A DNA stretch of 61,408 bases from Bacillota bacterium (GTDB lineage Bacteria > Bacillota > Clostridia > Lachnospirales > Lachnospiraceae), in assembly GCA_023663285.1 (NCBI GenBank), contig JAMPHT010000013.1:1-61408 (forward strand), written 5' to 3'. The first letter of the stretch is position 1. Every line of letters starts with the position of its first letter. The translations under genes and the position numbers were made by a program. Below the pieces are notes generated by a model, which worked only from the letters and a program-made list of their open reading frames with translations, did no database searches and had not been told where the DNA came from. Of this stretch, positions 1 through 61,408 are shown in pieces.

Positions 1-3
1 TAG

Positions 4-30
4 CGAAGCGGCATCAAAGATGCCGCTTCG
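4..30. terminator. Perfect 12-bp hairpin downstream of the GNAT gene
   Basis: CGAAGCGGCATC and its exact complement are separated by AAA (4-15 / 19-30). It lies 26 bases after the stop of the minus-strand acetyltransferase gene and could end its transcript. No clear T tract is visible before the window edge, so it may instead serve a gene outside the window. Confidence 0.5.
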
Positions 31-55
31 GTGGCTACTGTGTGAAAAGTAACGC

Positions 56-907
56 TTACAGCGTCTTTTTAAAACACACGTATTCCCCAATACAGCGAAG
101 CCCGCAGGCGATTGCATCGGCCTGGGATTCGCGCTCATTAAAGAAAATCATATGCCTTGCGCCGTTGCGCTTGCCGTCGTTTAAGGCAGCGGTCAGTAAA
201 GCCCGGTAAATACCGCTGTCATAGGCGCCATTCAAAAAGTCCACACCGAAGATCTCCGGCATAAGTGCATCCTTCATAAAAAAGATCGCGCCCACAGCTT
301 TTCCCTCCCAGAGGCAGACATATATCCGCCAGCGGTCGATTGCGTCCAGAATTCTTGCAGAATTCCAGTACATATCGGAATCGTTTTGGCAGTGGAGGCC
401 AGAGAAAAGCCCGTAATTTTCCCGATTTACGAAAAAGACGTCTTTATCCTCCGGCCGCACCTCATAATCTTCAAAATCAATGGCGTCGTTATAGCTTTCC
501 TCAATACAATCAAAGCCGCCGGATCTCAGCGCGGCGACCGCTTCCCTGTTTTCTCCGGGAAAGCCCAGGTACAACTCGCTGCCAGGGAAATGTTCCCCGG
601 CGAAAGCGATAAATTCATCCAGGGCATCCTTCATACCGGAAGCGACGCAAAATGCGCAGGTATCCAGATAGTGGTCCTCCGGCAGATAAAAATAATGTAT
701 CCAGCCTGCAATTGCCCCGTCTCGCTCAAAAATAAGTATCTCCTCGTTGTCCGTGGAAAATGCTTTCCGGGAACGGGCGATAAAATCCTCTTTTGTTTTT
801 ATATTGTCCGCATAGGTGGGATACCCTGATTTCGTCATGTCTGACGCAAGCTCATAGGCAAATTCCACATATTGGTCAAAATCCTGTTCCTTCAGCTTCT
901 TTAACAT
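56..907 (-). CDS. GNAT-family N-acetyltransferase, tandem-domain
   Basis: The 283-residue protein appears to carry two acetyltransferase-like halves. The first has a strand pattern around residues 55-75 (ERDGAIAGWIHYFY). The second has WEGKAVGAIFFM followed by a helix rich in small residues, as in the acetyl-CoA binding fold. The family moves an acetyl group from acetyl-CoA to an amine; the substrate cannot be told from the sequence. The start follows an AAGGAG site 8 bases upstream on the minus strand. The gene is alone on its strand and has a long structured leader (see 926-1035). The GNAT assignment rests on fold-like pattern and length, without a clear Q/RxxGxG/A motif in the first half. 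Confidence 0.7.
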   Translation of the reverse strand: MLKKLKEQDFDQYVEFAYELASDMTKSGYPTYADNIKTKEDFIARSRKAFSTDNEEILIFERDGAIAGWIHYFYLPEDHYLDTCAFCVASGMKDALDEFIAFAGEHFPGSELYLGFPGENREAVAALRSGGFDCIEESYNDAIDFEDYEVRPEDKDVFFVNRENYGLFSGLHCQNDSDMYWNSARILDAIDRWRIYVCLWEGKAVGAIFFMKDALMPEIFGVDFLNGAYDSGIYRALLTAALNDGKRNGARHMIFFNERESQADAIACGLRCIGEYVCFKKTL

Positions 908-925
908 TTTATGTACTCCTTGCGG

Positions 926-1017
926 TCATTATATCATAAATCTTCGATTTATGATCGCCATTCGCCGCTCGCCGAATGAGCAAGCTCATTCTTCTCGCTA
1001 ACGCTCATTATATCATA
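926..1017. repeat. Palindromic unit flanked by 13-bp direct repeats
   Basis: The 13-mer TCATTATATCATA occurs at 926-938 and again at 1005-1017. Between and overlapping them are two inverted repeats: ATCATAAATC-TTC-GATTTATGAT (933-955, 10-bp stem) and GAATGAGC-AA-GCTCATTC (974-991, 8-bp stem), plus ATTCG/CGAAT (960-964 / 973-977). The block sits in the leader of the minus-strand acetyltransferase gene. It resembles a small palindromic insertion with target duplication, but it has no coding capacity. Confidence 0.6.
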
Positions 1018-1035
1018 GAGCCGCAACGAGTTCAA
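1007..1035 (-). promoter_or_regulatory. Predicted promoter of the GNAT gene
   Basis: On the minus strand TTGAAC (complement of 1030-1035) is followed after 17 bases by TATAAT (complement of 1007-1012). Transcription would start about 100 bases before the acetyltransferase start codon and run through the palindromic leader. A second TATAAT in the nearer direct repeat (complement of 928-933) lacks a matching -35 element. Confidence 0.55.
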
Positions 1036-1120
1036 CAGAAGCTGAACCCCTGTTTGTCTTAACATTTCGGAAGAGCCGGGTTATAATGATATTGAAGCTC
1101 ATGTGGGAAAGGAGTCTGTA

Positions 1121-1326
1121 ATGTTCAGCTTAGCCAAATTCAAACGATACAGCTTCCTGAAATGGAGGAGGCAGAGATCATTTCCTTCGAGATCAGCGAG
1201 AGGGCCGACGCGGAGGAAGGCTATTTCGTCAGGATCCATGCGGTGAACAATGGATTCCTATCTGCGGAGTTTAGTTGCAAAAGCATTGCCTTCAGGGCAT
1301 TAAAATACAGGAGGATGTCCCAATGA
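1121..1326 (+). pseudogene. Small unknown gene, probably frameshifted at its start
   Basis: GGAAAGGAG at about 1108-1116 precedes ATG at 1121. That frame stops after about 40 basic residues that do not look like protein. The frame offset by two bases, open from GTT at 1123 to TGA at 1324-1326, reads as a plausible acidic/hydrophobic protein (VQLSQIQTIQLPEMEEAEII... ending KYRRMSQ). One missing G after the ATG would join the ribosome site to this frame. An internal ATG at 1162 could give a 54-residue product. No family is recognised. Confidence 0.4.
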
Positions 1327-1364
1327 TGTGTTAGGGGACTATTTATAAAGAGGGAGGGAACAAC

Positions 1365-2147
1365 ATGAGAGAAACGGAATTTTCCTGCATCAGGGATAAG
1401 TTTACCATTCGTGGGACGGAATACAGGAGCGAAGCGCTCCTTGAGCGGCGCCGCTGCCCCATAGCGGTGATCTGCCATGGATTCGGGGGGAACCAGTACG
1501 ATCTGCTGTTCTATGCAAAGGAGTTTGCGGACATGGGGTATGCGGTGTACTGCTTTGACTTTTGCGGCGGCTGCGTGGTGGGAAAGAGCGACGGGAGGAG
1601 CCTGGATATGACTATTGACACGGAGGCTGCCGATTTAAAGGCTGTGCTGGACTATGCGAAAAGCCTGCCATACACGGACGAGGGGCATATCCTTCTGGCA
1701 GGGGGCAGCCAGGGAGGCTATGTGGCAGGGATCGTGGCGGCACAGCGACAGAATGAGATCGAGAAGCTGATATTGTTTTATCCTGCGCTGTGTATTCCGG
1801 ATGCGGCGAGAACAGGCACTCTGGGCGGTGCAAATTATGATATTGACCATGTGCCGGAGGCCATAGATACCTTTGGGGTCAGGATCAGCAAAAAGTTTCA
1901 CGACGGGGTGGTGGATAAGGACGCTGTGGCTCAGATCAGCGGCTACAGGGGGCCGGTGCTGCTGATACACGGCTCTGAGGACAGGGTGGTGGACAGCCGT
2001 TATGCCCTGCAGGCGGCGGAAGCCTATGAGAACTGTCGTCTGCAGATCCTGGAGGGAGCGGGGCATGGCTTTACACAGGAGCAGCGGGAGCAGGTGATAG
2101 TGACTGTCAGGGAGTTTCTGGGGAAGGAGGCGCTGAAGGAGAGATGA
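1365..2147 (+). CDS. Alpha/beta hydrolase (esterase-like)
   Basis: The 260-residue protein shows a complete serine-hydrolase set: oxyanion motif HGFGGN near residue 38, nucleophile elbow GGSQGG near residue 113, acid in HGSEDRVV near residue 205 and histidine in GAGHGF near residue 233. This order matches single-domain esterases and acyl hydrolases such as cinnamoyl/feruloyl esterase relatives; the substrate is not known. No signal peptide is visible, so it acts in the cytoplasm. The start is chosen for AGGGAGGGAA 5 bases upstream. The last four bases overlap the start of the next gene (ATGA), so the two are translationally coupled. Confidence 0.85.
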   Translation: MRETEFSCIRDKFTIRGTEYRSEALLERRRCPIAVICHGFGGNQYDLLFYAKEFADMGYAVYCFDFCGGCVVGKSDGRSLDMTIDTEAADLKAVLDYAKSLPYTDEGHILLAGGSQGGYVAGIVAAQRQNEIEKLILFYPALCIPDAARTGTLGGANYDIDHVPEAIDTFGVRISKKFHDGVVDKDAVAQISGYRGPVLLIHGSEDRVVDSRYALQAAEAYENCRLQILEGAGHGFTQEQREQVIVTVREFLGKEALKER

Positions 2148-2839
2148 AATGGGAGACTGCTCACTTTGATTTTTATTATAGTAAGTTTAACGCTGATTTT
2201 GCCAGGAGTCTGTCCGGGAAGATAGAGGATGTATATGTGAGGGTGGCGGCGAAATATGGCATCTGCCTCGGAGACGAAAGGTATGATTTTTATCTTTGCG
2301 CTACAGTGGAAGAGTATATCCGTCGAACCGGTAAAAAAGCGGAGGAATATCAGGAGTGGATGTTGGGCTGGGCGGGCAGAGCGGAAGAAGGAGCTTCCTG
2401 CTGTAAAAAGAGGCTTTGCCTGCTGAGAAAAGATGAGCCGGAGCAATATACGGGGGAATATCTGGAATACCTGACCCAAATCATGATTCATGAGGTGACT
2501 CATATTGTATTCGACCAGTTGACGGACAACGAGGATGAGGTAATCTGCTGGCTGGCGGAAGGAATCGCCGTTATGACTGCGGGACAGACAAATGTTGAGG
2601 ATATTTCTCAGGATGAATTTCCGCTGATACGCGATATTGACGGCAGGGGCGACTGTGATGCCTTCTATGACAATGGCGGGTATGATTACGCAGGCGTTTA
2701 TGTTTCTTATTTTATAAAAAAGTTTGGTGTGGAGAATTTCGTCAGGGCCTATCGGAATGAGATAGATGTAAACAGCCTGATTTATGACGGCTTCGAAAAA
2801 GAAGCGATATTAGATTTTTTGACAGGCAAGCATTTTTGA
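2144..2839 (+). CDS. Putative zinc metallopeptidase, gluzincin-like
   Basis: The 231-residue protein has HEVTH at residues 116-120 and a second-helix glutamate in WLAEG at residue 139. This is the HEXXH plus distant Glu arrangement of gluzincins and of the peptidase MA-like domains. No signal peptide or membrane segment is seen, so it is probably cytoplasmic or a metal-binding relative without protease activity. It overlaps the upstream hydrolase gene by 4 bases. The substrate is unknown and the family name is inferred from the motif alone. Confidence 0.7.
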   Translation: MKWETAHFDFYYSKFNADFARSLSGKIEDVYVRVAAKYGICLGDERYDFYLCATVEEYIRRTGKKAEEYQEWMLGWAGRAEEGASCCKKRLCLLRKDEPEQYTGEYLEYLTQIMIHEVTHIVFDQLTDNEDEVICWLAEGIAVMTAGQTNVEDISQDEFPLIRDIDGRGDCDAFYDNGGYDYAGVYVSYFIKKFGVENFVRAYRNEIDVNSLIYDGFEKEAILDFLTGKHF

Positions 2840-2840
2840 C

Positions 2841-2869
2841 TTGACAGCCATCATGTGATTTGATATTGT
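2841..2869 (+). promoter_or_regulatory. Predicted sigma-A promoter of the SPFH operon
   Basis: TTGACA (2841-2846), a 17-base spacer and TATTGT (2864-2869). The stretch that follows is AT-rich and carries short ATCAAAT-type direct repeats (about 2876-2911) before the GGAGGGG ribosome site of the SPFH gene. These repeats could be binding sites for the ribbon-helix-helix protein encoded two genes down. Confidence 0.65.
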
Positions 2870-2927
2870 ATATATATCAAAATGAAATCAAATTAATGCA
2901 AAATCAAATCAATATGGAGGGGTTACT

Positions 2928-3956
2928 ATGACAGAGAAAATCTATGTGACAAAAAGGAACGGTATGCGGGCGTTGATTCTGAATCTGCTTTTTCTGGCGG
3001 CGGCAATCGCCGCGATCGTATTTGGGGCGATTGGACTGGAAGGGGATAAGATATTCGGAATTCCGCTGTTTGTGGTGGGGATGGCAGGGCTGTTCTTAGG
3101 CTGGATACCCCTCTGCGGACTGAAGATATTAAAGCCCCAGGAGGCCCTGGTGCTGACGCTGTTCGGCAATTATAAGGGAACCATAAGGGAGCCGGGCTTT
3201 TACTTTGTGAATCCTTTCTGCTCCGCGGTGAACCCGGCAGCAGCCACAAAGCTTGCCCAGAGCGGCGATGCCCAGGGAAATTCTTTGACAAATCAGCTGG
3301 CTGTCGCTGCCAACGGTCTTACCATCGGCACGGAGGCAATGGGAAAGAAGATCTCACTTAAGGCCATGACCCTGAACAACGGCAGGCAGAAGATCAACGA
3401 CTGTCTGGGAAATCCGGTAGAAATCGGGATCGCCGTTATCTGGCGGGTGGTCGATACGGCTAAGGCGGTCTTTAACGTGGATAATTATAAGGAATATCTT
3501 TCTCTGCAGTGTGACTCTGCCCTGCGCAATATTGTCAGGGTGTACCCCTACGATGTGGCGGCCAATGTAGATACCACCGGGGACGGTCAGGCGGACGAGG
3601 GAAGCCTGAGAGGCTCCGCGGAGGTGGTTGCGGAGCGCATCAAGCAGGAGATACAGAGTAAGGTCAGCGATGCGGGGCTGGAGATTCTGGAGGCAAGGAT
3701 CACTTATCTGGCTTATGCGCCGGAGATTGCTTCGGTGATGCTGCAGCGCCAGCAGGCGTCGGCGATCATTGACGCCAGAAAGATGATCGTGGACGGCGCC
3801 GTAGGCATGGTGGAGATGGCGCTGGAGAGGCTGAACGAGAATCAGGTAGTGCAGCTTGACGAGGAGCGCAAGGCGGCTATGGTGTCCAACCTGTTGGTGG
3901 TCCTGTGCGGGAATCGGGACGCTCAGCCCGTTGTAAATTCAGGGAGTTTATATTAA
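2928..3956 (+). CDS. SPFH (band 7) domain membrane protein
   Basis: Two hydrophobic segments (about residues 13-31 and 36-60) anchor the protein. An SPFH/band-7 domain follows, recognisable in [19 protein letters not shown] and in [21 protein letters not shown] long helical region rich in Ala, Gln and Glu follows to about residue 320. Family members (flotillin/stomatin/HflK-like) form membrane-associated oligomers; the role of this subclass in Firmicutes is not established. The start follows GGAGGGG. The stop codon shares one base with the start of the next gene (TAATG), indicating coupling with the ribbon-helix-helix gene. Confidence 0.85.
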
Positions 3957-4150
3957 TGGCAGAGAAGAAACAGGTTCCGCTGAGACTGTCGGAAAAGCTG
4001 TATGCAGAGATTGCCGCCTGGGCGGAGGACGACTTCCGCTCAGTGAACGGGCAGATCGAATATCTTTTGTCCGAATGTGTCCGGCAGCGGAAGAAGGACG
4101 GTAAATATGTAGCGGAGACTATAGATGTTCCGCCGGAGCTTGACATATGA
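3956..4150 (+). CDS. Arc-like ribbon-helix-helix DNA-binding protein
   Basis: The 64-residue protein begins [20 protein letters not shown]: a short beta strand (VPLRLS) and two helices, with SVNGQIEYLLSECV as the second. This matches small Arc/MetJ-type repressors. The ATG at 3956 was preferred over an upstream in-frame start inside the SPFH gene because it is coupled to that stop and has GGGAG 12 bases upstream. Genes of this type are often found next to SPFH genes; it may regulate the operon. It overlaps the following gene by 4 bases. Confidence 0.8.
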   Translation: MAEKKQVPLRLSEKLYAEIAAWAEDDFRSVNGQIEYLLSECVRQRKKDGKYVAETIDVPPELDI

Positions 4151-4632
4151 ATAAAAAACTGATTTTGACAAAAGCCATTTTGGCAATGGAGATACTTGCG
4201 TTTGTTTTCTGTCTGGGAGCATTCATCGTGGCGGCGGCAGCCTGTGCTGCTCATGAGCAGATTCCCGCGAAGTATGACAGGACGGGAAATGTCATAAGAT
4301 ATGATTCGCCGGGCGTATTGTTTCTGCTGCCGGCGGTAATGCTGTTCACGAATGTGCTGTTTTCGCTGATAGTTCATTTTGTAAGGACGGAATCCTGGAA
4401 TCTGCCCTTTACGCTGCGGCCCGGCAGGGAACCTGTGGTATATCGTGATACCGCCAGAATGCTGATCATTATGGAGCTGCTGTTCGGCGTGACTTCCTTT
4501 CTGGGCACCTTATTTTCATATCTGGGTAGCAGAAGGCCTATAAATTTTCTTAACGGTTTTCTGGTCTTGGGTATGGGGGCGGATATCATTGTGTCTATGG
4601 TGCTGGCCGCAAGGCATAATAAGGGAGCGTGA
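4147..4632 (+). CDS. DUF1648-like integral membrane protein
   Basis: The 161-residue protein has about four membrane segments (residues 9-33, 57-78, 102-125, 135-156). The segment after the first helix, IPAKYDRTGNVIRYDSPG, is the signature of DUF1648, the domain shared with the SdpI immunity family. The function is unknown. It is the last gene of the SPFH / ribbon-helix-helix operon and overlaps it by 4 bases (ATGA). SdpI-like proteins give immunity or sense toxic peptides, but nothing here proves that role. Confidence 0.7.
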   Translation: MNKKLILTKAILAMEILAFVFCLGAFIVAAAACAAHEQIPAKYDRTGNVIRYDSPGVLFLLPAVMLFTNVLFSLIVHFVRTESWNLPFTLRPGREPVVYRDTARMLIIMELLFGVTSFLGTLFSYLGSRRPINFLNGFLVLGMGADIIVSMVLAARHNKGA

Positions 4633-4761
4633 GCGGGCTGTGGGCAATGGCGGACGTGTGGGGTAACAGCTCAGCTTTTGCTTGTTACAGGCGGCAGATA
4701 CTAGCCGTTACTTCTGTCAGGCTGAATCGTTACCCTGCAGGCGAGACGCCGTTTTTGGAAA

Positions 4762-4790
4762 TTGACAAGCGTCAAATCCTATGATACAAT
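4762..4790 (+). promoter_or_regulatory. Sigma-A promoter of exonuclease III gene
   Basis: Consensus TTGACA (4762-4767), 17-base spacer, TACAAT (4785-4790), 28 bases before the start codon. The 186-base gap upstream (4633-4818) otherwise holds only a weak GTAACA/TGTTAC dyad around 4662-4687. Confidence 0.8.
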
Positions 4791-4818
4791 CCATACATAT
4801 TTTTACCAGGAGGGACAG

Positions 4819-5571
4819 ATGAAATTTATCTCGTGGAATGTGAACGGTCTGAGGGCCGTTATGGGCAAGAATTTTATGGAGGCGTTTCAGGCGCTGGATG
4901 CGGATTTCTTCTGTCTGCAGGAGACCAAGCTCCAGGAGGGGCAGATCGAACTGGAGTTGTCTGGCTATCATCAGTACTGGAACTATGCGGAGAAAAAGGG
5001 CTATTCCGGCACAGCGGTTTTTGCCAGGCAGGAGCCGGAGTCTGTCACATACGGTATAGGCAAAGAGGAGCATGACCATGAAGGACGTGTCATCACCCTT
5101 GCCTATCCGGATTTTTATCTGGTTACGGTGTATACGCCCAATTCCCAGCGGGAGCTGACACGTCTGGATTACCGCATGGAATGGGAGGATGATTTCCGCG
5201 CTTATCTGGGCAGGCTGAAGCAGGACAGAGGCGTTATCGTATGCGGCGATCTGAATGTGGCCCATCAGGAGATCGACTTGAAGAACCCTAAGACAAACCG
5301 CGGCAATGCCGGTTTTACGGATCAGGAGCGGGCAAAGATGACAGATCTGTTAAGCAGCGGCTTTGTGGACAGCTATCGCCGCTTTTATCCTGACAGAGAG
5401 GGGGCGTACAGCTGGTGGTCCTATCAATTCCACGCCAGGGAGAAGAATGTGGGATGGCGGATCGACTATTTTCTTGTATCGGATAATTTTGCGGAGCGCA
5501 TGACCGGCGCGGAGATCCACCCGGATATCTACGGCTCCGACCACTGTCCGGTGGAGTTGACGATCAAGTAA
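4819..5571 (+). CDS. exoA: Exodeoxyribonuclease III / AP endonuclease
   Basis: A 250-residue protein, the usual length of the ExoIII/ExoA family. It shows all the family motifs in order: WNVNGLRA near residue 7, FCLQETK near 34, YTPNSQ near 112, GDLNVAH near 148, WRIDYFL near 215 and GSDHCPV at the end. It cuts DNA 5' of abasic sites and trims 3' ends in base-excision repair. The ATG at 4819 has AGGAGGG 5 bases upstream, so the longer upstream frame is not used. The gene stands alone with its own promoter. Confidence 0.95.
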   Translation: MKFISWNVNGLRAVMGKNFMEAFQALDADFFCLQETKLQEGQIELELSGYHQYWNYAEKKGYSGTAVFARQEPESVTYGIGKEEHDHEGRVITLAYPDFYLVTVYTPNSQRELTRLDYRMEWEDDFRAYLGRLKQDRGVIVCGDLNVAHQEIDLKNPKTNRGNAGFTDQERAKMTDLLSSGFVDSYRRFYPDREGAYSWWSYQFHAREKNVGWRIDYFLVSDNFAERMTGAEIHPDIYGSDHCPVELTIK

Positions 5572-5581
5572 AGGAATCAAA

Positions 5582-5605
5582 CCCCGGCCAGATATTCTGC
5601 CGGGG
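5582..5605. terminator. Hairpin after exonuclease III
   Basis: CCCCGGC and GCCGGGG (5582-5588 / 5599-5605) form a 7-bp GC stem just after the exoA stop. There is no T run directly after it, so termination is inferred from position. Confidence 0.5.
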
Positions 5606-5607
5606 TA

Positions 5608-5785
5608 GGTTCTCTTCTCATCACGTAGACGAGGTTTGCAATCGTCAGGGAAGGAACCTAACCTTCCGCGAGCCGGTTTCGCACAGTTCCATATCAGAGA
5701 GGAAGCATGGAAGTGAGGTTCCCGTCTTTGTATTACATCCAATAAAATGTTGGCATCAATCAATACAGTTCGTCTAATTGTTGCT
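5608..5785 (-). pseudogene. PIN-domain (VapC-like) toxin remnant
   Basis: Read on the minus strand, one frame gives RRTVLIDANILLDVIQRRE followed by PHFHASSLIWN. This is the N-terminus of a PIN-domain ribonuclease with its first catalytic Asp (IDAN). A second frame then gives LCETGSRK, and a third gives SLTIANLVYVMRRE at about 5611-5652, the next conserved PIN segment. At least two frameshifts therefore break the gene. The catalytic C-terminal half is missing: the remnant ends at the exoA terminator. PIN toxins cut RNA and are held by an antitoxin encoded just upstream. A matching antitoxin fragment lies at 7420-7515, also on the minus strand. Confidence 0.7.
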
Positions 5786-5841
5786 GATGAAATACGTGTA
5801 TAAATATACATTTTCAGAGATTTTATACATTTTTGCAAAAG

Positions 5842-5874
5842 GGATTGCATATCACAAACGTGCAATCCTTTTTT
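5842..5874. terminator. Rho-independent terminator
   Basis: GGATTGCA (5842-5849) pairs with TGCAATCC (5861-5868), followed by six T; an A run on the left makes it usable on both strands. It separates the toxin remnant from the sigma-factor promoter. Confidence 0.7.
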
Positions 5875-5901
5875 GTTATACCATAATTAGAACAATATGA
5901 T
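5873..5901 (+). promoter_or_regulatory. Predicted promoter of the sigma-factor operon
   Basis: TTGTTA (5873-5878), 17-base spacer, TATGAT (5896-5901), about 80 bases before the sigma-factor start. ECF operons often also carry a self-recognised promoter; none can be assigned without the consensus of this sigma factor. Confidence 0.45.
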
Positions 5902-5981
5902 ATGATAAATAAAAGTACTTTTAAAAATTGGTGTCAGATTTTTGCATAGAAGTTGTGTATATAGGTGAAAGGAGGATTTGT

Positions 5982-6542
5982 ATGGGCGATAATGAAATCA
6001 TACAGTTATACTGGGACAGAAACGAACAAGCCATTAGTATAACATCCGAAAAGTACGGTCATTACTGTAAATACATAGCAAAGAACATATTAAATAATGA
6101 TGAAGATGCCGAAGAATGTGTAAATGATACCTATTTAAACGCATGGAACACGATGCCAACACATTGGCCGGAACAATTATCAACATTCCTCGGTAAAATC
6201 ACTCGAAACCTATCATTTAACAAGTATAAACGCAACCATGCTGAAAAGCGTGGCAGTGGTGAGATAACACTTGTTCTGGATGAATTGACTGATTGTGTTT
6301 CAGATATGGATGATGTTGAACAGATAATTGACCGCAAGGAACTGGAAAAAGAAATCAATACATTTGTAAAAAGTCTTTCATCAGAAAAACGGAACCTATT
6401 TGTCCGACGTTACTGGTATGCAGATTCCGTTTCAAAAATTGCAACGGACTATGGAATGTTACAAGGAACCGTATCAAAAACATTAGAACGGACAAGAAAA
6501 CAGCTAAAAGTATATTTGACAGAAAGGGGCTTTGAATTATGA
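5982..6542 (+). CDS. RNA polymerase sigma factor, ECF-like sigma-70 family
   Basis: The 186-residue protein has sigma region 2 around residues 20-85 (DAEECVNDTYLNAWN, then LGKITRNLSFNKYKRNHA for promoter melting). Region 4 lies around residues 130-180 (FVRRYWYADSVSKIATDYG, then GTVSKTLERTRKQLK as the recognition helix). It directs RNA polymerase to a specific promoter set. The ATG at 5982 follows GAAAGGAGG, so the longer upstream reading is not used. The last four bases overlap the next gene. The cassette is visibly more AT-rich than its surroundings and lies between toxin-antitoxin fragments, which suggests acquisition. Confidence 0.85.
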   Translation: MGDNEIIQLYWDRNEQAISITSEKYGHYCKYIAKNILNNDEDAEECVNDTYLNAWNTMPTHWPEQLSTFLGKITRNLSFNKYKRNHAEKRGSGEITLVLDELTDCVSDMDDVEQIIDRKELEKEINTFVKSLSSEKRNLFVRRYWYADSVSKIATDYGMLQGTVSKTLERTRKQLKVYLTERGFEL

Positions 6543-7258
6543 GGAAAGAAGATTTTTTTGAAGTTCTTGGGGAACTGGATGATGACATTGTGAAAGGAGC
6601 TAAAAAGCCTATGAAAAAGAAAATGAATTGGAAGATTTGGGGAACAATAGCAGCCTGCCTATGTGTGGTATTGATAGGCGTCTTTGTTATTCCCCATGTG
6701 AATACCAGTATCCCCGGCAGGATGGATATTCCGGGTAGTGGCGATGCAGGAGGTGTGGAAGGAGGCACAGGGATGTACAGTGTAGCAGTTTTTCCTCCTG
6801 ACGAAAGTGAGCAAGATGTGATGACCGCAGATGTCACCAGCCTTACAGAGATTGAAATGATGCAGAATCCGTTGGCAGCACGGCTTCCGAAAGAGTTACC
6901 GAATGGTTTCCACTACGGTCGAGGCTCTCATTATGAAACTATCATGAACGATGGAACTCAGTATAATATGTTACGGATTGAATACATCACTGGCACAATA
7001 CCCGAACAACAGTTTACTGAAGATGGCGGTGCGATAGCCCCTGATTTGGAATCGATCGGTAGTCAGTTCCTTTTGGTGGTTTGGGATCATAAACCAACAT
7101 CAAATGAGGAAATCTATGCACCGGAAGATGTAACGCTGTCACTCCTTGAGGGTGGAAGTTTCATCTGTATACAGTATGACGATATTTATATGGGAGTATC
7201 CGCTGAAACAGCAGAAGCAGAAACAGTATTAGAAATCTTAAAGAGCATTGATTATTGA
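6539..7258 (+). CDS. Putative membrane anti-sigma factor
   Basis: A 239-residue protein with a short acidic cytoplasmic N-terminus (MRKEDFFEVLGELDDDIV), a lysine-rich stretch, one membrane helix at about residues 32-51 and an extracellular domain of about 185 residues. It overlaps the sigma gene by 4 bases (ATGA). This topology and pairing is typical of anti-sigma factors encoded downstream of ECF sigma genes in Clostridia. No zinc-binding anti-sigma motif is present. The assignment is from context rather than sequence family; the outer domain is not recognised. Confidence 0.6.
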   Translation: MRKEDFFEVLGELDDDIVKGAKKPMKKKMNWKIWGTIAACLCVVLIGVFVIPHVNTSIPGRMDIPGSGDAGGVEGGTGMYSVAVFPPDESEQDVMTADVTSLTEIEMMQNPLAARLPKELPNGFHYGRGSHYETIMNDGTQYNMLRIEYITGTIPEQQFTEDGGAIAPDLESIGSQFLLVVWDHKPTSNEEIYAPEDVTLSLLEGGSFICIQYDDIYMGVSAETAEAETVLEILKSIDY

Positions 7259-7290
7259 TTAAAACCAGAGTTATCATATTAAGCCAAACC

Positions 7291-7321
7291 AAAGGACATC
7301 CAAAGCAACAGGGTGTCTTTT
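7291..7321 (+). terminator. Terminator of the sigma operon
   Basis: AAAGGACATCC (7291-7301) pairs with GGGTGTCTTTT (7311-7321) using two G-U pairs, ending in T residues. Confidence 0.6.
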
Positions 7322-7419
7322 AGTTTGCTCATTTCCAGAAGTAGAAATATTCATTTTCTGTATATTTATAAGCGGTATCGGGTTCGGATAGTCAGTAGGT
7401 ACAAATAAATGAAATTAGG

Positions 7420-7515
7420 CATCATAATTTCATTCCCATTTATGACCATATTTAAATATTTTCCAAAGTTAGTTTGCATTTCTGTTACTGTTGCACTAAT
7501 ATTATCTATTTTACA
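7420..7515 (-). pseudogene. Phd/YefM-type antitoxin fragment
   Basis: On the minus strand the frame reads DNISATVTEMQTNFGKYL followed by NMVINGNEI. This is the DNA-binding N-terminus of Phd/YefM antitoxins. After NEI, at about 7424, the sequence departs from the family and the C-terminal toxin-binding half is missing. No convincing ribosome site is seen. The 7259-7585 gap otherwise holds only the sigma-operon terminator. The fragment lies upstream, in its own direction, of the PIN toxin remnant at 5608-5785, the normal order for such modules. Confidence 0.65.
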
Positions 7516-7585
7516 ATCTTTTTTAAATAGAATAGTTTGCCTCCTTTTCGACCATAATACAAAATAAAAGAAAAGGACATTTGCT

Positions 7586-8980
7586 ATGGAATCATTGTGG
7601 GAAAGCACGACGCGCATACCCGGAAGAAAACCGGCGGAAGGGCTGTATGAGCGGGATGTGGTGGTGATCGGAGCGGGAATGACGGGAATCCTGACAGCCT
7701 GGCAGCTGCAAAAGGCGGGCAAAAGGGTGGCTGTGCTGGAGGCAGGACGGATCGGAGCCGGACAGACAGGGCGCACCACTGCCAAGATCACTTCTCAGCA
7801 TGGCATGATATACAGCCGCCTGTTACGGGAGATCGGGCAGAGGAAAGCAAGGCTGTATGCGGAAGCGAACCAGAAAGCTATTGAGGCATATGAACATATT
7901 ATTAAAGAAAACGGCATTGACTGTGACTTTGAGCGGCTGCCTGCTTATTTGTACTCCACCTTAGACAGGACCGGGCTTTGTGCCGAGGCGGCGGCAGCCT
8001 CAGCATTGGGGATAGACGCTCATGAGGCAGAGATCCGGGAGCTTCCCTTTACGGCGGTGGGGGCGGTATGCTTTGAAAATCAGGCACAGTTCCATCCGCT
8101 GAAGTTTATTCGGGCTCTGGCGGCAAAGCTGGAGATCTATGAGAACAGTCCGGCGAGAAGCATAGGCAGCCAGATAGTCTGCACCGATCGGGCAAGGTTT
8201 TTGACCAAAAGCGTTGTCCTTGCCACACATTATCCCTTAAGGGATGTGCCGGGCTTTTATTTTTTAAGGCAGCATCAGGAGCGGAGCTATGTGGTGGCGC
8301 TGAAAGACTGCGAGCCCCTTCATGGTATATATTACAGCGTGGATGCCGCGGGACTTTCCCTGCGCAGTGCGGGAGACGTCCTTTTGCTGGGCGGGAATGC
8401 CCATCGGACAGGAGAAAGCAGGAAAGGAGGCGGCTATGGCAGTCTGAAGGCGGCTGCCTGTAAGTTTTATCCCCAAGCCGAGATCGTTCATATGTGGGCG
8501 GCCCAGGACTGTATGCCTCATGACGGCGTCCCGCTGATCGGCAGATATTCCCGGTGGCATCCTAACTGGTATGTGGCCACGGGATACGGAAAGTGGGGTA
8601 TGACATCCGCCATGGCCGCGGCCCTGCTTCTGACAGATATGATCACGGGAAAGCGGAATCCATGGGAGAGCCTTTTTGCGCCCGGACGCATCCGTCCAGA
8701 GGCGGGGAGAGATAAGTTTCGGACAGATGTGAAGGTGAGCGTCAACGGGTTATGGAAAGGAGCCACCCGGAGCAGAGAAAGATGCAGATGCGGCGAGGGC
8801 GAATTTCAGGCCCGCTGTACCCATATGGGCTGCAAGCTGATCTGGAATCCCCATGAGAAAAGCTGGGAATGCCCCTGCCATGGCTCACGGTTTGACGGGG
8901 CAGGGCGGATCCTTGACGGTCCGGCGCAAAGACCGCTGAAGCTTAAGAAGGGGAAGGCTATAAACAAATTTCAAAAATAA
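7586..8980 (+). CDS. FAD-dependent oxidoreductase with C-terminal Rieske domain
   Basis: The 464-residue protein starts with a DAO-type FAD-binding fold (VVVIGAGMTGILTAWQL at about residues 26-42, then a Glu-ending second strand VLEAG). The last 70 residues form a Rieske [2Fe-2S] domain with both ligand pairs, CTHMGC and CPCHGS. Related proteins are annotated as YhfW-like FAD oxidoreductases; the substrate is unknown. The domain order implies electron flow between flavin and iron-sulfur cluster. The gene is single, with a weak AAAGG ribosome site; no promoter was resolved upstream. Confidence 0.85.
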   Translation: MESLWESTTRIPGRKPAEGLYERDVVVIGAGMTGILTAWQLQKAGKRVAVLEAGRIGAGQTGRTTAKITSQHGMIYSRLLREIGQRKARLYAEANQKAIEAYEHIIKENGIDCDFERLPAYLYSTLDRTGLCAEAAAASALGIDAHEAEIRELPFTAVGAVCFENQAQFHPLKFIRALAAKLEIYENSPARSIGSQIVCTDRARFLTKSVVLATHYPLRDVPGFYFLRQHQERSYVVALKDCEPLHGIYYSVDAAGLSLRSAGDVLLLGGNAHRTGESRKGGGYGSLKAAACKFYPQAEIVHMWAAQDCMPHDGVPLIGRYSRWHPNWYVATGYGKWGMTSAMAAALLLTDMITGKRNPWESLFAPGRIRPEAGRDKFRTDVKVSVNGLWKGATRSRERCRCGEGEFQARCTHMGCKLIWNPHEKSWECPCHGSRFDGAGRILDGPAQRPLKLKKGKAINKFQK

Positions 8981-9014
8981 TACGATAAATAAATGAGCGC
9001 AGAGAAATAGTGTG

Positions 9015-9044
9015 TTGACAAGAAAAACCGGTATGGAGTAAGAT
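9015..9044 (+). promoter_or_regulatory. Promoter of the FecR-cyclase-HD-GYP operon
   Basis: TTGACA (9015-9020), 18-base spacer, TAAGAT (9039-9044), with a leader of about 80 bases before the first gene of the operon. Confidence 0.65.
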
Positions 9045-9129
9045 ATAAAGTACAAAAGTACCAATTCTCCAAAGATGAATAAAGATGAACTGAGGTGCGC
9101 AGTACCCGCGCACAAGGGGGTAATCATTT

Positions 9130-10779
9130 ATGAAAAAACTGTCAAAGAATCAGAAGATCGGCGTGGCAGCGGCAGCGGCGGTGTTTGTGGCTGCAGTCGT
9201 GACCGTCATCGCAGTATTTGCCGGGAAAACGGGCGAAAGCTACCGCTCCATCAAGATCGTGGAAATGAGCGGTGAGGTGACCATAGGAAGGGAAGGGATC
9301 GGGGAGCTGGAAGCGGCCGTCAATATGAACCTGATCTCCGGAGATTCCGTACATACAGGCCAGGGCGCTTATGTAGTGCTGATGCTGGATACAGACAAAT
9401 ATGTGATGCTGGGAGAATCCGGCGCGATGGAGGTAGTTGCGGAGGGAGACGAAGCCCGTGGCAAAACATCTATTCTGTTGGAGCAGGGCAGTGTGCTGAG
9501 CGAGATACAGAATCCTCTGGGACAGGGCTCATCCTATGATGTGGTGACGCCCAATGCCACCATGTCTGTGCGAGGCACAGTATTTGAGATCGACAGGGGA
9601 GCGGACGGACTGGTTTCCCTGCTGGTATATGACGGAGCCGTAGCCCTGGGAATGGACGGGCAGGAGCCGGTGCTTTATAATGCCGGCGAATATATGCAGT
9701 TTGAGGAAGGAAACCCGCCGGAGATCATTGTTGACAGAGAGCCTATCAGCGAAGAGGTAATGAATGAGCAGATGCGTCAGCGTCTGGAGGAGATAAATGA
9801 GTCGGGAAGAAGCCTGAATACGGGAAATGTGCAGCTTGCGGACAATGCTGCCCTTTCTGCGCCGGCTGATCCGGAGCAGGATTCCGAGGCGGCAGCCACA
9901 CCGGAGCCTGCAATGACGCCTGCGCCGGAGGTGACGGATACGCCGGAACCTGCGGCTGCGCCTGAAACCACGGAGACGCCGAAGCCTGCGGCTACGAAAA
10001 AGCCCGGAAGAACGCCGAAGCCCACAGCCACACCGGAGCCGGAGCCTACACCTACACCGGAGCCCACACCCACGCCGGCGCCTCAGTCTACGCCCACGCC
10101 CTGGACGCCGCCTACACCTTCTTACACGGTGACTTTTGCCAACCCTAATGTGTGGACGGGCGAGACCACAGGAAAGAGTCTGCGCGATCTGATCGGGCCG
10201 AATGGTGACGGTACATACGGTTATGTGTACAGGCAGGTGGAAGAAGGACGGAAAGTGACGGCGCCGAAGGAGTCGGAGTTTATTCCGAATACCAGCGACA
10301 GCAGCGTGAGCCTGAGACTGACAGGCTGGTATCTGGAGGATGGCACAAAGTGGGATTTTGAGAAAAATACAGTCACAGAGAATATGACCCTTTATCCCGC
10401 ATGGGAAGAGGTCGGGACGGATGTTTCGGGAGGCGATGTATCCGGCGGTGATGCAGGAAGCACGGAAGCAAAACGATACTGGACTGTGATCTTTAAAGGA
10501 GCCCTCTGGGGCGGGACCTGGAACGGCGAAAGCAGGTGCGCCTGCCTGCCTGAGGGTACAAAGGATATGCCGACGACGGATCTGAACGGCGGAAGTATCA
10601 GCGGCTGGGAGAAGGTTTATGGAACTGAAACCACTGCCACTGAAAGAACGTGGAGCGATAAGGACAGTGTGAAGAGTGTAATTACCCTGAAGATAATGGA
10701 GACTCCGGCATCCCCTGTACCTGCCGAGTCGCCGGAACCGTCAGCATCACCGGAGCCGTCTCCGTCACCCACATCATAG
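9130..10779 (+). CDS. FecR-domain membrane-anchored surface protein
   Basis: The 549-residue protein has one N-terminal membrane helix (about residues 11-31) and then a FecR-like domain to about residue 165: repeats around SGDSVHTGQGAYVVLMLD, and VVTPNATMSVRGTVFEID. A Thr/Pro/Glu linker (about residues 250-335, TPEP-type repeats) follows, as expected for an extended wall-spanning stretch. A Listeria-Bacteroides type beta repeat then begins at YTVTFANPNVWTG, and another at YWTVIFKGALWGG. The C-terminus is again Pro/Ser-rich. No LPXTG sorting motif is present. It is the first gene of a five-gene operon and ends 10 bases before the adenylate cyclase gene. FecR and CHASE2-cyclase genes are neighbours in other bacteria, so it may feed an outside signal to the cyclase. 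Confidence 0.8.
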   Translation: MKKLSKNQKIGVAAAAAVFVAAVVTVIAVFAGKTGESYRSIKIVEMSGEVTIGREGIGELEAAVNMNLISGDSVHTGQGAYVVLMLDTDKYVMLGESGAMEVVAEGDEARGKTSILLEQGSVLSEIQNPLGQGSSYDVVTPNATMSVRGTVFEIDRGADGLVSLLVYDGAVALGMDGQEPVLYNAGEYMQFEEGNPPEIIVDREPISEEVMNEQMRQRLEEINESGRSLNTGNVQLADNAALSAPADPEQDSEAAATPEPAMTPAPEVTDTPEPAAAPETTETPKPAATKKPGRTPKPTATPEPEPTPTPEPTPTPAPQSTPTPWTPPTPSYTVTFANPNVWTGETTGKSLRDLIGPNGDGTYGYVYRQVEEGRKVTAPKESEFIPNTSDSSVSLRLTGWYLEDGTKWDFEKNTVTENMTLYPAWEEVGTDVSGGDVSGGDAGSTEAKRYWTVIFKGALWGGTWNGESRCACLPEGTKDMPTTDLNGGSISGWEKVYGTETTATERTWSDKDSVKSVITLKIMETPASPVPAESPEPSASPEPSPSPTS

Positions 10780-10789
10780 GGCCGATAAA

Positions 10790-12586
10790 ATGAAGAGATT
10801 TTTACTGATCATAATTGCAGCTTTTTTTGCGGGGTGCCTTACTCTTTGGGCACCCTTTGACAAGGTGGAATACTGGTTTTGCGACCTGCTGTATGTGGGG
10901 GAAAAGCCGGTGGACAACCGAATCAAAATCATAGGAATCGACGAGAGGTCCCTGGCAGAAATGGGACCTTTTTCAGGCTGGAGCAGGCAGCAGGCGGCGG
11001 ATCTGCTGAATGCCTTTGACAGAGAGTACGCGCCGGCAGTCATAGCCTTCGATATCAATTTTGTGGGTGAAAGGGATGAGGAGGGAGACCGGGCGTTGGC
11101 GGAGGCTGCGGAAGCCTTTCCTCATGTGGTCATGGCCTCCTATGTCAATTACGGTACACGGGTACTGCAGTCTGAGGCCGGGGAGTATCAGATCGACACC
11201 ATGTATGTGGAGGATCTGGAACTGCCCTATGAGGCGCTGCGTGATGTGACGGTCCATGGCTTTACCAATGCGGTGCAGGATGTGGATAATTATGTCCGGC
11301 GATCCATGCTGTCGGAATCGGAAGAGGATGTTCAGGAATGGAATTTTGCCTGGAAGATATATGACGAATACCGGAAGGCAATGGGGGAACAGAGCCTGGA
11401 GCCTAAGCAGGTGAACGGGATCTATGGTTTTGACTATACTGCCGAGCCGGGGATGTACGAGGTCTATTCCTATGTGGATGTGATGGAGGGCAGATGCGAT
11501 CCGAAAGTATTTCAGGGCAGTATCGTGCTGGTGGGCGCTTATGCCCAGGGCATGATGGATCAGTATATGGTGCCAATAGCAAGGGGAACTGTCATGAACG
11601 GGGTGGAGGTGCAGGCCAACCATGTGGACGCGCTTTTGAACGGACGCACCTTTGTGACGGTCAACAGATGGCTTCAGGCGCTGGCAGCCTTTCTGATCGC
11701 AGGCTTTTATGTGTGGCTGGTGAGCCATAACAGCTTTCTGATAAATACGGTGGGAGGCGTGCTTCTGGAAGCCGGGATCGTCATTGCCGCCAAGTGTCTG
11801 TATGGTGCAGGCTTCTATTGGGAATGCTTCGTGCCTTTTGCCTTTGTGCTGGTCATTTTCCTGGTGCGGGTGGCCACAGGCTATCTGACGGAACGGCTCC
11901 GCAAGCGGAAGATATTAAGCGTGTTCCGGACCTATATGGCGCCCCAGGTGGTGGACGAGCTGGGACGGAGCGGCAATTACAGGATAGAGCTTGGAGGCCG
12001 GGACCGGGAGGTTGCCGTGCTGTTTGTGGACATCAGAGGGTTTACCTCCATGTCGGAGGGCCTTTCGCCGGAGAAGGTGGTGGGGATACTGAACCGCTAT
12101 CTGGGTATGGTCACGGAAGCGATCTTCCACAATGAAGGAACCCTGGACAAATTTATCGGAGACGCGGTCATGGCGGTCTACAACGCCCCTCTGGATGTGG
12201 AGGACTATGCCTGCAAGGCGGTACAGACCGGGCTTGACATTGTGGATGCAGTTGGTAAAATAAATATTGAACTGAAAAAGGAATTCGGTATTGAGATTGC
12301 CTGCGGCGTTGGTGTACACAGCGGCAGGGCGGTGGTGGGAAACATTGGCTGCAGCTACCGGATGGACTATACGGCCATAGGCGATACCGTAAATGTGGCG
12401 GAACGGCTGGAGAGTATAGCGGGAGGCGGTCAGGTGCTCATCAGCAAAAATTTGTACGAACAGGTAAAAGACCGGTATCATGCCGTGTATGCAGGCACTC
12501 AGAGCCTGAAGGGCAGACAGGAAGGCATGGAAGTTTTTTTGGTGGAGGGAACGAATGGAACAGAAGCAGGCGGAAAAAATACTTGA
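10790..12586 (+). CDS. CHASE2-domain class III adenylate cyclase
   Basis: The 598-residue protein has an N-terminal membrane helix, an extracellular CHASE2 sensor (about residues 25-280, with [15 protein letters not shown] and [11 protein letters not shown]), three membrane helices (about 290-370) and a class III nucleotidyl cyclase domain (about 405-575). Both metal-binding aspartates are present: D414 in FVDIRGFT and D458 in FIGDAVMA. K454 fits adenine selection, and [15 protein letters not shown] supplies the transition-state Asn and Arg. Adenylate rather than guanylate cyclase activity is therefore predicted. The 3' end overlaps the HD-GYP gene by 32 bases. cAMP signalling is uncommon in described gut Clostridia. 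Confidence 0.9.
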
Positions 12587-14048
12587 GGTAGGGATCCAGC
12601 TGACGGCGGAGCGGGACTATGACGAGCTCCTTGCAAAGATCATAGGCTGCGCCATGGAACTGACGGAGTGCGACGGAGGTACGCTGTATCTTTTTGAACA
12701 GGATCGTCTCCAGTTCTGCATTATGAAGAACAAGTCCTTAGGGATAGACCAGAAGGGAACCAAGGACGAGAAGTATCCCCCGGTGACCATGGATGAAAAG
12801 AATATCTGCGCTTATGCGGCGATCCACAGGGAGTTCCTGAATATTGAGGACGCATACAGCAGCAGTCAGTTTGATTTCAGCGGCCCCAGGGAGTACGATA
12901 AGCTCACAGGCTACAGGACGAAGTCCATGCTGGTATTTCCTCTGATCAGCCACGAGGAAAAGCTGATCGGAGTGGTACAGCTGATCAATGCAAAAAATGA
13001 AGCAGGGGAGATCATCCCTTTCAGCAGGGACTGCGAGAAGGTATTACAGTCCCTTGGCTCCCAGGCTGCGGTGGCGGTTGCCAATATGCGGTTTGTGCAG
13101 GAGATCGAGGATCTGATGATCTCCATTACCCAGGTGTTTACAGACGCCATTGACACCCGTATCCCCTACAACTATTATCATTCCAGAAATGTCTATCTTT
13201 ATGTGAAGCTTCTGGTAGAGTATATCAATAAGCAGTATGCCGCCGGAAAGACGGACAGGCACTATACGCCGGCGGAGCGGGACGAGCTGCTGATGGCGGC
13301 GCTGATGCACGATATCGGCAAGCTGGTGATACCCAATGACATCATCGATAAGACCACCAGGCTGGGCGGCAAGCTGGAACTGGTGATGGAGCGCTTTGAA
13401 CGTCTTGCCCTGCTGTATAATATCGATTATCTCCAGGGCAGGCTCAGCAAGGATAAGTGGATAGAGAAAAAAAATTATTTTCTGGACGCCAGGGAAAGGG
13501 TGGAGGAGATCAACAGGAAGCCCCGCCTTTCGGATGAGGATATCAAATATATCCAGGATATGTCCAGAATGAACTATACCGATTCCAACGGCCAGAAGAT
13601 CCATTATCTGTCTCTGGCAGAAGCGGAATGTCTGACAGTCAGCTCCGGAAACCTGACAAGGGCGGAGCGGGAGGTCATCTGTTCCCATGTGGAGTATACG
13701 GAGAAATATCTGCGTAAGATGAATTTCGGCGTGCGCTACCCTCATATCATAGAATGGGCGGGGGCTCACCATGAGTTTCTGGACGGCAGCGGTTATCCCA
13801 GAGGGCTGAAAGGGGATGAGATTCCCTTTGAGGCAAGGATACTGGTGGTAGTGGACGTGTTTGAAGCTCTTACCAGCGCGGACAGGCCATACAAGAAGTC
13901 CATGGAGGAGAAAAAGGCGTTTTCCGTCCTGGACGATATGGTGAAAGAGGGCAAGGTCGACGGAGAGGCGCTGGAGCTGTTTAAGGAGGCAGTGGCCAAC
14001 TCGCCGGGCGGCATAAAATTGTTTATTCACCACGAGGATGAAGAATAA
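12555..14048 (+). CDS. GAF / HD-GYP domain protein, putative c-di-GMP phosphodiesterase
   Basis: A 497-residue protein with an N-terminal GAF sensor (about residues 5-175, [14 protein letters not shown], then [20 protein letters not shown]) and an HD-GYP domain. The domain has HDIGK at residues 252-256, [11 protein letters not shown] with GYP at 413-415, and [14 protein letters not shown]. These are the residues for di-iron binding and c-di-GMP hydrolysis. About 100 residues rich in charge are inserted between HDIGK and the next conserved helix ([20 protein letters not shown]), more than is usual. The start overlaps the cyclase gene by 32 bases but has GGAGGG in front. The next gene shares one base (TAATG). 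Confidence 0.88.
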
Positions 14049-14857
14049 TGATAGAGATCATTCCCGAAATAGATAAAATAGAAGAATATGAGGAACTGGC
14101 GGAGAAGTATTCCCTGGGCTTTGAGTACAATGACTTTTTTGACCCGGATCTGCTGGACGAAGAGGATATCATCAAAGAAAGGATCAGACGGTACAGACAG
14201 CTGGGGCGTCCTGAAAACGTGGATACCATGCACGGCGCGTTTTTTGATATCGTTCCCTTCAGCTGGGACAGAGGCATCAGCAGGCACAGCCTGTACCGGA
14301 TGGAACAGTCTGCGGAGATCGCGGCGGCGCTGGGCTGCAGGGCGGTGATCTTTCACGCGGGGCTTCGGCCGGAGTTTGCCGGAGGTGAGCGGTATTATCG
14401 TAACTGGCTGCAGACAATGGCGGAGGCTGCGGAAAAGCTGGCGGAGCAGTCGGGTGTGGAGATCTATTATGAGAATGTACAGGAGAACTCCCCGGCACAG
14501 CTGGCAGAGCTGGCGGACAGGCTCCGGGATGAAAGCCGCTTCGGCATCTGCCTGGATGTGGCCCACCTGATGCTGACGAGGGAAACACCGCCGGAGGAAT
14601 GGTTCCGCAGGCTGGCTCCCTATATCAGGCATTTTCATCTGAACGACAATCATCTGCGGACGGACGATCATCTGGCGCTGGGCAGGGGGAATATCGACTG
14701 GAAGGAAATGTTTCACAGTATCCGGCGGTATGGGCTGCAGGACAAGAGTATGCTGCTGGAAGTAAACGGATTGGAGAAAATAAGAACAAGTTTAGAATAT
14801 CTGGAAAAGGCGGGACTTTGGCATGAACATTCAGGAGATGATCATACAGATAGATAA
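14048..14857 (+). CDS. Xylose-isomerase-like TIM barrel protein
   Basis: The 269-residue protein belongs to the sugar-phosphate isomerase / AP endonuclease 2 fold. Metal-ligand type segments appear in barrel order: MHGAFFDIVPF, VIFHAGLRPEF, IYYENVQEN, GICLDVAH, FHLNDNH and LLEVNG. It probably binds one or more divalent metals and isomerises or cleaves a sugar-like substrate, which cannot be named. It is coupled to the HD-GYP gene by a one-base overlap and overlaps the following gene by 35 bases. The operon position suggests a metabolic or nucleotide-related role alongside signalling, but this is inference. Confidence 0.8.
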   Translation: MIEIIPEIDKIEEYEELAEKYSLGFEYNDFFDPDLLDEEDIIKERIRRYRQLGRPENVDTMHGAFFDIVPFSWDRGISRHSLYRMEQSAEIAAALGCRAVIFHAGLRPEFAGGERYYRNWLQTMAEAAEKLAEQSGVEIYYENVQENSPAQLAELADRLRDESRFGICLDVAHLMLTRETPPEEWFRRLAPYIRHFHLNDNHLRTDDHLALGRGNIDWKEMFHSIRRYGLQDKSMLLEVNGLEKIRTSLEYLEKAGLWHEHSGDDHTDR

Positions 14858-17231
14858 ACTTTTGGAGGAAAATAAAAGAGAAGAAGCCGAGAAGCTTATG
14901 CAGGAGAGTATCGCCAAAGCGGTGGCGGAGCAGGATGACAGCAGCCTGCTCAGGCTTCTGAATGAGCTTCTTGGATTTTACAGGGAGACGGGCAGACATG
15001 AGGAGGCATACCTGATTGGGGACCGGGCCATTGCCCAGGCAGAGCGAATGGGGCTTACAGGGACGATTCCCTATGCCACCACTCAGCTGAATGTGGCAAA
15101 TGCTTACAGGGCGGGAGGACACCTGCAGGAATCTCTGGAAAAATATCTTCAGGTACAGGAGATCTACCGGCAGCAGCTGGCCCCTGACGATATGCTGGCA
15201 GCCAGCTTTCAGAATAATTTCAGCCTGCTCTATCAGGAGCTTGGAGAGTACGGAAAGGCAAAGGAGTGTCTGCTGAATGCCTTGCAGATTGTGAAAGAGA
15301 AAGGCAGCAGCTATGAGCTGGGGGTGACCTATGCCAATCTGGCAGCCACCTGTGTGCAGCTGGAGCAGATGGAGGAGGCGGGGGAATATGCCGCAAGCTC
15401 CATGGAGGTTTTTGAAAAAGCTGGCATTATGGACAGCCATTACGGGGCGGCGCTGTCTGCTCTGGGCGCCTGGCATTTCCACAGGCGGGAGTATCGGGAG
15501 GCGGGCGACTGTTACCGAAGGGCTATGGAGCTGGTGGAGCGATGCAACGGCAGGAATCATGCCTACCTGCGCCTGAAGGAAAATGCGGAGGTATGCGAGA
15601 GAAGCTGTGCCAGGGCGGCGGAAGCGGGTCCTGATACGCATGAGGCCGGAACAGCGGCGGAAGGCATCGAAGCGGTGAATATGACGGATGCTTCGGAAAA
15701 CAGGGACGGCGTCGGCCTGGCCCTGTCGAGGGATTATTATGAGGCTTACGGAGCGCCCATGATCAGGGAGCAGTTTGGCGAATACGAGGGCAGGATCGCG
15801 GTTGGCCTTGTGGGAAGAGGTTCTGACTGCTTCGGCTATGACGATGAGCTGTCAAGGGATCATGACTGGGGACCTGATTTCTGTATGTGGGTGACAGACG
15901 AGACCTATGAGATGATCGGCGGCAGGCTGCAGAAGGCATACGAGGCTCTTCCGGCGGAATATAAGGGCTACAGACGCGCACCGCATATAAATGGAAGAAA
16001 CAGGCGGGGCGTGCTGAAGATATCGGAATTCTACCGGAGTCTTACAGGAGCCGGACGCTATGAAGAGATAGACTGGAGAAGCGTCAGCGACGCTGCCCTT
16101 GCGGCTGCGGTGAACGGAGCGGTGTTCCGGGACGACGAGGGAAGCTTTACGACCTTTCGGAATCGGCTTCTGCAAGGGTATCCGGAGAGTATATTTTATC
16201 TGAAGCTGGCGGAAGCGGGAGCCAAGTATGCCCAGGCGGCGGAATATAATTTTATGCGAATGCTGGAACGGGGCGACGAACTGACGGCCCGGATGTTTGT
16301 ATGGGACGGTATCAGGGAAGCCATGCGGATACAGCTGTACCTGGAGGGAAAATATCCGCCCCATGATAAGTGGCTCCACCGGGGCCTGATGGAATCCGAA
16401 AGGGGAAGGCAGCTGGCTGCCATTTTGAAAGAAACGGCAGAGCTGGCGTCCGAATCCCTGGGGGACGGCGGGCGGCTGCGGGAAAGGCTGGAGCAGGTGG
16501 GTGAGTTTCTTGCCGGAGAGCTTTACCGCAGAGATATCATCAGCGATATCGATCCTTACCTGGATGCGCACAGTCAGGAGCTGGTCTGTAAGGCGGGGCT
16601 GGCGGAAAAGAGCAGTGAAGCGCTGGTGGAGGAAATTGCCAGGCTGGAATTCGAGGCATTTGACAAGGTGCAGAACGAGGGCGGCAGAGCCGGATGCCAG
16701 AACGACTGGTTTACCTTTTCCATTATGCGGAAAAGCCAATACCTGACCTGGGACAGGACCATGCTGCTGCAGTACCTTTATGATTTCAGGCGCGAGTATG
16801 AGCGGGGGCATAACCTGATCACGGAAAAGTACGGGCGTATGATGGAAAGTACTGCCCCTGAAAAATATGAAGAGATCAAAAAGCATTTCCCGGCTCTGTC
16901 AGAGGACAAACAGAATATCATCCGGCAGATCTGCAGTATGCAGGTACAGTGGATGGAGGAATTTGCGGCGGAATATCCTCAGCTTGGGGAGAATGCCAGA
17001 AGTATCCATGCTGCCGAGGACAATGCTTTCAATACCTCCTACGAGACCTATCTGCGGGGAGAGCTTGGGACCTATTCCGATAAGATGCTGGAGCTTTATG
17101 GCAGATACATTGTAAAATATGCCAGAGAAGGCAGGAATCCGGTCTATGATATTATGGGAAACAGCGTAAAAATGTATGGCTACCAAAATCTGGAGGAGGC
17201 GGAGAAAAAGATAGAGGCAGCCATGGGCTGA
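14823..17231 (+). CDS. TPR / DUF4037 / DUF4125 multidomain protein
   Basis: The 802-residue protein has three parts. Residues 1 to about 265 are tetratricopeptide helices (for example SLLYQELGEYGKAKECLLNA). A DUF4037 region (about 300-480) has GLVGRGSDCFGYDDELSRDH, whose G-S-x(7)-D spacing resembles nucleotidyltransferase folds. A DUF4125 region (about 580-800) includes NDWFTFSIMRKSQYLTW. A DUF4037-DUF4125 pairing is known in Firmicutes without an assigned function. It overlaps the preceding gene by 35 bases and ends the operon. The nucleotidyltransferase reading is an inference from motif spacing. Confidence 0.8.
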   Translation: MNIQEMIIQIDKLLEENKREEAEKLMQESIAKAVAEQDDSSLLRLLNELLGFYRETGRHEEAYLIGDRAIAQAERMGLTGTIPYATTQLNVANAYRAGGHLQESLEKYLQVQEIYRQQLAPDDMLAASFQNNFSLLYQELGEYGKAKECLLNALQIVKEKGSSYELGVTYANLAATCVQLEQMEEAGEYAASSMEVFEKAGIMDSHYGAALSALGAWHFHRREYREAGDCYRRAMELVERCNGRNHAYLRLKENAEVCERSCARAAEAGPDTHEAGTAAEGIEAVNMTDASENRDGVGLALSRDYYEAYGAPMIREQFGEYEGRIAVGLVGRGSDCFGYDDELSRDHDWGPDFCMWVTDETYEMIGGRLQKAYEALPAEYKGYRRAPHINGRNRRGVLKISEFYRSLTGAGRYEEIDWRSVSDAALAAAVNGAVFRDDEGSFTTFRNRLLQGYPESIFYLKLAEAGAKYAQAAEYNFMRMLERGDELTARMFVWDGIREAMRIQLYLEGKYPPHDKWLHRGLMESERGRQLAAILKETAELASESLGDGGRLRERLEQVGEFLAGELYRRDIISDIDPYLDAHSQELVCKAGLAEKSSEALVEEIARLEFEAFDKVQNEGGRAGCQNDWFTFSIMRKSQYLTWDRTMLLQYLYDFRREYERGHNLITEKYGRMMESTAPEKYEEIKKHFPALSEDKQNIIRQICSMQVQWMEEFAAEYPQLGENARSIHAAEDNAFNTSYETYLRGELGTYSDKMLELYGRYIVKYAREGRNPVYDIMGNSVKMYGYQNLEEAEKKIEAAMG

Positions 17232-17278
17232 AAAGACGGAGCTGCATTTTTTTTGAACAATTGCACATACTGATAGAG

Positions 17279-17317
17279 GAACAGGACAGTCGATGGTTTA
17301 CGGCTGTCCTGTTCTTT
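17279..17317 (+). terminator. Terminator of the FecR-cyclase operon
   Basis: GAACAGGACAG (17279-17289) pairs perfectly with CTGTCCTGTTC (17304-17314), followed by TTTC. A T8 run at about 17248 follows a weaker GCAGC/GCTGC stem and may help. Confidence 0.65.
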
Positions 17318-17410
17318 CAAACGAAAACAGCTTCGCGGTATCCGGCAGTCCGAAGGGAATGTAAGGCGGACCTGTCCGGTTTCCGGCGGAAATGAAAGGA
17401 GTGTGCAGAA

Positions 17411-17680
17411 ATGGATCTTAACGGAGTCACCGGAGAAGGCTACGGAACGGGCTACGGTGCAGGAGACCTTCTTCCCCTGGGTTTCGGCATGAACCTGATG
17501 ATGAATGGGGGCGCCATGCAGGGCTACGCGGGTCTGACCGAGTCGGATAAAGAGCACCTGCTTATGCGGTGCAGGGATGCCAGATCCAAAGGGGAGATGC
17601 AGAAAATAGTGGATGATCTGGCGCCCGGCACGGACGTACAGGCGATCCTGAACGAGGAACGGGATAACAGATTTTTTTGA
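17411..17680 (+). CDS. Small unknown protein with Gly/Met-rich N-terminus
   Basis: The 89-residue protein has a flexible N-terminal half rich in Gly, Tyr and Met (GVTGEGYGTGYGAGDLLPLG) and a charged helical C-terminal half (SDKEHLLMRCRDARSKGEMQ). No membrane segment or signal peptide. GAAAGGAG 9-16 bases upstream supports the start. I do not recognise a family. It lies between the signalling operon and the convergent SDR gene. Confidence 0.6.
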   Translation: MDLNGVTGEGYGTGYGAGDLLPLGFGMNLMMNGGAMQGYAGLTESDKEHLLMRCRDARSKGEMQKIVDDLAPGTDVQAILNEERDNRFF

Positions 17681-17709
17681 GGCTGATACGCGCTTTGATC
17701 AGCGTTTCT

Positions 17710-18438
17710 TTAGTACCAGCCGCCGTCCATGGTGATGACCTGACCGGTCATGTATGCAGGGGCATGGGCTGTCTGGAGGATGAGCGCTGCAGCTTCCTCC
17801 GGCAGTCCCAGCCGGTCGGCGGGGATCTCCGCGGTGAGGGCAGCCTTGTCCTCAAAAGTCAGACAGTCGTTCATAGCGGTGTCAATGGCGCCGCAGGCTA
17901 TGGCGTTGACCTGGATGCCGCTGGGGGCAAGCTCCTTTGCAAGGGCCTTGGTGAAAGCGTTTACGCCGCCTTTGGAGGCGGAATAGGCCACCTCCATGGA
18001 GGCGCCCTGATTTCCCCAGACGGAGGAAACATTGATGATTTTTCCCCGATGGCGCTTCAGCATCAGGGGAATGGCAGCCCGGCAGGTGTAAAAGCAGGCG
18101 TCCAGATTGACCGACAGGACTCTGTGCCATTCCTCGGCTGTCATATCGGTGAGAAGGCCCATATAGGCGATACCGGCATTGTTCACAAGTACATCCAGGC
18201 TGTCTATGGACTGAAAAAGCCGCAGCACGTCCTCTTCCCTGCCCATATCCGCCTGAACGGCAAGACACTGGATCTGATTTTTTTCCCGGAGTCCGGCGGC
18301 TGTCTCCTGCAGCGATTCCATAGAATTTTTGCAGGTGAGGATCAGGTCGTAACCGGCAGCGCTGAAGCATTCTGCCGTGGCCAGACCGATTCCACGGGAA
18401 GCGCCGGTGATAAGGGCGGTTTTTCTGTTTGATTTCAT
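17710..18438 (-). CDS. SDR-family oxidoreductase, FabG-like
   Basis: A 242-residue short-chain dehydrogenase. It has the NAD(P)-binding TGASRGIG near residue 11, NNAG near 87, the catalytic Ser in NVSSVWG near 138 and YSASK near residue 150 (Tyr and Lys). It ends in MTGQVITMDGGW, typical of 3-oxoacyl-ACP reductases. It probably reduces a 3-keto acyl or sugar substrate with NADPH. The start with GGAGG 8 bases upstream (ATG complement of 18436-18438) was chosen over a start 17 codons earlier. The gene diverges from the thioredoxin reductase gene. Confidence 0.88.
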   Translation of the reverse strand: MKSNRKTALITGASRGIGLATAECFSAAGYDLILTCKNSMESLQETAAGLREKNQIQCLAVQADMGREEDVLRLFQSIDSLDVLVNNAGIAYMGLLTDMTAEEWHRVLSVNLDACFYTCRAAIPLMLKRHRGKIINVSSVWGNQGASMEVAYSASKGGVNAFTKALAKELAPSGIQVNAIACGAIDTAMNDCLTFEDKAALTAEIPADRLGLPEEAAALILQTAHAPAYMTGQVITMDGGWY

Positions 18439-18445
18439 AGGAAGT

Positions 18446-18468
18446 CCTCCTGCGGTTATTATATCACA
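18446..18468 (-). promoter_or_regulatory. Promoter and ribosome site of the SDR gene
   Basis: The minus strand reads TGTGATATAATAACCGCAGG then AGG: a -10 box (TATAAT) only 6 bases from a GGAGG ribosome site. Almost the same module (TATGATATAATGACCGCAAG) precedes the GNAT gene at 915-938. The very short leader is unusual. Confidence 0.5.
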
Positions 18469-18473
18469 ATTTC

Positions 18474-18502
18474 TTGCGTTTTCACACATAAACTGTTACA
18501 CT
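18474..18502 (+). promoter_or_regulatory. Predicted promoter of thioredoxin reductase gene
   Basis: TTGCGT (18474-18479), 17-base spacer, TACACT (18497-18502), diverging from the SDR promoter. Confidence 0.5.
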
Positions 18503-18540
18503 TAAGGGACAGATAAGGATTGAAGGTCACAGCGGACCAA

Positions 18541-18560
18541 ATGCCGCTTGCGCGGCGGAA
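18541..18560 (+). repeat. Dispersed 20-bp hairpin repeat before trxB
   Basis: ATGCCGCTTGCGCGGCGGAA forms a small GCCGC/GCGGC hairpin and ends just before the ribosome site of trxB. The same sequence with one change (C to T) lies at 34437-34456 just before the ribosome site of the GH3 gene. Confidence 0.6.
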
Positions 18561-18571
18561 TGAGAGGAAAT

Positions 18572-19480
18572 ATGTACGATTTGATCATCATCGGCTCCGG
18601 CCCGGCAGGGCTTTCGGCGGCCGTATACGGGAAAAGGGCGGGCCTGAAGCTGCTGGTGTTGGAGAGCGCGCCTATGAGCGGCGGTCAGGTGCTGAATACT
18701 TACGAGGTGGATAATTATCTGGGAATGCCCGGCATGAACGGCTTTGACATGGGAATGCAGTTTCGGGCCCATGCGGATAAGCTGGGGGTGGAGTTTCGGG
18801 AGGCGGAGGTCACCGGGATCAGGGATAACGGGCAGAGCAAAACGGTGATCGTCGGCGAGGCTGAGCTGGAGGCAAAGACAGTGATTTTGGCTACGGGGGC
18901 AGTTCACGCGCATCTGGGAGTGCCGGGTGAGCAGGAACTGTCCGGAATGGGAGTATCCTACTGCGCCACCTGTGACGGAGCCTTTTTTAAAGGAAGAGCG
19001 GTAGCGGTCGTGGGCGGTGGCGACGTGGCCCTGGAGGATGCCATATATCTGGCGCGAACCTGTGAAAAGGTATATCTGATCCACCGAAGGGATGAGTTCC
19101 GGGGAGCGGCGGCGCTGCAGGAGGAACTGAAAAAGCTGCTCAATGTGGAGATCTTATACAGCTGTACGGTGGAAGAGATACAGGGAGAGAGTGCGGTAGA
19201 GAAGCTTTGTGTCAAAAATCTGAAAAGCGGAGAAAGGTTTGAACTGGCTGTGGCAGGTATTTTTATAGCGGTCGGCATACATCCTAACACGGAGCTGGTG
19301 CGGGAAAGCCTGAAGCTTGACCCCGGCGGGTATATTCCGGCGGGGGAGGACTGCGCCACGGAGATTCCCGGTCTGTTCGCCGCCGGTGATGTGCGAAGTA
19401 AGCCTATACGGCAGATCATCACCGCAGTGGCGGACGGAGCCAACGCAGCGGTGGCGGCGGGAGCCTTCTGCAAAAAATAA
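18572..19480 (+). CDS. trxB: Thioredoxin reductase
   Basis: The 302-residue protein fits the bacterial low-molecular-weight class. It has the FAD site IIGSGPAGLSAAVY near residue 5, redox-active CATC at residues 131-134, the NADPH site VVGGGDVALEDA near 148 and the C-terminal FAD motif FAAGDVR near 273. It passes electrons from NADPH to thioredoxin. ATG 18572 was preferred over ATG 18560 because AGAGG lies at the right distance only for the former. It is monocistronic, with a terminator after it. Confidence 0.92.
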   Translation: MYDLIIIGSGPAGLSAAVYGKRAGLKLLVLESAPMSGGQVLNTYEVDNYLGMPGMNGFDMGMQFRAHADKLGVEFREAEVTGIRDNGQSKTVIVGEAELEAKTVILATGAVHAHLGVPGEQELSGMGVSYCATCDGAFFKGRAVAVVGGGDVALEDAIYLARTCEKVYLIHRRDEFRGAAALQEELKKLLNVEILYSCTVEEIQGESAVEKLCVKNLKSGERFELAVAGIFIAVGIHPNTELVRESLKLDPGGYIPAGEDCATEIPGLFAAGDVRSKPIRQIITAVADGANAAVAAGAFCKK

Positions 19481-19507
19481 TTAAATAATTTCTTAATAGT
19501 TTTTAAC

Positions 19508-19538
19508 AAAAAAGCCATCCCTTTTGATGGTTTTTTTG
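19508..19538 (+). terminator. Terminator of trxB
   Basis: An A run and GCCATC pair with GATGG and a run of seven T (stem core 19515-19519 / 19526-19530). Confidence 0.7.
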
Positions 19539-19606
19539 TTGTGCAGACGTTGAAAAGACTGAAAATAAAAGGAATCCGGAGGAAATTAGCGAATTTGACT
19601 TGGCTG

Positions 19607-19635
19607 TTGACAAAAGGGGGCAGGAGTGATATATT
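19607..19635 (+). promoter_or_regulatory. Sigma-A promoter of the NlpC/P60 gene
   Basis: Consensus TTGACA (19607-19612), 17-base spacer, TATATT (19630-19635), giving a leader of about 90 AT-rich bases. Confidence 0.75.
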
Positions 19636-19732
19636 TGTTAAGAACCGTAATAATTTTGTAACAAATGAGGGCAAATATTAATAATTAATACATTAGATAG
19701 GATCTTTCTATAAAGATAGGAAGGGAGATACG

Positions 19733-20920
19733 ATGAATTACAGGAATGTAAAAGCAACAGCATATGTTCTGGCAGCGGCTATTACCTTTTCCGGCGTCGG
19801 ACTTACGGCGGAAGCGTCCGTAATGCCCAGCGGCGGTATCGGGCTGGTACTTGCAAACGGCAATAAGCTTGAGAACGTTACGGAACAGACAGCGATTCCC
19901 ATTGAATCCATTGTGGAGTGGATCCATATAGATGATGACGATGCGGCAGAACAGGGCTCTGAGGAGCTTACAGAGGAGGATTTGTTCCGCAATCTCGTGA
20001 TTGCGCAGGTGCGGGCTTATGTCAATGTGAGAAGCATACCCAGCGAGGAAGGTGAGATCGTTGGAAAGCTTTACAATAATTCCGTGGGGACCTTTATTTC
20101 CGAAGAGAACGGCTGGTATCAGATCCAATCCGGTTCCGTTACGGGATATGTGAAGGGTGAATATTGTGTGACCGGTGAAGAGGCGGTGGATATTGCAAGA
20201 AGCGTAGGAACGAGAATTGCTACCGTGAACACCCAGACGCTGTTTGTACGAAAGGAGCCTACTACGGAGTCCTCCATTCTGGGAATGGTGCCTATGGCGG
20301 ATGAGCTTCTGGTGCTGGAAGAGACGGAAGGCTGGGTAAAGGTTGACGTGGAGGAAGGAACCGGCTGGGTATCCGCCGATTATGTAGAGCTTCACAGCGA
20401 GTTTGTCCAGGCGGAATCCAAAGCGGAAGAGGAAGCCCGTCTTGCAAAGGAAGCGGCAGAACGTAAAAAAGCGCAGGATGCGGCAAGAGCAAAGGCAGAG
20501 CGCAATACAAATAAAGAAACAAACACATCCGAGAATAGCCAGCCTGCAACCACTTATGCGGTGGGAGAAGGAAGCGAGATGGGCGTTGCAGTGGCGGAAT
20601 ACGCGCTGCAGTTTGTAGGAAATCCCTATGTGTACGGCGGAACCAGCCTGACCAATGGCGCTGACTGTTCAGGGTTTGTCATGAGCGTCTATGCGAACTT
20701 CGGTGTGAGCCTGCCTCATTCCTCCGCATCAGACCGCAGCCAGGGCTATGCGGTGGACGGTCTTGAGAATGCCCAGCCCGGCGATCTGATTTGCTACTCC
20801 GGCCATGTGGCACTGTATATCGGCAACGGACAGATCGTTCACGCTTCCAACAAGAGGACCGGAATCATTGTTTCTCAGGCGAATTACAGAAAGATCCTGG
20901 CGATCAGAAGAATTTTCTAA
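19733..20920 (+). CDS. Secreted SH3b / NlpC-P60 peptidoglycan endopeptidase
   Basis: The 395-residue protein has a signal peptide (about residues 1-29), two bacterial SH3 domains (about 90-150, RAYVNVRSIPS; and 165-225, QTLFVRKEPTTESS), a charged Ala/Lys/Glu linker and a C-terminal NlpC/P60 domain. The catalytic Cys is C312 in GADCSGFV and the His is H358 in SGHVALYIGN. It would cut the stem peptide of peptidoglycan, with the SH3 domains binding the wall. The start has GGGAG 6 bases upstream. It is a single gene with its own promoter and terminator. Confidence 0.92.
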   Translation: MNYRNVKATAYVLAAAITFSGVGLTAEASVMPSGGIGLVLANGNKLENVTEQTAIPIESIVEWIHIDDDDAAEQGSEELTEEDLFRNLVIAQVRAYVNVRSIPSEEGEIVGKLYNNSVGTFISEENGWYQIQSGSVTGYVKGEYCVTGEEAVDIARSVGTRIATVNTQTLFVRKEPTTESSILGMVPMADELLVLEETEGWVKVDVEEGTGWVSADYVELHSEFVQAESKAEEEARLAKEAAERKKAQDAARAKAERNTNKETNTSENSQPATTYAVGEGSEMGVAVAEYALQFVGNPYVYGGTSLTNGADCSGFVMSVYANFGVSLPHSSASDRSQGYAVDGLENAQPGDLICYSGHVALYIGNGQIVHASNKRTGIIVSQANYRKILAIRRIF

Positions 20921-20948
20921 GGCGGATGATCTTATAACAGATGACGGG

Positions 20949-20979
20949 AGAGAGTTGTTGCAAGGACAACTCTCTTTTT
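20949..20979 (+). terminator. Strong terminator after the NlpC/P60 gene
   Basis: AGAGAGTTGT (20949-20958) pairs perfectly with ACAACTCTCT (20966-20975), followed by a T run. Confidence 0.9.
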
Positions 20980-21103
20980 GTGTCCCAAAACGGAAAAGTA
21001 TATCCAAATTACCGGAGTTTTCAAAATATTGCACCTGCCTGAAAAAAGGTATAAGCTTATGGAATCTGTGCATATTGTACAAAAGATAAAAAAGCAAGGA
21101 TAT

Positions 21104-21296
21104 TTTGTCGAAACCAAAAGCATATGAAAAAAATAGTTATCCACATCAAAAACACCCTAAAAACGGACAGAAGCGACTTATACACTAAGTTATACACATT
21201 ATCCACTGCTTTTAAGGCGCGATGATTACTTAATCGGGGGGTGAAAACCGGAACGCCTGTTTTGTGAAGTTCTAATAAAAATGCTTTTTTGTCGAA
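21104..21296 (+). promoter_or_regulatory. Cluster of four DnaA-box and two Spo0A-box matches
   Basis: The long AT-rich gap 20980-21402 holds four DnaA-box-like 9-mers on the plus strand: TTATCCACA (21137-21145, exact consensus), TTATACACT (21178-21186), TTATACACA (21190-21198) and TTATCCACT (21199-21207, directly abutting). It also holds two exact Spo0A-box matches TTTGTCGAA (21104-21112 and 21288-21296). The second lies about 42 bases upstream of the predicted hpf -35 element. This suggests control of hpf by DnaA and/or Spo0A, or a DnaA titration site. No dnaA gene is in the window. Confidence 0.5.
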
Positions 21297-21337
21297 AAAA
21301 ATCAATATGGCGCGCAATTAAAAAATTTGGTAAATTG

Positions 21338-21367
21338 TTGCAAAACCGTATGAGAACATGGTACAAT
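21338..21367 (+). promoter_or_regulatory. Predicted promoter of hpf
   Basis: TTGCAA (21338-21343), 18-base spacer, TACAAT (21362-21367), 36 bases before the start codon. Confidence 0.55.
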
Positions 21368-21402
21368 GTTTATACAATAAATAACCGAAAGGGATGATTA
21401 GC

Positions 21403-21930
21403 ATGAAATTTATTATTGTAGGCAGGAACATCGAGATCACGCCCGGATTGAGGGCAGCGGTGGAAGAAAAGATCGGCAAGCTGGAAAAGTATTTTAATCC
21501 TGATACGGAAGCTCATGTGACGTTGAGCGTTGAGAAGGAACGCCAGAAGATCGAAGTGACGATTCCCGTCAAGGGAAACATCATTCGTTCCGAACAGGTC
21601 AGCAATGATATGTATGTGTCCATTGACCTGGTGGAGGAGATCATCGAAAGGCAGCTGAAGAAATATAAGACCAAAATTGTGGACAAGCAGCAGACGGCGG
21701 AGTCTTTCAGTAAAATGTATGTGGAAAACGATTACATGGACGAGGAGGAGATCAAGATCGTCCGTACCAAGAAATTTGACATAAAGCCTATGTATCCTGA
21801 GGACGCCTGCATCCAGATGGAGCTGCTGGGGCACAATTTTTTTGTGTTTATCAATGCGGATACGGATCAGGTGAATGTGGTATACAAGCGTAAAGGCGAT
21901 ACCTACGGACTGATAGAGCCGGAAGCGTAA
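21403..21930 (+). CDS. hpf: Long-form ribosome hibernation promoting factor
   Basis: A 175-residue protein. The N-terminal domain (about residues 1-105) has MKFIIVGRNIEITPGLR and LEKYFNPDTEAHVTLSVEKE, typical of HPF/YfiA ribosome-binding proteins. The C-terminal dimerisation domain (about 118-175) has IKIVRTKKFDIKPMYPEDAC and FFVFINADTDQVNVVYKRKG. Long HPF joins two 70S ribosomes into inactive 100S particles in stationary phase. The ATG at 21403 has AAAGGGA upstream; an ATG three codons earlier lies too close to it. Its upstream region carries the DnaA/Spo0A-box cluster. Confidence 0.95.
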   Translation: MKFIIVGRNIEITPGLRAAVEEKIGKLEKYFNPDTEAHVTLSVEKERQKIEVTIPVKGNIIRSEQVSNDMYVSIDLVEEIIERQLKKYKTKIVDKQQTAESFSKMYVENDYMDEEEIKIVRTKKFDIKPMYPEDACIQMELLGHNFFVFINADTDQVNVVYKRKGDTYGLIEPEA

Positions 21931-21962
21931 TACCCGGCAAGCGTCCGATGAAATCGGATAAG

Positions 21963-21993
21963 GGCGGTGAGCGAATAAGTTCGCCGCCTTTTT
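21963..21993 (+). terminator. Terminator of hpf
   Basis: GGCGG (21963-21967) and CCGCC (21984-21988) with an inner CGAA/TTCG stem and a T run form a bulged hairpin. Confidence 0.7.
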
Positions 21994-22029
21994 CATATAT
22001 TTCAGTGATAAACGCTACCCGGAGCGGTG

Positions 22030-23247
22030 ATGAATAAAAGACAGAGAGCAAAATATGTGACCTGGCTGAAGAAGGGAATACTGGCGGAATGTGTGCTGGT
22101 GCTGGCGCTGGCAGCAGCCGTGGCAGGACGACAGGGCGGCATGGGAGACAGGGAGACCGCCGGTAATATGGTGTTGTCCATAGAGAATGATTACATAAAG
22201 TGGGTGGATTTTACGGTATCCTACGATGCACTCTGCAGTGCCTATGAATGGGACGTAAAAACCCATGGCACAGAGCATGAGATCTGCTGGGTGGATATCC
22301 TGGCCTACACGGCGGCAAAAACCGGAGGAAAGTTTGACAGCAGTGCGCTAAAGACTCTGGATAAAGCGGCGAAGAAGCTGTCGGAAGGGGAGACTACCCT
22401 GGAAGAACTGACGGCGGATATGAAATATTACGAGTATTACAGGGAGGCATACGACGCCGCCATCGGCGGGCTGGTGGGTGAATACCGGAGAGAGACGGCA
22501 GGCACAGGAGCGGGGACCGGAAGTGGAGGCACAGGGACCGGAAGCGGGGGCGTGGCTTCAGGGACGGAAGAATCTGCGTCAGAAGAATCGGTGACTGGTG
22601 TGGAGTATGAGACGGTATACGGGCTGAAAGGATATTTTCCCCTTGCCAGGGGCTTTGACTATACCCATTATGATGATTTTGGCGCAGGCAGAAGCTATGG
22701 CTATCAGAGAAAGCATCTGGGCCATGACATGATGGGCCTGGTGGGTACGCCCATCATGGCGGTGGAGTCGGGGGTAGTGACCGCTTTGGGGTGGAACCAG
22801 TACGGCGGCTGGAGAATCGGGATTACCAGCTTTGACGGAAAGCGGTATTATTACTATGCCCATCTGCGGCAGAATTACCCTTATGCGGAAGGGCTGGAGG
22901 AGGGCAGCGTGGTGACGGCAGGGGATGTGATCGGTTATATGGGCCACACCGGTTACAGCTCAAAGGAGAATGTGAACAATATCGACGTGGTGCATCTCCA
23001 CTGGGGACTGCAGCTGATCTTTGACGAGTCCCAGAAGGAAGGGAATAATGAGATCTGGATCGATCTGTATGCCCTGACCAGGTTTCTGGCGAAACATACC
23101 CAGCCTGCGGCGAAGGTGGAAGGGACGAAGGAGTGGAGGAGGACGACGGGGATTGTGGATCCGGCGGTGGAGGAGTATATGGAAGGGCATTCTGCGGAAA
23201 TAAAACAGGCGGAGGATGAGCCGGAACAGATAATGGAAACCAGATAA
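22030..23247 (+). CDS. Membrane-anchored M23-family metallopeptidase
   Basis: The 405-residue protein has an N-terminal anchor (about residues 15-32), a helical middle part, a Gly/Thr/Ser-rich linker (about 155-180) and a LytM/M23 domain. The zinc ligands are complete: HxxxD at H229/D233 (RKHLGHDMMG) and HxH at H322/H324 (VVHLHWGLQ). An active peptidoglycan hydrolase acting outside the membrane is likely. Family members in spore formers include SpoIIQ-like proteins, but a sporulation role is not shown. A GTG one codon earlier is possible; ATG 22030 follows GGAGCGG. A broken piece of a related gene lies at 25472-25570. The stop lies within a tandem 14-bp repeat (CAGATAATGGAAAC twice). Confidence 0.88.
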   Translation: MNKRQRAKYVTWLKKGILAECVLVLALAAAVAGRQGGMGDRETAGNMVLSIENDYIKWVDFTVSYDALCSAYEWDVKTHGTEHEICWVDILAYTAAKTGGKFDSSALKTLDKAAKKLSEGETTLEELTADMKYYEYYREAYDAAIGGLVGEYRRETAGTGAGTGSGGTGTGSGGVASGTEESASEESVTGVEYETVYGLKGYFPLARGFDYTHYDDFGAGRSYGYQRKHLGHDMMGLVGTPIMAVESGVVTALGWNQYGGWRIGITSFDGKRYYYYAHLRQNYPYAEGLEEGSVVTAGDVIGYMGHTGYSSKENVNNIDVVHLHWGLQLIFDESQKEGNNEIWIDLYALTRFLAKHTQPAAKVEGTKEWRRTTGIVDPAVEEYMEGHSAEIKQAEDEPEQIMETR

Positions 23248-23429
23248 TGGAAACCCTGCCAGAGAAAAAATCTTATATATTTATATTCAGAACAGCAAGA
23301 AGAGTGTAAGTTTCACGTACTGAGTTTTTGAAAGATATTAAAAAAATGAGTGTTTATTGCGCGGGCTTTGTCGGTGTGTTATACTTAAGACGAGCAAATC
23401 TTATCCCTTTTGCATTTGTAAAAAGGTGA

Positions 23430-23458
23430 TTGACAAATCCTTAGTCAAGCTGTTATAA
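23430..23458 (+). promoter_or_regulatory. Promoter-like sequence before the start-less frame
   Basis: TTGACA (23430-23435), 17-base spacer, TTATAA (23453-23458). It points into an open frame that has no start codon for about 300 bases, so it may be left over from an older arrangement. The gap 23248-23458 holds nothing else recognised. Confidence 0.4.
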
Positions 23459-24229
23459 GGACTACCCTTTGAGGTTTCAGCAATAGGTTGCCCTATCAAT
23501 GATGAGAAGGCAGACAGATTCCCGTGTTTTAAGGCCAATGGAAAAGCGTTTGAGATTCAAAAACGGCAGAATCACTATGAAATCATTGAGAGAGGCACTG
23601 AACGGCAGGAGGAAGACGATGAGACCGTAAATTTTTTAGACGCAGCGCAGGGACTTGGATGCTGGAAGCGATGCAAGACTCGCAACAAAAGTTTCTTTGT
23701 CGGATATGTCAAGATTAGAGTTGAGATATCCAATGAATCCAATCAACTTCTTGAAAGATTCGAGAAATTTTTGGCTGAATTATTTTCGACAGAAAGTATT
23801 TTTGTTGAGGATAATGACAAAGACTATCTCAATGGTTTTTATATGCTGGCTGGAGAGAGGAAGCGTGTTTATACTTTTACAGTTATCATTAACGATGTCC
23901 CAACAGTAGGGGATACCGAAAATTTTCTTGATGACTGCGTGATATTGAACACTTATCGTAATTATTTTATAAAATCTACCGGGTTTGAAGATCTTCAGAT
24001 TGCCTGTGGGATAGTGTGTTATGAAAGCCGTTTTGAGATGTCTTTGAACTGTAAAAATGATATTATAGAAAAAAAGGTACAGTTTTATGATTCCCTGATT
24101 ATTGATGAACTTGTAAAAATCAACACGAACGCAAAAAATCGGCTGAAAGATACTTTCCCCCAAAATGGATTTTATCCTTATAATGTTATTTTCACAAAGT
24201 TAAACAGGGATCTTGAAAAAATGATTTGA
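23459..24229 (+). pseudogene. Unknown gene, 5'-truncated or start-less
   Basis: An open frame runs from a TAA at about 23456-23458 to TGA at 24227-24229, about 256 codons. The first in-frame start-like codon is TTG at 23771. The upstream part looks coding (FEVSAIGCPINDEKADRFP; VNFLDAAQGLGCWKRC). The downstream 153 residues are acidic with evenly mixed charge (LAELFSTESIFVEDND..., ending LNRDLEKMI). I recognise no domain. Either the original start and N-terminus were lost, or a short product starts at TTG 23771. It lies in an AT-rich accessory stretch after the M23 gene. Confidence 0.5.
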
Positions 24230-24273
24230 GGCGAAGCGGAGGTATGATTTGCAAACCGCTTGGAGAGAAGCCG

Positions 24274-24297
24274 GGCAACAGGCTTTTCTTTTATGAC
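24274..24297 (+). terminator. Terminator-like hairpin
   Basis: AGAAGCC and GGCTTTTCT with an 8-base loop, followed by TTTTA; lies between the start-less frame and the DUF3791-like gene. Confidence 0.45.
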
Positions 24298-24352
24298 AGG
24301 TTTGCCGACGGCATTTGATTCGTATGTAAAAGCTATGGAAAGGATAGAAAAT

Positions 24353-24565
24353 ATGTCAGAAAAAAGACTGAATAATACGATATTCCTTATGTATTTAGTG
24401 ACAGAAAATTATTGTAAAAAGCATAACATTTCAACGGATGATTTTTTAAAATTAGATAAATAGTATGCAATATTAAACTATGTTGCAGAATGTCCGGATA
24501 TATTCGACAGCATGACAGGAGATGAAATGGTAAGGGAGGTCGAACAATATGTATCGCAATCTTAA
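24353..24565 (+). pseudogene. DUF3791-like small protein with internal stop
   Basis: MSEKRLNNTIFLMYLVTENY starts at ATG 24353 after AAAGGA. The frame meets TAG at 24461-24463 and then continues as a convincing protein (YAILNYVAECPDIFDSMTGD ... EQYVSQS) to TAA at 24563-24565, overlapping the next gene by 17 bases. The whole reads like the small DUF3791 proteins that accompany DUF3990 genes and are thought to act as antitoxin or partner. One base change explains the stop. A suppressed stop cannot be excluded. Confidence 0.6.
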
Positions 24566-25100
24566 GACGACTTTATACCATGGAACCGTGTCAGAAATAC
24601 AGAAAGTTGATGTAAGGCTGGGAAGGGAAAGAAAAGATTTTGGCAGAGGATTTTACATGGCTGTTTCAAAAAATCAGGCAATAGGCATGATGCATAAAAA
24701 GTATAGAGAAGTTGTAAGAAGAAGCAGAGGGAAAAAGGATGATGTCTTTTCTGAGAGATTATACGAGGTAACATTAGATGCGGATTATGCAGAAAGCCTG
24801 AAAATCAAGGTATTTGACCAGGCAGACTTGGAATGGCTTGATTTTGTCCTGCTGTGTAGAGAAAAAAGCGGCATACCGCACGATTATGATATGGTGATTG
24901 GGCCTACGGCAGATGACGATACAGCGTTCTGTCTGAAGGCATATTGGGATGGTCTGTATGGCAAAGTTGGGTCAGATGCGGCCAAAGGGATATTGCTGAA
25001 TAATCTGGAAACCGAAAATCTGGGAATCCAATATTATGTAGGAAAACAGGAAGTGGCAGACAGGCTTATTGTAAGAATAAAGGCAATTGACTGGAGGTAA
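24549..25100 (+). CDS. DUF3990 protein, ADP-ribosyltransferase-like toxin candidate
   Basis: The 183-residue protein starts YRNLKTTLYHGTVSEIQKVD and continues with GRERKDFGRGFYMAVSKNQA. The YHGT...DFGRGFY pattern fits the nucleotide-binding core of ART-like folds and of DUF3990. Such proteins are predicted toxins or effectors using NAD+. It has no secretion signal. GGGAGG upstream supports ATG 24549. It lies between two small genes, the usual setting for this module; the upstream one carries a stop. Activity is not proven and the target is unknown. Confidence 0.7.
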   Translation: MYRNLKTTLYHGTVSEIQKVDVRLGRERKDFGRGFYMAVSKNQAIGMMHKKYREVVRRSRGKKDDVFSERLYEVTLDADYAESLKIKVFDQADLEWLDFVLLCREKSGIPHDYDMVIGPTADDDTAFCLKAYWDGLYGKVGSDAAKGILLNNLETENLGIQYYVGKQEVADRLIVRIKAIDWR

Positions 25101-25104
25101 CACT

Positions 25105-25350
25105 GTGAGAGATAGCAGGATTGAGACTACAACGGGGATGTGTGTTGTGGCATTAACAAAGCATTTAATGAGAAGGCAGAATATGGATTATGAAGCTGCT
25201 TATAAAATGTTGTTGGGAATGGAGATTTATAAGCTCTTGTCGGATGCAGAGACAAGATTGTTTTTTGAGACAAATGAATATTTGTGTGAGGCATGTGATA
25301 ATGAGTTGGAGGGCGGGAAAGATGCTTTGTATGAGTATATTAATTGCTGA
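25105..25350 (+). CDS. Small partner protein of the DUF3990 module
   Basis: The 81-residue protein starts at GTG 25105 with GGAGG 7 bases upstream. It is helical and mildly acidic (GMCVVALTKHLMRRQNMDYE; ETRLFFETNEYLCEACDNEL) with no membrane segment. Its position directly after the DUF3990 gene (4-base gap) suggests an accessory or antitoxin role. The family is not certain; it resembles small proteins annotated with DUF3791/DUF3990 loci. Confidence 0.55.
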   Translation: MRDSRIETTTGMCVVALTKHLMRRQNMDYEAAYKMLLGMEIYKLLSDAETRLFFETNEYLCEACDNELEGGKDALYEYINC

Positions 25351-25471
25351 CTGCTTTTGATTTTGGAAGCAATGAAAAACTTGCTATGTATAGAGAGACA
25401 GTTCCAGTGTTACTATTGATTAATTGTTACGAAATTGTTAAAAAAAGTTTAGTCTGTGCTTGACACTTTTC

Positions 25472-25570
25472 CTTATGGGCCACACCGGCTATAGCGCGAA
25501 AGAGAATGTGAACAATATCACGTGGTACACCTTCACCGGGGGCTGCAGCTTATCTTTGATGAGTCACGGA
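25472..25570 (+). pseudogene. Fragment of an M23 peptidase gene
   Basis: About 100 bases closely resemble the M23 gene at 22936-23035, including TATGGGCCACACCGG and GAGAATGTGAACAATATC. Translation gives MGHTGYSAKENVNNI, then small deletions shift the frame before the HxH zinc site. Only this piece of the gene is left. It marks the right edge of the decayed 23.3-25.6 kb stretch. Confidence 0.75.
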
Positions 25571-25577
25571 AAAAGGG

Positions 25578-25606
25578 AAAGGCTCCTGGCAATCAGGAGC
25601 CTTATA
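25578..25606 (-). terminator. Terminator of the GPH symporter operon
   Basis: AAGGCTCCTG and CAGGAGCCTT form a perfect 10-bp stem with a 5-base loop, just beyond the minus-strand symporter stop; a T-rich stretch follows on that strand. Confidence 0.75.
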
Positions 25607-25610
25607 TCTG

Positions 25611-27065
25611 TCAATTTTCGGTTTTTTGACCTTTTGCTTTCAGAACTTTTTCCACCCGCAGGAAGAAGAACAGGATCATCATCAGCGCCGCCCCCACAAG
25701 CTCCACACCATAATAGGAGCCGAGGATGCCGGTCAATGTAGCCTGTGACTGCGCCGCCGCCACAGTCACGCCGTCCACAAGGCTGGGTGCCACATATCCG
25801 GTGCGGGACAGGATAAGGTTGAAGACACTGGTACACAGACCTGCCATGACCGTAATGATAATGTTGTATACTGACATACCGAACCCATCGCAGCGGAAAC
25901 GGTGGGTCAGCTCGAAATGATCCAGGCAGTCTGCGAAGAAAGCCATGAAGATATAGGAGCTGGGGATGGTTCCCACATTCTTGATAATCTGTCCGGCAAC
26001 GACTACGCCCATATTGGCGGGAGCCAGCAGACAGATGGCAACTCCTGCTACGGTCAAACCGCTTCCGATGAGGAACAGGGTTCTCTTTTCAAACTTCTTT
26101 GTCAGCGGGATGATGATGAACATACCCAGTCCCATAGGGACGCCGCCTATCACCTGCAATATAGTGGGCGTGATGCCATCGTTATAGGTGCCCAGGATGT
26201 AGTTGCAGTAGTAGAGCAGGCTGGTACTTCGCATATAGGCGATAAACTGACTAATGGTGTAAATCAGCAGCACCATTACCATATATTTGTCCGTAAAGCA
26301 GGCTTTCATCTGCTTCATGTAGGGGATTTCCTCTTTCTTTTCGGCTGCTCCTTCATTTTCCGCCTCTGTGATCCGTTCCTTGGTGAAGAAATACTCCAGC
26401 AGTCCAAGGGGCAATACGATAATGGACACAATGCAGATCATGGTGATCCATTTTGTCTGGTTCACACCAATTATCGGCAGTACGAGCATGGGTACAAGGA
26501 CAGATGTCAGCGTTCCCGCGAAAACAATGTTGGAAATGCTGGCAAGGGTGGAGAGTGTCGCACGCTGGCTGGAATTTTTGGTGGAAAGCGGTATCATCAT
26601 GTTGTGGCTCATGTTGTAGATCGTGTAGCTGATGGCATAGTACAAATTATAGGAAATGACGATCCAGACAAGTTGGACAGTCATGCTGGCTTTGGGAATC
26701 GCAAACATCAGGATACCTGCAATGGGCATGAGGATCGTACCCAGCAGGATATACGGACGGGCTTTCCCCTGTTTCGTCCTTGTGTGGTCGATCAAATATC
26801 CCATAAACACATTAGTTACAGCGTCAAGAATTTTGGATACCAGCGGAAAGATGGCCAGAAAAGCACCGCCTGCCACGGCAGTCAACCCCAAGACATCCGT
26901 GTAGTAGACGTTGATATATCCATTGACGATTGCATTGAACAACAGTGCGCCTACCGGCCCCAGCAGATAACCGAGAGCCTTTTCTTTGAAGGTTGTGTCC
27001 TCCGTAGTGATTCTGCTGTTCCAGATTTTTTTTTCAAAAAAGCCTTGTTTGCCCTGTACGGCCAT
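25611..27065 (-). CDS. Glycoside-pentoside-hexuronide (GPH) cation symporter
   Basis: A 484-residue protein with about twelve membrane helices of the MFS_2 / GPH type. Diagnostic stretches are [21 protein letters not shown] and the charged loop [15 protein letters not shown]. The family brings sugars and sugar oligomers in with Na+ or H+. It is the last gene of a minus-strand set with the HdeD-like protein and the GH43 enzyme, so it probably imports the products of those hydrolases, either pentose- or galactose-based oligosaccharides. The start follows an AGGAGGGG site on the minus strand. Confidence 0.9.
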
Positions 27066-27095
27066 AGTGTCCCCTCCTTATTCAATCAAAATCTG

Positions 27096-27635
27096 CTATT
27101 TCTGTTTCATGCCGAATATAAATGTCAAAATGTCCATGACAGCCTCAATAATCAGCGAGACCGCGATAAAGTTCCAAAGAAGTACCGTAGAAGTAAACGG
27201 ATTTGTCAAAACAAGAACGGCAAATATTACAGACAGCACTGCTCCAATCAGCGCAACAAACCAGTATTTCTGTTTCAGCCGCAGCATATCTACTGTCCAC
27301 TGTATTTTACCGATCCCGGACAAAAGAATGAGTACTCCATAAAAAACCGTGATCAGCGGAAACGCTGCAATAAACCACTCTGTCTTGAAAATACATACCA
27401 GTGCAACGCTTAGCGCTACAAGTCCTATGGCAAGCCCGCTTTTCTGTGCGGCATCCTCCGGGGCAGCCCGGAAATAGCCGATAATGCTTACGATTCCGAG
27501 AATCGCCAGCAGGCTGCCAAGCGTGATGATGATACCTGCGGTAAAGCCCACCGGATCGATCAGCAAAAGAATACCGATCACAATTTCTGCCAGACACATC
27601 AAAAGATTTCCTAAATTTCTTTTCATTTTTTCCAT
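27096..27635 (-). CDS. HdeD-like DUF308 membrane protein
   Basis: The 179-residue protein has six short membrane helices in three repeated pairs (GIIITLGSLLAILGIVSIIG; FPLITVFYGVLILLSGIG; LIEAVMDILTFIFG). This matches HdeD/DUF308 proteins, whose molecular role is poorly known. AGGAGG precedes the start. It lies between the GH43 and symporter genes on the same strand and is probably co-transcribed. Confidence 0.8.
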   Translation of the reverse strand: MEKMKRNLGNLLMCLAEIVIGILLLIDPVGFTAGIIITLGSLLAILGIVSIIGYFRAAPEDAAQKSGLAIGLVALSVALVCIFKTEWFIAAFPLITVFYGVLILLSGIGKIQWTVDMLRLKQKYWFVALIGAVLSVIFAVLVLTNPFTSTVLLWNFIAVSLIIEAVMDILTFIFGMKQK

Positions 27636-27671
27636 GGTAATTCCTCCTTCAAATTCTTTATTTTCTCCACA

Positions 27672-29402
27672 TCAAAACGGTCCTGTCGTTTCTCCGTGGG
27701 TAATACCGCTTTCGTTAAAGGCATCCACCCTGATAAAGCAAGTCTGTCCTTTGTTCAGCGCGCCGATATGGCATACATCTTTTCCATATACCATGACGCT
27801 GTGATACAGCTTATCCGGCGCGTGTCCCCACAGGACCGCGTGTCCCACTGCATCGCCGCTTTCTGCCCAGGACAGATCCATGTCCATATTGTTGCGCTTG
27901 ATTTTCAGTTCAGAGACCTGTCGGGGTTTTGGGCATTTCGATAAACCGAATACACGCAGCGCGGAGACTGCGGCGGCCTGATGGAACGGTAGCTCCATGA
28001 TGGTACACCGCAGATAGCGCACCTGAATACCGTCCTCCATACAGATAAAGTCATGGGACAGGTCTGTCTCTGCCCGGCTTTTGTCACAAACCATGAAAAA
28101 CTCCGTACCATCCAGAGAACCCTCCAGTTTCCATCGGGTCTTATGGAGCTCCGTGTCAATGATGCGCTTGATGGGCCATTCTCCGCCCCACTTTGCGTCC
28201 TTCGGCGGCTCCATATGCAGGCCGTCATCTGCAAAATTGATCTGGACGCCGTGGACGGTCATCACTTCGCCCAGGTCGATCTGCAGCCACTCGCCGCTGT
28301 CCGATGCAGCTTTCCACCATGTCCGTTCACACTCGTCCGCCGCCAGATTCGCCGGATGCTCCGGTGCAAAGGAGGATGCGGTCATGGTTTTCCCGTAACT
28401 GAGCAGCATCCAGTCCGGCTCCCGCCAGGGATCGAAGCGGTTCTGCTCCACCCGGATCGGCCAGTCGCCGTAGCGCTGGTTGCAGAACAGCTCGCCATCC
28501 TGATCAAAACCAGCGGGGAACAACCCTATACGCCTCTCAAAGTTGTAGCTCACGCTGATCCGCATGGTAGAGGTGTGCCAGAGATTCCCAAACTTATCCT
28601 CCATGGTACTACCATGCCCCGCACCGGGCATGAATCCGCCGGGGCGGTAGGAATAGGGATTGTTCTCTGCATAAGTAAACGGTCCTAAGGGGCTGTCGCC
28701 AATATAAACGCCGTCAGAGTACACATTAAACTCCGCACCGGTAGCGGCATATTGCAGATAGTATTTCTCGTTATGCTTAGTCATCCATGCGCCCTCGATA
28801 TAGGGTGCGCTTCCTCCGGCCAGGATGCGCATGATACGCTCTCCCATCTTCTTTGCCGGGGGCATGATATGATTTTCTCCGTTGCGTTCAAAGCCGTGAT
28901 GCGTCGTATCGCTTTCAATCAAGCCCTGGGGTTTACCGATGGGGGCCATGGTTTTGGGATCCAGCTCTACACCGTAAATGGGCTTTTGGTTGGAGCAGCC
29001 CCAATAAAAATATATCCGGCCGTCATCGTCCTGAAACAGATGCGGATCCCAAAAGGTCAGTGTGGCGGCCACACGCTCAAACTGTCCGGAGCAGGGATCT
29101 TTTGTCCGGTAGAAAGGGCATTTGCTGTTCCGCTTGGAGGCGCAGAAATACATATATTCTCCTATCACCCGTACGTCAGGAGCATAGTCATGGATGGGGA
29201 GACCGGTCAGCGGGTAGTTTTGCCACTCTGCCAAATCATCCGAGACCCAGAATCCCGCCGACATGGACGGGAACAGATAGTATCGCCCGTGAAACAGGAT
29301 CATGGACGGATCGGCAGCTTCTCTGCAGATGGCATGACCGTAAAAGCTGCCGTGAAATTGGTATTTGTAGGAAAGGTTCAGCGGGTTGCAGATATGTTCC
29401 AT
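27672..29402 (-). CDS. GH43-type glycosidase with F5/8C-like module
   Basis: The 576-residue protein opens with a five-bladed propeller of the GH43 superfamily (ADPSMILFHGRYYLFPSMSA, with the base Asp near residue 30; DPHLFQDDDGRIYFYWGCS; a substrate loop around GAGHGSTMED). From about residue 350 it has a discoidin/F5-8C-like module (EWLQIDLGEVMTVHGVQINF) and then a fibronectin-like tail. It likely releases arabinose, xylose or galactose units from plant polysaccharide oligomers. No signal peptide is seen, so it acts on imported oligosaccharides. It heads the minus-strand set that includes the symporter. Confidence 0.82.
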   Translation of the reverse strand: MEHICNPLNLSYKYQFHGSFYGHAICREAADPSMILFHGRYYLFPSMSAGFWVSDDLAEWQNYPLTGLPIHDYAPDVRVIGEYMYFCASKRNSKCPFYRTKDPCSGQFERVAATLTFWDPHLFQDDDGRIYFYWGCSNQKPIYGVELDPKTMAPIGKPQGLIESDTTHHGFERNGENHIMPPAKKMGERIMRILAGGSAPYIEGAWMTKHNEKYYLQYAATGAEFNVYSDGVYIGDSPLGPFTYAENNPYSYRPGGFMPGAGHGSTMEDKFGNLWHTSTMRISVSYNFERRIGLFPAGFDQDGELFCNQRYGDWPIRVEQNRFDPWREPDWMLLSYGKTMTASSFAPEHPANLAADECERTWWKAASDSGEWLQIDLGEVMTVHGVQINFADDGLHMEPPKDAKWGGEWPIKRIIDTELHKTRWKLEGSLDGTEFFMVCDKSRAETDLSHDFICMEDGIQVRYLRCTIMELPFHQAAAVSALRVFGLSKCPKPRQVSELKIKRNNMDMDLSWAESGDAVGHAVLWGHAPDKLYHSVMVYGKDVCHIGALNKGQTCFIRVDAFNESGITHGETTGPF

Positions 29403-29453
29403 TGGCAGTGTCCTCCGTTAGATAGGTTAGATAATTTTGGTAATTTCCGCATT

Positions 29454-29490
29454 AAAAATCCTGTACTTGTTGACATAGTACAGGATTTTT
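29454..29490. terminator. Bidirectional hairpin between AraC gene and GH43 gene
   Basis: AAAAATCCTGTAC (29454-29466) and GTACAGGATTTTT (29478-29490) form a perfect 13-bp stem ending in T runs on both strands. It can end the minus-strand AraC transcript; being 52 bases before the GH43 start, it could also work as an operator. Confidence 0.65.
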
Positions 29491-29492
29491 AA

Positions 29493-29510
29493 TGATTTGT
29501 AATGTAAAAT
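29493..29510 (-). promoter_or_regulatory. Candidate operator, copy 1
   Basis: TGATTTGTAATGTAAAAT on the plus strand is the exact inverse complement of the 18-mer at 30864-30881. It lies upstream of the minus-strand GH43 gene. The match between two control regions of the same locus suggests a binding site of the AraC regulator encoded between them. Confidence 0.5.
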
Positions 29511-29598
29511 CAGCCATATTATTATAAAATTGTCTACAAGAGGATTTTTTTGAAAAAACACAGTGCATTTTGCAATCGATAAAAGTTTTTTTAGTATG

Positions 29599-30819
29599 TC
29601 AAAGAGAATGTGGAGCAGCATCTATTTTTTTATGACTCTGCCGGTATTTTGCAGGGGTTACTCCATAATATTTCCGAAATACATTCTGGAAATAGGGCTG
29701 GCTGGAAAAATGGAGGTAGCTGCTGATCTCGGCCAGGGACATTCCGGTGTATTTTAAAAGTGTTTTGGCTTCCAGCATACGGCAGTCGGTAATGTACTCA
29801 ACAATGGTCCGGCCTGTCTCCTGTTTGAATTTTGCAGCAAGATAAGCGCGGCTTTTCCCGATGGAAGCAGCCACATCCTGGACTGTGATCTGGTCGATCA
29901 GGTGCGCGCCTATATATTGGATGCAGGAGAAAATTTCATCTGATACTCCATCGGGCAGTTTAGCCTGCTGTACACGGCTGGTAAAGTCAATCACCATATT
30001 GTACTGCAGGCTTTTGATGGCATCCAATGATTGCAGCCGTTCACATTCCTGGATATAAGTATCGATCAGCTGGTAAGCCTGTTCAATGTCCATGCCGCCG
30101 GGAATGGCTCCATCTTTACCTATCATGGTGACAGTTCCGATAAAAATGTTTTTGGCCTGCCTTAAGGGTGTGTCCGCCAGAGTTCCTTCTGTAAGCTGTT
30201 GTTTTCCGGCAGTATCCAGCAGAAACTGTCTTGTCATTTCGGGATTTCCCTGTCGTACATATTCCAGCAGCTGTTTTTCGATAAAGTAGGTTCCGTGCTG
30301 CTTCCCGGCATCCCTGGTTGCATAAGATGCTTTGATATGCCGGGAGGCGATTTCTTTTTCTATATCCGCATCGGAAATGCCAAAATGTTCTGTGACAGAA
30401 ATTTCTTCCCCATTCAAAACCAGATGCAGATGTAACAAAAGGTAAATAAAGCGGTTATAGCTGAAGTGTGGAATGGAACAAAGAAATTGCGTAATATCGC
30501 TTTGGCGGTCCCGGCGGATGGCATTTTTGGACATATAGGTCTGTATTATTTCAGGGGAAATGGCGCTGCTGTAGGTGGGGCCTAACACGAAGCAGCCATT
30601 TCTGTCATTTAACCGGACAAGACCGTAAAGCCCCATATCCGGCATCATATAAACAGCGGGACTCTGAGGAGCTGCCAACAGGATACGCAGGACAGAACCG
30701 TAAACGGGAATATCCTCAGGAAAGCCTGCTACATACAGTTCCCTGCCATTTTCATAATAGGCAATCGGTAAAAAGTGGGAAACATAAAAGGTTCTGCAAA
30801 AGGATTCGTATTTCTCCAT
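29599..30819 (-). CDS. AraC-family transcriptional regulator
   Basis: The 406-residue protein has a C-terminal AraC/XylS DNA-binding domain (about residues 300-400): first HTH around ITVQDVAASIGKSRAYLAAK and second around MSLAEISSYLHFSSQPYFQN, then the family tail VFRKYYGVTPAKYRQ. The N-terminal 280 residues form a sensor domain of the type seen in Lachnospiraceae sugar regulators. It is placed between the divergent glycosidase sets and likely activates them when an oligosaccharide ligand is present. AAGGGGAGAA precedes the start. Confidence 0.88.
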   Translation of the reverse strand: MEKYESFCRTFYVSHFLPIAYYENGRELYVAGFPEDIPVYGSVLRILLAAPQSPAVYMMPDMGLYGLVRLNDRNGCFVLGPTYSSAISPEIIQTYMSKNAIRRDRQSDITQFLCSIPHFSYNRFIYLLLHLHLVLNGEEISVTEHFGISDADIEKEIASRHIKASYATRDAGKQHGTYFIEKQLLEYVRQGNPEMTRQFLLDTAGKQQLTEGTLADTPLRQAKNIFIGTVTMIGKDGAIPGGMDIEQAYQLIDTYIQECERLQSLDAIKSLQYNMVIDFTSRVQQAKLPDGVSDEIFSCIQYIGAHLIDQITVQDVAASIGKSRAYLAAKFKQETGRTIVEYITDCRMLEAKTLLKYTGMSLAEISSYLHFSSQPYFQNVFRKYYGVTPAKYRQSHKKIDAAPHSL

Positions 30820-30863
30820 AAAAAGTTCTCCCCTTGATTTACAAATTTACAATATAATAGCGC

Positions 30864-30881
30864 ATTTTACATTACAAATCA
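30864..30881 (+). promoter_or_regulatory. Candidate operator, copy 2
   Basis: ATTTTACATTACAAATCA lies in the gap between the AraC gene and the second GH43 gene. It is inverse to the copy at 29493-29510. The same gap also holds the dyad CCTTGATTT / AAATCAAGG (about 30833-30884), which overlaps this site. It may serve autoregulation of the regulator and activation of the plus-strand genes. Confidence 0.5.
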
Positions 30882-31003
30882 AGGGCAGTACTGTAAAATT
30901 AAAAGACGAAGGTCATCGACCTGGGCAGCGTCCACGGCGATGAATTTGAGAAGTAAAAGGCGTTATAATATAAGAAGGTATACGGGGAAGGGGGCAATAG
31001 ATA

Positions 31004-31972
31004 ATGGAATACTATGGCTATGTATATGCTTATTTCAGATGGAGAGGCGTCGCGAGGGATATGCAGTATGTATATCTGGCGTTGAGCAGGGACGGGCTGC
31101 ATTTTACACCGCTTAATGATAATGAGCCGATACTGACTCCGGATAAAGGGACAAAGGCGGCCCGTGATCCGCATCTTATTCGTTCCCGAATAGACAATAA
31201 ATATTATATCATCGCTACTGATTTAGACGTGAACAGGAATCGGTGGAGGGAATATAAGCTGCGCGGAAGCAAATCGGTGCATATATGGGAATCAGAGGAT
31301 CTGGTTCATTGGAGCGAGGACAGCTTGAGACAGGTCATCGATGATTCGTTGGGATGCATATGGGCGCCGAAGGTCTGTTTTGATGAGGCAGAAGGGGATT
31401 ATGTGATGGCATTTTCCGCCGCAGCGGCGGGCGAGATGGACATGAGCGTGTATTATACGCGGACAAAGGATTTTGAGCATTTTACCAAGGCGGAGATCCT
31501 TGTTCCGAAGAAGCCAAACCAAAAGAAAGAAAAATGGGTATGGTTTGTCCCGGCAAAAAAATATTGTTCTTTCATTGATTCGACGACGGTAAAGGTGGGT
31601 GATACCTACTACAGATTTACGAAAAACGATACTTTGCATACGATTCAATGTGAGAAAAGCGATCAGATCGCAGGAGGTTACTCTCTGATCAAGGAAGTTG
31701 TGGCAGGAGAGCATGGTGTGGAGGGCCCCTGTGTGTATAAGCTGAATGACAGTGAAAATTATATTCTTCTGATGGATGGGTATGCCAGTCCGAACGCCGG
31801 CGTTGGGTATTTTCCGTTGATCGCCTCTGTGGAAGGGATCGCATCGGCTGATTTCCGGAGACTGTCGCCGCAGGAATACTGCCTTCCGGAGGGCTGTAAG
31901 CATGGTTCTGTACTTCCTGTATCAAGGGAAGAATATGAGCGTTTGGAAAACGCATTTGGAGGAGCAAATTAA
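31004..31972 (+). CDS. Glycoside hydrolase family 43 enzyme
   Basis: A 322-residue single-domain five-bladed propeller. The catalytic base Asp lies in AARDPHLIR (near residue 55), a middle blade in IWAPKVCFDEAEGDYVMAFS, and the acid Glu in GVEGPCVYKLND (near residue 240). The intracellular form (no signal peptide) points to arabinosidase or xylosidase action on imported oligosaccharides; specificity is not certain. It is the first plus-strand gene of the locus and is followed 37 bases later by the GH2 gene. The ribosome site is weak. Confidence 0.82.
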   Translation: MEYYGYVYAYFRWRGVARDMQYVYLALSRDGLHFTPLNDNEPILTPDKGTKAARDPHLIRSRIDNKYYIIATDLDVNRNRWREYKLRGSKSVHIWESEDLVHWSEDSLRQVIDDSLGCIWAPKVCFDEAEGDYVMAFSAAAAGEMDMSVYYTRTKDFEHFTKAEILVPKKPNQKKEKWVWFVPAKKYCSFIDSTTVKVGDTYYRFTKNDTLHTIQCEKSDQIAGGYSLIKEVVAGEHGVEGPCVYKLNDSENYILLMDGYASPNAGVGYFPLIASVEGIASADFRRLSPQEYCLPEGCKHGSVLPVSREEYERLENAFGGAN

Positions 31973-32009
31973 AAAGGAACTTTTAATAGTTAGATAGGAG
32001 AATTTTGCC

Positions 32010-34310
32010 ATGAAATATGAGATGAATCTGAACTGGACCTGCGACGGGAAACTGGTTGATCTTCCCCATGACGCCATGCTGGAGGAGCAGCGGGACAGTA
32101 GCTGCCGTAACGGCGTCAACTCAGGATATTTCCCCGGAGGGAAATATACCTATGAAAGAGAATTTGAAATAAACAGTGAGGACATCGGAAAGAAAATCGT
32201 TCTGCATTTTGAGGGCGTGTACCAGAACTGCACAGTCACTGTCAATGGCAGGCAGGCCGGCGCGCATAAATACGGTTACACAGCCTTTGATGTGGACATT
32301 TCTGATACCGTCCAGGCAGGAGAAAACCATCTGCGCGTGGATGTGGACAATTCCCTGGAGCCTAACTGCCGCTGGTATTCCGGCTCCGGCATCTATCGTC
32401 CGGTCAGCCTGCTGATCGATGAGCCGGATGCACCCAGGATCATTACAAAATCCTATGAACCGGCTGTGATTCAGGTGACTGCCGATGCGGACACTGTGGA
32501 AATACTTGACGGGGAAACAGTGGTGGCCTTTGGTGTACCCGGTGAGATCACGGTTCCCAATGCCAGGCTGTGGACTGCGGAAACGCCTAATCTCTATACC
32601 TGTGTGATCCGCAAGGGCGGAAGAGAGAGACGGGATACCTTCGGCATCCGGCTCCTGGAGTGGGATGCCAAGAAGGGTCTGCGGGTGAACGGGCAGCGTG
32701 TCCTGCTCCGCGGCGGCTGCATCCATCACGATCACGGTGTGCTGGGCGCCTGTGATTTCTATGATGCAGAATATCGGCGTATTTCCATTTTGAAGGAAAA
32801 CGGCTTTAATGCCCTGCGCATTGCCCACAATCCCGCATCACAAATCACTTTGGATATCTGCGATGAACTGGGGATGTATGTGATGAACGAAACCTTTGAC
32901 GGCTGGTATGTCCCCAAGACCTATCATGACTATGCAAGGTGGTTTGACTCTGAGTGGAAAAAGGATATTGAAGCCATGGTAAACGCTTCCTTTAACCATC
33001 CCTGTGTTATCATGTACTCCCACGGGAATGAGGTTTCCGAGACAGCTTCCCAGAAAGGCGCGGAGACCTGCCGGATGCTGACTGACTATATCCACACCCT
33101 GGACGCGACACGTCCGGTCACTGCGGGGGTGAATGTGCTGCTCAATGTCTACACCATGCTGGGGGTCGGCGTCTATAAGGACAAGGGAGAATATAAAGCG
33201 GAACCTCTGCCTCAAAAAGGCGGCTACAAGGAAAAGAAAACCGGATCGGCCTTTTTCAACGCCATGGCCGGAAAGCTGGGCAGCCTGATGTTCTATATGG
33301 CTGCGGGGAAAAAGGGAGATAAAGCCTGCCGGGGCGCCGCAGACGGGCTGGACGTCCTGGGTCTGAACTATGCCGCTTCCCGATATGACGATGATGTGCA
33401 GAATTACCCGGACCGACTGATGGTAGGCAGTGAGACCATGGCGGCGGATCTGCCCTACAACTGGGAGCGGGTGAAGAAATATCCCCAGGTGTTGGGTGAT
33501 TTTGTCTGGTCGGCGTGGGATTACCTGGGGGAAGCCTGCATCGGAGACTGGACTTATCACTCTTACAAGGGTCTGCCCCTGCTGGCAGGTCAGGGTATGA
33601 TCGATATTACCGGCAAGCCGCTGGCGGCCATGGCCTTTATGCAGACCGTGTGGGGGCTGCGCAAAACGCCTTTTATCGGGGTACGTCCCCTGAACCATGC
33701 GGACGAAAAGCCTACCACCGGCGCATGGCAGTTTACCAACGCCATCGACAGCTGGACATGGCACGGCTATGAAGGGACGAAAGCGGTGGTGGAGGTATAT
33801 ACAGATGCCGCTTCTGTCCGCCTGGAGTTGAACGGAAAGGAGATCGGCGCCAAGCCTGTAAAGAAGTACAAAGCGATTTTCAAGACGGCTTATACACCCG
33901 GTACATTGACTGCCGTTGCGTTGGATGCGGACGGCAGGGAAGTCTCCAGACATAGTCTGAGTACCGGCGGCAAGGAAATAAAATTGTCCGTGACGCCTGA
34001 CAAATCGGAATTAAAAGCAGATGGACAGTCCCTCTGTTATCTGCCCATTGAATTTACAGACGGAAACGGGGAACTGATCCCTTATATTGAGCAGCCAGTC
34101 ACAGTCAAAGTAGAGGGAGCCGGTAAACTGCAGGGTCTGGGCAGTGCCTTGTGCAAGACGAATGAACGGTATATCAGCAATACTTTTAACAGTTATAGGG
34201 GGCGTCTGTTGGCGGTCGTCAGGGCAGGGACGGAGGCAGGAGCGGTGAAAATCACTGTCACAAGTAAGGATGTAAAGCCGGTCGAGATAGAGGTGAAAGC
34301 GTTCGTATGA
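32010..34310 (+). CDS. GH2-family glycosidase (beta-galactosidase-like)
   Basis: A 766-residue protein with the GH2 order: sugar-binding jelly roll (GVYQNCTVTVNGRQAGAHKY near residues 69-88), immunoglobulin-like domain, TIM barrel and C-terminal beta domains. The acid/base is E341 in MYSHGNEVSE and the nucleophile E475 in MVGSET. WYSGSGIYR near residue 122 and LRGGCIHHDHG near 233 are also family landmarks. It lacks a signal peptide, so it hydrolyses imported galactosides or related beta-linked sugars. It is co-directional with and close to the GH43 gene. TAGGAG precedes the start. Confidence 0.9.
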   Translation: MKYEMNLNWTCDGKLVDLPHDAMLEEQRDSSCRNGVNSGYFPGGKYTYEREFEINSEDIGKKIVLHFEGVYQNCTVTVNGRQAGAHKYGYTAFDVDISDTVQAGENHLRVDVDNSLEPNCRWYSGSGIYRPVSLLIDEPDAPRIITKSYEPAVIQVTADADTVEILDGETVVAFGVPGEITVPNARLWTAETPNLYTCVIRKGGRERRDTFGIRLLEWDAKKGLRVNGQRVLLRGGCIHHDHGVLGACDFYDAEYRRISILKENGFNALRIAHNPASQITLDICDELGMYVMNETFDGWYVPKTYHDYARWFDSEWKKDIEAMVNASFNHPCVIMYSHGNEVSETASQKGAETCRMLTDYIHTLDATRPVTAGVNVLLNVYTMLGVGVYKDKGEYKAEPLPQKGGYKEKKTGSAFFNAMAGKLGSLMFYMAAGKKGDKACRGAADGLDVLGLNYAASRYDDDVQNYPDRLMVGSETMAADLPYNWERVKKYPQVLGDFVWSAWDYLGEACIGDWTYHSYKGLPLLAGQGMIDITGKPLAAMAFMQTVWGLRKTPFIGVRPLNHADEKPTTGAWQFTNAIDSWTWHGYEGTKAVVEVYTDAASVRLELNGKEIGAKPVKKYKAIFKTAYTPGTLTAVALDADGREVSRHSLSTGGKEIKLSVTPDKSELKADGQSLCYLPIEFTDGNGELIPYIEQPVTVKVEGAGKLQGLGSALCKTNERYISNTFNSYRGRLLAVVRAGTEAGAVKITVTSKDVKPVEIEVKAFV

Positions 34311-34436
34311 GCGTAAAGGAAAGGGCGGTCATGGCGTATTTTCGTTCCGTTGCGGCAACAGACGCACAGGCATTTCAGAAACATATGATAGGACAGTCGG
34401 AATGACAGTGGGAACCAAAGTTTTCGATACATCAAT

Positions 34437-34456
34437 ATGCCGCTTGTGCGGCGGAA
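34437..34456 (+). repeat. Dispersed 20-bp hairpin repeat before the GH3 gene
   Basis: ATGCCGCTTGTGCGGCGGAA matches 18541-18560 in 19 of 20 bases and again ends right before the ribosome site. The 126-base gap before it (34311-34436) shows nothing else recognisable. A related core (GGCTTGCGCGGCGAGCAGGG) lies at about 36983-37002. Confidence 0.6.
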
Positions 34457-34466
34457 CGGAGGGAAG

Positions 34467-36893
34467 ATGGATATACAGTTTATGATCAAGCAGCACGCAA
34501 AATATTTTAGGGACAACGGGGCGGAATGTACGGTACTTTTAAAGAAAGACGGACGCTTCCCTGTAAGCAGCGCCGGAAAAATTGCTGTTTACGGAAGCGG
34601 TGCGCGCCACACGCTCAAAGGCGGAACCGGTTCCGGAGAGGTCAATATGCCCTTTGTTACGGTAGAAGAAGGACTTAAGAACGTCGGTTTCAGCATCACA
34701 TCCCAGGAATGGCTGGATGCCTATGACAGCCTGCTTGAAAAAGCGGAAGAGGAGTTTTTGGCTGCTATTAAAAAAGAAGCGCGGCAAAAAAGGATGATGG
34801 CCGTCCAGATGGCAATGGGGCGCTCCATGGAGGAGCCGGAGTATGAGATTCCCTTGAACGGGGAAGGCAGTACGGCGGTTTATGTGTTGTCCCGTGTGTC
34901 GGGAGAGGGCAGCGACCGAAAGCCGGTTCCGGGGGACATTCTGCTGACAGAAACGGAAATACGGGATATTCTCGCCTGCAATGAGCGATATGAAAACTTC
35001 CTGCTGGCGCTCAACACGGGAGGCATGGTGGATCTAAGTCCGGTGGCGGACGTCAAAAATATATTGCTCCTTTCTCAGCTGGGGGCCGAGACGGGAAATA
35101 TTCTTGCGGATATCCTGCTTGGGCGAAAGAGTCCGTCAGGGAAACTGACAGCCACATGGTATGCATGGAAGGATCATCCTGAGATAGGTGAGTTTGGCGG
35201 CAAAGATGATACCGCATACAGGGAAGGTATCTATGTGGGATACCGCTATTTTGATACATTGGGGATCGAACCGCTTTTTCCGTTCGGATATGGATTGTCA
35301 TGGACGGAATTTAGCGTGGAACAGGCGGATTTTATTTTGGATGGAGAGAGGGTCACGGTTTCGGCAGACATCACCAACACCGGAAAATACCCCGGAAAGC
35401 AAGTAGTCCAGCTTTATGTCTCTGTGCCGGACGGGCGGCTGGATCAGCCTTATCAGATGCTTGCAGGGTTCGTAAAGACAGCAGAACTGCAGCCGGGAGA
35501 GACACAGCGGGTATCTGTTTGTTATGCTGTTTCTGATCTTGCTTCTTATGATCCGGAGACGGAAAGCTATATTCTGGAAACCGGAAACTATATTCACCGG
35601 ATCGGTGCAGACAGCCGGCATACCACGGTTGCCGGGATCATCTGCAATGACAGGGAAATAGTCTGCGGGCAGTTTGCCAGAGCTTTCGGTGATCCGGGTT
35701 TTCGGGATTTTGTACCGGAAGCGAACGCACAGACAAAGACGGCTGACAACGTGACGGTACTTCGGCTGTCGGCGGATGGGGTTACTGTACGCAAGCCCCA
35801 CGTCCATGCCACGGAGATTGATGAAGCTGTCAGCCGGATGACAGAGGATCAGCTGATCAAAATGAATCTGGGCGCCTTTGATCCAAAAGGCGGCATCCAG
35901 AGTATTATCGGCAATGCGGCTTTTACCGTGGCGGGAGCTGCAGGCCAGACATTTATGCAGGGCGGATTGTTTGGGATACCGTCTGCCGTCATGGCGGACG
36001 GCACAGGGGGGTTGCGTATCAGCAGGGAGTATGTCCGGGATGCAGAGGGAAATGCCCACGCTATCGGGGTGGCCCTGCCGGAATCCCAGTTGAAGCTCAT
36101 GCCGCGCATCATTGTCTGGTTTATGAAAAGTCTTGGCTATCACCCTAAGAAAACAGATACTGTCCTGTCCCAGCCGACCACGGCAATACCCATTGGCACT
36201 GCCGTGGCGCAGAGCTTTTCTGCGGAATTTGCGGAAGGCTGCGGAGATATCGTGGCTGCTGAAATGGCACAGTACGGGGTGCATCTGTGGCTTGCCCCCT
36301 CCATGAATATCCAGCGGGATGCCCGGTGCGGCAGAAATTTTGAGTATTATTCGGAGGATCCTGTACTGAGCGGGGAAATAGCCGCCGCCGTGATCAGAGG
36401 CATCCAAAAGCACCCCGGCTGCGGAGCCACGATAAAACACTTTGCCTGCAATAATCAGGAATTAAACCGTACACAGAATAACAGCCAGGTGAGCGAACGG
36501 GCGCTCCGCGACATTTATTTAAAGGGGTTTGCCATAGCTGTCCGTAAGGGTAATCCCATGGCGGTCATGACTTCCTATAACCTGATCAATGGCATTCATA
36601 CAGCGGAACACCGTGGACTGATCGGGAACTATCTTCGGGAGGAGGCCGGTTTTCAGGGAATCGTCATGAGCGATTGGGTCATTGCGGATTATGCCACGGA
36701 AAAGGGCTGCCAGTGGCCTATCGCCACTGCCGCAGGGGCGGTCATGGCGGGCGGGAATCTGTTTATGCCGGGTTCTCCATATGATTATAAAGGTATCGCA
36801 GAGGCACTAAAGGCAGGCAAAGTAACGAGGGAGCAGTTGATGATCAACGCCTCTGAAACAGTGGCAATCATTAGGAGGCTGACAACAGGGTAA
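34467..36893 (+). CDS. GH3 beta-glucosidase with permuted domain order
   Basis: The 808-residue protein has the GH3 domains in reverse of the usual order. The alpha/beta sandwich domain comes first (about residues 60-260, LLSQLGAETGNILADILLGR), then a fibronectin III-like domain (about 280-390, FGYGLSWTEFSVEQ; GKQVVQLYVSVPDG), then the TIM barrel (about 455-808). The barrel carries ATIKHFACNNQELNR and the nucleophile D736 in VMSDW. Such permuted enzymes are known from rumen and gut Clostridia. ATG 34467 with GGAGGG upstream is preferred over an earlier ATG inside the hairpin repeat. No signal peptide. It closes the plus-strand glycosidase set. Confidence 0.88.
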   Translation: MDIQFMIKQHAKYFRDNGAECTVLLKKDGRFPVSSAGKIAVYGSGARHTLKGGTGSGEVNMPFVTVEEGLKNVGFSITSQEWLDAYDSLLEKAEEEFLAAIKKEARQKRMMAVQMAMGRSMEEPEYEIPLNGEGSTAVYVLSRVSGEGSDRKPVPGDILLTETEIRDILACNERYENFLLALNTGGMVDLSPVADVKNILLLSQLGAETGNILADILLGRKSPSGKLTATWYAWKDHPEIGEFGGKDDTAYREGIYVGYRYFDTLGIEPLFPFGYGLSWTEFSVEQADFILDGERVTVSADITNTGKYPGKQVVQLYVSVPDGRLDQPYQMLAGFVKTAELQPGETQRVSVCYAVSDLASYDPETESYILETGNYIHRIGADSRHTTVAGIICNDREIVCGQFARAFGDPGFRDFVPEANAQTKTADNVTVLRLSADGVTVRKPHVHATEIDEAVSRMTEDQLIKMNLGAFDPKGGIQSIIGNAAFTVAGAAGQTFMQGGLFGIPSAVMADGTGGLRISREYVRDAEGNAHAIGVALPESQLKLMPRIIVWFMKSLGYHPKKTDTVLSQPTTAIPIGTAVAQSFSAEFAEGCGDIVAAEMAQYGVHLWLAPSMNIQRDARCGRNFEYYSEDPVLSGEIAAAVIRGIQKHPGCGATIKHFACNNQELNRTQNNSQVSERALRDIYLKGFAIAVRKGNPMAVMTSYNLINGIHTAEHRGLIGNYLREEAGFQGIVMSDWVIADYATEKGCQWPIATAAGAVMAGGNLFMPGSPYDYKGIAEALKAGKVTREQLMINASETVAIIRRLTTG

Positions 36894-37067
36894 ACTCATC
36901 GTAAACAAAATCCTGACTTTTCTTTACGAGGCAGATACGCTGAACAGATATTATATGTGTAATTTTGTTGCCTTGCAACATACGGCTTGCGCGGCGAGCA
37001 GGGAGAAAAGCTTCCCTACTCGATTTTAAACTTATGAAAAACAGAAATATCGCTGTGGGATTTATGT

Positions 37068-37100
37068 GCCGCAAATCTTGAAAAAATCAAGATTTGTGGC
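37068..37100. promoter_or_regulatory. Inverted repeat upstream of moxR
   Basis: GCCGCAAATCTTGA (37068-37081) and TCAAGATTTGTGGC (37087-37100) form a 14-bp arm pair with one mismatch, followed by CATAAT. It may be the terminator of the GH3 transcript or an operator of the moxR operon. The rest of the 36894-37166 gap shows only the hairpin-repeat relative at about 36983. Confidence 0.45.
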
Positions 37101-37166
37101 ATAATATTTTTATAAAATGTATGCAGCGGATCAAAAAGGAATCAATGCAGAAGGAGCAGGATAAAG

Positions 37167-38117
37167 ATGGAAAGCAAAGGGAAAACGCTGGGGGAAAAGG
37201 TACTTGGAAATATCGGAAAGGTGATCGTGGGAAAAGAACAGACCGCAAGGCTTTTGCTGACCGCCCTGCTGGCGGACGGCCATGTGTTGCTGGAGGATGT
37301 ACCCGGAACAGGCAAGACAAAGCTGGCAAAGACTCTGGCAAAAACGGTGGCGGGGAAGTTCTCCCGGATCCAGTTCACCCCCGATCTGCTGCCGAGTGAC
37401 ATTACCGGACTGAATATTTTTGACAGCAAAAGGAATGAATTTGTACTCAGAAAGGGACCTGTTTTTACCAATATCCTGCTGGCGGATGAGATCAACCGCG
37501 CCACCCCCAGGACCCAGGCGGGACTGCTGGAATGTATGGAGGAGAGGCAGGTGACTATCGACGGGGAAACCTATTTGCCGGGGAAGCCCTTTTTTGTGAT
37601 CGCAACTCAGAACCCTGTGGAGACAGCGGGCACCTTTCCCCTGCCGGAAGCGCAGCTGGACCGCTTTATGATGAAGCTTTCCATGGGGCTTCCGGGGAAG
37701 GAAGAGGAGCTTGCCATTTTGCAGCGATATATGGCGGAGGAACCTCTGGATGAGATGGAAAGCGTGCTGACCCTGGAAGAGCTGCTGCAGGCAAGGCAGG
37801 AAGCGGGGCAGGTCTTTGTACATAAATGTGTGCTGGAATATATGGTTTCTATTGTGGACGCTACAAGGCAGGACAGTCGTCTTGTCATGGGCGTAAGCCC
37901 CAGAGGCGATCTGGCGCTGCTTCGCTGTGCCAGGGCATATGCCTATCTGGCGGGAAGAGGCTATGTGACGCCGGACGATGTGAAGGCGCTGGCAATACCC
38001 GTTCTGGCCCACAGGCTGGCGCCGGGCTATGGCGCAGGAGAAAGCGGGACCGCAGTGGAGCTGATACGGAAGCTGCTTGACACTATACCTGTACCTACAG
38101 AGGATTTTACGGCATGA
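37167..38117 (+). CDS. MoxR-family AAA+ ATPase
   Basis: The 316-residue protein has Walker A EDVPGTGKTKLAK near residue 44, Walker B ILLADEINRATPRTQ near 102 and the MoxR-specific stretch VIATQNPVETAGTFPLPEAQ near 140. MoxR ATPases act as chaperones that mature protein complexes, commonly together with DUF58 proteins. It overlaps the DUF58 gene by 4 bases. The start has AAGGAG 15-20 bases upstream and GGATAAAG closer. Confidence 0.92.
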   Translation: MESKGKTLGEKVLGNIGKVIVGKEQTARLLLTALLADGHVLLEDVPGTGKTKLAKTLAKTVAGKFSRIQFTPDLLPSDITGLNIFDSKRNEFVLRKGPVFTNILLADEINRATPRTQAGLLECMEERQVTIDGETYLPGKPFFVIATQNPVETAGTFPLPEAQLDRFMMKLSMGLPGKEEELAILQRYMAEEPLDEMESVLTLEELLQARQEAGQVFVHKCVLEYMVSIVDATRQDSRLVMGVSPRGDLALLRCARAYAYLAGRGYVTPDDVKALAIPVLAHRLAPGYGAGESGTAVELIRKLLDTIPVPTEDFTA

Positions 38118-39241
38118 TAAAATTGTTGAGCGTCGGCCTGCTCTTTTTCCTGTTGTTCCTGCTGCAAAAAGAAGTCTATCGGCATTTGTGGAATAAGAAT
38201 CTGACGGTGGATATCAGCTTTGTCAGGGACCATATCTTTGAAGGAGAGGAGAGCGCGCTGCAGGAAATCATTCGGAATAAAAAGAAGCTTCCCCTTCCCA
38301 TGCTGAAGGTAAAGTTCAACACGGATCGCCATCTGGTATTCGGAGACAGTGTGGAGGGCGCCAGGACCACGGATCAGTTCTATCGGAATGATATGTTCCG
38401 TGTAAGCGGCGGGGAGAAGATCACCAGGACATTGAAGTTTACTGGCGGCAGACGGGGCTTTTATGAGATCGACGGAGTCGGTCTGGTGGCTTCTGATATT
38501 TTCCTCACCGACCAGATGGTGGCTGAGGTGCCGCTGCACGGGGAGATCTATGTATACCCCAAGCCCTATGACAGTCCGGAAATGCGTCAGTCGCTGACCT
38601 GGTTGAACGGGGAGGTGCTGTCCAGACGCCATCTGCTGGAGGATCCCTTTGAATACAGGGGGATCAGGGAATATCAGATATTTGACGATATGCGCAGCAT
38701 CAACTGGAAAGCCACTGCCAGAACAGGCGGCCTGAAGGTAAACCAGAAGAACTATACCGCCTTAAGGTCCATTCGCATTTTTTTAAATGTGGAGGATACG
38801 GGTATTATGAAAAAGGACGAATGTGTGGAAGTGTGCCTGCGGTTGGCGGCGGGTCTGAGCGCATTTTTCCTGAAACAGGGGATACAGACGGCGTGCTATG
38901 GTAACGGCGTGGACATTCGGACCCATGAACCCCTTGCCATTGGAGCAAAGGCGGGGGACGGCCAGTTTGACGCCATCTGCCGGGGGCTTGCCCGGCTGGA
39001 TCTGGAGCAGCCGGCGGCGGATTTTGCAGGATGCTTTGAGGAGCGGCTGTTTTCGGAAGCGGCGGGAACCATTACCTGCTTTGTATCGCCCAATCAGTAT
39101 GCTGATTTTCTGGAGCTTCTGGAGAGATTCGCGGATGGAGGGAACGAATTTTGCTGGTTTTATCCTGTTTCCGGGAAAGAGGATCCCAAGCTTTCCGAAA
39201 AGCTGCAGAAGCGGGTGCGTTTTATCCACATTGACGGTTGA
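38114..39241 (+). CDS. DUF58-domain protein
   Basis: The 375-residue protein has an N-terminal membrane segment (about residues 4-16), a beta-rich middle, and the DUF58 signature EYRGIREYQIFDDMRSINWK near residue 180. A VWA-like fold follows. It is the usual partner of MoxR, here coupled by an ATGA overlap. The operon probably forms a membrane-associated system linked to cell-envelope maintenance; the substrate is unknown. Confidence 0.88.
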   Translation: MIKLLSVGLLFFLLFLLQKEVYRHLWNKNLTVDISFVRDHIFEGEESALQEIIRNKKKLPLPMLKVKFNTDRHLVFGDSVEGARTTDQFYRNDMFRVSGGEKITRTLKFTGGRRGFYEIDGVGLVASDIFLTDQMVAEVPLHGEIYVYPKPYDSPEMRQSLTWLNGEVLSRRHLLEDPFEYRGIREYQIFDDMRSINWKATARTGGLKVNQKNYTALRSIRIFLNVEDTGIMKKDECVEVCLRLAAGLSAFFLKQGIQTACYGNGVDIRTHEPLAIGAKAGDGQFDAICRGLARLDLEQPAADFAGCFEERLFSEAAGTITCFVSPNQYADFLELLERFADGGNEFCWFYPVSGKEDPKLSEKLQKRVRFIHIDG

Positions 39242-39316
39242 CGCTCGTTGTAAAGCAGAATGACCGCCATGGACCGTAAGAAAGAAGCAGGAGATGCATG
39301 ATAGGAGAGGAATGTC

Positions 39317-40606
39317 ATGGCTGAGGCTCAACGATTGGAACCGATCATAGAAATATTGACATCTCAGATGAACCACTGGATATTTTTCCCGCTGGTGATG
39401 ACGGCGCTGGGGCTCTCCATGGGGTTTACGGGAAATCCCATCGGAGAAACACCGGACTTTTTGTTGTGGGCTCTCTGCGGCCTGATCCCGGCGGCCCTGT
39501 TTCTTATAAGATATTATGCGGAGCGGGTCTGGCTCCTGGTATTGTGTCATGGAGGGGTCCTGGCGGCGGCCCTGCTTGCCGCCCTGCTGCTCTATCCCAA
39601 CGGGGCAGTCGTCTGTGTGGTCTGTACGGCGGTCTATATCATCGGTTCCTGCAGGCTTCGGCTGGGAGGAAAGCGGGCTGTCTATTCGGAACCCATCCAT
39701 CCCCTTGCCGCTGCAGGGCTGTCTGTGGCGGCAAACCTCCTGTTCCACATAGAGGCGGGAATGCCGGACTGGGACAGATACTATGTATTTGCTTTGATCG
39801 GGGTGCTGGCCTGCTATCTGATCATTTATTATCTGAAGCATTATCTGAATTTTCTGCGGGTGAACCGATCCAGCGCAGGCTATCTGCCAGCCGGGGAAAT
39901 GCTGCGGTCGGGTATGGGACTTGTGCTTCCCTATACCCTGTCAGGGGTTTTGCTCCTGCTCTTAAGCCTGAATGTGGAATGGCTGGAGCCCGTTTTTCGC
40001 GTATTAAAGGAATGGATGAAGAGGCTGCTGCGTTTTTTCTTTGGGGTCCTGTCAGCCGGTCAGGAGGCGGCGGAGCCGATCCCGGTAAGGGAAAATGTGG
40101 CGCATCCTGTTGCAGAAAAAATGTTGGAATTACCGGAGGCCAGGCATTCCCTGTTTTGGGATGTGCTGGAGTATGCGGTGCTGATCCTGTTTTTCTGCGG
40201 CTGTATCCTGGGATTGGTAATGGGCCTGAAGAAGCTGATTCGTTTTTTGAAGGAACGCATCGGCAGGAAAGCCGCCGACGGAAACGGCGTCAGTGAGCAG
40301 GAGGTTGTGTCGGATATCAGGGAAAAGTGCAGTATTGAAAAAAGAAGCTCCGGCGGTAAGGGACCGGGACTGTTCCGGCGGTTTACGCCCGGAGAGCGGG
40401 TGCGCAGATTATTTAAAAAGCGGATCCTTGCAGCTCAGGCTGCGGAAGAGGGAAGGGAAAAGCTGAGTTATATGACGGCGAAGGAGTGGGGCGACGCGCT
40501 TTCGCTGCCGGATATGGCAGGGCTTTATGAGCAGGCGCGCTATTCGGACCGGGAGGTCACCGCGGAGGATGTAAAACGGATGAAGCGTGCCTGCAGCGGA
40601 CGGTGA
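39317..40606 (+). CDS. Multi-pass membrane protein, DUF4129-like end
   Basis: The 429-residue protein has about seven membrane helices. The first six are in residues 20-215, and the last is near 285-305. The cytoplasmic C-terminus ends with AKEWGDALSLPDMAGLYEQA, which resembles the DUF4129 segment found in transglutaminase-like partners of MoxR/DUF58 operons. No transglutaminase catalytic triad is present in this frame. It is the third gene of the moxR set (75-base gap). AGGAG precedes the start. Confidence 0.65.
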   Translation: MAEAQRLEPIIEILTSQMNHWIFFPLVMTALGLSMGFTGNPIGETPDFLLWALCGLIPAALFLIRYYAERVWLLVLCHGGVLAAALLAALLLYPNGAVVCVVCTAVYIIGSCRLRLGGKRAVYSEPIHPLAAAGLSVAANLLFHIEAGMPDWDRYYVFALIGVLACYLIIYYLKHYLNFLRVNRSSAGYLPAGEMLRSGMGLVLPYTLSGVLLLLLSLNVEWLEPVFRVLKEWMKRLLRFFFGVLSAGQEAAEPIPVRENVAHPVAEKMLELPEARHSLFWDVLEYAVLILFFCGCILGLVMGLKKLIRFLKERIGRKAADGNGVSEQEVVSDIREKCSIEKRSSGGKGPGLFRRFTPGERVRRLFKKRILAAQAAEEGREKLSYMTAKEWGDALSLPDMAGLYEQARYSDREVTAEDVKRMKRACSGR

Positions 40607-40737
40607 AGGCAGTGACGTCTGCTGCATATTCTGCTGAAAAACGCAGGAAATGCTTGAATTCATCCGCGTTTTTACAAAGAATGATTTCCGCAGGCTGCCA
40701 TAGCGGCAGACAGGGGCGCTTTACAGAGGAGACAGAT

Positions 40738-41139
40738 ATGAGCCTGAAGAAACATAAGGATTTGATTGGTCTGGCGGCAGTCATCATATTGATATACGGG
40801 GTGCTGGACTTAGTTGGGATCGGCTGTCCTATCAAGTTTGTCACAGGCATTTCCTGCCTTGGGTGCGGTATGACGCGGGCTTGGCTGTCTGTGCTCAAGC
40901 TGGACTTTTCTGCTGCGCTTTACTATCACCCGCTGTTTATACTACCTCCGATTGCGATAATTGTATATTTTGCAAAATCTAAAATAAATCTAAAAATTTA
41001 TAAAATAATTATGTTGACAATGGTGATAGCCTTTATTACAATGTATCTATATCGGCTCATATTTACCGACGGAGATATTGTGGTTTTTGAACCGGGCAAT
41101 AATATCATATTCCGTCTGTTGGAGTACGAAAGAAAATGA
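40738..41139 (+). CDS. DUF2752 membrane protein
   Basis: A 133-residue protein with three membrane helices. The family motif CPIKFVTGISCLGCGMTRAW (near residue 31) carries three closely spaced cysteines that could bind metal. The function is unknown. ATG 40738 was chosen for AGAGGAGA upstream; the longer upstream frame has no ribosome site. Its stop lies 16 bases before the zinc-ribbon gene, suggesting co-expression. Confidence 0.8.
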   Translation: MSLKKHKDLIGLAAVIILIYGVLDLVGIGCPIKFVTGISCLGCGMTRAWLSVLKLDFSAALYYHPLFILPPIAIIVYFAKSKINLKIYKIIMLTMVIAFITMYLYRLIFTDGDIVVFEPGNNIIFRLLEYERK

Positions 41140-41155
41140 GAGGAGCGTTTTGCTT

Positions 41156-41767
41156 ATGTTTTGTCCAAATTGTGGCAGCAGTGTAAATGACGGCGCATCG
41201 GTATGTCCGAATTGCGGAAAGTCATTGGGGGGGGCAGATTCCCAGTCCGTTGAGAAGAGGCTTGAGAACACGGCCTCGGAGGCGTTCAACAATTCAGGCA
41301 ATGAGTTGAAGAATGCATTCAATGATATCCGTAATTCCCTGTCGGGGAATCCGGCGCCCTATGCAGGTGAGAAGCTGAAAACAGACAGAGGACTTCTGGT
41401 CTATATCATTCTTACCATAATCACCTGCGGTATCTACAGTTATTATTTCCTATACAGGATGGCAAAGGATGTAAACATCGCCTGTGAGGGAGACGGCGAG
41501 AGCACCGCAGGCCTTCTGCAGTTCATCGTTTTGTCCTTTGTTACCTGTGGTATCTATTCCTGGATCTGGTATTATAAGTTGGGCAACAGGCTGGCGGAGA
41601 ATGCGCCCAGGTATGGGATGAACTTCCAGGAGAACGGCACCACAGTGCTGATGTGGCTGCTGTTCGGCAGTATGCTTTGCGGTATCGGTCCCTTCATTGC
41701 AATGAATATCCTGATCAAGAATTCCAATAAGATCTGTAATGCATATAATCAGGCACACGGTCTGTAA
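41156..41767 (+). CDS. Zinc-ribbon / DUF4234 membrane protein
   Basis: The 203-residue protein begins with a zinc ribbon, CPNCG-x(11)-CPNCG (residues 3-23). A linker follows, then a DUF4234 membrane domain (about 80-200) with paired TCGIYSYYFLYRM and TCGIYSWIWYYKL segments. The function is unknown. ATG 41156 has AGAGGAG 9 bases upstream. A G8 run (41227-41234) lies directly after the ribbon (codons for L-G-G-A); slippage there would truncate the protein. A terminator follows. Confidence 0.85.
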   Translation: MFCPNCGSSVNDGASVCPNCGKSLGGADSQSVEKRLENTASEAFNNSGNELKNAFNDIRNSLSGNPAPYAGEKLKTDRGLLVYIILTIITCGIYSYYFLYRMAKDVNIACEGDGESTAGLLQFIVLSFVTCGIYSWIWYYKLGNRLAENAPRYGMNFQENGTTVLMWLLFGSMLCGIGPFIAMNILIKNSNKICNAYNQAHGL

Positions 41768-41802
41768 TACGCATACATAAATAATAATATTAAGAAAGCA
41801 TA

Positions 41803-41833
41803 AGCAGTGGCTGAAACGAGGCCGCTGCTTTTT
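41803..41833. terminator. Terminator between convergent genes
   Basis: AGCAGTGGC (41803-41811) pairs with GCCGCTGCT (41821-41829, one G-U), followed by TTTT. It serves the zinc-ribbon gene and may also stop the opposing rarA transcript. Confidence 0.75.
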
Positions 41834-41894
41834 GCTTTTCCGGGAAATGACTGTTATGGTATATAAAGAATCAAGGAAAATATTATGCAGGCGC

Positions 41895-43238
41895 TTACGA
41901 AGGCTCACCCTGACGAAAAGAGCGGCTGCGTTCCAGTCTTTCTTTAAAGGTTCCCTCTGCGCCCTCCTCTGTGGGCAGGTAATACTGCCTGTTCTTCAGG
42001 CTTTCCGGCAGGCAGGTCATGGCGGCGATCTTTTCCTCCGTGTCATGGGCGTAAGTGTAGCCCTCGCCGTAGTGCAGATCGCTCATAAGCCGGGTGGGGG
42101 CGTTGCGGATGACAAGAGGAACAGGCTCCGCCAGCTGGGCAAGAGCGTCTGTTTTTGCCGTTTCATAGGCCCGGTAGACTGCGTTGGACCGGGGAGCCAG
42201 GGACAGATAGATGACGGTCTGGGCCAGGTTCAGATCACATTCCGGCATACCGTTGAAGTGACAGGCCTGGTATGCGGCCACCGCCAGCGGCAGGGCCTGA
42301 CTGTCCGCCAGTCCTATGTCCTCGCTGGCAAAGCGGATAAGTCTGCGGGCGATGAACAAAGGATCCTCTCCCGCCTCCAACATTCTCGCCAGCCAGTACA
42401 CGGCTGCATCGGGGTCGGAATTGCGCATGGATTTGTGGAGGGCGGAGATCAGGTTATAGTGTTCTTCCCCCTTTTTATCATATAATAAAGTCTTTTTTCC
42501 CAGACACTGCTCCAGTGTTTCTTTTTTTACGGTGATGGAGCCGTCGGGGCTGATCTCCCCGTTCAGCACCGCCATTTCCAGAGTATTCAGGGCGGTGCGG
42601 GCGTCTCCGTTTGCAAAGGAGGCAATGACGGACAGTAGTTCCCCGTCTATGCGGACGTCCATATTGCCGAAGCCCTTTTTGTCCGTCAGGGCGCGGGAGA
42701 GCAGCCGGCACAGATCCTCCTCCGTCAGCTCCTTCAGTACAAACACTTTGCACCGGGACAGGAGGGCGGCATTGATCTCAAAGGAAGGATTTTCCGTGGT
42801 GGCGCCGATCAAGGTGATACTTCCCCGCTCTACATAGGGCAGGAAAGCGTCCTGCTGCGCCTTGTTGAACCGGTGTATCTCGTCCACAAATACCAGGGTG
42901 CGGACCCCGAAAGCCCTGTTGTCCTCCGCCTGCTTCATAATATCCTTGATCTCCCGGATACCGCTGGTGACGGCGCTGAAATTGACAAAGTCTGACTTGG
43001 TGCGGCCGGCAATGATTTTTGCCAGGGTGGTCTTGCCCACGCCGGGAGGCCCCCAGAATATCATGGACGGTATCTGATCCTGTTCCAGCATCCGGCGCAG
43101 CAGCATACCGGGCCCTAAGAGGTGGGTCTGTCCGATGTAATCCTCCAGCCCCTGAGGGCGCAGCCGGTCAGCCAGGGGCGCCGTGGCGGGAGAGAGGGAA
43201 TGTTCGCTTTGTGTATCAAAAAGAGAAAGCTGATCCAT
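41895..43238 (-). CDS. rarA: Replication-associated recombination protein A (RarA/MgsA)
   Basis: A 447-residue AAA+ ATPase. It has Walker A FWGPPGVGKTTLAK near residue 60, Walker B TLVFVDEIHRFNKAQQDAFL near 113, sensor 1 LIGATTENPSFE near 142, and a C-terminal clamp-loader-like part with LARMLEAGEDPLFIARRLIR. RarA acts at stalled replication forks with single-strand binding protein. It is a single gene on the minus strand, convergent with the zinc-ribbon gene. Confidence 0.95.
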   Translation of the reverse strand: MDQLSLFDTQSEHSLSPATAPLADRLRPQGLEDYIGQTHLLGPGMLLRRMLEQDQIPSMIFWGPPGVGKTTLAKIIAGRTKSDFVNFSAVTSGIREIKDIMKQAEDNRAFGVRTLVFVDEIHRFNKAQQDAFLPYVERGSITLIGATTENPSFEINAALLSRCKVFVLKELTEEDLCRLLSRALTDKKGFGNMDVRIDGELLSVIASFANGDARTALNTLEMAVLNGEISPDGSITVKKETLEQCLGKKTLLYDKKGEEHYNLISALHKSMRNSDPDAAVYWLARMLEAGEDPLFIARRLIRFASEDIGLADSQALPLAVAAYQACHFNGMPECDLNLAQTVIYLSLAPRSNAVYRAYETAKTDALAQLAEPVPLVIRNAPTRLMSDLHYGEGYTYAHDTEEKIAAMTCLPESLKNRQYYLPTEEGAEGTFKERLERSRSFRQGEPS

Positions 43239-43384
43239 GAGAATGCCTTTCGTTAGGGGTAATGATTTACAGGTGGTTATTTCAAGGTATGCGGGTCGGA
43301 TTCCGACGCTATTATTATGCGTAACCTGGGAGGATATGTCAATAGACGGGGAAAAATCATCAAATTTTCAGTAGCAATTTCCGC

Positions 43385-43861
43385 ATGGAAGTGGTATCAT
43401 TAAAGCATCTTGAAAATGCGGAAGATAAGACTGATCCAAACGGCATCTATCAGTGGGCAAAATTATTAAAAGCAACCACATGGGAGGAGTTTAATATGAT
43501 CGCGGAAAACAATAAATATATGGAATCGTTGGCAGGAAGTCTGTGTACCTTATGTAACGATCCGAAATTTGTAGAGGAGTGTGAGCGTCATCTTCGTGGA
43601 GAGTGGGAATATAACTCTATGATGGCTGAGGCAAACCGCAAGGGACTTGCCCAAGGGCTGGAACAAGGGCGAGAGGAGAGTATCAAGATCCTTATTCTGG
43701 ATAATTTGGAAGAAGGCCGCAATGCGGAAGTGATTCTTAACAAGCTGATGCGTCATTATTCGTTGACCATGGAGGAAGCTTTAAAATATTATAAGCGTTA
43801 TTCCGGGGAGAAAAGGCAGGTGGCGGGAAGTGAAAAAGACCTTGGGGAGGATGCTTCGTGA
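43385..43861 (+). pseudogene. C-terminal fragment of an Rpn-family nuclease
   Basis: The 158-residue frame has no nuclease core and no good ribosome site. It begins in the middle of the family pattern (NGIYQWAKLLKATTWEEFNM) and includes the typical GLAQGLEQGREES coil and a C-terminal helical part. In intact Rpn/PD-(D/E)XK transposase-like nucleases about 150 residues precede this. The end overlaps the next gene by 32 bases. It is either a remnant, or a short product like those reported for rpn C-termini made from internal starts. Confidence 0.6.
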
Positions 43862-45668
43862 GAAGATCAAAGAAAAGAACATAAGCAGAGTAGATCTGTG
43901 CAGAGGATTGTGCGCTCCTCCGATGCTGACGAAATATCTGAATGGGGAGCGCAGGATGGACAGACTCCTGTTGACGGCACTGATGCAGAGACTGGGGCTG
44001 TCTCCGGATAAGTTTGCGACTCTGCTGACTGAGAAAGAATATATCTATTTTGACTGGCGGCAGCGCCTTGCCCAGGCACAATTGGATCGAGAATGGGAAA
44101 AGGTGATGACGCTGCTGGAGGAGGACGCCCTCCGGGAGCCTGCCTGCAATCCGGCAATTCAGGAACAGTTTTATATTGTGGTGCGGGCCAGGGCAGAGGC
44201 AGCGCTGTCCGGAGATAAAAGCGGTGTGGCCGGTAGGTATCGGGAGGCTGTCCGGAGGACGGTGCCGGACTTTCCGGGGAAGCTGGGTGTACATACTTAT
44301 CTGAGTATGCAGGAAATCAGTTTCATGCTGCTTTGGAGTGATTCCTGTCAGGACCGGGAGCAGGCAGCGAAGGTGCTTTCCTTTCTGGAAGGCTATATCC
44401 CTGCCCGCTTTTCGGAGGAACGTGAAAAGGTAAAGCTGTACCCTAAGGTGGCGGCCCGATATCTGCCCATTCTCTGCGAGCAGGGCAGGTATCATGAGTG
44501 CATGGTCATGGCTGAGAGGGCTTTGAATATGATGGCAATATCCGGTTATGCCTCCAGCATGGAGGCTGTTCTGGACAGTTATGTGAAGGCTGCGGAAGGG
44601 CTGGGAACAGAGGAGCAGGTACATAGGGAGAAAGTGCAGCTGGGAGCATGGCGGGAGTTGATGCAGGAGATAGGTCAGACAGGGGAAAAGCTTGACGACG
44701 AGCTGTATATGACGGACATATGGCAGGAGGCAGACCTGCTGGATGAGGTGCTCCGCAGGAACAGGCAGTATCAGGGGTATTCTCAGGAGGAGCTTAGCGA
44801 GGGGATCTGTACTCCGGAAACTCTTTCCAGGATCGAGACCGGCAGGCGGGCGCCCAATACAGGCACTTTTCGGGCGTTGGCAGAGAAGCTGAATTTGCGG
44901 GAGGATTATTACTACAGCAATATTGAGACGGATGACCTTGCACTGTTGGATCAGGAATGGCAGATAACCACGTTGATCATGAACAGAAAGTGGGAGCAGG
45001 CAGAAAAGGTGCTGAAGGAGATGAAAGCGGTGCTGGATTTGTCTTACAGCTGTAACCGCCAGTATGTGGAAAATGAAGAATTTACCATAGAATGTGGATT
45101 GGGCAGGATTCCAATAGAGCGACAGTTTGAGACTGTCAGGAAAATCTTGGCTATTACGGTAGAGGAGGTGCCGGGAGATAGAGATATAAGGAAATGGCGG
45201 GAGGACTTTTGGAACCGTCCCTTTAGCGGGGAAGAAATAGCGGTGATGATGAAAATGGCAGATGCGTTAAGAAATGAAAAAAAGTGGGAGCAGAAAGAGT
45301 ATCTGCTGGAGAAGTTGCTGGGATATTATCAGAAGAGTAAGGTTAAACCGGAATTCCATTTCAGAAGAGTGATACTGATCGTGGGGCGTTTGACGGGATG
45401 CACAGGAAGATTGGAAAAGTGGGAGAAGGAGTTGAACTATTCCGAGGAAGGAATCCGTTTATGCCGGGTCAGTGGTACAGGAAAAATGCTGCCATTATTT
45501 TTGAATAATAAGGCGGATGCTCTGGAGCATTTGGGCAAAAAGGAGACAAGCCTGAAATATTACAGACTTGCCTTTTACAGTGCGGAATTGTTTGGAAAAA
45601 ATGGGACAGCAGAGATTGCTAAAAGATCTTATGAAAAGCTGCATGGACAACCGATAAACTGGTACTAG
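43830..45668 (+). CDS. Large regulator with two XRE-type HTH domains
   Basis: The 612-residue protein has an N-terminal helix-turn-helix (about residues 6-45, ISRVDLCRGLCAPPMLTKYL). A second, more canonical XRE HTH is in the middle (about 315-355, YSQEELSEGICTPETLSRIE). Helical TPR-like stretches follow each domain, resembling the Rgg/RRNPP layout used twice. Such regulators often sense peptides. The next genes encode an ABC ATPase, its permease and an exporter pair, plausible targets. The start overlaps the Rpn fragment; GGTGGCGGGAAG before it is only a weak ribosome site. Confidence 0.7.
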   Translation: MKKTLGRMLREKIKEKNISRVDLCRGLCAPPMLTKYLNGERRMDRLLLTALMQRLGLSPDKFATLLTEKEYIYFDWRQRLAQAQLDREWEKVMTLLEEDALREPACNPAIQEQFYIVVRARAEAALSGDKSGVAGRYREAVRRTVPDFPGKLGVHTYLSMQEISFMLLWSDSCQDREQAAKVLSFLEGYIPARFSEEREKVKLYPKVAARYLPILCEQGRYHECMVMAERALNMMAISGYASSMEAVLDSYVKAAEGLGTEEQVHREKVQLGAWRELMQEIGQTGEKLDDELYMTDIWQEADLLDEVLRRNRQYQGYSQEELSEGICTPETLSRIETGRRAPNTGTFRALAEKLNLREDYYYSNIETDDLALLDQEWQITTLIMNRKWEQAEKVLKEMKAVLDLSYSCNRQYVENEEFTIECGLGRIPIERQFETVRKILAITVEEVPGDRDIRKWREDFWNRPFSGEEIAVMMKMADALRNEKKWEQKEYLLEKLLGYYQKSKVKPEFHFRRVILIVGRLTGCTGRLEKWEKELNYSEEGIRLCRVSGTGKMLPLFLNNKADALEHLGKKETSLKYYRLAFYSAELFGKNGTAEIAKRSYEKLHGQPINWY

Positions 45669-45868
45669 GCATGATTACTTTCTTCGATGCTGTTACAATC
45701 AGTCTCGCAGTATAGCAGTTCTTCCGCATTGATGCATTGAAAGAGACTATTGTATTGCATTATTGCAGGGGTCCTGACTGCTGTAGTTAGTAAGCTTGCA
45801 GTAAGTACGGCAGCCAGAGTGAGAATAAGAACGATTTTTCGGTTTGCGTTGTTATTTACTTTTGGACA
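45665..45868 (-). other. Start-less secreted-peptide-like frame
   Basis: On the minus strand, a frame between two stops reads VNNNANRKIVLILTLAAVLT, then ASLLTTAVRTPAIMQYNSLF, and ends with a Cys-containing acidic tail. The pattern is a basic N-terminus, a hydrophobic core and then a polar tail, as in small exported peptides. No ATG, GTG or TTG starts it and no ribosome site is present. It is convergent with the double-HTH gene and ends inside its stop codon. It may be a decayed peptide gene or chance. The rest of 45669-45986 holds only the inverted repeat at 45888. Confidence 0.25.
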
Positions 45869-45887
45869 GTGTCCTTAGAAGAAGTGC

Positions 45888-45926
45888 ATGACGTTTTTGG
45901 AAAATAATTATTTCCAAAAACGTCAT
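45888..45926. promoter_or_regulatory. Perfect 16-bp inverted repeat before the ABC operon
   Basis: ATGACGTTTTTGGAAA (45888-45903) and TTTCCAAAAACGTCAT (45911-45926) are exact complements with a 7-base loop. It lies 61 bases before the ABC ATPase start. It could be an operator for the adjacent double-HTH regulator or a terminator for the regulator gene; no T run follows directly. Confidence 0.6.
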
Positions 45927-45986
45927 ACATTTTCTTTAGACGGTATGTTAACATAAAAGCAGATAAATCCAGAAGGAGATTTGACT

Positions 45987-46679
45987 ATGCAGCTTAAGAT
46001 AAAAGACATTTGTAAGAGTTACGGTGAGAAGAAGGTGTTGGACAATGCGTCTTACGACTTTGAGGAAGGCAGGATATACAGTATCCTTGGCAGAAACGGA
46101 GCGGGGAAAACCACGCTGTTTAACTGCATCAGTGCGGATCTGCTGTTTGAGGGAGGAACGGTTCTGCTGGAGGAAGGCGGAAACGGGAGAGAGTTGGAAT
46201 ACAAAGATGTGGGACTGGTGTCTGCAGCACCCGTGCTGCCGGAATTTCTGACCGGTAATGAGTTTATTTACTACTTTACAAAGCTGAACCATATAGACAT
46301 GGGTGAAGAAGCAATAAACGAGTATTTTGACCTGATGCGTATTGAGCTGGAGGATCGACACAGACTGCTCAAAAATTACTCCTTTGGAATGAAGAATAAG
46401 ATACAGCTGCTGTGCTGCCTGATCCGAAACCCTAAGGTGATTCTTTTGGATGAGCCTCTTTCATCCTTTGATATTCTTGTATCCCATGACATAAAAGAGA
46501 CGCTTCTGAGAATAAGATCCGAGCATATCATCCTTATGGCGACCCATATCATGCAGCTGGCGGAGGACATCAGTGATGAGATAGTCATATTGAAGGATGG
46601 AAAGCTGCATAAGCCATCTCAGGAAAAAGATGCGACGACAGACTTTGAGGATTACATAATAAAAGAATTGCAGGGATAG
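45987..46679 (+). CDS. ABC transporter ATP-binding protein
   Basis: The 230-residue ATPase has Walker A LGRNGAGKTTLFN near residue 35, a degenerate signature YSFGMKNKIQ near 132, Walker B VILLDEPLSSFD near 152 and switch His in ATHIMQ near 182. The degenerate signature and length fit ABC-2 type exporters. ATG 45987 has AAGGAG 9 bases upstream. The permease gene follows after 13 bases. It is under the likely control of the upstream double-HTH regulator. Confidence 0.9.
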   Translation: MQLKIKDICKSYGEKKVLDNASYDFEEGRIYSILGRNGAGKTTLFNCISADLLFEGGTVLLEEGGNGRELEYKDVGLVSAAPVLPEFLTGNEFIYYFTKLNHIDMGEEAINEYFDLMRIELEDRHRLLKNYSFGMKNKIQLLCCLIRNPKVILLDEPLSSFDILVSHDIKETLLRIRSEHIILMATHIMQLAEDISDEIVILKDGKLHKPSQEKDATTDFEDYIIKELQG

Positions 46680-46692
46680 GAGGGCGTGGAAT

Positions 46693-48270
46693 ATGGGTAA
46701 TTTATTAGAATTTGAAAAAATAAACATAGCCATGCAGACAAATGCGTTCATTTATTATCTTTCCCGGATACCTGTGATTGGGAAGTTTATCGGAGAGTCG
46801 TGGTTTCGAGCGTACCGGATGAAAAAAGTGTTCGCGTTGTTTGGGATCGCACTTGACCTGATCAAGGAAGCTATCGGGTACAATATCGGATTATATATTA
46901 TTCTCTGCGTTATTCCAAATGCTCTTTTGAAAGACAGCCGTGTCAGCGGAAATCAGGTGTTGTTCTTATTTTTGATGGTGAGCTGTATCGCCTCCGCCGT
47001 ATCCGGTCATGGGCTTTTTAAGCCCCAGTCTGAAGATTATACTTTCCTGACGCATTTTATGGTGGACCCGGACAGCTATTATAAATATAAAGCGCTGAAG
47101 AATGCGTTGTACTGCACGGTGCTGTATCTGCCGGTGTTTCTCTATATCACCCGGAGCGTCATGCTCTCTCTGATGATGGTATGTCTTAAATTGTTGTTTG
47201 TCATGGGGAGCGGTGTGGTGTACCTCAGATATTTTAAGAGGTTTCATAAAATACCAGGAAAGCTGTGGCGAAATATAGGACTGCTGCTTTGTGTGGCATT
47301 GGCATATCTGGGGATCTATTTTGGACTGGTCCCCGAATTCCACCTTGATACGACGGTCATGGCGGCAGTTATGGCTGTTTCGCTGCTGGGTTCTCTCGCC
47401 TGCTGTGTATATCATGGGCGCTATACTGATTATAAAAAAATAGCCGTGACCTATGCGAATCTTGCCACGTTGCGGCTGCAGGTCTCTGTTCATACTGCGG
47501 CGGTGGGGGAGGACAGCACGGGTATGCAGGAGGAGGCCTGGGAAGAGAACGCAGATTTCTATGAGAAGAACAAGACGCTGGAACCTTGGGTCTATTTTGA
47601 GAAGGCGTTCAGACACAGATATAGAAAGATACTGTTCCATGACAGGCTGTCCTGGGCGGCGATCATGCTGGCCGCGGCATTGTTTCTGACACTGGCCGTC
47701 AGAGGCGGCTGGCTGTCGCTATCGGGAAAGAATATTTTTGAGTACACGCCTGTGCTTCTTGCGCTTGCGGCAGCATCCTCTTTTGCAGGCAGATTGATGC
47801 AGATGCTCTTTCGGAATATCGATGTCTTTATTCTGGACGGAAAGTTTGCCACACGAGAATATGTAAGGCAGAGTATGCTGGGAAGGTATCTGTATGTGAT
47901 TCGATCCGATGCCCTGTATTCTCTGTTTTTCCTGGGGGTAGCGGCGCTGACCGGTCAACTGGCCGGACTGCATTTGGGGGCTGGGCAGCTTGTAAGCATA
48001 GTGCTCCTGTTCTTTTTGTTCCTTTTTCTCTGGGATACTTACGAGGTGCTTACCTATTATTTATTTCAGCCCTTTTCAAAGGAAATGGCGGTCAGGAATC
48101 CGGTTTACGCTGCGCTGGGCTGGCTGGAGGGAATATTCAGCCTGGTGGTCCTCTTTGTGAGAAAAGACATCACCAGGGGGATCCCGTTTCTCGTTGCGCT
48201 GGATGTGTTGGCAGTCTGCGTGTTTTTCCTGGTCCGTCGGTATGCGTGGAAAACCTTTCGGTTGAGGTAG
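46693..48270 (+). CDS. ABC transporter permease
   Basis: The 525-residue protein has about ten to twelve membrane helices in two groups (residues 65-250 and 315-520), split by a charged cytoplasmic part around residue 270-300. It lacks a family name I can give with certainty, but its position 13 bases after the ATPase and its topology make it the membrane partner. The substrate is unknown; the neighbours suggest a peptide or a toxic compound. Confidence 0.75.
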   Translation: MGNLLEFEKINIAMQTNAFIYYLSRIPVIGKFIGESWFRAYRMKKVFALFGIALDLIKEAIGYNIGLYIILCVIPNALLKDSRVSGNQVLFLFLMVSCIASAVSGHGLFKPQSEDYTFLTHFMVDPDSYYKYKALKNALYCTVLYLPVFLYITRSVMLSLMMVCLKLLFVMGSGVVYLRYFKRFHKIPGKLWRNIGLLLCVALAYLGIYFGLVPEFHLDTTVMAAVMAVSLLGSLACCVYHGRYTDYKKIAVTYANLATLRLQVSVHTAAVGEDSTGMQEEAWEENADFYEKNKTLEPWVYFEKAFRHRYRKILFHDRLSWAAIMLAAALFLTLAVRGGWLSLSGKNIFEYTPVLLALAAASSFAGRLMQMLFRNIDVFILDGKFATREYVRQSMLGRYLYVIRSDALYSLFFLGVAALTGQLAGLHLGAGQLVSIVLLFFLFLFLWDTYEVLTYYLFQPFSKEMAVRNPVYAALGWLEGIFSLVVLFVRKDITRGIPFLVALDVLAVCVFFLVRRYAWKTFRLR

Positions 48271-48294
48271 AAATATAGTCCTGTTTTGACAGAG

Positions 48295-48330
48295 TGCAGC
48301 ATCACGAAGCAATTCGATGCTGCATTTTTT
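48295..48330 (+). terminator. Terminator of the ABC ATPase-permease operon
   Basis: TGCAGCATC (48295-48303) pairs with GATGCTGCA (48316-48324), followed by six T. Confidence 0.85.
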
Positions 48331-48435
48331 GTGTGCATTTCACATCAGATTTTCTACATTTGGCATCAAATTTCTCATTCTCCTTTTCCCTGTGCTACAG
48401 TGTGAACGGAATGCCTTAGAAAATCTAAATCATTC

Positions 48436-48465
48436 CCGGAAGAATCCGCAAGCGGATTCTTCCGG
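48436..48465. repeat. Perfect 14-bp palindrome in the exporter leader
   Basis: CCGGAAGAATCCGC and GCGGATTCTTCCGG are separated by only AA. It lies 65 bases before the exporter start codon. The AA-loop style is the same as the palindrome at 974-991. It could fold in the leader RNA or be an operator. Confidence 0.6.
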
Positions 48466-48529
48466 CCTTGCGGCGGGGGTGTTGACTATTCTTGACGGGA
48501 AGAGTGAAAGGAAAAGGAGGAACGATAAA

Positions 48530-50332
48530 ATGGTGAAAGCGATTCAGGCTGCCCTGGCGCCTTTAGGTAAAAGGTATGTGGGGCTGCATATGGCAGGTAT
48601 GTTTATTCTGGCAGCGGCGGCCGCTGTGTTCAATGTGTATTACGCGGATATGCTGGGCAGGCTTGCCGGTCAGATGGAGAGCGGCGCCGATCCCTGGGGG
48701 GCTGTGTACCGTATGCTTGCAGCTCTGCTGGCGGTGTGCCTTGTGGCGGTAGCGGAGCAGGCGTACAGGGTGAGGCTGCGGTGCGACGTGGTAGAGCGTT
48801 ATCAGAGACGGTTTTCGCATTCTCTGCTGAAGGCCCGGATGAAGGATATCCGGAATCTGAATGCCGGGGATGTGTATGTGCGGGGAACGTCGGATCTTCT
48901 CGGCGCTGCAGGCATATGGACGTCGGAGCTGTGGAAGCTGACGTCCAATGTCTGCAGGATCGCAGCCTCCATGGTGGCGATCATTCTGATCAGGCCATTG
49001 TTTTGTCTGTTTATGATGCTGGTGATCGTCGGCGCTTTCCTGCTGCAGGTGATCGTGTCCAGGCCCATGCAGGGCTGCCGGAAGAAGATATTTGACGCTT
49101 TAGGGGAGGCGGAGAGCGTGTCCGGAGATCTGCTTGGGAATCTGGAGACGGTGCAGGTGGAAAAGGCGCAGAAATGGGCGTTCACAAGATATGAAAATGC
49201 CCTGAGGGCGGCGGAGGGACAGTACCGCAGGCAGCTGCCGCCTATTTGTCTGATGATGTCAGGAGGCTTTTTGTGTTCCATGCTTCCCATGCTGTTTGGC
49301 ATCTTCTATCCGGCGCTGTCCTATATGCGTGGGGAAATGGCCCTGGCGGAATGTGTCACGGTGATCACTCTGGCGCTTTCCGTTGCGGCGGTGATCCAGT
49401 CTATGGTTCAGATACTGGGAACTCTTCAGCAGGACATAGCTTCCCTGCAGAGAGTGGCGGAGGTGTGGAGTCTGGAATCGGAGCAGGAGGCATACAGAAA
49501 CTGCGGCAGCTACCGCTTTCGGGATGGAATGTCTGGGCAGGAGAGCCCCCAGTTGAAGGCTGCCCCGGATCTGGAGCCTGGCGCTGGCGGCGGGGAATCT
49601 CATGAGGTTTTCTGCAGGGTCAGGGAGCTTACCTTCGGATATTCCGAGGAAAACAGCATCCTGCGGGGATGGAGCTGCGATCTGGAAAGAAACCGCCTGT
49701 ACCTGCTGACAGGGATAAACGGAGCGGGGAAGTCCACCTTTTCCAAGCTGCTCACAGGCCTGTATCTGCCTGAGGCGGGAACCATCGAATACTGCCTTAA
49801 GGGACAGGAAAGAGCAGAGGACCTGCGGGAGCGGGATCTCCACGCCCTGCGGTTACGGGTGGTCATTGGGGAGCAGGATCCCGTTTTGTTCCGGGGGAGC
49901 ATTCTGGACAACATCAGAAAGGGGAACGAAGCCCTTTCCACCGAGACGGTGCGGGAATGGTGTGATTCCACCGGGGTGAGCAGGGTGCTTGACGGGATTC
50001 AGGGAGGTCTGGAGGCCGCCATAGAGCAAAAGGGCGTCAATTTGTCGGGAGGGCAGAAAAAGTGCATTTCCGTCAGCCGGGCGCTGTTGTCCGAGGCGGA
50101 TATGATCATTCTGGATGAACCTACGGCGAACTTAAGCAGTGATATATCCGAGGTGATCTACAGGCAGGTGGCCCGGACCCTGCAAAAGGGCAGAGGGCAG
50201 ACGGTGCTTGTGATCACTCATGACGGCGGCTTTGAAGCGGCCTTCCCGGACGCACAGAGGTTATCCATGGAACGAATTGTTTCCATGGAGGCAGAGGATC
50301 GACCACAAATTTGCACTGAAAAGTCACAATGA
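48530..50332 (+). CDS. ABC exporter half-transporter A (membrane plus ATPase)
   Basis: The 600-residue protein has a six-helix membrane domain (about residues 1-310) and a C-terminal ATPase with Walker A TGINGAGKSTFSK near residue 397, signature NLSGGQKKCIS near 505 and Walker B MIILDEPTANLSS near 525. It is the first of two adjacent half-transporters that likely form a heterodimer. ATG 48530 follows AAAAGGAGG; the longer upstream frame in the leader is not used. The next gene's true start lies 50 bases after its stop. Confidence 0.88.
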   Translation: MVKAIQAALAPLGKRYVGLHMAGMFILAAAAAVFNVYYADMLGRLAGQMESGADPWGAVYRMLAALLAVCLVAVAEQAYRVRLRCDVVERYQRRFSHSLLKARMKDIRNLNAGDVYVRGTSDLLGAAGIWTSELWKLTSNVCRIAASMVAIILIRPLFCLFMMLVIVGAFLLQVIVSRPMQGCRKKIFDALGEAESVSGDLLGNLETVQVEKAQKWAFTRYENALRAAEGQYRRQLPPICLMMSGGFLCSMLPMLFGIFYPALSYMRGEMALAECVTVITLALSVAAVIQSMVQILGTLQQDIASLQRVAEVWSLESEQEAYRNCGSYRFRDGMSGQESPQLKAAPDLEPGAGGGESHEVFCRVRELTFGYSEENSILRGWSCDLERNRLYLLTGINGAGKSTFSKLLTGLYLPEAGTIEYCLKGQERAEDLRERDLHALRLRVVIGEQDPVLFRGSILDNIRKGNEALSTETVREWCDSTGVSRVLDGIQGGLEAAIEQKGVNLSGGQKKCISVSRALLSEADMIILDEPTANLSSDISEVIYRQVARTLQKGRGQTVLVITHDGGFEAAFPDAQRLSMERIVSMEAEDRPQICTEKSQ

Positions 50333-50382
50333 ACTTCTCATCGCGGTGTCTACGCAAGAGAGCTTCGGCAAGGAGGTTTAAA

Positions 50383-52074
50383 ATGAAAAATGTGAAGGAT
50401 AAAGAACTTATAAAAAGGACGCTGTCCTATGTGAAGAAGATTTGGTGGCTGTATATTCCCGCATTGGTATTCTTTTCCGCTCAGGATGTATTTGCCACCC
50501 TTTCGGCCGCATCCCTTCAGAAAGCGGCAATAGATTTTTTCGGTGCGGGGGCATATGACGAAAAGCTTGTCGGAATCGTCAGGATCCTGCTTATTTACCT
50601 TTTGCTGCTGCTGGTGATGATTTTTTTCGCAGGAGTGATAGATTATGTGGAGCTGTATCTGACGAATAAGATCAAAAAGGATCTGTTCAGGGCATATCTG
50701 GTGTTCCGGCCCGGCAGTGGGACGCAGGAAAAGGCCGGAGACAGGAGCGCGAGGCTGACCGGCGACTGCGGCAACATCGCTTCCTTTCTTACCTATGTGC
50801 TTGGGATGCTTTTGATGCCGGTGCTTCAGGTGATAGGCTGTATGGCGGCTCTTTGCTGTTATCACTGGCTGCTGGGAGCGGGGGCGTTTTTGTGCGCGGC
50901 GCTGTCTCTTCTTTATGCCCGCCTGATACAGCCTAAGGTCAGGAAGGTCAGCAGGGAGCAGCAGGAGAACAACGGCGACTTCATGGACAGGCTGGGGGAC
51001 AGTATGACCATGGCGGAGACGATCAGGACGTATCGGCAGGAGGAAGCGGAGCAGGAAAAGACCGGCGCGGTCATTATGCTCGGCAGAAAGCTCCGGAAAC
51101 GGTCCCTGCTCTATACGGCGGGGCAGGTCTCCGTCAGCAATATCTGCAATTTCCTGTATGTGGGAGCAGCTGTCGTGCTGGGGGTGTCCCTGTTCTTAAA
51201 AGGGGAGCTGCCCCTGTCGGTGCTGACGATCATTCCGTCGCTGGCAGGCGGCGTGCTGGCGGGGATCGTGGATTTCTGCGGGATGACTCTTGATCTCCAG
51301 CCCATACTGTCCTCTATGGAGCGTGTTTTTTCTGTTATCGACAGCTCTGCGGCTGCGGCGGAGGACAAAAAAATGATCCGGGCAGAGGCAGACCCGGCTG
51401 CCGCAGCGGTGGAGATAGAGGGAGTGGGCTTTGCCTATGAAAACGGCAGCGGTATATCCGATGTTTCCCTGGAAGTGGGAGCAAATACTTATCTGGCCAT
51501 AAAGGGAGAAGTGGGCTGCGGGAAGAGTACCCTGATGAAGGTGCTGCTGGGGCTGCAGAAAAAGAAAGCCGGGACGATCAGGGCTTTCGGACAGAGCCAG
51601 GATGATATGCCGGCGGAAAGCTGGTTTGAGAATTTTACTTATGTGGAACAGGATCAGAAGCTGTTTCTGGGGACCATAGAAGAAAATATCCTGCTGGGTG
51701 AGGAGCCGGACCGGGAGCGGCTGGCCTGTGTGCTGGAGCTGACGGGGCTGGGCGAGATGGTGAAAAGGTTCCCGGAGGGGATCCATACCATGGCGGAGAG
51801 CGGGGGAGATAACTTTTCAGGCGGGGAGCGGCAGCTGATCTGCTTTGCCAGGGCGCTGTACAGCCGCGCGCCGATCATGCTCCTGGATGAATTTTCTTCC
51901 GCTTTTGACGCCGGGGCTGACAGCCGTGCCCTCAAGGCGCTGAAAACGGTCACGCAGGATGCGGGATCGGCCATACGAAAAACGGCGCTGGTGATCTCCC
52001 ATAAGGAGGAGTTTATTGACGCAGCGGATAAAGTTCTTTTTTTTCAGGGAAAATTCATTGCAAATCGACTGTGA
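50383..52074 (+). CDS. ABC exporter half-transporter B (membrane plus ATPase)
   Basis: The 563-residue protein has a six-helix membrane domain (about residues 20-310) and an ATPase with Walker A GEVGCGKSTLMK near residue 380, signature NFSGGERQLIC near 475 and Walker B IMLLDEFSSAFD near 500. The Walker B Glu is kept here and in partner A, so both sites could be active. ATG 50383 with AAGGAGG upstream was chosen over a start overlapping partner A. The family exports lipids, peptides or drugs; the cargo is not evident. Confidence 0.88.
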   Translation: MKNVKDKELIKRTLSYVKKIWWLYIPALVFFSAQDVFATLSAASLQKAAIDFFGAGAYDEKLVGIVRILLIYLLLLLVMIFFAGVIDYVELYLTNKIKKDLFRAYLVFRPGSGTQEKAGDRSARLTGDCGNIASFLTYVLGMLLMPVLQVIGCMAALCCYHWLLGAGAFLCAALSLLYARLIQPKVRKVSREQQENNGDFMDRLGDSMTMAETIRTYRQEEAEQEKTGAVIMLGRKLRKRSLLYTAGQVSVSNICNFLYVGAAVVLGVSLFLKGELPLSVLTIIPSLAGGVLAGIVDFCGMTLDLQPILSSMERVFSVIDSSAAAAEDKKMIRAEADPAAAAVEIEGVGFAYENGSGISDVSLEVGANTYLAIKGEVGCGKSTLMKVLLGLQKKKAGTIRAFGQSQDDMPAESWFENFTYVEQDQKLFLGTIEENILLGEEPDRERLACVLELTGLGEMVKRFPEGIHTMAESGGDNFSGGERQLICFARALYSRAPIMLLDEFSSAFDAGADSRALKALKTVTQDAGSAIRKTALVISHKEEFIDAADKVLFFQGKFIANRL

Positions 52075-52086
52075 CTATGGTACACT
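52058..52086 (+). promoter_or_regulatory. Promoter of the butyrate operon
   Basis: TTGCAA (52058-52063), 17-base spacer, TACACT (52081-52086). The -35 element lies inside the last codons of the exporter gene. The leader is AT-rich, about 55 bases. Confidence 0.55.
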
Positions 52087-52147
52087 TGAAAATAAGGTCA
52101 TGACAAAAAAATAACAATCAAAAATAAAATCATTGGAGGAAAAAAAC

Positions 52148-53332
52148 ATGGCAAAGAAAGTAGTTTTAGCCGGAGCATGCCGTACCGCCATCGGCACCAT
52201 GGGCGGCACCCTGAGCACCACACCCGCTGCCGAGCTGGGCGCGATCGTCATCAGGGAGGCATTGAACAGGGCGGGCGTCAAGCCGGAGAATGTGGATCAG
52301 GTCTATATGGGGTGCGTTATCCAGGCGGCCCAGGGGCAGAATGTAGCCCGTCAGGCGTCTATCAAGGCAGGACTTCCCATTGAAGTGCCCGCTGTCACAA
52401 TGAACGTAGTGTGCGGTTCAGGCTTAAACTGCGTGAACCAGGCAGCTCAGATGATCATGGCGGGAGACGCCGACGTCGTGGTCGCAGGCGGTATGGAAAA
52501 TATGTCCATGGCTCCCTATGCGGTTCCCCAGGCCCGTTACGGCTACAGGATGAACAACGGCACCCTGGTGGATACCATGATCAAGGACGCCCTGTGGGAT
52601 GCGTTCAATGATTACCATATGATCATGACTGCGGACAATATCTGCAGAGAGTGGGGACTGACCCGTGAGGAGCTGGACGAGTTTGCGTTAAAGAGCCAGC
52701 AGAAGGCTGAGGCGGCTCAGAAGTCCGGTGCTTTTGACAAAGAGATCGTTCCCGTCATGGTGAAGAAAAAGAAAGAGACCATTGAGTTCAAGGTCGACGA
52801 GGGCCCTCGCGCAGGCTCCACAATGGAAGGGCTGCAGAAGCTTCGTCCCATCAACCCCGACGGCTTTGTGACCGCGGGCAACGCTTCCGGCATCAACGAC
52901 GGTGCGGCTGCGATCGTAGTCATGAGCGAGGAGAAGGCAAAGGAGCTGGGCGTTAAGCCTATGGCCACCTTTGTGGCAGGCGCGCTGGCAGGCGTCCGTC
53001 CGGAGGTCATGGGTATCGGACCCGTTGCGTCCACAAAGAAGGTGCTGGCTAAGACCGGCATGAAGATCGAGGACTTTGACATTATCGAGGCAAACGAGGC
53101 ATTTGCGGCGCAGTCTGTGGCAGTGGGCAAGGAGCTTGGCATCGATGTTGACAAACAGCTGAATCCCAACGGCGGCGCTATCGCTCTCGGCCATCCCGTA
53201 GGAGCTTCCGGATGCCGTATCCTGGTGACATTGCTTCATGAGATGCAGGCAAAGGGCGCAAAGACCGGCCTTGCTACTCTGTGTATCGGCGGCGGCATGG
53301 GCTGCTCCACCATTGTAAAGATGGAAGATTAG
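52148..53332 (+). CDS. thl: Acetyl-CoA acetyltransferase (thiolase)
   Basis: A 394-residue biosynthetic thiolase. The acyl-binding Cys lies in [10 protein letters not shown] near residue 88, the His in GHPVGASG near 350, and the second Cys in CIGGGMG near 380. It condenses two acetyl-CoA to acetoacetyl-CoA, the first step of butyrate formation. ATG 52148 follows TTGGAGG. It is the first gene of the operon, followed by crt after 36 bases. Confidence 0.95.
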
Positions 53333-53368
53333 TTACGAAGAATAAAGTATTTTGGAGGATCGTTGAGC

Positions 53369-54193
53369 ATGGAATTTGTATTGTACGAGCAGAAGGGCAA
53401 TATCGCCACCATCACCATCAACCGTGAGAAGGCGCTGAACGCCCTGAATTCCCAGGTGTTAGATGAATTGAATGCCGCTCTGGACGGAGTGGACTTAAAG
53501 GAGGTACGCTGCCTTATCCTCACCGGCGCGGGAGAGAAGTCCTTTGTGGCCGGGGCGGACATCGGAGAGATGAGCACGCTGACCAAGGCGCAGGGCGAGG
53601 CTTTCGGCAAGAAGGGGAACGATGTGTTCCGCAGGCTGGAGACTTTCCCGATCCCTGTGATCGCGGCGGTGAACGGCTTTGCTTTGGGCGGCGGCTGTGA
53701 GATCTCCATGAGCTGTGACATCAGGCTCTGTTCCGACAATGCGGTGTTCGGGCAGCCGGAGGTGGGCCTGGGGATCACGCCGGGCTTTGGGGGGACCCAG
53801 AGGCTGGCACGTCTGGTAGGCGCAGGCATGGCAAAGCAGATGATATACACGGCTCGCAACATCAAGGCGCCGGAGGCTTTGAGGATCGGCCTGGTCAACG
53901 AGGTGTTTTCCGCTGAGACGGATGCGGAGAGCAACGTGACAAAGACGGCGCAAGAGGTCCTGATGGCGGCGGCGGAGAAGATGGCGGTGACCATAGCGAA
54001 GAACGCCCCCATTGCTGTCCGCAATTGTAAAAAAGCCATCGACGAGGGCCTTGACGAGGATATGGACGAAGCCCTTGTCATTGAGGAGAAGCTGTTCGGC
54101 GCGTGCTTCGAGACAGAGGATCAGAAGTACGGCATGGCGTTTTTCCTTGACAAGAATAAGGACAAGGTGAAGGAGCCCTTCAAGAACGCTTAA
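53369..54193 (+). CDS. crt: Enoyl-CoA hydratase (crotonase)
   Basis: A 274-residue member of the crotonase fold. The oxyanion segment is FVAGADIGEM near residue 60, and the catalytic region runs from NGFALGGGCEISMSCDIRLC near 103 to FGQPEVGLGITPGFGGTQRL near 129, carrying both catalytic Glu residues. It dehydrates 3-hydroxybutyryl-CoA to crotonyl-CoA. ATG 53369 follows TTGGAGGAT. It is about 12 residues longer than most crotonases because of an extended C-terminus. Confidence 0.95.
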   Translation: MEFVLYEQKGNIATITINREKALNALNSQVLDELNAALDGVDLKEVRCLILTGAGEKSFVAGADIGEMSTLTKAQGEAFGKKGNDVFRRLETFPIPVIAAVNGFALGGGCEISMSCDIRLCSDNAVFGQPEVGLGITPGFGGTQRLARLVGAGMAKQMIYTARNIKAPEALRIGLVNEVFSAETDAESNVTKTAQEVLMAAAEKMAVTIAKNAPIAVRNCKKAIDEGLDEDMDEALVIEEKLFGACFETEDQKYGMAFFLDKNKDKVKEPFKNA

Positions 54194-54220
54194 ATCATAA
54201 AAAAACAAGGAGGAATCACA

Positions 54221-55060
54221 ATGAAGGTAGGTATTATCGGTGCCGGCACCATGGGAGCCGGAATCGCACAGGCATTTGCAATGACAGACGGTTACGAGGT
54301 CTGCCTCTGCGACATTAAGCAGGAGTTCGCTGACGGCGGCAAGGCAAAGATCCTGAAGAATCTGAATTTCCTGGTGGGCAAGGAGAAGATCACTCAGGAG
54401 AAGGCTGACGCAGTTGCGGCAAAGATCGTGACCGGACTTAAGGATATTTGTACGGAGTGCGACCTGGTGATCGAGGTCTGCCCTGAGAATATGGCGATCA
54501 AGAAGCAGACCTTCGCAGAGCTGCAGCAGATCGTGAAAAAGGACTGTATTTTTGCATCCAATACCTCTTCCCTTTCCATTACGGAGATGGGCAACGGACT
54601 TGACCGTCCTCTGATCGGTATGCACTTCTTCAATCCTGCCGACAGGATGAAGCTGGTGGAGGTGATCGCAGGCGCAAACACCCCTGCAGACCTGGTGGAG
54701 AAGATCAAGGGGATCGCCACGGAGATCGGCAAGACTCCCGTTGAGGTAAATGAGGCGGCAGGCTTTGTGGTAAACAGGATACTGATCCCCATGATCAACG
54801 AGGCGATCAATGTATATGCCGCAGGCGTTGCATCCGTTGCCGATATTGACGTTGCCATGCAGCTGGGCGCAAATCATCCCATGGGCCCTCTGGCGCTGGG
54901 GGATTACATCGGACTGGACATCGTTCTGGCTATCATGGAGGTCATTTATGCCGAGACAGGCGACTCCAAGTATGCTCCCGCTCCGCTCTTAAGAAAGATG
55001 GTTCGCGCAGGCAAGCTGGGCAAAAAGACCGGCGAGGGCTTCTACAATTATACGAAGTAA
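54221..55060 (+). CDS. hbd: 3-hydroxybutyryl-CoA dehydrogenase
   Basis: The 279-residue protein has the NAD-binding GAGTMGAGIAQAFA at residues 7-20, ASNTSSLSITEM near 110 and the catalytic IGMHFFNPADRMKLVEVI near 130 (His and nearby Glu). It reduces acetoacetyl-CoA to 3-hydroxybutyryl-CoA. AAGGAGG precedes the start 27 bases after crt. Confidence 0.96.
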   Translation: MKVGIIGAGTMGAGIAQAFAMTDGYEVCLCDIKQEFADGGKAKILKNLNFLVGKEKITQEKADAVAAKIVTGLKDICTECDLVIEVCPENMAIKKQTFAELQQIVKKDCIFASNTSSLSITEMGNGLDRPLIGMHFFNPADRMKLVEVIAGANTPADLVEKIKGIATEIGKTPVEVNEAAGFVVNRILIPMINEAINVYAAGVASVADIDVAMQLGANHPMGPLALGDYIGLDIVLAIMEVIYAETGDSKYAPAPLLRKMVRAGKLGKKTGEGFYNYTK

Positions 55061-55107
55061 GTAAGGCGTGACTGTATTCAAAATAAATAGATGGAGGATT
55101 AAACATC

Positions 55108-56274
55108 ATGGATTTTACATTATCCAAAGAACATGAGATGGCGAGACAGCTTTTCAGGGACTTTGCAGAGAATGAGGTAAAGCCTCTGGCGCAGGAGGTT
55201 GACGAGGAAGAGCGCTTCCCCAGAGAGACTGTGGAAAAGATGGCGAAGTATGGCTTCATGGGCATTCCTGTTCCCAAGGAGTACGGCGGACAGGGCTGTG
55301 ATATTCTGACCTATGTTATGTGTGTGGAGGAGCTTTCCAAGGTCTGCGGCACAACAGGTGTTATTGTTTCCGCACATACCTCTCTCTGCATCGATCCCAT
55401 TTTGACCTACGGTACAGATGAGCAGAAGCAGAAGTATCTTCCCGACCTTGCAAGCGGTAAAAAGGTGGGCGCTTTCGGCCTGACGGAGCCCGGCGCGGGC
55501 ACCGACGCTCAGGGACAGCAGACAAAGGCTGTGCTGGACGGGGACGAGTGGATCTTAAACGGATCCAAGTGTTTTATCACCAATGGTAAGGAAGCAGACG
55601 TTTACATTGTGATCGCTGTGACGGGCACTGTTGAAAAGAAGGGCAAAAAGCTGAAGGAGATCTCCGCATTTATTGTTGAGAAGGGTACGCCCGGTTTTTC
55701 CTTCGGCACCAAGGAAAAGAAAATGGGCATCAGGGGCTCATCCACCTATGAGCTGATCTTTACGGACTGCCGCATCCCCAAGGACAATCTGCTGGGACAG
55801 AAGGGCAAGGGCTTTAACATCGCCATGCACACCTTGGACGGCGGACGTATCGGTATCGCCGCACAGGCGCTGGGTATTGCAGAGGGAGCTCTTGAGAGGA
55901 CTATTTGCTATACGCAGGAGAGAAAGCAGTTCGGCAAGTCTATCAGCGGCTTCCAGAACACCCAGTTCCAGCTGGCTGATATGGCTACAAAGGTTGAAGC
56001 GGCAAAGATGCTGGTATATAAGGCTGCGCTTAAGAAGGACGAGTACAGAAGCAACCCGAAGATCTCCTACTCCGTGGAGGCGGCACAGGCTAAGCTGTAC
56101 GCGGCGGAGGTCGCTATGGAGGTCACTACCAAGGCTGTTCAGCTTCACGGCGGCTACGGCTACATCAGAGAGTATGATGTGGAGCGCATGATGCGTGACG
56201 CAAAGATCACCGAGATCTACGAAGGTACCTCCGAGGTTCAGAGGATGGTTATTTCCGCCAGTCTGTTCAAGTAA
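55108..56274 (+). CDS. bcd: Butyryl-CoA dehydrogenase
   Basis: The 388-residue acyl-CoA dehydrogenase has the family signatures GAFGLTEPGAGTDAQGQQTK near residue 125 and QLHGGYGYIREYDVERMMRD near 345. The catalytic Glu lies in IYEGTSEVQRM near the C-terminus. With EtfAB it reduces crotonyl-CoA to butyryl-CoA, by flavin bifurcation coupled to ferredoxin in Clostridia. It is followed by the electron transfer flavoprotein genes after 115 bases of structured DNA. Confidence 0.95.
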   Translation: MDFTLSKEHEMARQLFRDFAENEVKPLAQEVDEEERFPRETVEKMAKYGFMGIPVPKEYGGQGCDILTYVMCVEELSKVCGTTGVIVSAHTSLCIDPILTYGTDEQKQKYLPDLASGKKVGAFGLTEPGAGTDAQGQQTKAVLDGDEWILNGSKCFITNGKEADVYIVIAVTGTVEKKGKKLKEISAFIVEKGTPGFSFGTKEKKMGIRGSSTYELIFTDCRIPKDNLLGQKGKGFNIAMHTLDGGRIGIAAQALGIAEGALERTICYTQERKQFGKSISGFQNTQFQLADMATKVEAAKMLVYKAALKKDEYRSNPKISYSVEAAQAKLYAAEVAMEVTTKAVQLHGGYGYIREYDVERMMRDAKITEIYEGTSEVQRMVISASLFK

Positions 56275-56279
56275 AGTGG

Positions 56280-56345
56280 GCGCGGTAAACGAACTGCGGT
56301 GCGGCGCAGCACCGCGACGCCGGAGGCGGATGGCTTTCGGCGTTC
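56280..56345 (+). promoter_or_regulatory. GC-rich structured gap between bcd and etfB
   Basis: Short hairpins such as GCGGTGC/GCAGCACCGC and ACGCC/GGCGT follow each other in the only large gap of the butyrate operon, and a TATAAT lies at about 56363. It could be an attenuator, an RNA processing site, or the site of an internal promoter. Confidence 0.4.
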
Positions 56346-56389
56346 CCGTAAGATTGCGCTATATTATAATGTAAGAAGGAGAAAATACA

Positions 56390-57175
56390 ATGAAAATTGT
56401 TGTTTGTATCAAGCAGGTGCCCGATACAAAGGGCGGTGTTAAATTCAATCCTGACGGAACCCTTGACAGAGGTGCAATGCTTGCCATCATGAATCCTGAT
56501 GATAAGGCGGGTCTGGAGGCAGCGCTACGGCTGAAGGACGCCTATGGCGCTGAGGTCACAGTGCTGACCATGGGACTTCCCAAGGCAAAGGATATACTTC
56601 TTGAGGCTATGGCCATGGGAGCCGACAAGGCTGTTCTGGTGACGGACAGAGTGCTGGGCGGCGCGGATACCTGGGCTACCTCCACCACCATAGCCGGCGC
56701 GCTGAGAAATATGGAATATGACCTGATCATCACAGGCCGTCAGGCCATCGACGGAGATACCGCTCAGGTAGGTCCTCAGATTGCCGAGCACCTTGGGATC
56801 CCTGTTATTTCCTATGCGCAGGACGTCAAGGTTGACGGAGACAAGGTTACCGTTCAGAGGCAGTATGATGACAGATATCATGTGGTAGAGACCAAAATGC
56901 CCTGCCTGATCACGGCGCTTTCTGAGTTGAATGCTCCCCGGTATATGACGCCCGGCGGAATCTTCGATGCCTGCAAGGCGGAGATCACCACCTGGGGCAG
57001 AGCCGATCTGAAGGATGTGGAGGATGGAAACCTGGGACTGCAGGGTTCTCCTACCAAGATCGCAAAGGCGTCCGACAAGGTCCGCAAGGGCGCAGGCGAG
57101 AAGATCGTTCCCGATTCGCCTGAGGATGCAGTGAGCTATATTGTGGGCAAATTCAAAGAGAAGCACATTATCTAA
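56390..57175 (+). CDS. etfB: Electron transfer flavoprotein beta subunit
   Basis: The 261-residue protein starts MKIVVCIKQVPDTKGGVKFN and carries ITGRQAIDGDTAQVGPQIAE near residue 120, the EtfB signature. In bifurcating systems the beta subunit holds the flavin that splits electrons from NADH. AGAAGGAG precedes the start. It is 15 bases before etfA. Confidence 0.95.
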   Translation: MKIVVCIKQVPDTKGGVKFNPDGTLDRGAMLAIMNPDDKAGLEAALRLKDAYGAEVTVLTMGLPKAKDILLEAMAMGADKAVLVTDRVLGGADTWATSTTIAGALRNMEYDLIITGRQAIDGDTAQVGPQIAEHLGIPVISYAQDVKVDGDKVTVQRQYDDRYHVVETKMPCLITALSELNAPRYMTPGGIFDACKAEITTWGRADLKDVEDGNLGLQGSPTKIAKASDKVRKGAGEKIVPDSPEDAVSYIVGKFKEKHII

Positions 57176-57190
57176 TATAGGAGGCAAACC

Positions 57191-58246
57191 ATGGTAACCA
57201 AGAATATTGAAGAATACAAGGGCGTATTTGTGTTCGCCCAGCAAGTGGACAATGAGATCAGCGGGATTGCATATGAGCTGCTTGGAAAAGGGAAGGAGCT
57301 TGCTGAGAAGCTTTCCACGGAAGTTACGGCAGTTTTGATCGGGTATCAGGTAAAAGGACTGGCTGACAAGCTGGCGGAATACGGCGCAGATAAGGTGATC
57401 CTGATAGATGATCCGGAGCTGAAGGATTACAGGACGGAGCCTTACGCCCATGCCTTGGCTTCCGCTATCAATAAGTATAAGCCGGAGATCATGCTGGTGG
57501 GCGCTACCGCCATCGGCAGGGATCTTGGCCCTACCGTTTCCGCAAGGGTGGAGACCGGCCTGACCGCAGACTGTACCGTGCTGGAGATCGGTGATTTCCC
57601 GCTGGAGCCCAAGCCCGGTGTTGAGCAGAAGCATAATCAGCTGCTGATGACCCGTCCTGCCTTTGGCGGAAATACTATTGCAACCATTGCGTGCCCCGAC
57701 AACCGCCCTCAGATGGCAACGGTCCGTCCCGGCGTTATGCAGAAGCTTACGCCTGTGGCAGGCAAAAAGGCAGTGGTAGAGGAGTATAATCCCGGATTTA
57801 CGCCCAACAACAGATATGTAACTATCAAGGAAGTGGTCAGGGCGGTCTCCGATACCGTTGACATTATGGATGCGAAGGTTCTGGTGTCCGGCGGTCGCGG
57901 CGTGGGCAGCCCGGAGAACTTTAAGATACTGGAGGAGCTTGCAGAGGTCATGGGCGGCACTGTATCCTGTTCCCGCGCAGTGGTGGATTCCGGCTGGAAG
58001 CCCAAGGATCTGCAGGTGGGACAGACCGGTAAGACCGTTCGTCCTCAGATCTATTTTGCAATCGGTATCTCCGGCGCTATTCAGCACGTTGCAGGCATGG
58101 AGGAGTCGGATCTGATCGTGGCTATCAACAAGGACGAGAGCGCGCCTATCTTTGATGTGGCTGATTACGGTATCGTGGGGGATCTGAATAAGATCGTGCC
58201 CCAGCTTACCGCGGCGCTGAAAGCGGAGAAGGCGGCCAAGAACTGA
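57191..58246 (+). CDS. etfA: Electron transfer flavoprotein alpha subunit
   Basis: The 351-residue protein has an N-terminal alpha/beta domain and the conserved FAD domain with VLVSGGRGVGSPENFKILEE near residue 232 and AIGISGAIQHVAGMEESDLI near 294. It pairs with EtfB and passes electrons to butyryl-CoA dehydrogenase. It is the last gene of the operon; a strong terminator follows. Confidence 0.95.
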   Translation: MVTKNIEEYKGVFVFAQQVDNEISGIAYELLGKGKELAEKLSTEVTAVLIGYQVKGLADKLAEYGADKVILIDDPELKDYRTEPYAHALASAINKYKPEIMLVGATAIGRDLGPTVSARVETGLTADCTVLEIGDFPLEPKPGVEQKHNQLLMTRPAFGGNTIATIACPDNRPQMATVRPGVMQKLTPVAGKKAVVEEYNPGFTPNNRYVTIKEVVRAVSDTVDIMDAKVLVSGGRGVGSPENFKILEELAEVMGGTVSCSRAVVDSGWKPKDLQVGQTGKTVRPQIYFAIGISGAIQHVAGMEESDLIVAINKDESAPIFDVADYGIVGDLNKIVPQLTAALKAEKAAKN

Positions 58247-58283
58247 TAGGATTTCAAAGTTAGATTCATAATAAAGTACTACG

Positions 58284-58319
58284 CCCCCGCAGACGGAATG
58301 TCTGCGGGGGTATTTTTTT
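58284..58319 (+). terminator. Strong terminator of the butyrate operon
   Basis: CCCCCGCAGAC (58284-58294) pairs perfectly with GTCTGCGGGGG (58300-58310), followed by TA and a run of seven T. Confidence 0.95.
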
Positions 58320-58459
58320 ATTCGCTCCATAAATTTTTTTGTAATTTCTGCAACCGGCTGTTCGCCTCATTCGTTCTATCAGTGTAAGGATCATACATCG
58401 GGCAGGAGAGAAGGAGGGACCGCGAATCCCTGCGAAGTGATCACAAATTTATGGCACTA

Positions 58460-58487
58460 TTGACAAAAGGTTTGGGGGGGGTAGAAT
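58460..58487 (+). promoter_or_regulatory. Promoter with a G8 tract in its spacer
   Basis: TTGACA (58460-58465) and TAGAAT (58482-58487) are separated by 16 bases that end in eight G (58474-58481). Gain or loss of one G would change the spacer to 17 or 15 and alter promoter strength. It drives the B-box-like membrane protein. The rest of the 58247-58553 gap has only the operon terminator. Confidence 0.6.
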
Positions 58488-58553
58488 AAAGTTGCATTTA
58501 TGAAAGATACATGAAAAGAGATAAAATTTCGAGAAAAAGGAGGAATTACAAGT

Positions 58554-59084
58554 ATGAAATGTTTTAACCATCCGGATAGAGAAGCTGTCGCAACCTGTCA
58601 AAACTGCGGAAAGGGACTGTGCCGTGAGTGTGCGGAAAAACATACGCCCTGCCTGTGCGACCCCTGCGCTGCCAAACTCAAGCAGGACGCGCAGAAACGG
58701 GAGCAAAGCAAAGAGGAGCAGCGTAAGCAGAAATATAAGGACGCCCTGGTCGACAGCCGGAGCGAATTCATAAAAACTGCTGTTATCGGCGTTATTGTAG
58801 GCGTCCTTCTTACATGGTGGCTGAGCACGACCAGTAGCAGTGACATGAATGGTTTTGGCGACTATATGGGTGTGTTCATTCTGTTCTTTTTCATTCCCTT
58901 TGGCTGGAAATTCCTGACGTATTTGCAGTCATTCTTTCCACTCTCTATTATCGGAACATTTTGGTTTTGGTTTATATATATAATAGTGAAAGCTTTATTA
59001 TCGATCTTTGTCGGAATTCCGGCCTTTATTTATCAGCTTGTGAAAACGATCCTCACCCAGAGAAAGATCAACAAGCTGAAATAG
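58554..59084 (+). CDS. B-box-like zinc-binding membrane protein
   Basis: The 176-residue protein has an N-terminal Cys/His cluster: CFNHPDREAVATCQNCGKGL then CRECAEKH, a B-box type zinc site (residues 3-32), with more Cys up to residue 42. A charged Lys/Glu/Gln helix follows (about 45-70), then three membrane helices (about 77-94, 105-125, 133-165). AAAGGAGG precedes the start. The function is unknown. Its architecture (N-terminal zinc site, membrane C-terminus) parallels the protein at 41156-41767, and both genes carry a G8 run. Confidence 0.75.
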   Translation: MKCFNHPDREAVATCQNCGKGLCRECAEKHTPCLCDPCAAKLKQDAQKREQSKEEQRKQKYKDALVDSRSEFIKTAVIGVIVGVLLTWWLSTTSSSDMNGFGDYMGVFILFFFIPFGWKFLTYLQSFFPLSIIGTFWFWFIYIIVKALLSIFVGIPAFIYQLVKTILTQRKINKLK

Positions 59085-59141
59085 CGCTCCGGGAACAAAT
59101 ATTCCAATACAAAATCAAATAAGAGAGGTTAGGTGTTGACT

Positions 59142-60353
59142 ATGAAGAAAAACCATTTCAAGCTTTTCGCAGGTATCCTGGCTATGTCGATCGTTCTGGG
59201 AGGCACAAGCATGACTGCTTTTGCAGCTGTACCAGACGGTTACGAATTTATTGAAGAAATCGTAGATTCTTGTGAGAGCGTAACATGTGAAGTATGTGGT
59301 GAAGTTATTATTATAAGTATATCTACAACCAAAGTTTATTACAATCAGGAAACTGGGGCGCGCAAAACTGTAGGTTGTGTAACAGCTTATAATGAGTCCG
59401 AAAAAATTATAGCTGAGCATAACGCTAAGCATAAAGCCGATGAAGAAGCAAGGATAGCCGCTGAGCAGAAGGCAGCCGAAGAGGCAAGGATAGCCGCTGA
59501 GCAGAAGGCTGCCGAAGAGGCAAGGATAGCCGCTGAGCAGAAGGCTGCCGAAGAAGCAAGGATAGCCGCTGAGCAGAAGGCAGCCGAAGAAGCAAGGATA
59601 GCCGCTGAGCAGAAGGCTGCCGAAGAAGCAAGGATAGCCGCTGAGCAGAAGGCTGCCGAAGAGGCAAGGATAGCCGCGGAACAGAAGGCTGCCGAAGAGG
59701 CAAGGATAGCCGCTGAGCAGAAGGCTGCCGAAGAGGCAAGGATAGCCGCGGAACAGAAAGCTGCTGAAGAAGCAAGGATAGCCGCTGAACAGAAGGCTGC
59801 CGAAGAGGCAAGGATAGCCGCGGAACAGAAGGCTGCCGAAGAAGCAAGGATAGCCGCTGAGCAAAAGGCAGCCGAAGAGGCAAGGATAGCCGCTGAACAG
59901 AAGGCTGCCGAAGAGGCAAGGATCGCCGCTGAGAAGGCTGCCGAAGAAGCAAGGATAGCCGCTGAGCAGAAGGCTGCTGAAGAGGCAAGGATCGCTGCTG
60001 AGAAGGCTGCTGCTGAGGCTGTTGAGGATGCAATGACGGAACTTGAGAAGATTGAGGCTCTTGCGAAGTTTGAGGCTGAAATGAAGGCGGGCGAAGATAA
60101 GCCCCAGACCTATTATGTCTGCAACTGCAGCGACCTTTTCATGACCAAGGACTATACTGCATTGAAGAAGCACATGATGTCCCATGCGCTCATGGGCCAG
60201 CCCAACAGCTATAGTGCGCACACCACCCAGCCGAGGTACTATTGCGACTGCGGTTACACCTCGCCCACAGTCTATAACATGGAGCTGCACATTGTGCTCC
60301 ATGAGAGCAGAGGTGAGCACTGCAGCTATGTTATCCGTTATCCTTATCATTAA
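59142..60353 (+). CDS. Secreted repeat protein with two terminal Cys/His motifs
   Basis: The 403-residue protein has a signal peptide (residues 1 to about 28, cleaved near AFA-AVPD) and an N-terminal domain with CESVTCEVCG. The middle has sixteen copies of EEARIAAE, mostly as 12-residue units with QKAA between (about residues 100-290), predicted to form a long single helix. The C-terminal domain has two similar Cys/His motifs: CNCSDLFMTKDYTALKKHMM and CDCGYTSPTVYNMELHIVLH. These look like C2H2-type zinc sites, unusual in an exported protein. No anchor or sorting motif is visible. ATG 59142 has GAGAGG 10 bases upstream. Confidence 0.75.
   Translation: MKKNHFKLFAGILAMSIVLGGTSMTAFAAVPDGYEFIEEIVDSCESVTCEVCGEVIIISISTTKVYYNQETGARKTVGCVTAYNESEKIIAEHNAKHKADEEARIAAEQKAAEEARIAAEQKAAEEARIAAEQKAAEEARIAAEQKAAEEARIAAEQKAAEEARIAAEQKAAEEARIAAEQKAAEEARIAAEQKAAEEARIAAEQKAAEEARIAAEQKAAEEARIAAEQKAAEEARIAAEQKAAEEARIAAEQKAAEEARIAAEKAAEEARIAAEQKAAEEARIAAEKAAAEAVEDAMTELEKIEALAKFEAEMKAGEDKPQTYYVCNCSDLFMTKDYTALKKHMMSHALMGQPNSYSAHTTQPRYYCDCGYTSPTVYNMELHIVLHESRGEHCSYVIRYPYH
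59442..60010 (+). repeat. 36-bp tandem repeat array in the coding region
   Basis: Sixteen units encode EEARIAAE plus linker; two units lack one codon (EKAA in place of EQKAA). Codons vary silently among units (GCC/GCT, GAG/GAA, GCGG/GCTG). The repeats are therefore old enough to have drifted, yet in frame and alike in protein. Copy number may vary between strains. Confidence 0.9.
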
Positions 60354-60369
60354 GTATCAGCATGGCCGT

Positions 60370-60401
60370 GACAGCAGGGATTTTCCCTGCTGTCCTTTTT
60401 T
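60370..60401 (+). terminator. Terminator of the repeat-protein gene
   Basis: GACAGCAGGGA (60370-60380) pairs perfectly with TCCCTGCTGTC (60384-60394), followed by C and six T. Confidence 0.95.
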
Positions 60402-60405
60402 CATG

Positions 60406-60440
60406 ACAATAGAATTCTCGCGAAGCGTGAATTCTATTGT
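60406..60440. repeat. Perfect 12-bp inverted repeat
   Basis: ACAATAGAATTC (60406-60417) and GAATTCTATTGT (60429-60440) with an inner CGC-GAA-GCG. It lies directly after the terminator. The following 60441-60578 shows no gene I can support. Confidence 0.7.
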
Positions 60441-60578
60441 TTGGCGGTTCTTTCCAGGCCGTCTGGAGAGAAGCCCCGTCAGAGGTATCCGCTTAAACCG
60501 CCTATGCATAGTATGGTATATCTTTCCATTCATTTTGATGATTCCATTATACCGCAATATGCGGGGGGCTGTGTGACC

Positions 60579-60850
60579 CTGCCCGCCGTCCTGTTGTCGC
60601 ATCCCTGCCCCTGTCCGCTGTAATTTCGCAAAAATCACTGTAAATTATCCGATACCACTTGAAAAATCCTGCAAGTATGATAAAATACACATGGGTGTTA
60701 CTAAAACGGGTAGCGGTTCGCCTTTTGCCAAAATGAGTACATTTTGAGAGCTTCCATTACCGAAGGAGGGGATCCAAATGTGCGATACTCGCACATCGGA
60801 AAATAAAGCGAAAGGTAAGCACTATTTGGTGTTCGGAATCATTCTGGAGT
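60579..60850 (+). repeat. Direct repeat, copy 1 (leader plus small toxin-like gene)
   Basis: This stretch matches 61151-61408 closely over the whole shared length, with offset 572-574 bases. It includes CTGCCCGCCGTC, the promoter, the leader AAAATGAGTACATTTTGAGA, the ribosome site and the start of a small gene. It is a tandem duplication of a whole locus; copy 2 is cut by the window end. Confidence 0.9.
60659..60686 (+). promoter_or_regulatory. Promoter of the small hydrophobic peptide, copy 1
   Basis: TTGAAA (60659-60664), 16-base spacer, TAAAAT (60681-60686). Copy 2 keeps the same spacing. The leader of about 85 bases has GGTGTTAC (60694-60701) and CGGTTCGCCTT (60714-60724). The same two elements occur at the 5' end of the opposing RNA (complement of 61007-61014 and 60986-60996). 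Confidence 0.6.
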
Positions 60851-60960
60851 TTGTCGATATCGTAGTGACGGTTATCAGTATCATCGTCACAATTATAAGT
60901 ATCCGGCAGACCGAAAGAAATGAAAGACATCAAAAAAGCAACCGCGCTGACCAAAGTTAG
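60778..60960 (+). CDS. Small hydrophobic peptide, type I toxin candidate
   Basis: The 60-residue peptide has a short polar N-terminus, one strong membrane helix (about residues 20-42, FGIILEFVDIVVTVISIIVT) and a charged tail (RQTERNERHQKSNRADQS). GAAGGAGGGG precedes ATG 60778. Size, layout and genomic setting match Fst/TxpA/holin-like type I toxins, which damage the membrane unless an antisense RNA blocks expression. The same peptide is started in copy 2. Toxicity is inferred. Confidence 0.65.
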   Translation: MCDTRTSENKAKGKHYLVFGIILEFVDIVVTVISIIVTIISIRQTERNERHQKSNRADQS

Positions 60961-61022
60961 GTTGCTTTTCTGATAATCATCAACTAAGGCGAACCGTTGC
61001 TTTACGGTAACACCTTTTCTCA
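60932..61022 (-). ncRNA. Predicted antisense RNA opposite the toxin 3' end
   Basis: On the minus strand TTGACG (complement of 61052-61057), a 17-base spacer and TAGTAT (complement of 61029-61034) form a promoter pointing at the toxin gene. A transcript would start near 61022 and end at the hairpin AGCAACC/GGTTGCT (60937-60943 / 60960-60966), which is followed by six T on that strand. The RNA of about 90 bases would overlap the toxin mRNA 3' end by about 35 bases, the layout of RatA-type antitoxins. Confidence 0.55.
60937..60969. terminator. Bidirectional terminator shared by toxin and antisense RNA
   Basis: AGCAACC (60937-60943) and GGTTGCT (60960-60966) with A6 on the left and T4 on the right. 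The toxin stop codon (60958-60960) lies inside the hairpin. Confidence 0.7.
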
Positions 61023-61150
61023 TAAAGTATACTATCACTTATCAGCACTTTCGTCAACATTTTTTTACCTGTTGGATCCGGTATCTTGCATAAATTTTTC
61101 GTGATACCTGCTCCAAAATGCGTCACTTGCTCCCCCAAATTGGCTATGTG

Positions 61151-61408
61151 CTGCCCGCCGTCTCATTGCTGCATCCCTGCCCCTGTCCACTGTAATTTCA
61201 CAAAAATTGCCGTAAATTATCCGATACCGCTTGCAAAATCCTGTAAGTATGATAAAATATACATGGGTGTTACCAAAACGGGTAGCGGTTCGCCTTTTGC
61301 CAAAATGAGTACATTTTGAGAGCTTCCATTACCGAAGGAGGGATCCTACATATGGAAAATAAAGCGAAAGGTAAGCACTATTTGGTGTTCGGAATCATTC
61401 TGGAGTTT
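61151..61408 (+). repeat. Direct repeat, copy 2 (incomplete)
   Basis: Second copy of the locus at 60579, with promoter TTGCAA-16-TAAAAT, the same leader elements and ribosome site. The window ends 57 bases into the gene. Confidence 0.9.
61352..61408 (+). CDS. Small hydrophobic peptide, copy 2, partial
   Basis: GAAGGAGGGAT precedes ATG 61352, which opens MENKAKGKHYLVFGIILEF before the window ends. It lacks the CDTRTS insert found at the start of copy 1, giving a shorter N-terminus, but is otherwise the same up to the edge. Confidence 0.7.
   Translation, partial: MENKAKGKHYLVFGIILEF

What the first reader, a model, noticed from the sequence alone, without database searches (positions are those of the whole stretch)
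60579..61408. Tandemly duplicated type I toxin-antitoxin-like locus
Two copies, offset by about 573 bases, each carry promoter, conserved leader, ribosome site and a small single-helix membrane peptide. Downstream of copy 1 an opposing promoter (TTGACG-17-TAGTAT) drives a predicted RNA of about 90 bases ending in a hairpin shared with the toxin. The sense leader and the antisense RNA 5' end share two elements (GGTGTTAC and CGGTTCGCCTT), a detail I have not seen described for Fst/TxpA systems. The two peptides differ at the N-terminus, so the copies may have diverged in regulation.
Basis: partly seen in the sequence, partly recalled or inferred. Interest (0 to 1): 0.7.

Follow-up and report, generated by a model that had tools for sequence, protein, structure and literature searches.

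The report
Self-locking toxin messenger with antisense partner
A gut bacterium carries a repeated gene for a tiny membrane peptide, read against a short opposing RNA; comparison with many relatives suggests that the two ends of the peptide's messenger RNA pair with each other, a locking trick described before for other toxin systems, which would make this a new version of a known kind of bacterial self-toxin switch.

Summary
Two head-to-tail copies lie at the contig end. Copy 1 has promoter, conserved leader, Shine-Dalgarno and a 60-aa single-helix peptide whose stop codon lies in a two-way hairpin, opposed by a promoter for a ~93-nt antisense RNA. A model of that RNA hits 87 of 138 same-genus and 127 of 397 sampled family genomes. 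The peptide core is under purifying selection (pN/pS 0.33); no searched profile matches over its cut-off.

The "shared elements" are best read differently from the finding. mRNA and antisense 5' ends are alike because they form an inverted repeat, which lets the mRNA 5' end pair with its own 3' region (27 bp here). Support: two-sided compensatory changes at 7 of 21 pairs (0 of 500 shuffles); arm differences follow the G-U rule for the sense RNA (69 to 4, 95%; shuffled partners 64%); pairing is locus-specific. This resembles the 5'-3' lock of hok and AapA, not the direct repeats of Fst/par.

Toxicity, both transcripts and the lock's effect are untested. Its predicted effect on the ribosome site is modest, and absent in the window's own copy.

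The parts
60659..60686 (+). promoter-like site of the toxin mRNA, copy 1 (TTGAAA-16-TAAAAT, TG before the -10)
   Evidence: a similar -10 region recurs in relatives while flanking DNA differs (by eye, output partly cut)
60693..60702 (+). 5' strand of the long-distance helix, arm 1 (pairs with 61006-61015)
   Evidence: 6 of 10 pairs with two-sided changes
60714..60724 (+). 5' strand of the long-distance helix, arm 2 (pairs with 60986-60996)
   Evidence: 99.5% of cells paired, 1 of 11 pairs with a two-sided change
60729..60746 (+). conserved leader hairpin CAAAATG-AGTA-CATTTTG
   Evidence: 99.5% of cells paired, 1 pair with a two-sided change
60751..60769 (+). CTTCC (60751-60755), able to pair with the Shine-Dalgarno GGAGG (60765-60769)
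   Evidence: conserved; no two-sided change in this helix
60778..60960 (+). ORF of the single-helix membrane peptide, 60 aa, copy 1; upstream ORF and toxin fused in one frame
60779..60795 (+). palindrome that places the start codon in a predicted hairpin; 3 places in the genome, all at starts of copies of this element
   Evidence: contigs C4, C13, C60
60929..60974 (.). two-way hairpin T1: predicted terminator of the antisense RNA, also encodes the peptide's C-terminus and stop; terminator or exonuclease barrier in the sense direction (inferred)
   Evidence: two-sided change at one pair, L031/L032
60986..60996 (+). 3' strand of the long-distance helix, arm 2 (complement of the antisense RNA's 5' element)
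61006..61015 (+). 3' strand of the long-distance helix, arm 1
61015..61022 (+). T-rich tract after the 3' arm: possible second sense terminator T2 (inferred)
   Evidence: at least 5 T in 8 nt in 49 of 57 loci; 45 of 58 broad loci; no shuffled control
60929..61021 (-). predicted antisense RNA, about 93 nt
   Evidence: 106.7 bits with model R1; the window is in the model
61029..61057 (-). promoter-like site of the antisense RNA (TTGACG-17-TAGTAT)
   Evidence: recurs in relatives (by eye)
61151..61408 (+). copy 2: promoter 61231-61258, leader, Shine-Dalgarno, ORF from 61352, cut by the contig end; no palindrome

Best explanation
This is a chromosomal type I toxin-antitoxin-like module of Lachnospiraceae. 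Convergent promoters make (i) an mRNA for a small membrane peptide and (ii) a ~90-nt antisense RNA that ends in the hairpin overlapping the peptide's last codons. If the mRNA runs past that hairpin to about 61015-61022, its 3' region pairs with its own 5' end over about 27 bp and closes it. A shorter mRNA that ends at the hairpin, by termination or by 3' trimming, lacks the partner strand, refolds and can be translated unless the antisense RNA binds it. Shown by comparison: conserved two-promoter anatomy, selected peptide core, long-distance 5'-3' helix with sense-RNA polarity. Inferred: that both RNAs are made, that the peptide is toxic, that the antisense RNA is the antitoxin, that the long form exists and is inert, and how it is opened.
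For: Peptide relatives in 46 of 138 same-genus genomes and 43 loci with named records. Antisense RNA model R1 (E up to 0.01): 87 of 138 genus genomes, 127 of 397 sampled family genomes in 120 of 334 genera. Core pN/pS 0.33 over 51 ungapped sequences against 1.13 and 1.15 in the other two frames; 19-residue window of mean hydropathy 2.6. Long-distance helix on 53 sequences: 98.9% of cells paired, 7 of 21 pairs and 18 cells with two-sided changes, 0 of 500 shuffles; slid versions at most 47% paired. Arm differences: 69 of sense-wobble type against 4 of the reverse in 72 clusters, 24 against 1 in 22 clusters; fraction 0.94-0.97 against 0.64-0.66 with shuffled partners. Duplex energy of sense 5' with sense 3' -44.2 against -35.6 kcal/mol for the antisense mirror, better in 74 of 76 clusters, and -32.2 with partners from other loci. 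Two loci of one genome bin differ in the arm, yet each matches within itself (L059 and L064). T-rich tract fit for a second sense terminator in 49 of 57.
Against: No transcript, toxicity or processing data. The two-way hairpin has a U-tract in the sense direction too, so most sense transcripts may end before the 3' strand. Predicted Shine-Dalgarno exposure falls only from 0.45 to 0.33 on average in the long form (lower in 36 of 51), and rises from 0.18 to 0.28 in the window's own copy. The anti-Shine-Dalgarno helix is conserved without covariation. In the main family alone the arm polarity is 18 to 6 over all 57 loci, 11 to 1 over 23 clusters. Transversions between arms exist (19 in 76 clusters). 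13 of 72 loci lack the sense motif. Shared ancestry makes loci non-independent. A start-site study of three Clostridium species, and by its account an earlier one of C. phytofermentans, found few antisense starts (PMC9045289, passages); the passages seen say nothing on these loci.
Confidence: 0.68

Rival explanations
1. Fst/par-like regulation: the 5' hairpins of mRNA and antisense RNA exchange strands in trans (sense 5' arm with antisense 3' arm and the reverse) as the second contact after loop kissing at the shared hairpin; no long mRNA is needed.
For: Same overall layout as par pAD1 (convergent, shared two-way terminator). In the 67 distinct arm sets trans and cis hairpin energies are equal, -11.91 and -11.90, against -11.03 with other loci (300 shuffles).
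Against: The local hairpin that this reading needs shows no two-sided change in 53 sequences (457 of 500 shuffles pair at least as well). It predicts no G-U polarity between sense and antisense arms, yet that is strong. It predicts no matching at arm position 5, which I read as unpaired in the local hairpin, yet 62 of 67 match against 41 shuffled.
Confidence: 0.12
2. The anatomy is right but the peptide is not a toxin: a small membrane peptide with a signalling or regulatory role, controlled by antisense RNA and by the 5'-3' lock.
For: No toxicity data; no match to toxin models over their cut-offs; peptide relatives persist in 46 of 138 same-genus genomes.
Against: Antisense-controlled small hydrophobic peptides are the usual type I toxin form (abstract of PMC6563280 in the listing); deletion remnants in the own genome that keep antisense or leader but lose part of the toxin (L004, L005, L006) fit a costly product, though simple decay would look alike.
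Confidence: 0.15
3. The matching arms are a by-product of DNA exchange between inverted repeats (gene conversion or template switching), without RNA function.
For: Arms match within a locus and differ between loci of one genome bin.
Against: Exchange would copy bases exactly and also homogenise the middle; instead the differences are mostly of one wobble polarity and the middle stays different but largely G-U pairable.
Confidence: 0.03
4. A non-autonomous mobile repeat with terminal inverted repeats; peptide and RNA are incidental.
For: Several copies per genome, assembly breaks at them, deletion remnants.
Against: Peptide under purifying selection; promoter motifs recur on both sides outside the inverted repeats. 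No relative in the viral, plasmid and phage collections (the first reaches close relatives only). I made no search for transposases or target-site duplications.
Confidence: 0.02

Closest known systems
par of pAD1 (Fst / RNA I / RNA II) and par-like loci
   Same: Convergent promoters, shared two-way terminator, small membrane peptide with charged tail, leader structures around the Shine-Dalgarno (PMC7472228, Introduction read whole, other passages).
   Different: par has DNA direct repeats that make antisense complementary to the toxin leader; here the repeats are inverted, so antisense 5' equals mRNA 5' and the mRNA 5' end can pair with its own 3' region. The peptide has no proline, hence no PXXXG motif (motif).
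hok/Sok and aapA/IsoA
   Same: Toxin mRNA whose 5' and 3' ends pair, inert until the 3' end is removed (PMC6733600 passages; PMC8167048 passages).
   Different: Different bacteria and peptide; in AapA the 3' end carries the anti-Shine-Dalgarno itself, here the helix lies at about nt 1-32 and the Shine-Dalgarno is handled by the leader; truncation not shown.
txpA/RatA and Clostridioides difficile type I modules
   Same: Convergent toxin and antisense genes overlapping at their 3' ends (PMC6563280 and PMC8167048 passages).
   Different: No sequence match to the C. difficile model: NF047374 scored 14.8 bits against a cut-off of 60 for a typical form. The passages describe long complementarity; here about 45 nt if the mRNA is short. 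No TxpA sequence was compared.
E. coli Ldr long direct repeats
   Same: Tandem copies of a type I module (recalled; the 2002 paper's title appears in a reference list).
   Different: Taken to be unrelated in sequence (not compared); here up to three copies in a row in relatives.

Membership tests
[quoted passage not shown]
   best 19-residue mean hydropathy 2.63 (window), 2.84 (typed typical form); pN/pS 0.33
type I toxin-antitoxin system | antisense RNA gene opposite the toxin's 3' end | tested here: met
   sequence level only: model R1 hits and recurring promoter motif; transcript not shown
type I toxin-antitoxin system | peptide is toxic and antisense RNA neutralises it | not testable with these tools
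   needs expression experiments
par/Fst | convergent promoters and shared two-way terminator | tested here: met
   sequence level:
par/Fst | DNA direct repeats giving sense-antisense complementarity in the leader | tested here: not met
   repeats are inverted; polarity of arm differences is that of sense-sense pairing
par/Fst | Fst peptide with PXXXG motif | tested here: not met
   no proline in the 60-aa peptide
hok- or AapA-like locked mRNA | long-distance 5'-3' helix in the toxin mRNA | tested here: met
   by comparison only: covariation, polarity, energies; that the mRNA reaches the 3' strand is not shown
hok- or AapA-like locked mRNA | full-length mRNA inert, 3'-shortened mRNA active | tested here: inconclusive
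   predicted Shine-Dalgarno exposure 0.45 to 0.33, lower in 36 of 51; not in the window copy
hok/mok | overlapping upstream ORF coupled to the toxin (recalled) | tested here: inconclusive
   upstream ORF out of frame in 56 of 72 loci, stop overlapping an ATG of the toxin frame in 33; fused in frame in the window; upstream ORF shows no amino-acid selection (pN/pS 1.45)
Hol_Tox PF16935 | profile match over cut-off | tested here: not met
   not listed for the window peptide at E 10 nor for 8 peptides of this class at E 1; own-genome match over the cut-off lies elsewhere, C16
C. difficile type I toxin NF047374 | profile match over cut-off | tested here: not met
   not listed for the window peptide at E 10; 14.8 bits against 60 for the typed typical form
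Rfam families | gathering score | tested here: not met
   0 matches in the window; best below-threshold score in the region 22.5 bits against 56

The most novel reading that the evidence does not exclude
The locus belongs to an undescribed, family-wide class of type I modules in Lachnospiraceae in which several unrelated-looking peptides ride on one RNA chassis. The antisense RNA is a copy of the mRNA's own 5' end, and the chassis works as a self-closing switch: ribosomes that reach the peptide's last codons, which lie inside the two-way hairpin, prevent termination there, so the transcript runs on to the 3' strand and locks its own 5' end. Translation would thus feed back on itself, and the antisense RNA would compete for the same 3' strand with perfect instead of G-U-softened pairing.
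Probability: 0.25. Interest if true: 0.8.

Novelty: new variant of a known kind. Interest (0 to 1): 0.6.

Why it matters
If right, a 5'-3' locked toxin mRNA, which in the papers seen here was described for hok and for Helicobacter AapA, also exists in gut Firmicutes, in a large family of loci that the profile libraries tried here do not name. The covariation gives exact base pairs to mutate, so the old question of how toxin mRNAs stay silent while being made becomes directly testable in a commensal lineage. It also gives a search model for such loci.

Tried and rejected
Local hairpin between the two shared elements (GGTGTTAC with CGGTTCGCC), my first idea: it pairs in 98.1% of cells but with no two-sided change and no gain over shuffles; RNAalifold proposed part of it for the antisense RNA, so it may still form there. 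Trans exchange of the two 5' hairpins: kept as a rival. A shared binding protein: argued against by two loci of one genome bin with different arms that each match within themselves.

A site scan that used each locus's own antisense arm as query was exploratory and biased; counts use the later scan with a locus-independent profile. Rows dropped before counts: main family, 72 distinct loci, 57 kept, 13 without a motif on one side or both and 2 with an antisense arm the pattern did not accept (L022, L024); broad set, 107 rows (from 100 of the 103 broad loci), 84 with an antisense arm, 58 with a sense arm. Shine-Dalgarno folding: 57 loci, 6 skipped. Helix counts: 57 loci gave 55 distinct segments; L078 and the second L030 segment were left out of the alignment, 53 used; the same two were left out of the leader alignment, 49 of 51. 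Phage, plasmid and viral searches found no relative of the peptide. A pattern check of 6 weak class- or family-level hits and of the Hol_Tox locus printed no site and says nothing either way. Peptides on the broad loci (84 of 107 rows, my count of its list) were chosen by hydropathy without a shuffled control; some are doubtful. Literature: ten paper searches that ran (open-licence PMC papers only) showed no description of this family in the listings; subscription papers were not searched. Papers opened: PMC7472228 (passages, outline, Introduction), PMC6563280, PMC9045289, PMC6733600, PMC8167048 and PMC5608710 (passages only).

Full report
WHAT IS THERE. The last 830 bases of the window hold two direct copies of one element (192 nt at 92%, offset 572; 55 nt at 100%, offset 556). 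Copy 1 is complete; copy 2 is cut by the end of the contig (the window is the whole contig C4). The two copies differ at the peptide's N-terminus because copy 1 has a 17-bp palindrome just after the A of its start codon; this palindrome occurs at 3 places in the genome, all at starts of copies of this element.

COPIES IN THE OWN GENOME. DNA search of the own genome found 11 matching pieces: the two copies on C4, a complete copy on C60 (88%), deletion derivatives on C13, C54 and C19, and one weak 28-nt piece elsewhere in the window. The C54 derivative has lost the front half of the peptide but keeps an intact antisense RNA (104 bits). C4 ends inside a copy, C54 ends in a second antisense promoter region, and the C60 match starts about 110 bases from a contig end, so the element probably breaks assembly.

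RELATIVES. The peptide has relatives in 46 of 138 same-genus genomes (E up to 0.1) and at 43 loci of named records, titled mostly as Lachnospiraceae or genera of it and apparently from gut samples (titles such as Muribaculaceae may be binning errors). None was found in viral contigs, plasmids or phages. No Pfam, NCBIfam or Rfam model matches over its cut-off, and the best PHROG has E 0.038. Among 72 distinct loci the sense motif was found in 59 and the antisense motif in 70, with recurring promoter motifs and unrelated flanks (by eye, output partly cut). The peptide core is under purifying selection: pN/pS 0.33 over 51 sequences, against 1.13 and 1.15 in the other frames of the same DNA.

UPSTREAM ORF. 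In 56 of 72 loci the ORF that starts after the Shine-Dalgarno (typically MENKVKGKHYWCSE) is out of frame with the peptide; in 33 of them its stop overlaps an ATG of the peptide's frame (ATGA). That would suit translational coupling. The upstream ORF shows no amino-acid selection (pN/pS 1.45, 44 sequences). In the window and 9 other loci the two are fused in one frame (8 plain starts plus the window and L002); a third palindrome locus, L033, has an internal stop; 5 loci had no recognisable start.

THE ANTISENSE RNA. 68 antisense sequences were aligned and made into model R1. R1 (E up to 0.01) hits 87 of 138 genus genomes and 127 of 397 family genomes drawn evenly, in 120 of 334 genera; at E up to 0.001 it hits 28 of 391 class genomes, 8 of them of the own family and the other 20 weak, 33-48 bits, and not verified. 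The weaker family hits sit opposite other small hydrophobic ORFs ending at or near the hairpin: 84 of 107 rows by a permissive hydropathy pick without a control. Among them are peptides of the form MSDYELLTVVLMILGIIVSILIAYINHTKK, one of which lies in the own genome on C22. Two of that form did not match Hol_Tox.

WHY THE TWO 5' ENDS ARE ALIKE. In 57 main-family loci the sense and antisense 5' arms deviate from consensus 29 and 28 times, 19 times with the same base at the same place; shuffled partners share 2.1 on average, at most 9 in 20,000. L059 and L064 come from one genome bin and have different arms that each match within the locus. In the broad set the match persists: 115 loci, 67 distinct arm sets, 8.19 of 9 positions identical against 6.68 shuffled and 7.27 when shuffled only among loci with the same sense 3' arm.

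POLARITY. Where the arms differ, the sense arm mostly has T and the antisense arm C, or sense G and antisense A: 70 such cases against 6 of the reverse and 19 transversions in 76 clusters. With clusters at 85, 75, 65 and 55% similarity the counts are 69:4, 51:3, 35:1 and 24:1, fractions 0.94-0.97; with partners shuffled the fraction is 0.64-0.66, at most 0.74 (2,000 shuffles each). Counted as distinct changes per cluster at 65% they are 58:8 with 18 transversions. The main family alone gives 18:6 over all loci and 11:1 over 23 clusters. Composition therefore explains part of the skew but not all. These are the differences that stay paired through G-U if the sense RNA 5' arm pairs with the complement of the antisense arm, which is the sense strand's own downstream region. 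The mirror pairing in an antisense transcript would break at the same places. Accordingly the sense 5'-3' duplex averages -44.2 kcal/mol, its antisense mirror -35.6, and pairing with another locus's partner -32.2 (200 shuffles, best -34.1); the sense duplex is the more stable in 74 of 76 clusters. In the window it is -41.9 with 27 pairs.

COVARIATION. On a 53-sequence alignment of the whole sense segment the 21-pair helix is formed in 98.9% of cells, with two-sided changes at 7 pairs and in 18 cells; none of 500 shuffles reaches this, and slid versions pair at most 47%. The competing local hairpin has no two-sided change. Leader helices around the Shine-Dalgarno and the two-way hairpin have 7 pairs and 12 cells with two-sided changes, 0 of 500. 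The anti-Shine-Dalgarno helix is conserved; the single two-sided change in that test belongs to the leader hairpin counted with it. Related sequences can exceed such shuffles without structure, so the polarity result weighs more.

HOW IT MAY WORK. The 3' strand lies beyond the two-way hairpin, so the helix needs an mRNA that runs on. A T-rich tract follows the 3' arm in 49 of 57 main and 45 of 58 broad loci, in the main family behind a weak local hairpin (mean -9.0), and could be a second terminator; an A-rich antisense 5' end alone would give the same tract. Thus a long, closed form and a short, open form are plausible, as for aapA and hok, where the full-length mRNA is inert and 3' removal activates it (PMC6733600, passages; PMC8167048, passages). 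Folding gives mixed support: mean Shine-Dalgarno exposure 0.45 in the short and 0.33 in the long form, lower in 36 of 51 loci, clear in L064 (0.72 to 0.26), reversed in the window (0.18 to 0.28). The palindrome at the window's start codon may take over that role. The hairpin encodes the peptide's last codons, so ribosomes could oppose termination there; this is inference only.

AGAINST KNOWN SYSTEMS. The layout is that of par pAD1 (convergent promoters, shared two-way terminator; PMC7472228, Introduction read whole, other passages). par uses direct repeats, which make the antitoxin complementary to the toxin leader; here the repeats are inverted, which makes the mRNA complementary to itself. 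par RNA I also hides its 5' end in an upstream helix; the text seen here (passages of PMC5608710, a plasmid Lactobacillus par-like system) places it at the 5' end, and I did not read the original study, so part of the novelty rests on that. I file this as a type I-like module of a new variant, not as a member of par, hok or AapA.

LIMITS. Everything is comparative. Loci share ancestry; clustering reduces but does not remove this. Loci without recognisable arms were dropped as stated under Tried and rejected. Start-site maps of related clostridia reported few antisense starts (PMC9045289, passages); these loci are not mentioned in the passages seen.

Noticed in passing
59133-60353: ORF of 406 aa with a signal-like start and a long run of 12-aa repeats (EEARIAAEQKAA), then a C-terminal part with several cysteines; a strong terminator-like hairpin follows at 60370-60394.
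   Followed up: no
60406-60440: 16-nt inverted repeat, 94% complementary (ACAATAGAATTCTCGC / GCGTGAATTCTATTGT), between the terminator and the finding; function unknown.
   Followed up: no
L005 (own genome C54), 1520-1612: Deletion derivative that lost the toxin's front half but keeps an intact antisense RNA (104 bits): a possible orphan antitoxin acting on the intact copies.
   Followed up: partly
L164 (own genome C22:55417-55507): A second member of the wider RNA class in the same genome with a different peptide (MSDYELLTIVLMILGIIVSILIAYIEHTKK) and arms GGTACTGCC / GGTCAGTCC matching in sense and antisense.
   Followed up: partly
G000:C16:19818-19886 (L229): A Hol_Tox (PF16935) match over the cut-off in the own genome, not among the listed hits of the antisense model; relation to this class not established.
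   Followed up: no
L058, L195: Three head-to-tail copies about 424 bases (L058) and 465 bases (L195) apart; genome G057 has 12 hits of the antisense model.
   Followed up: no
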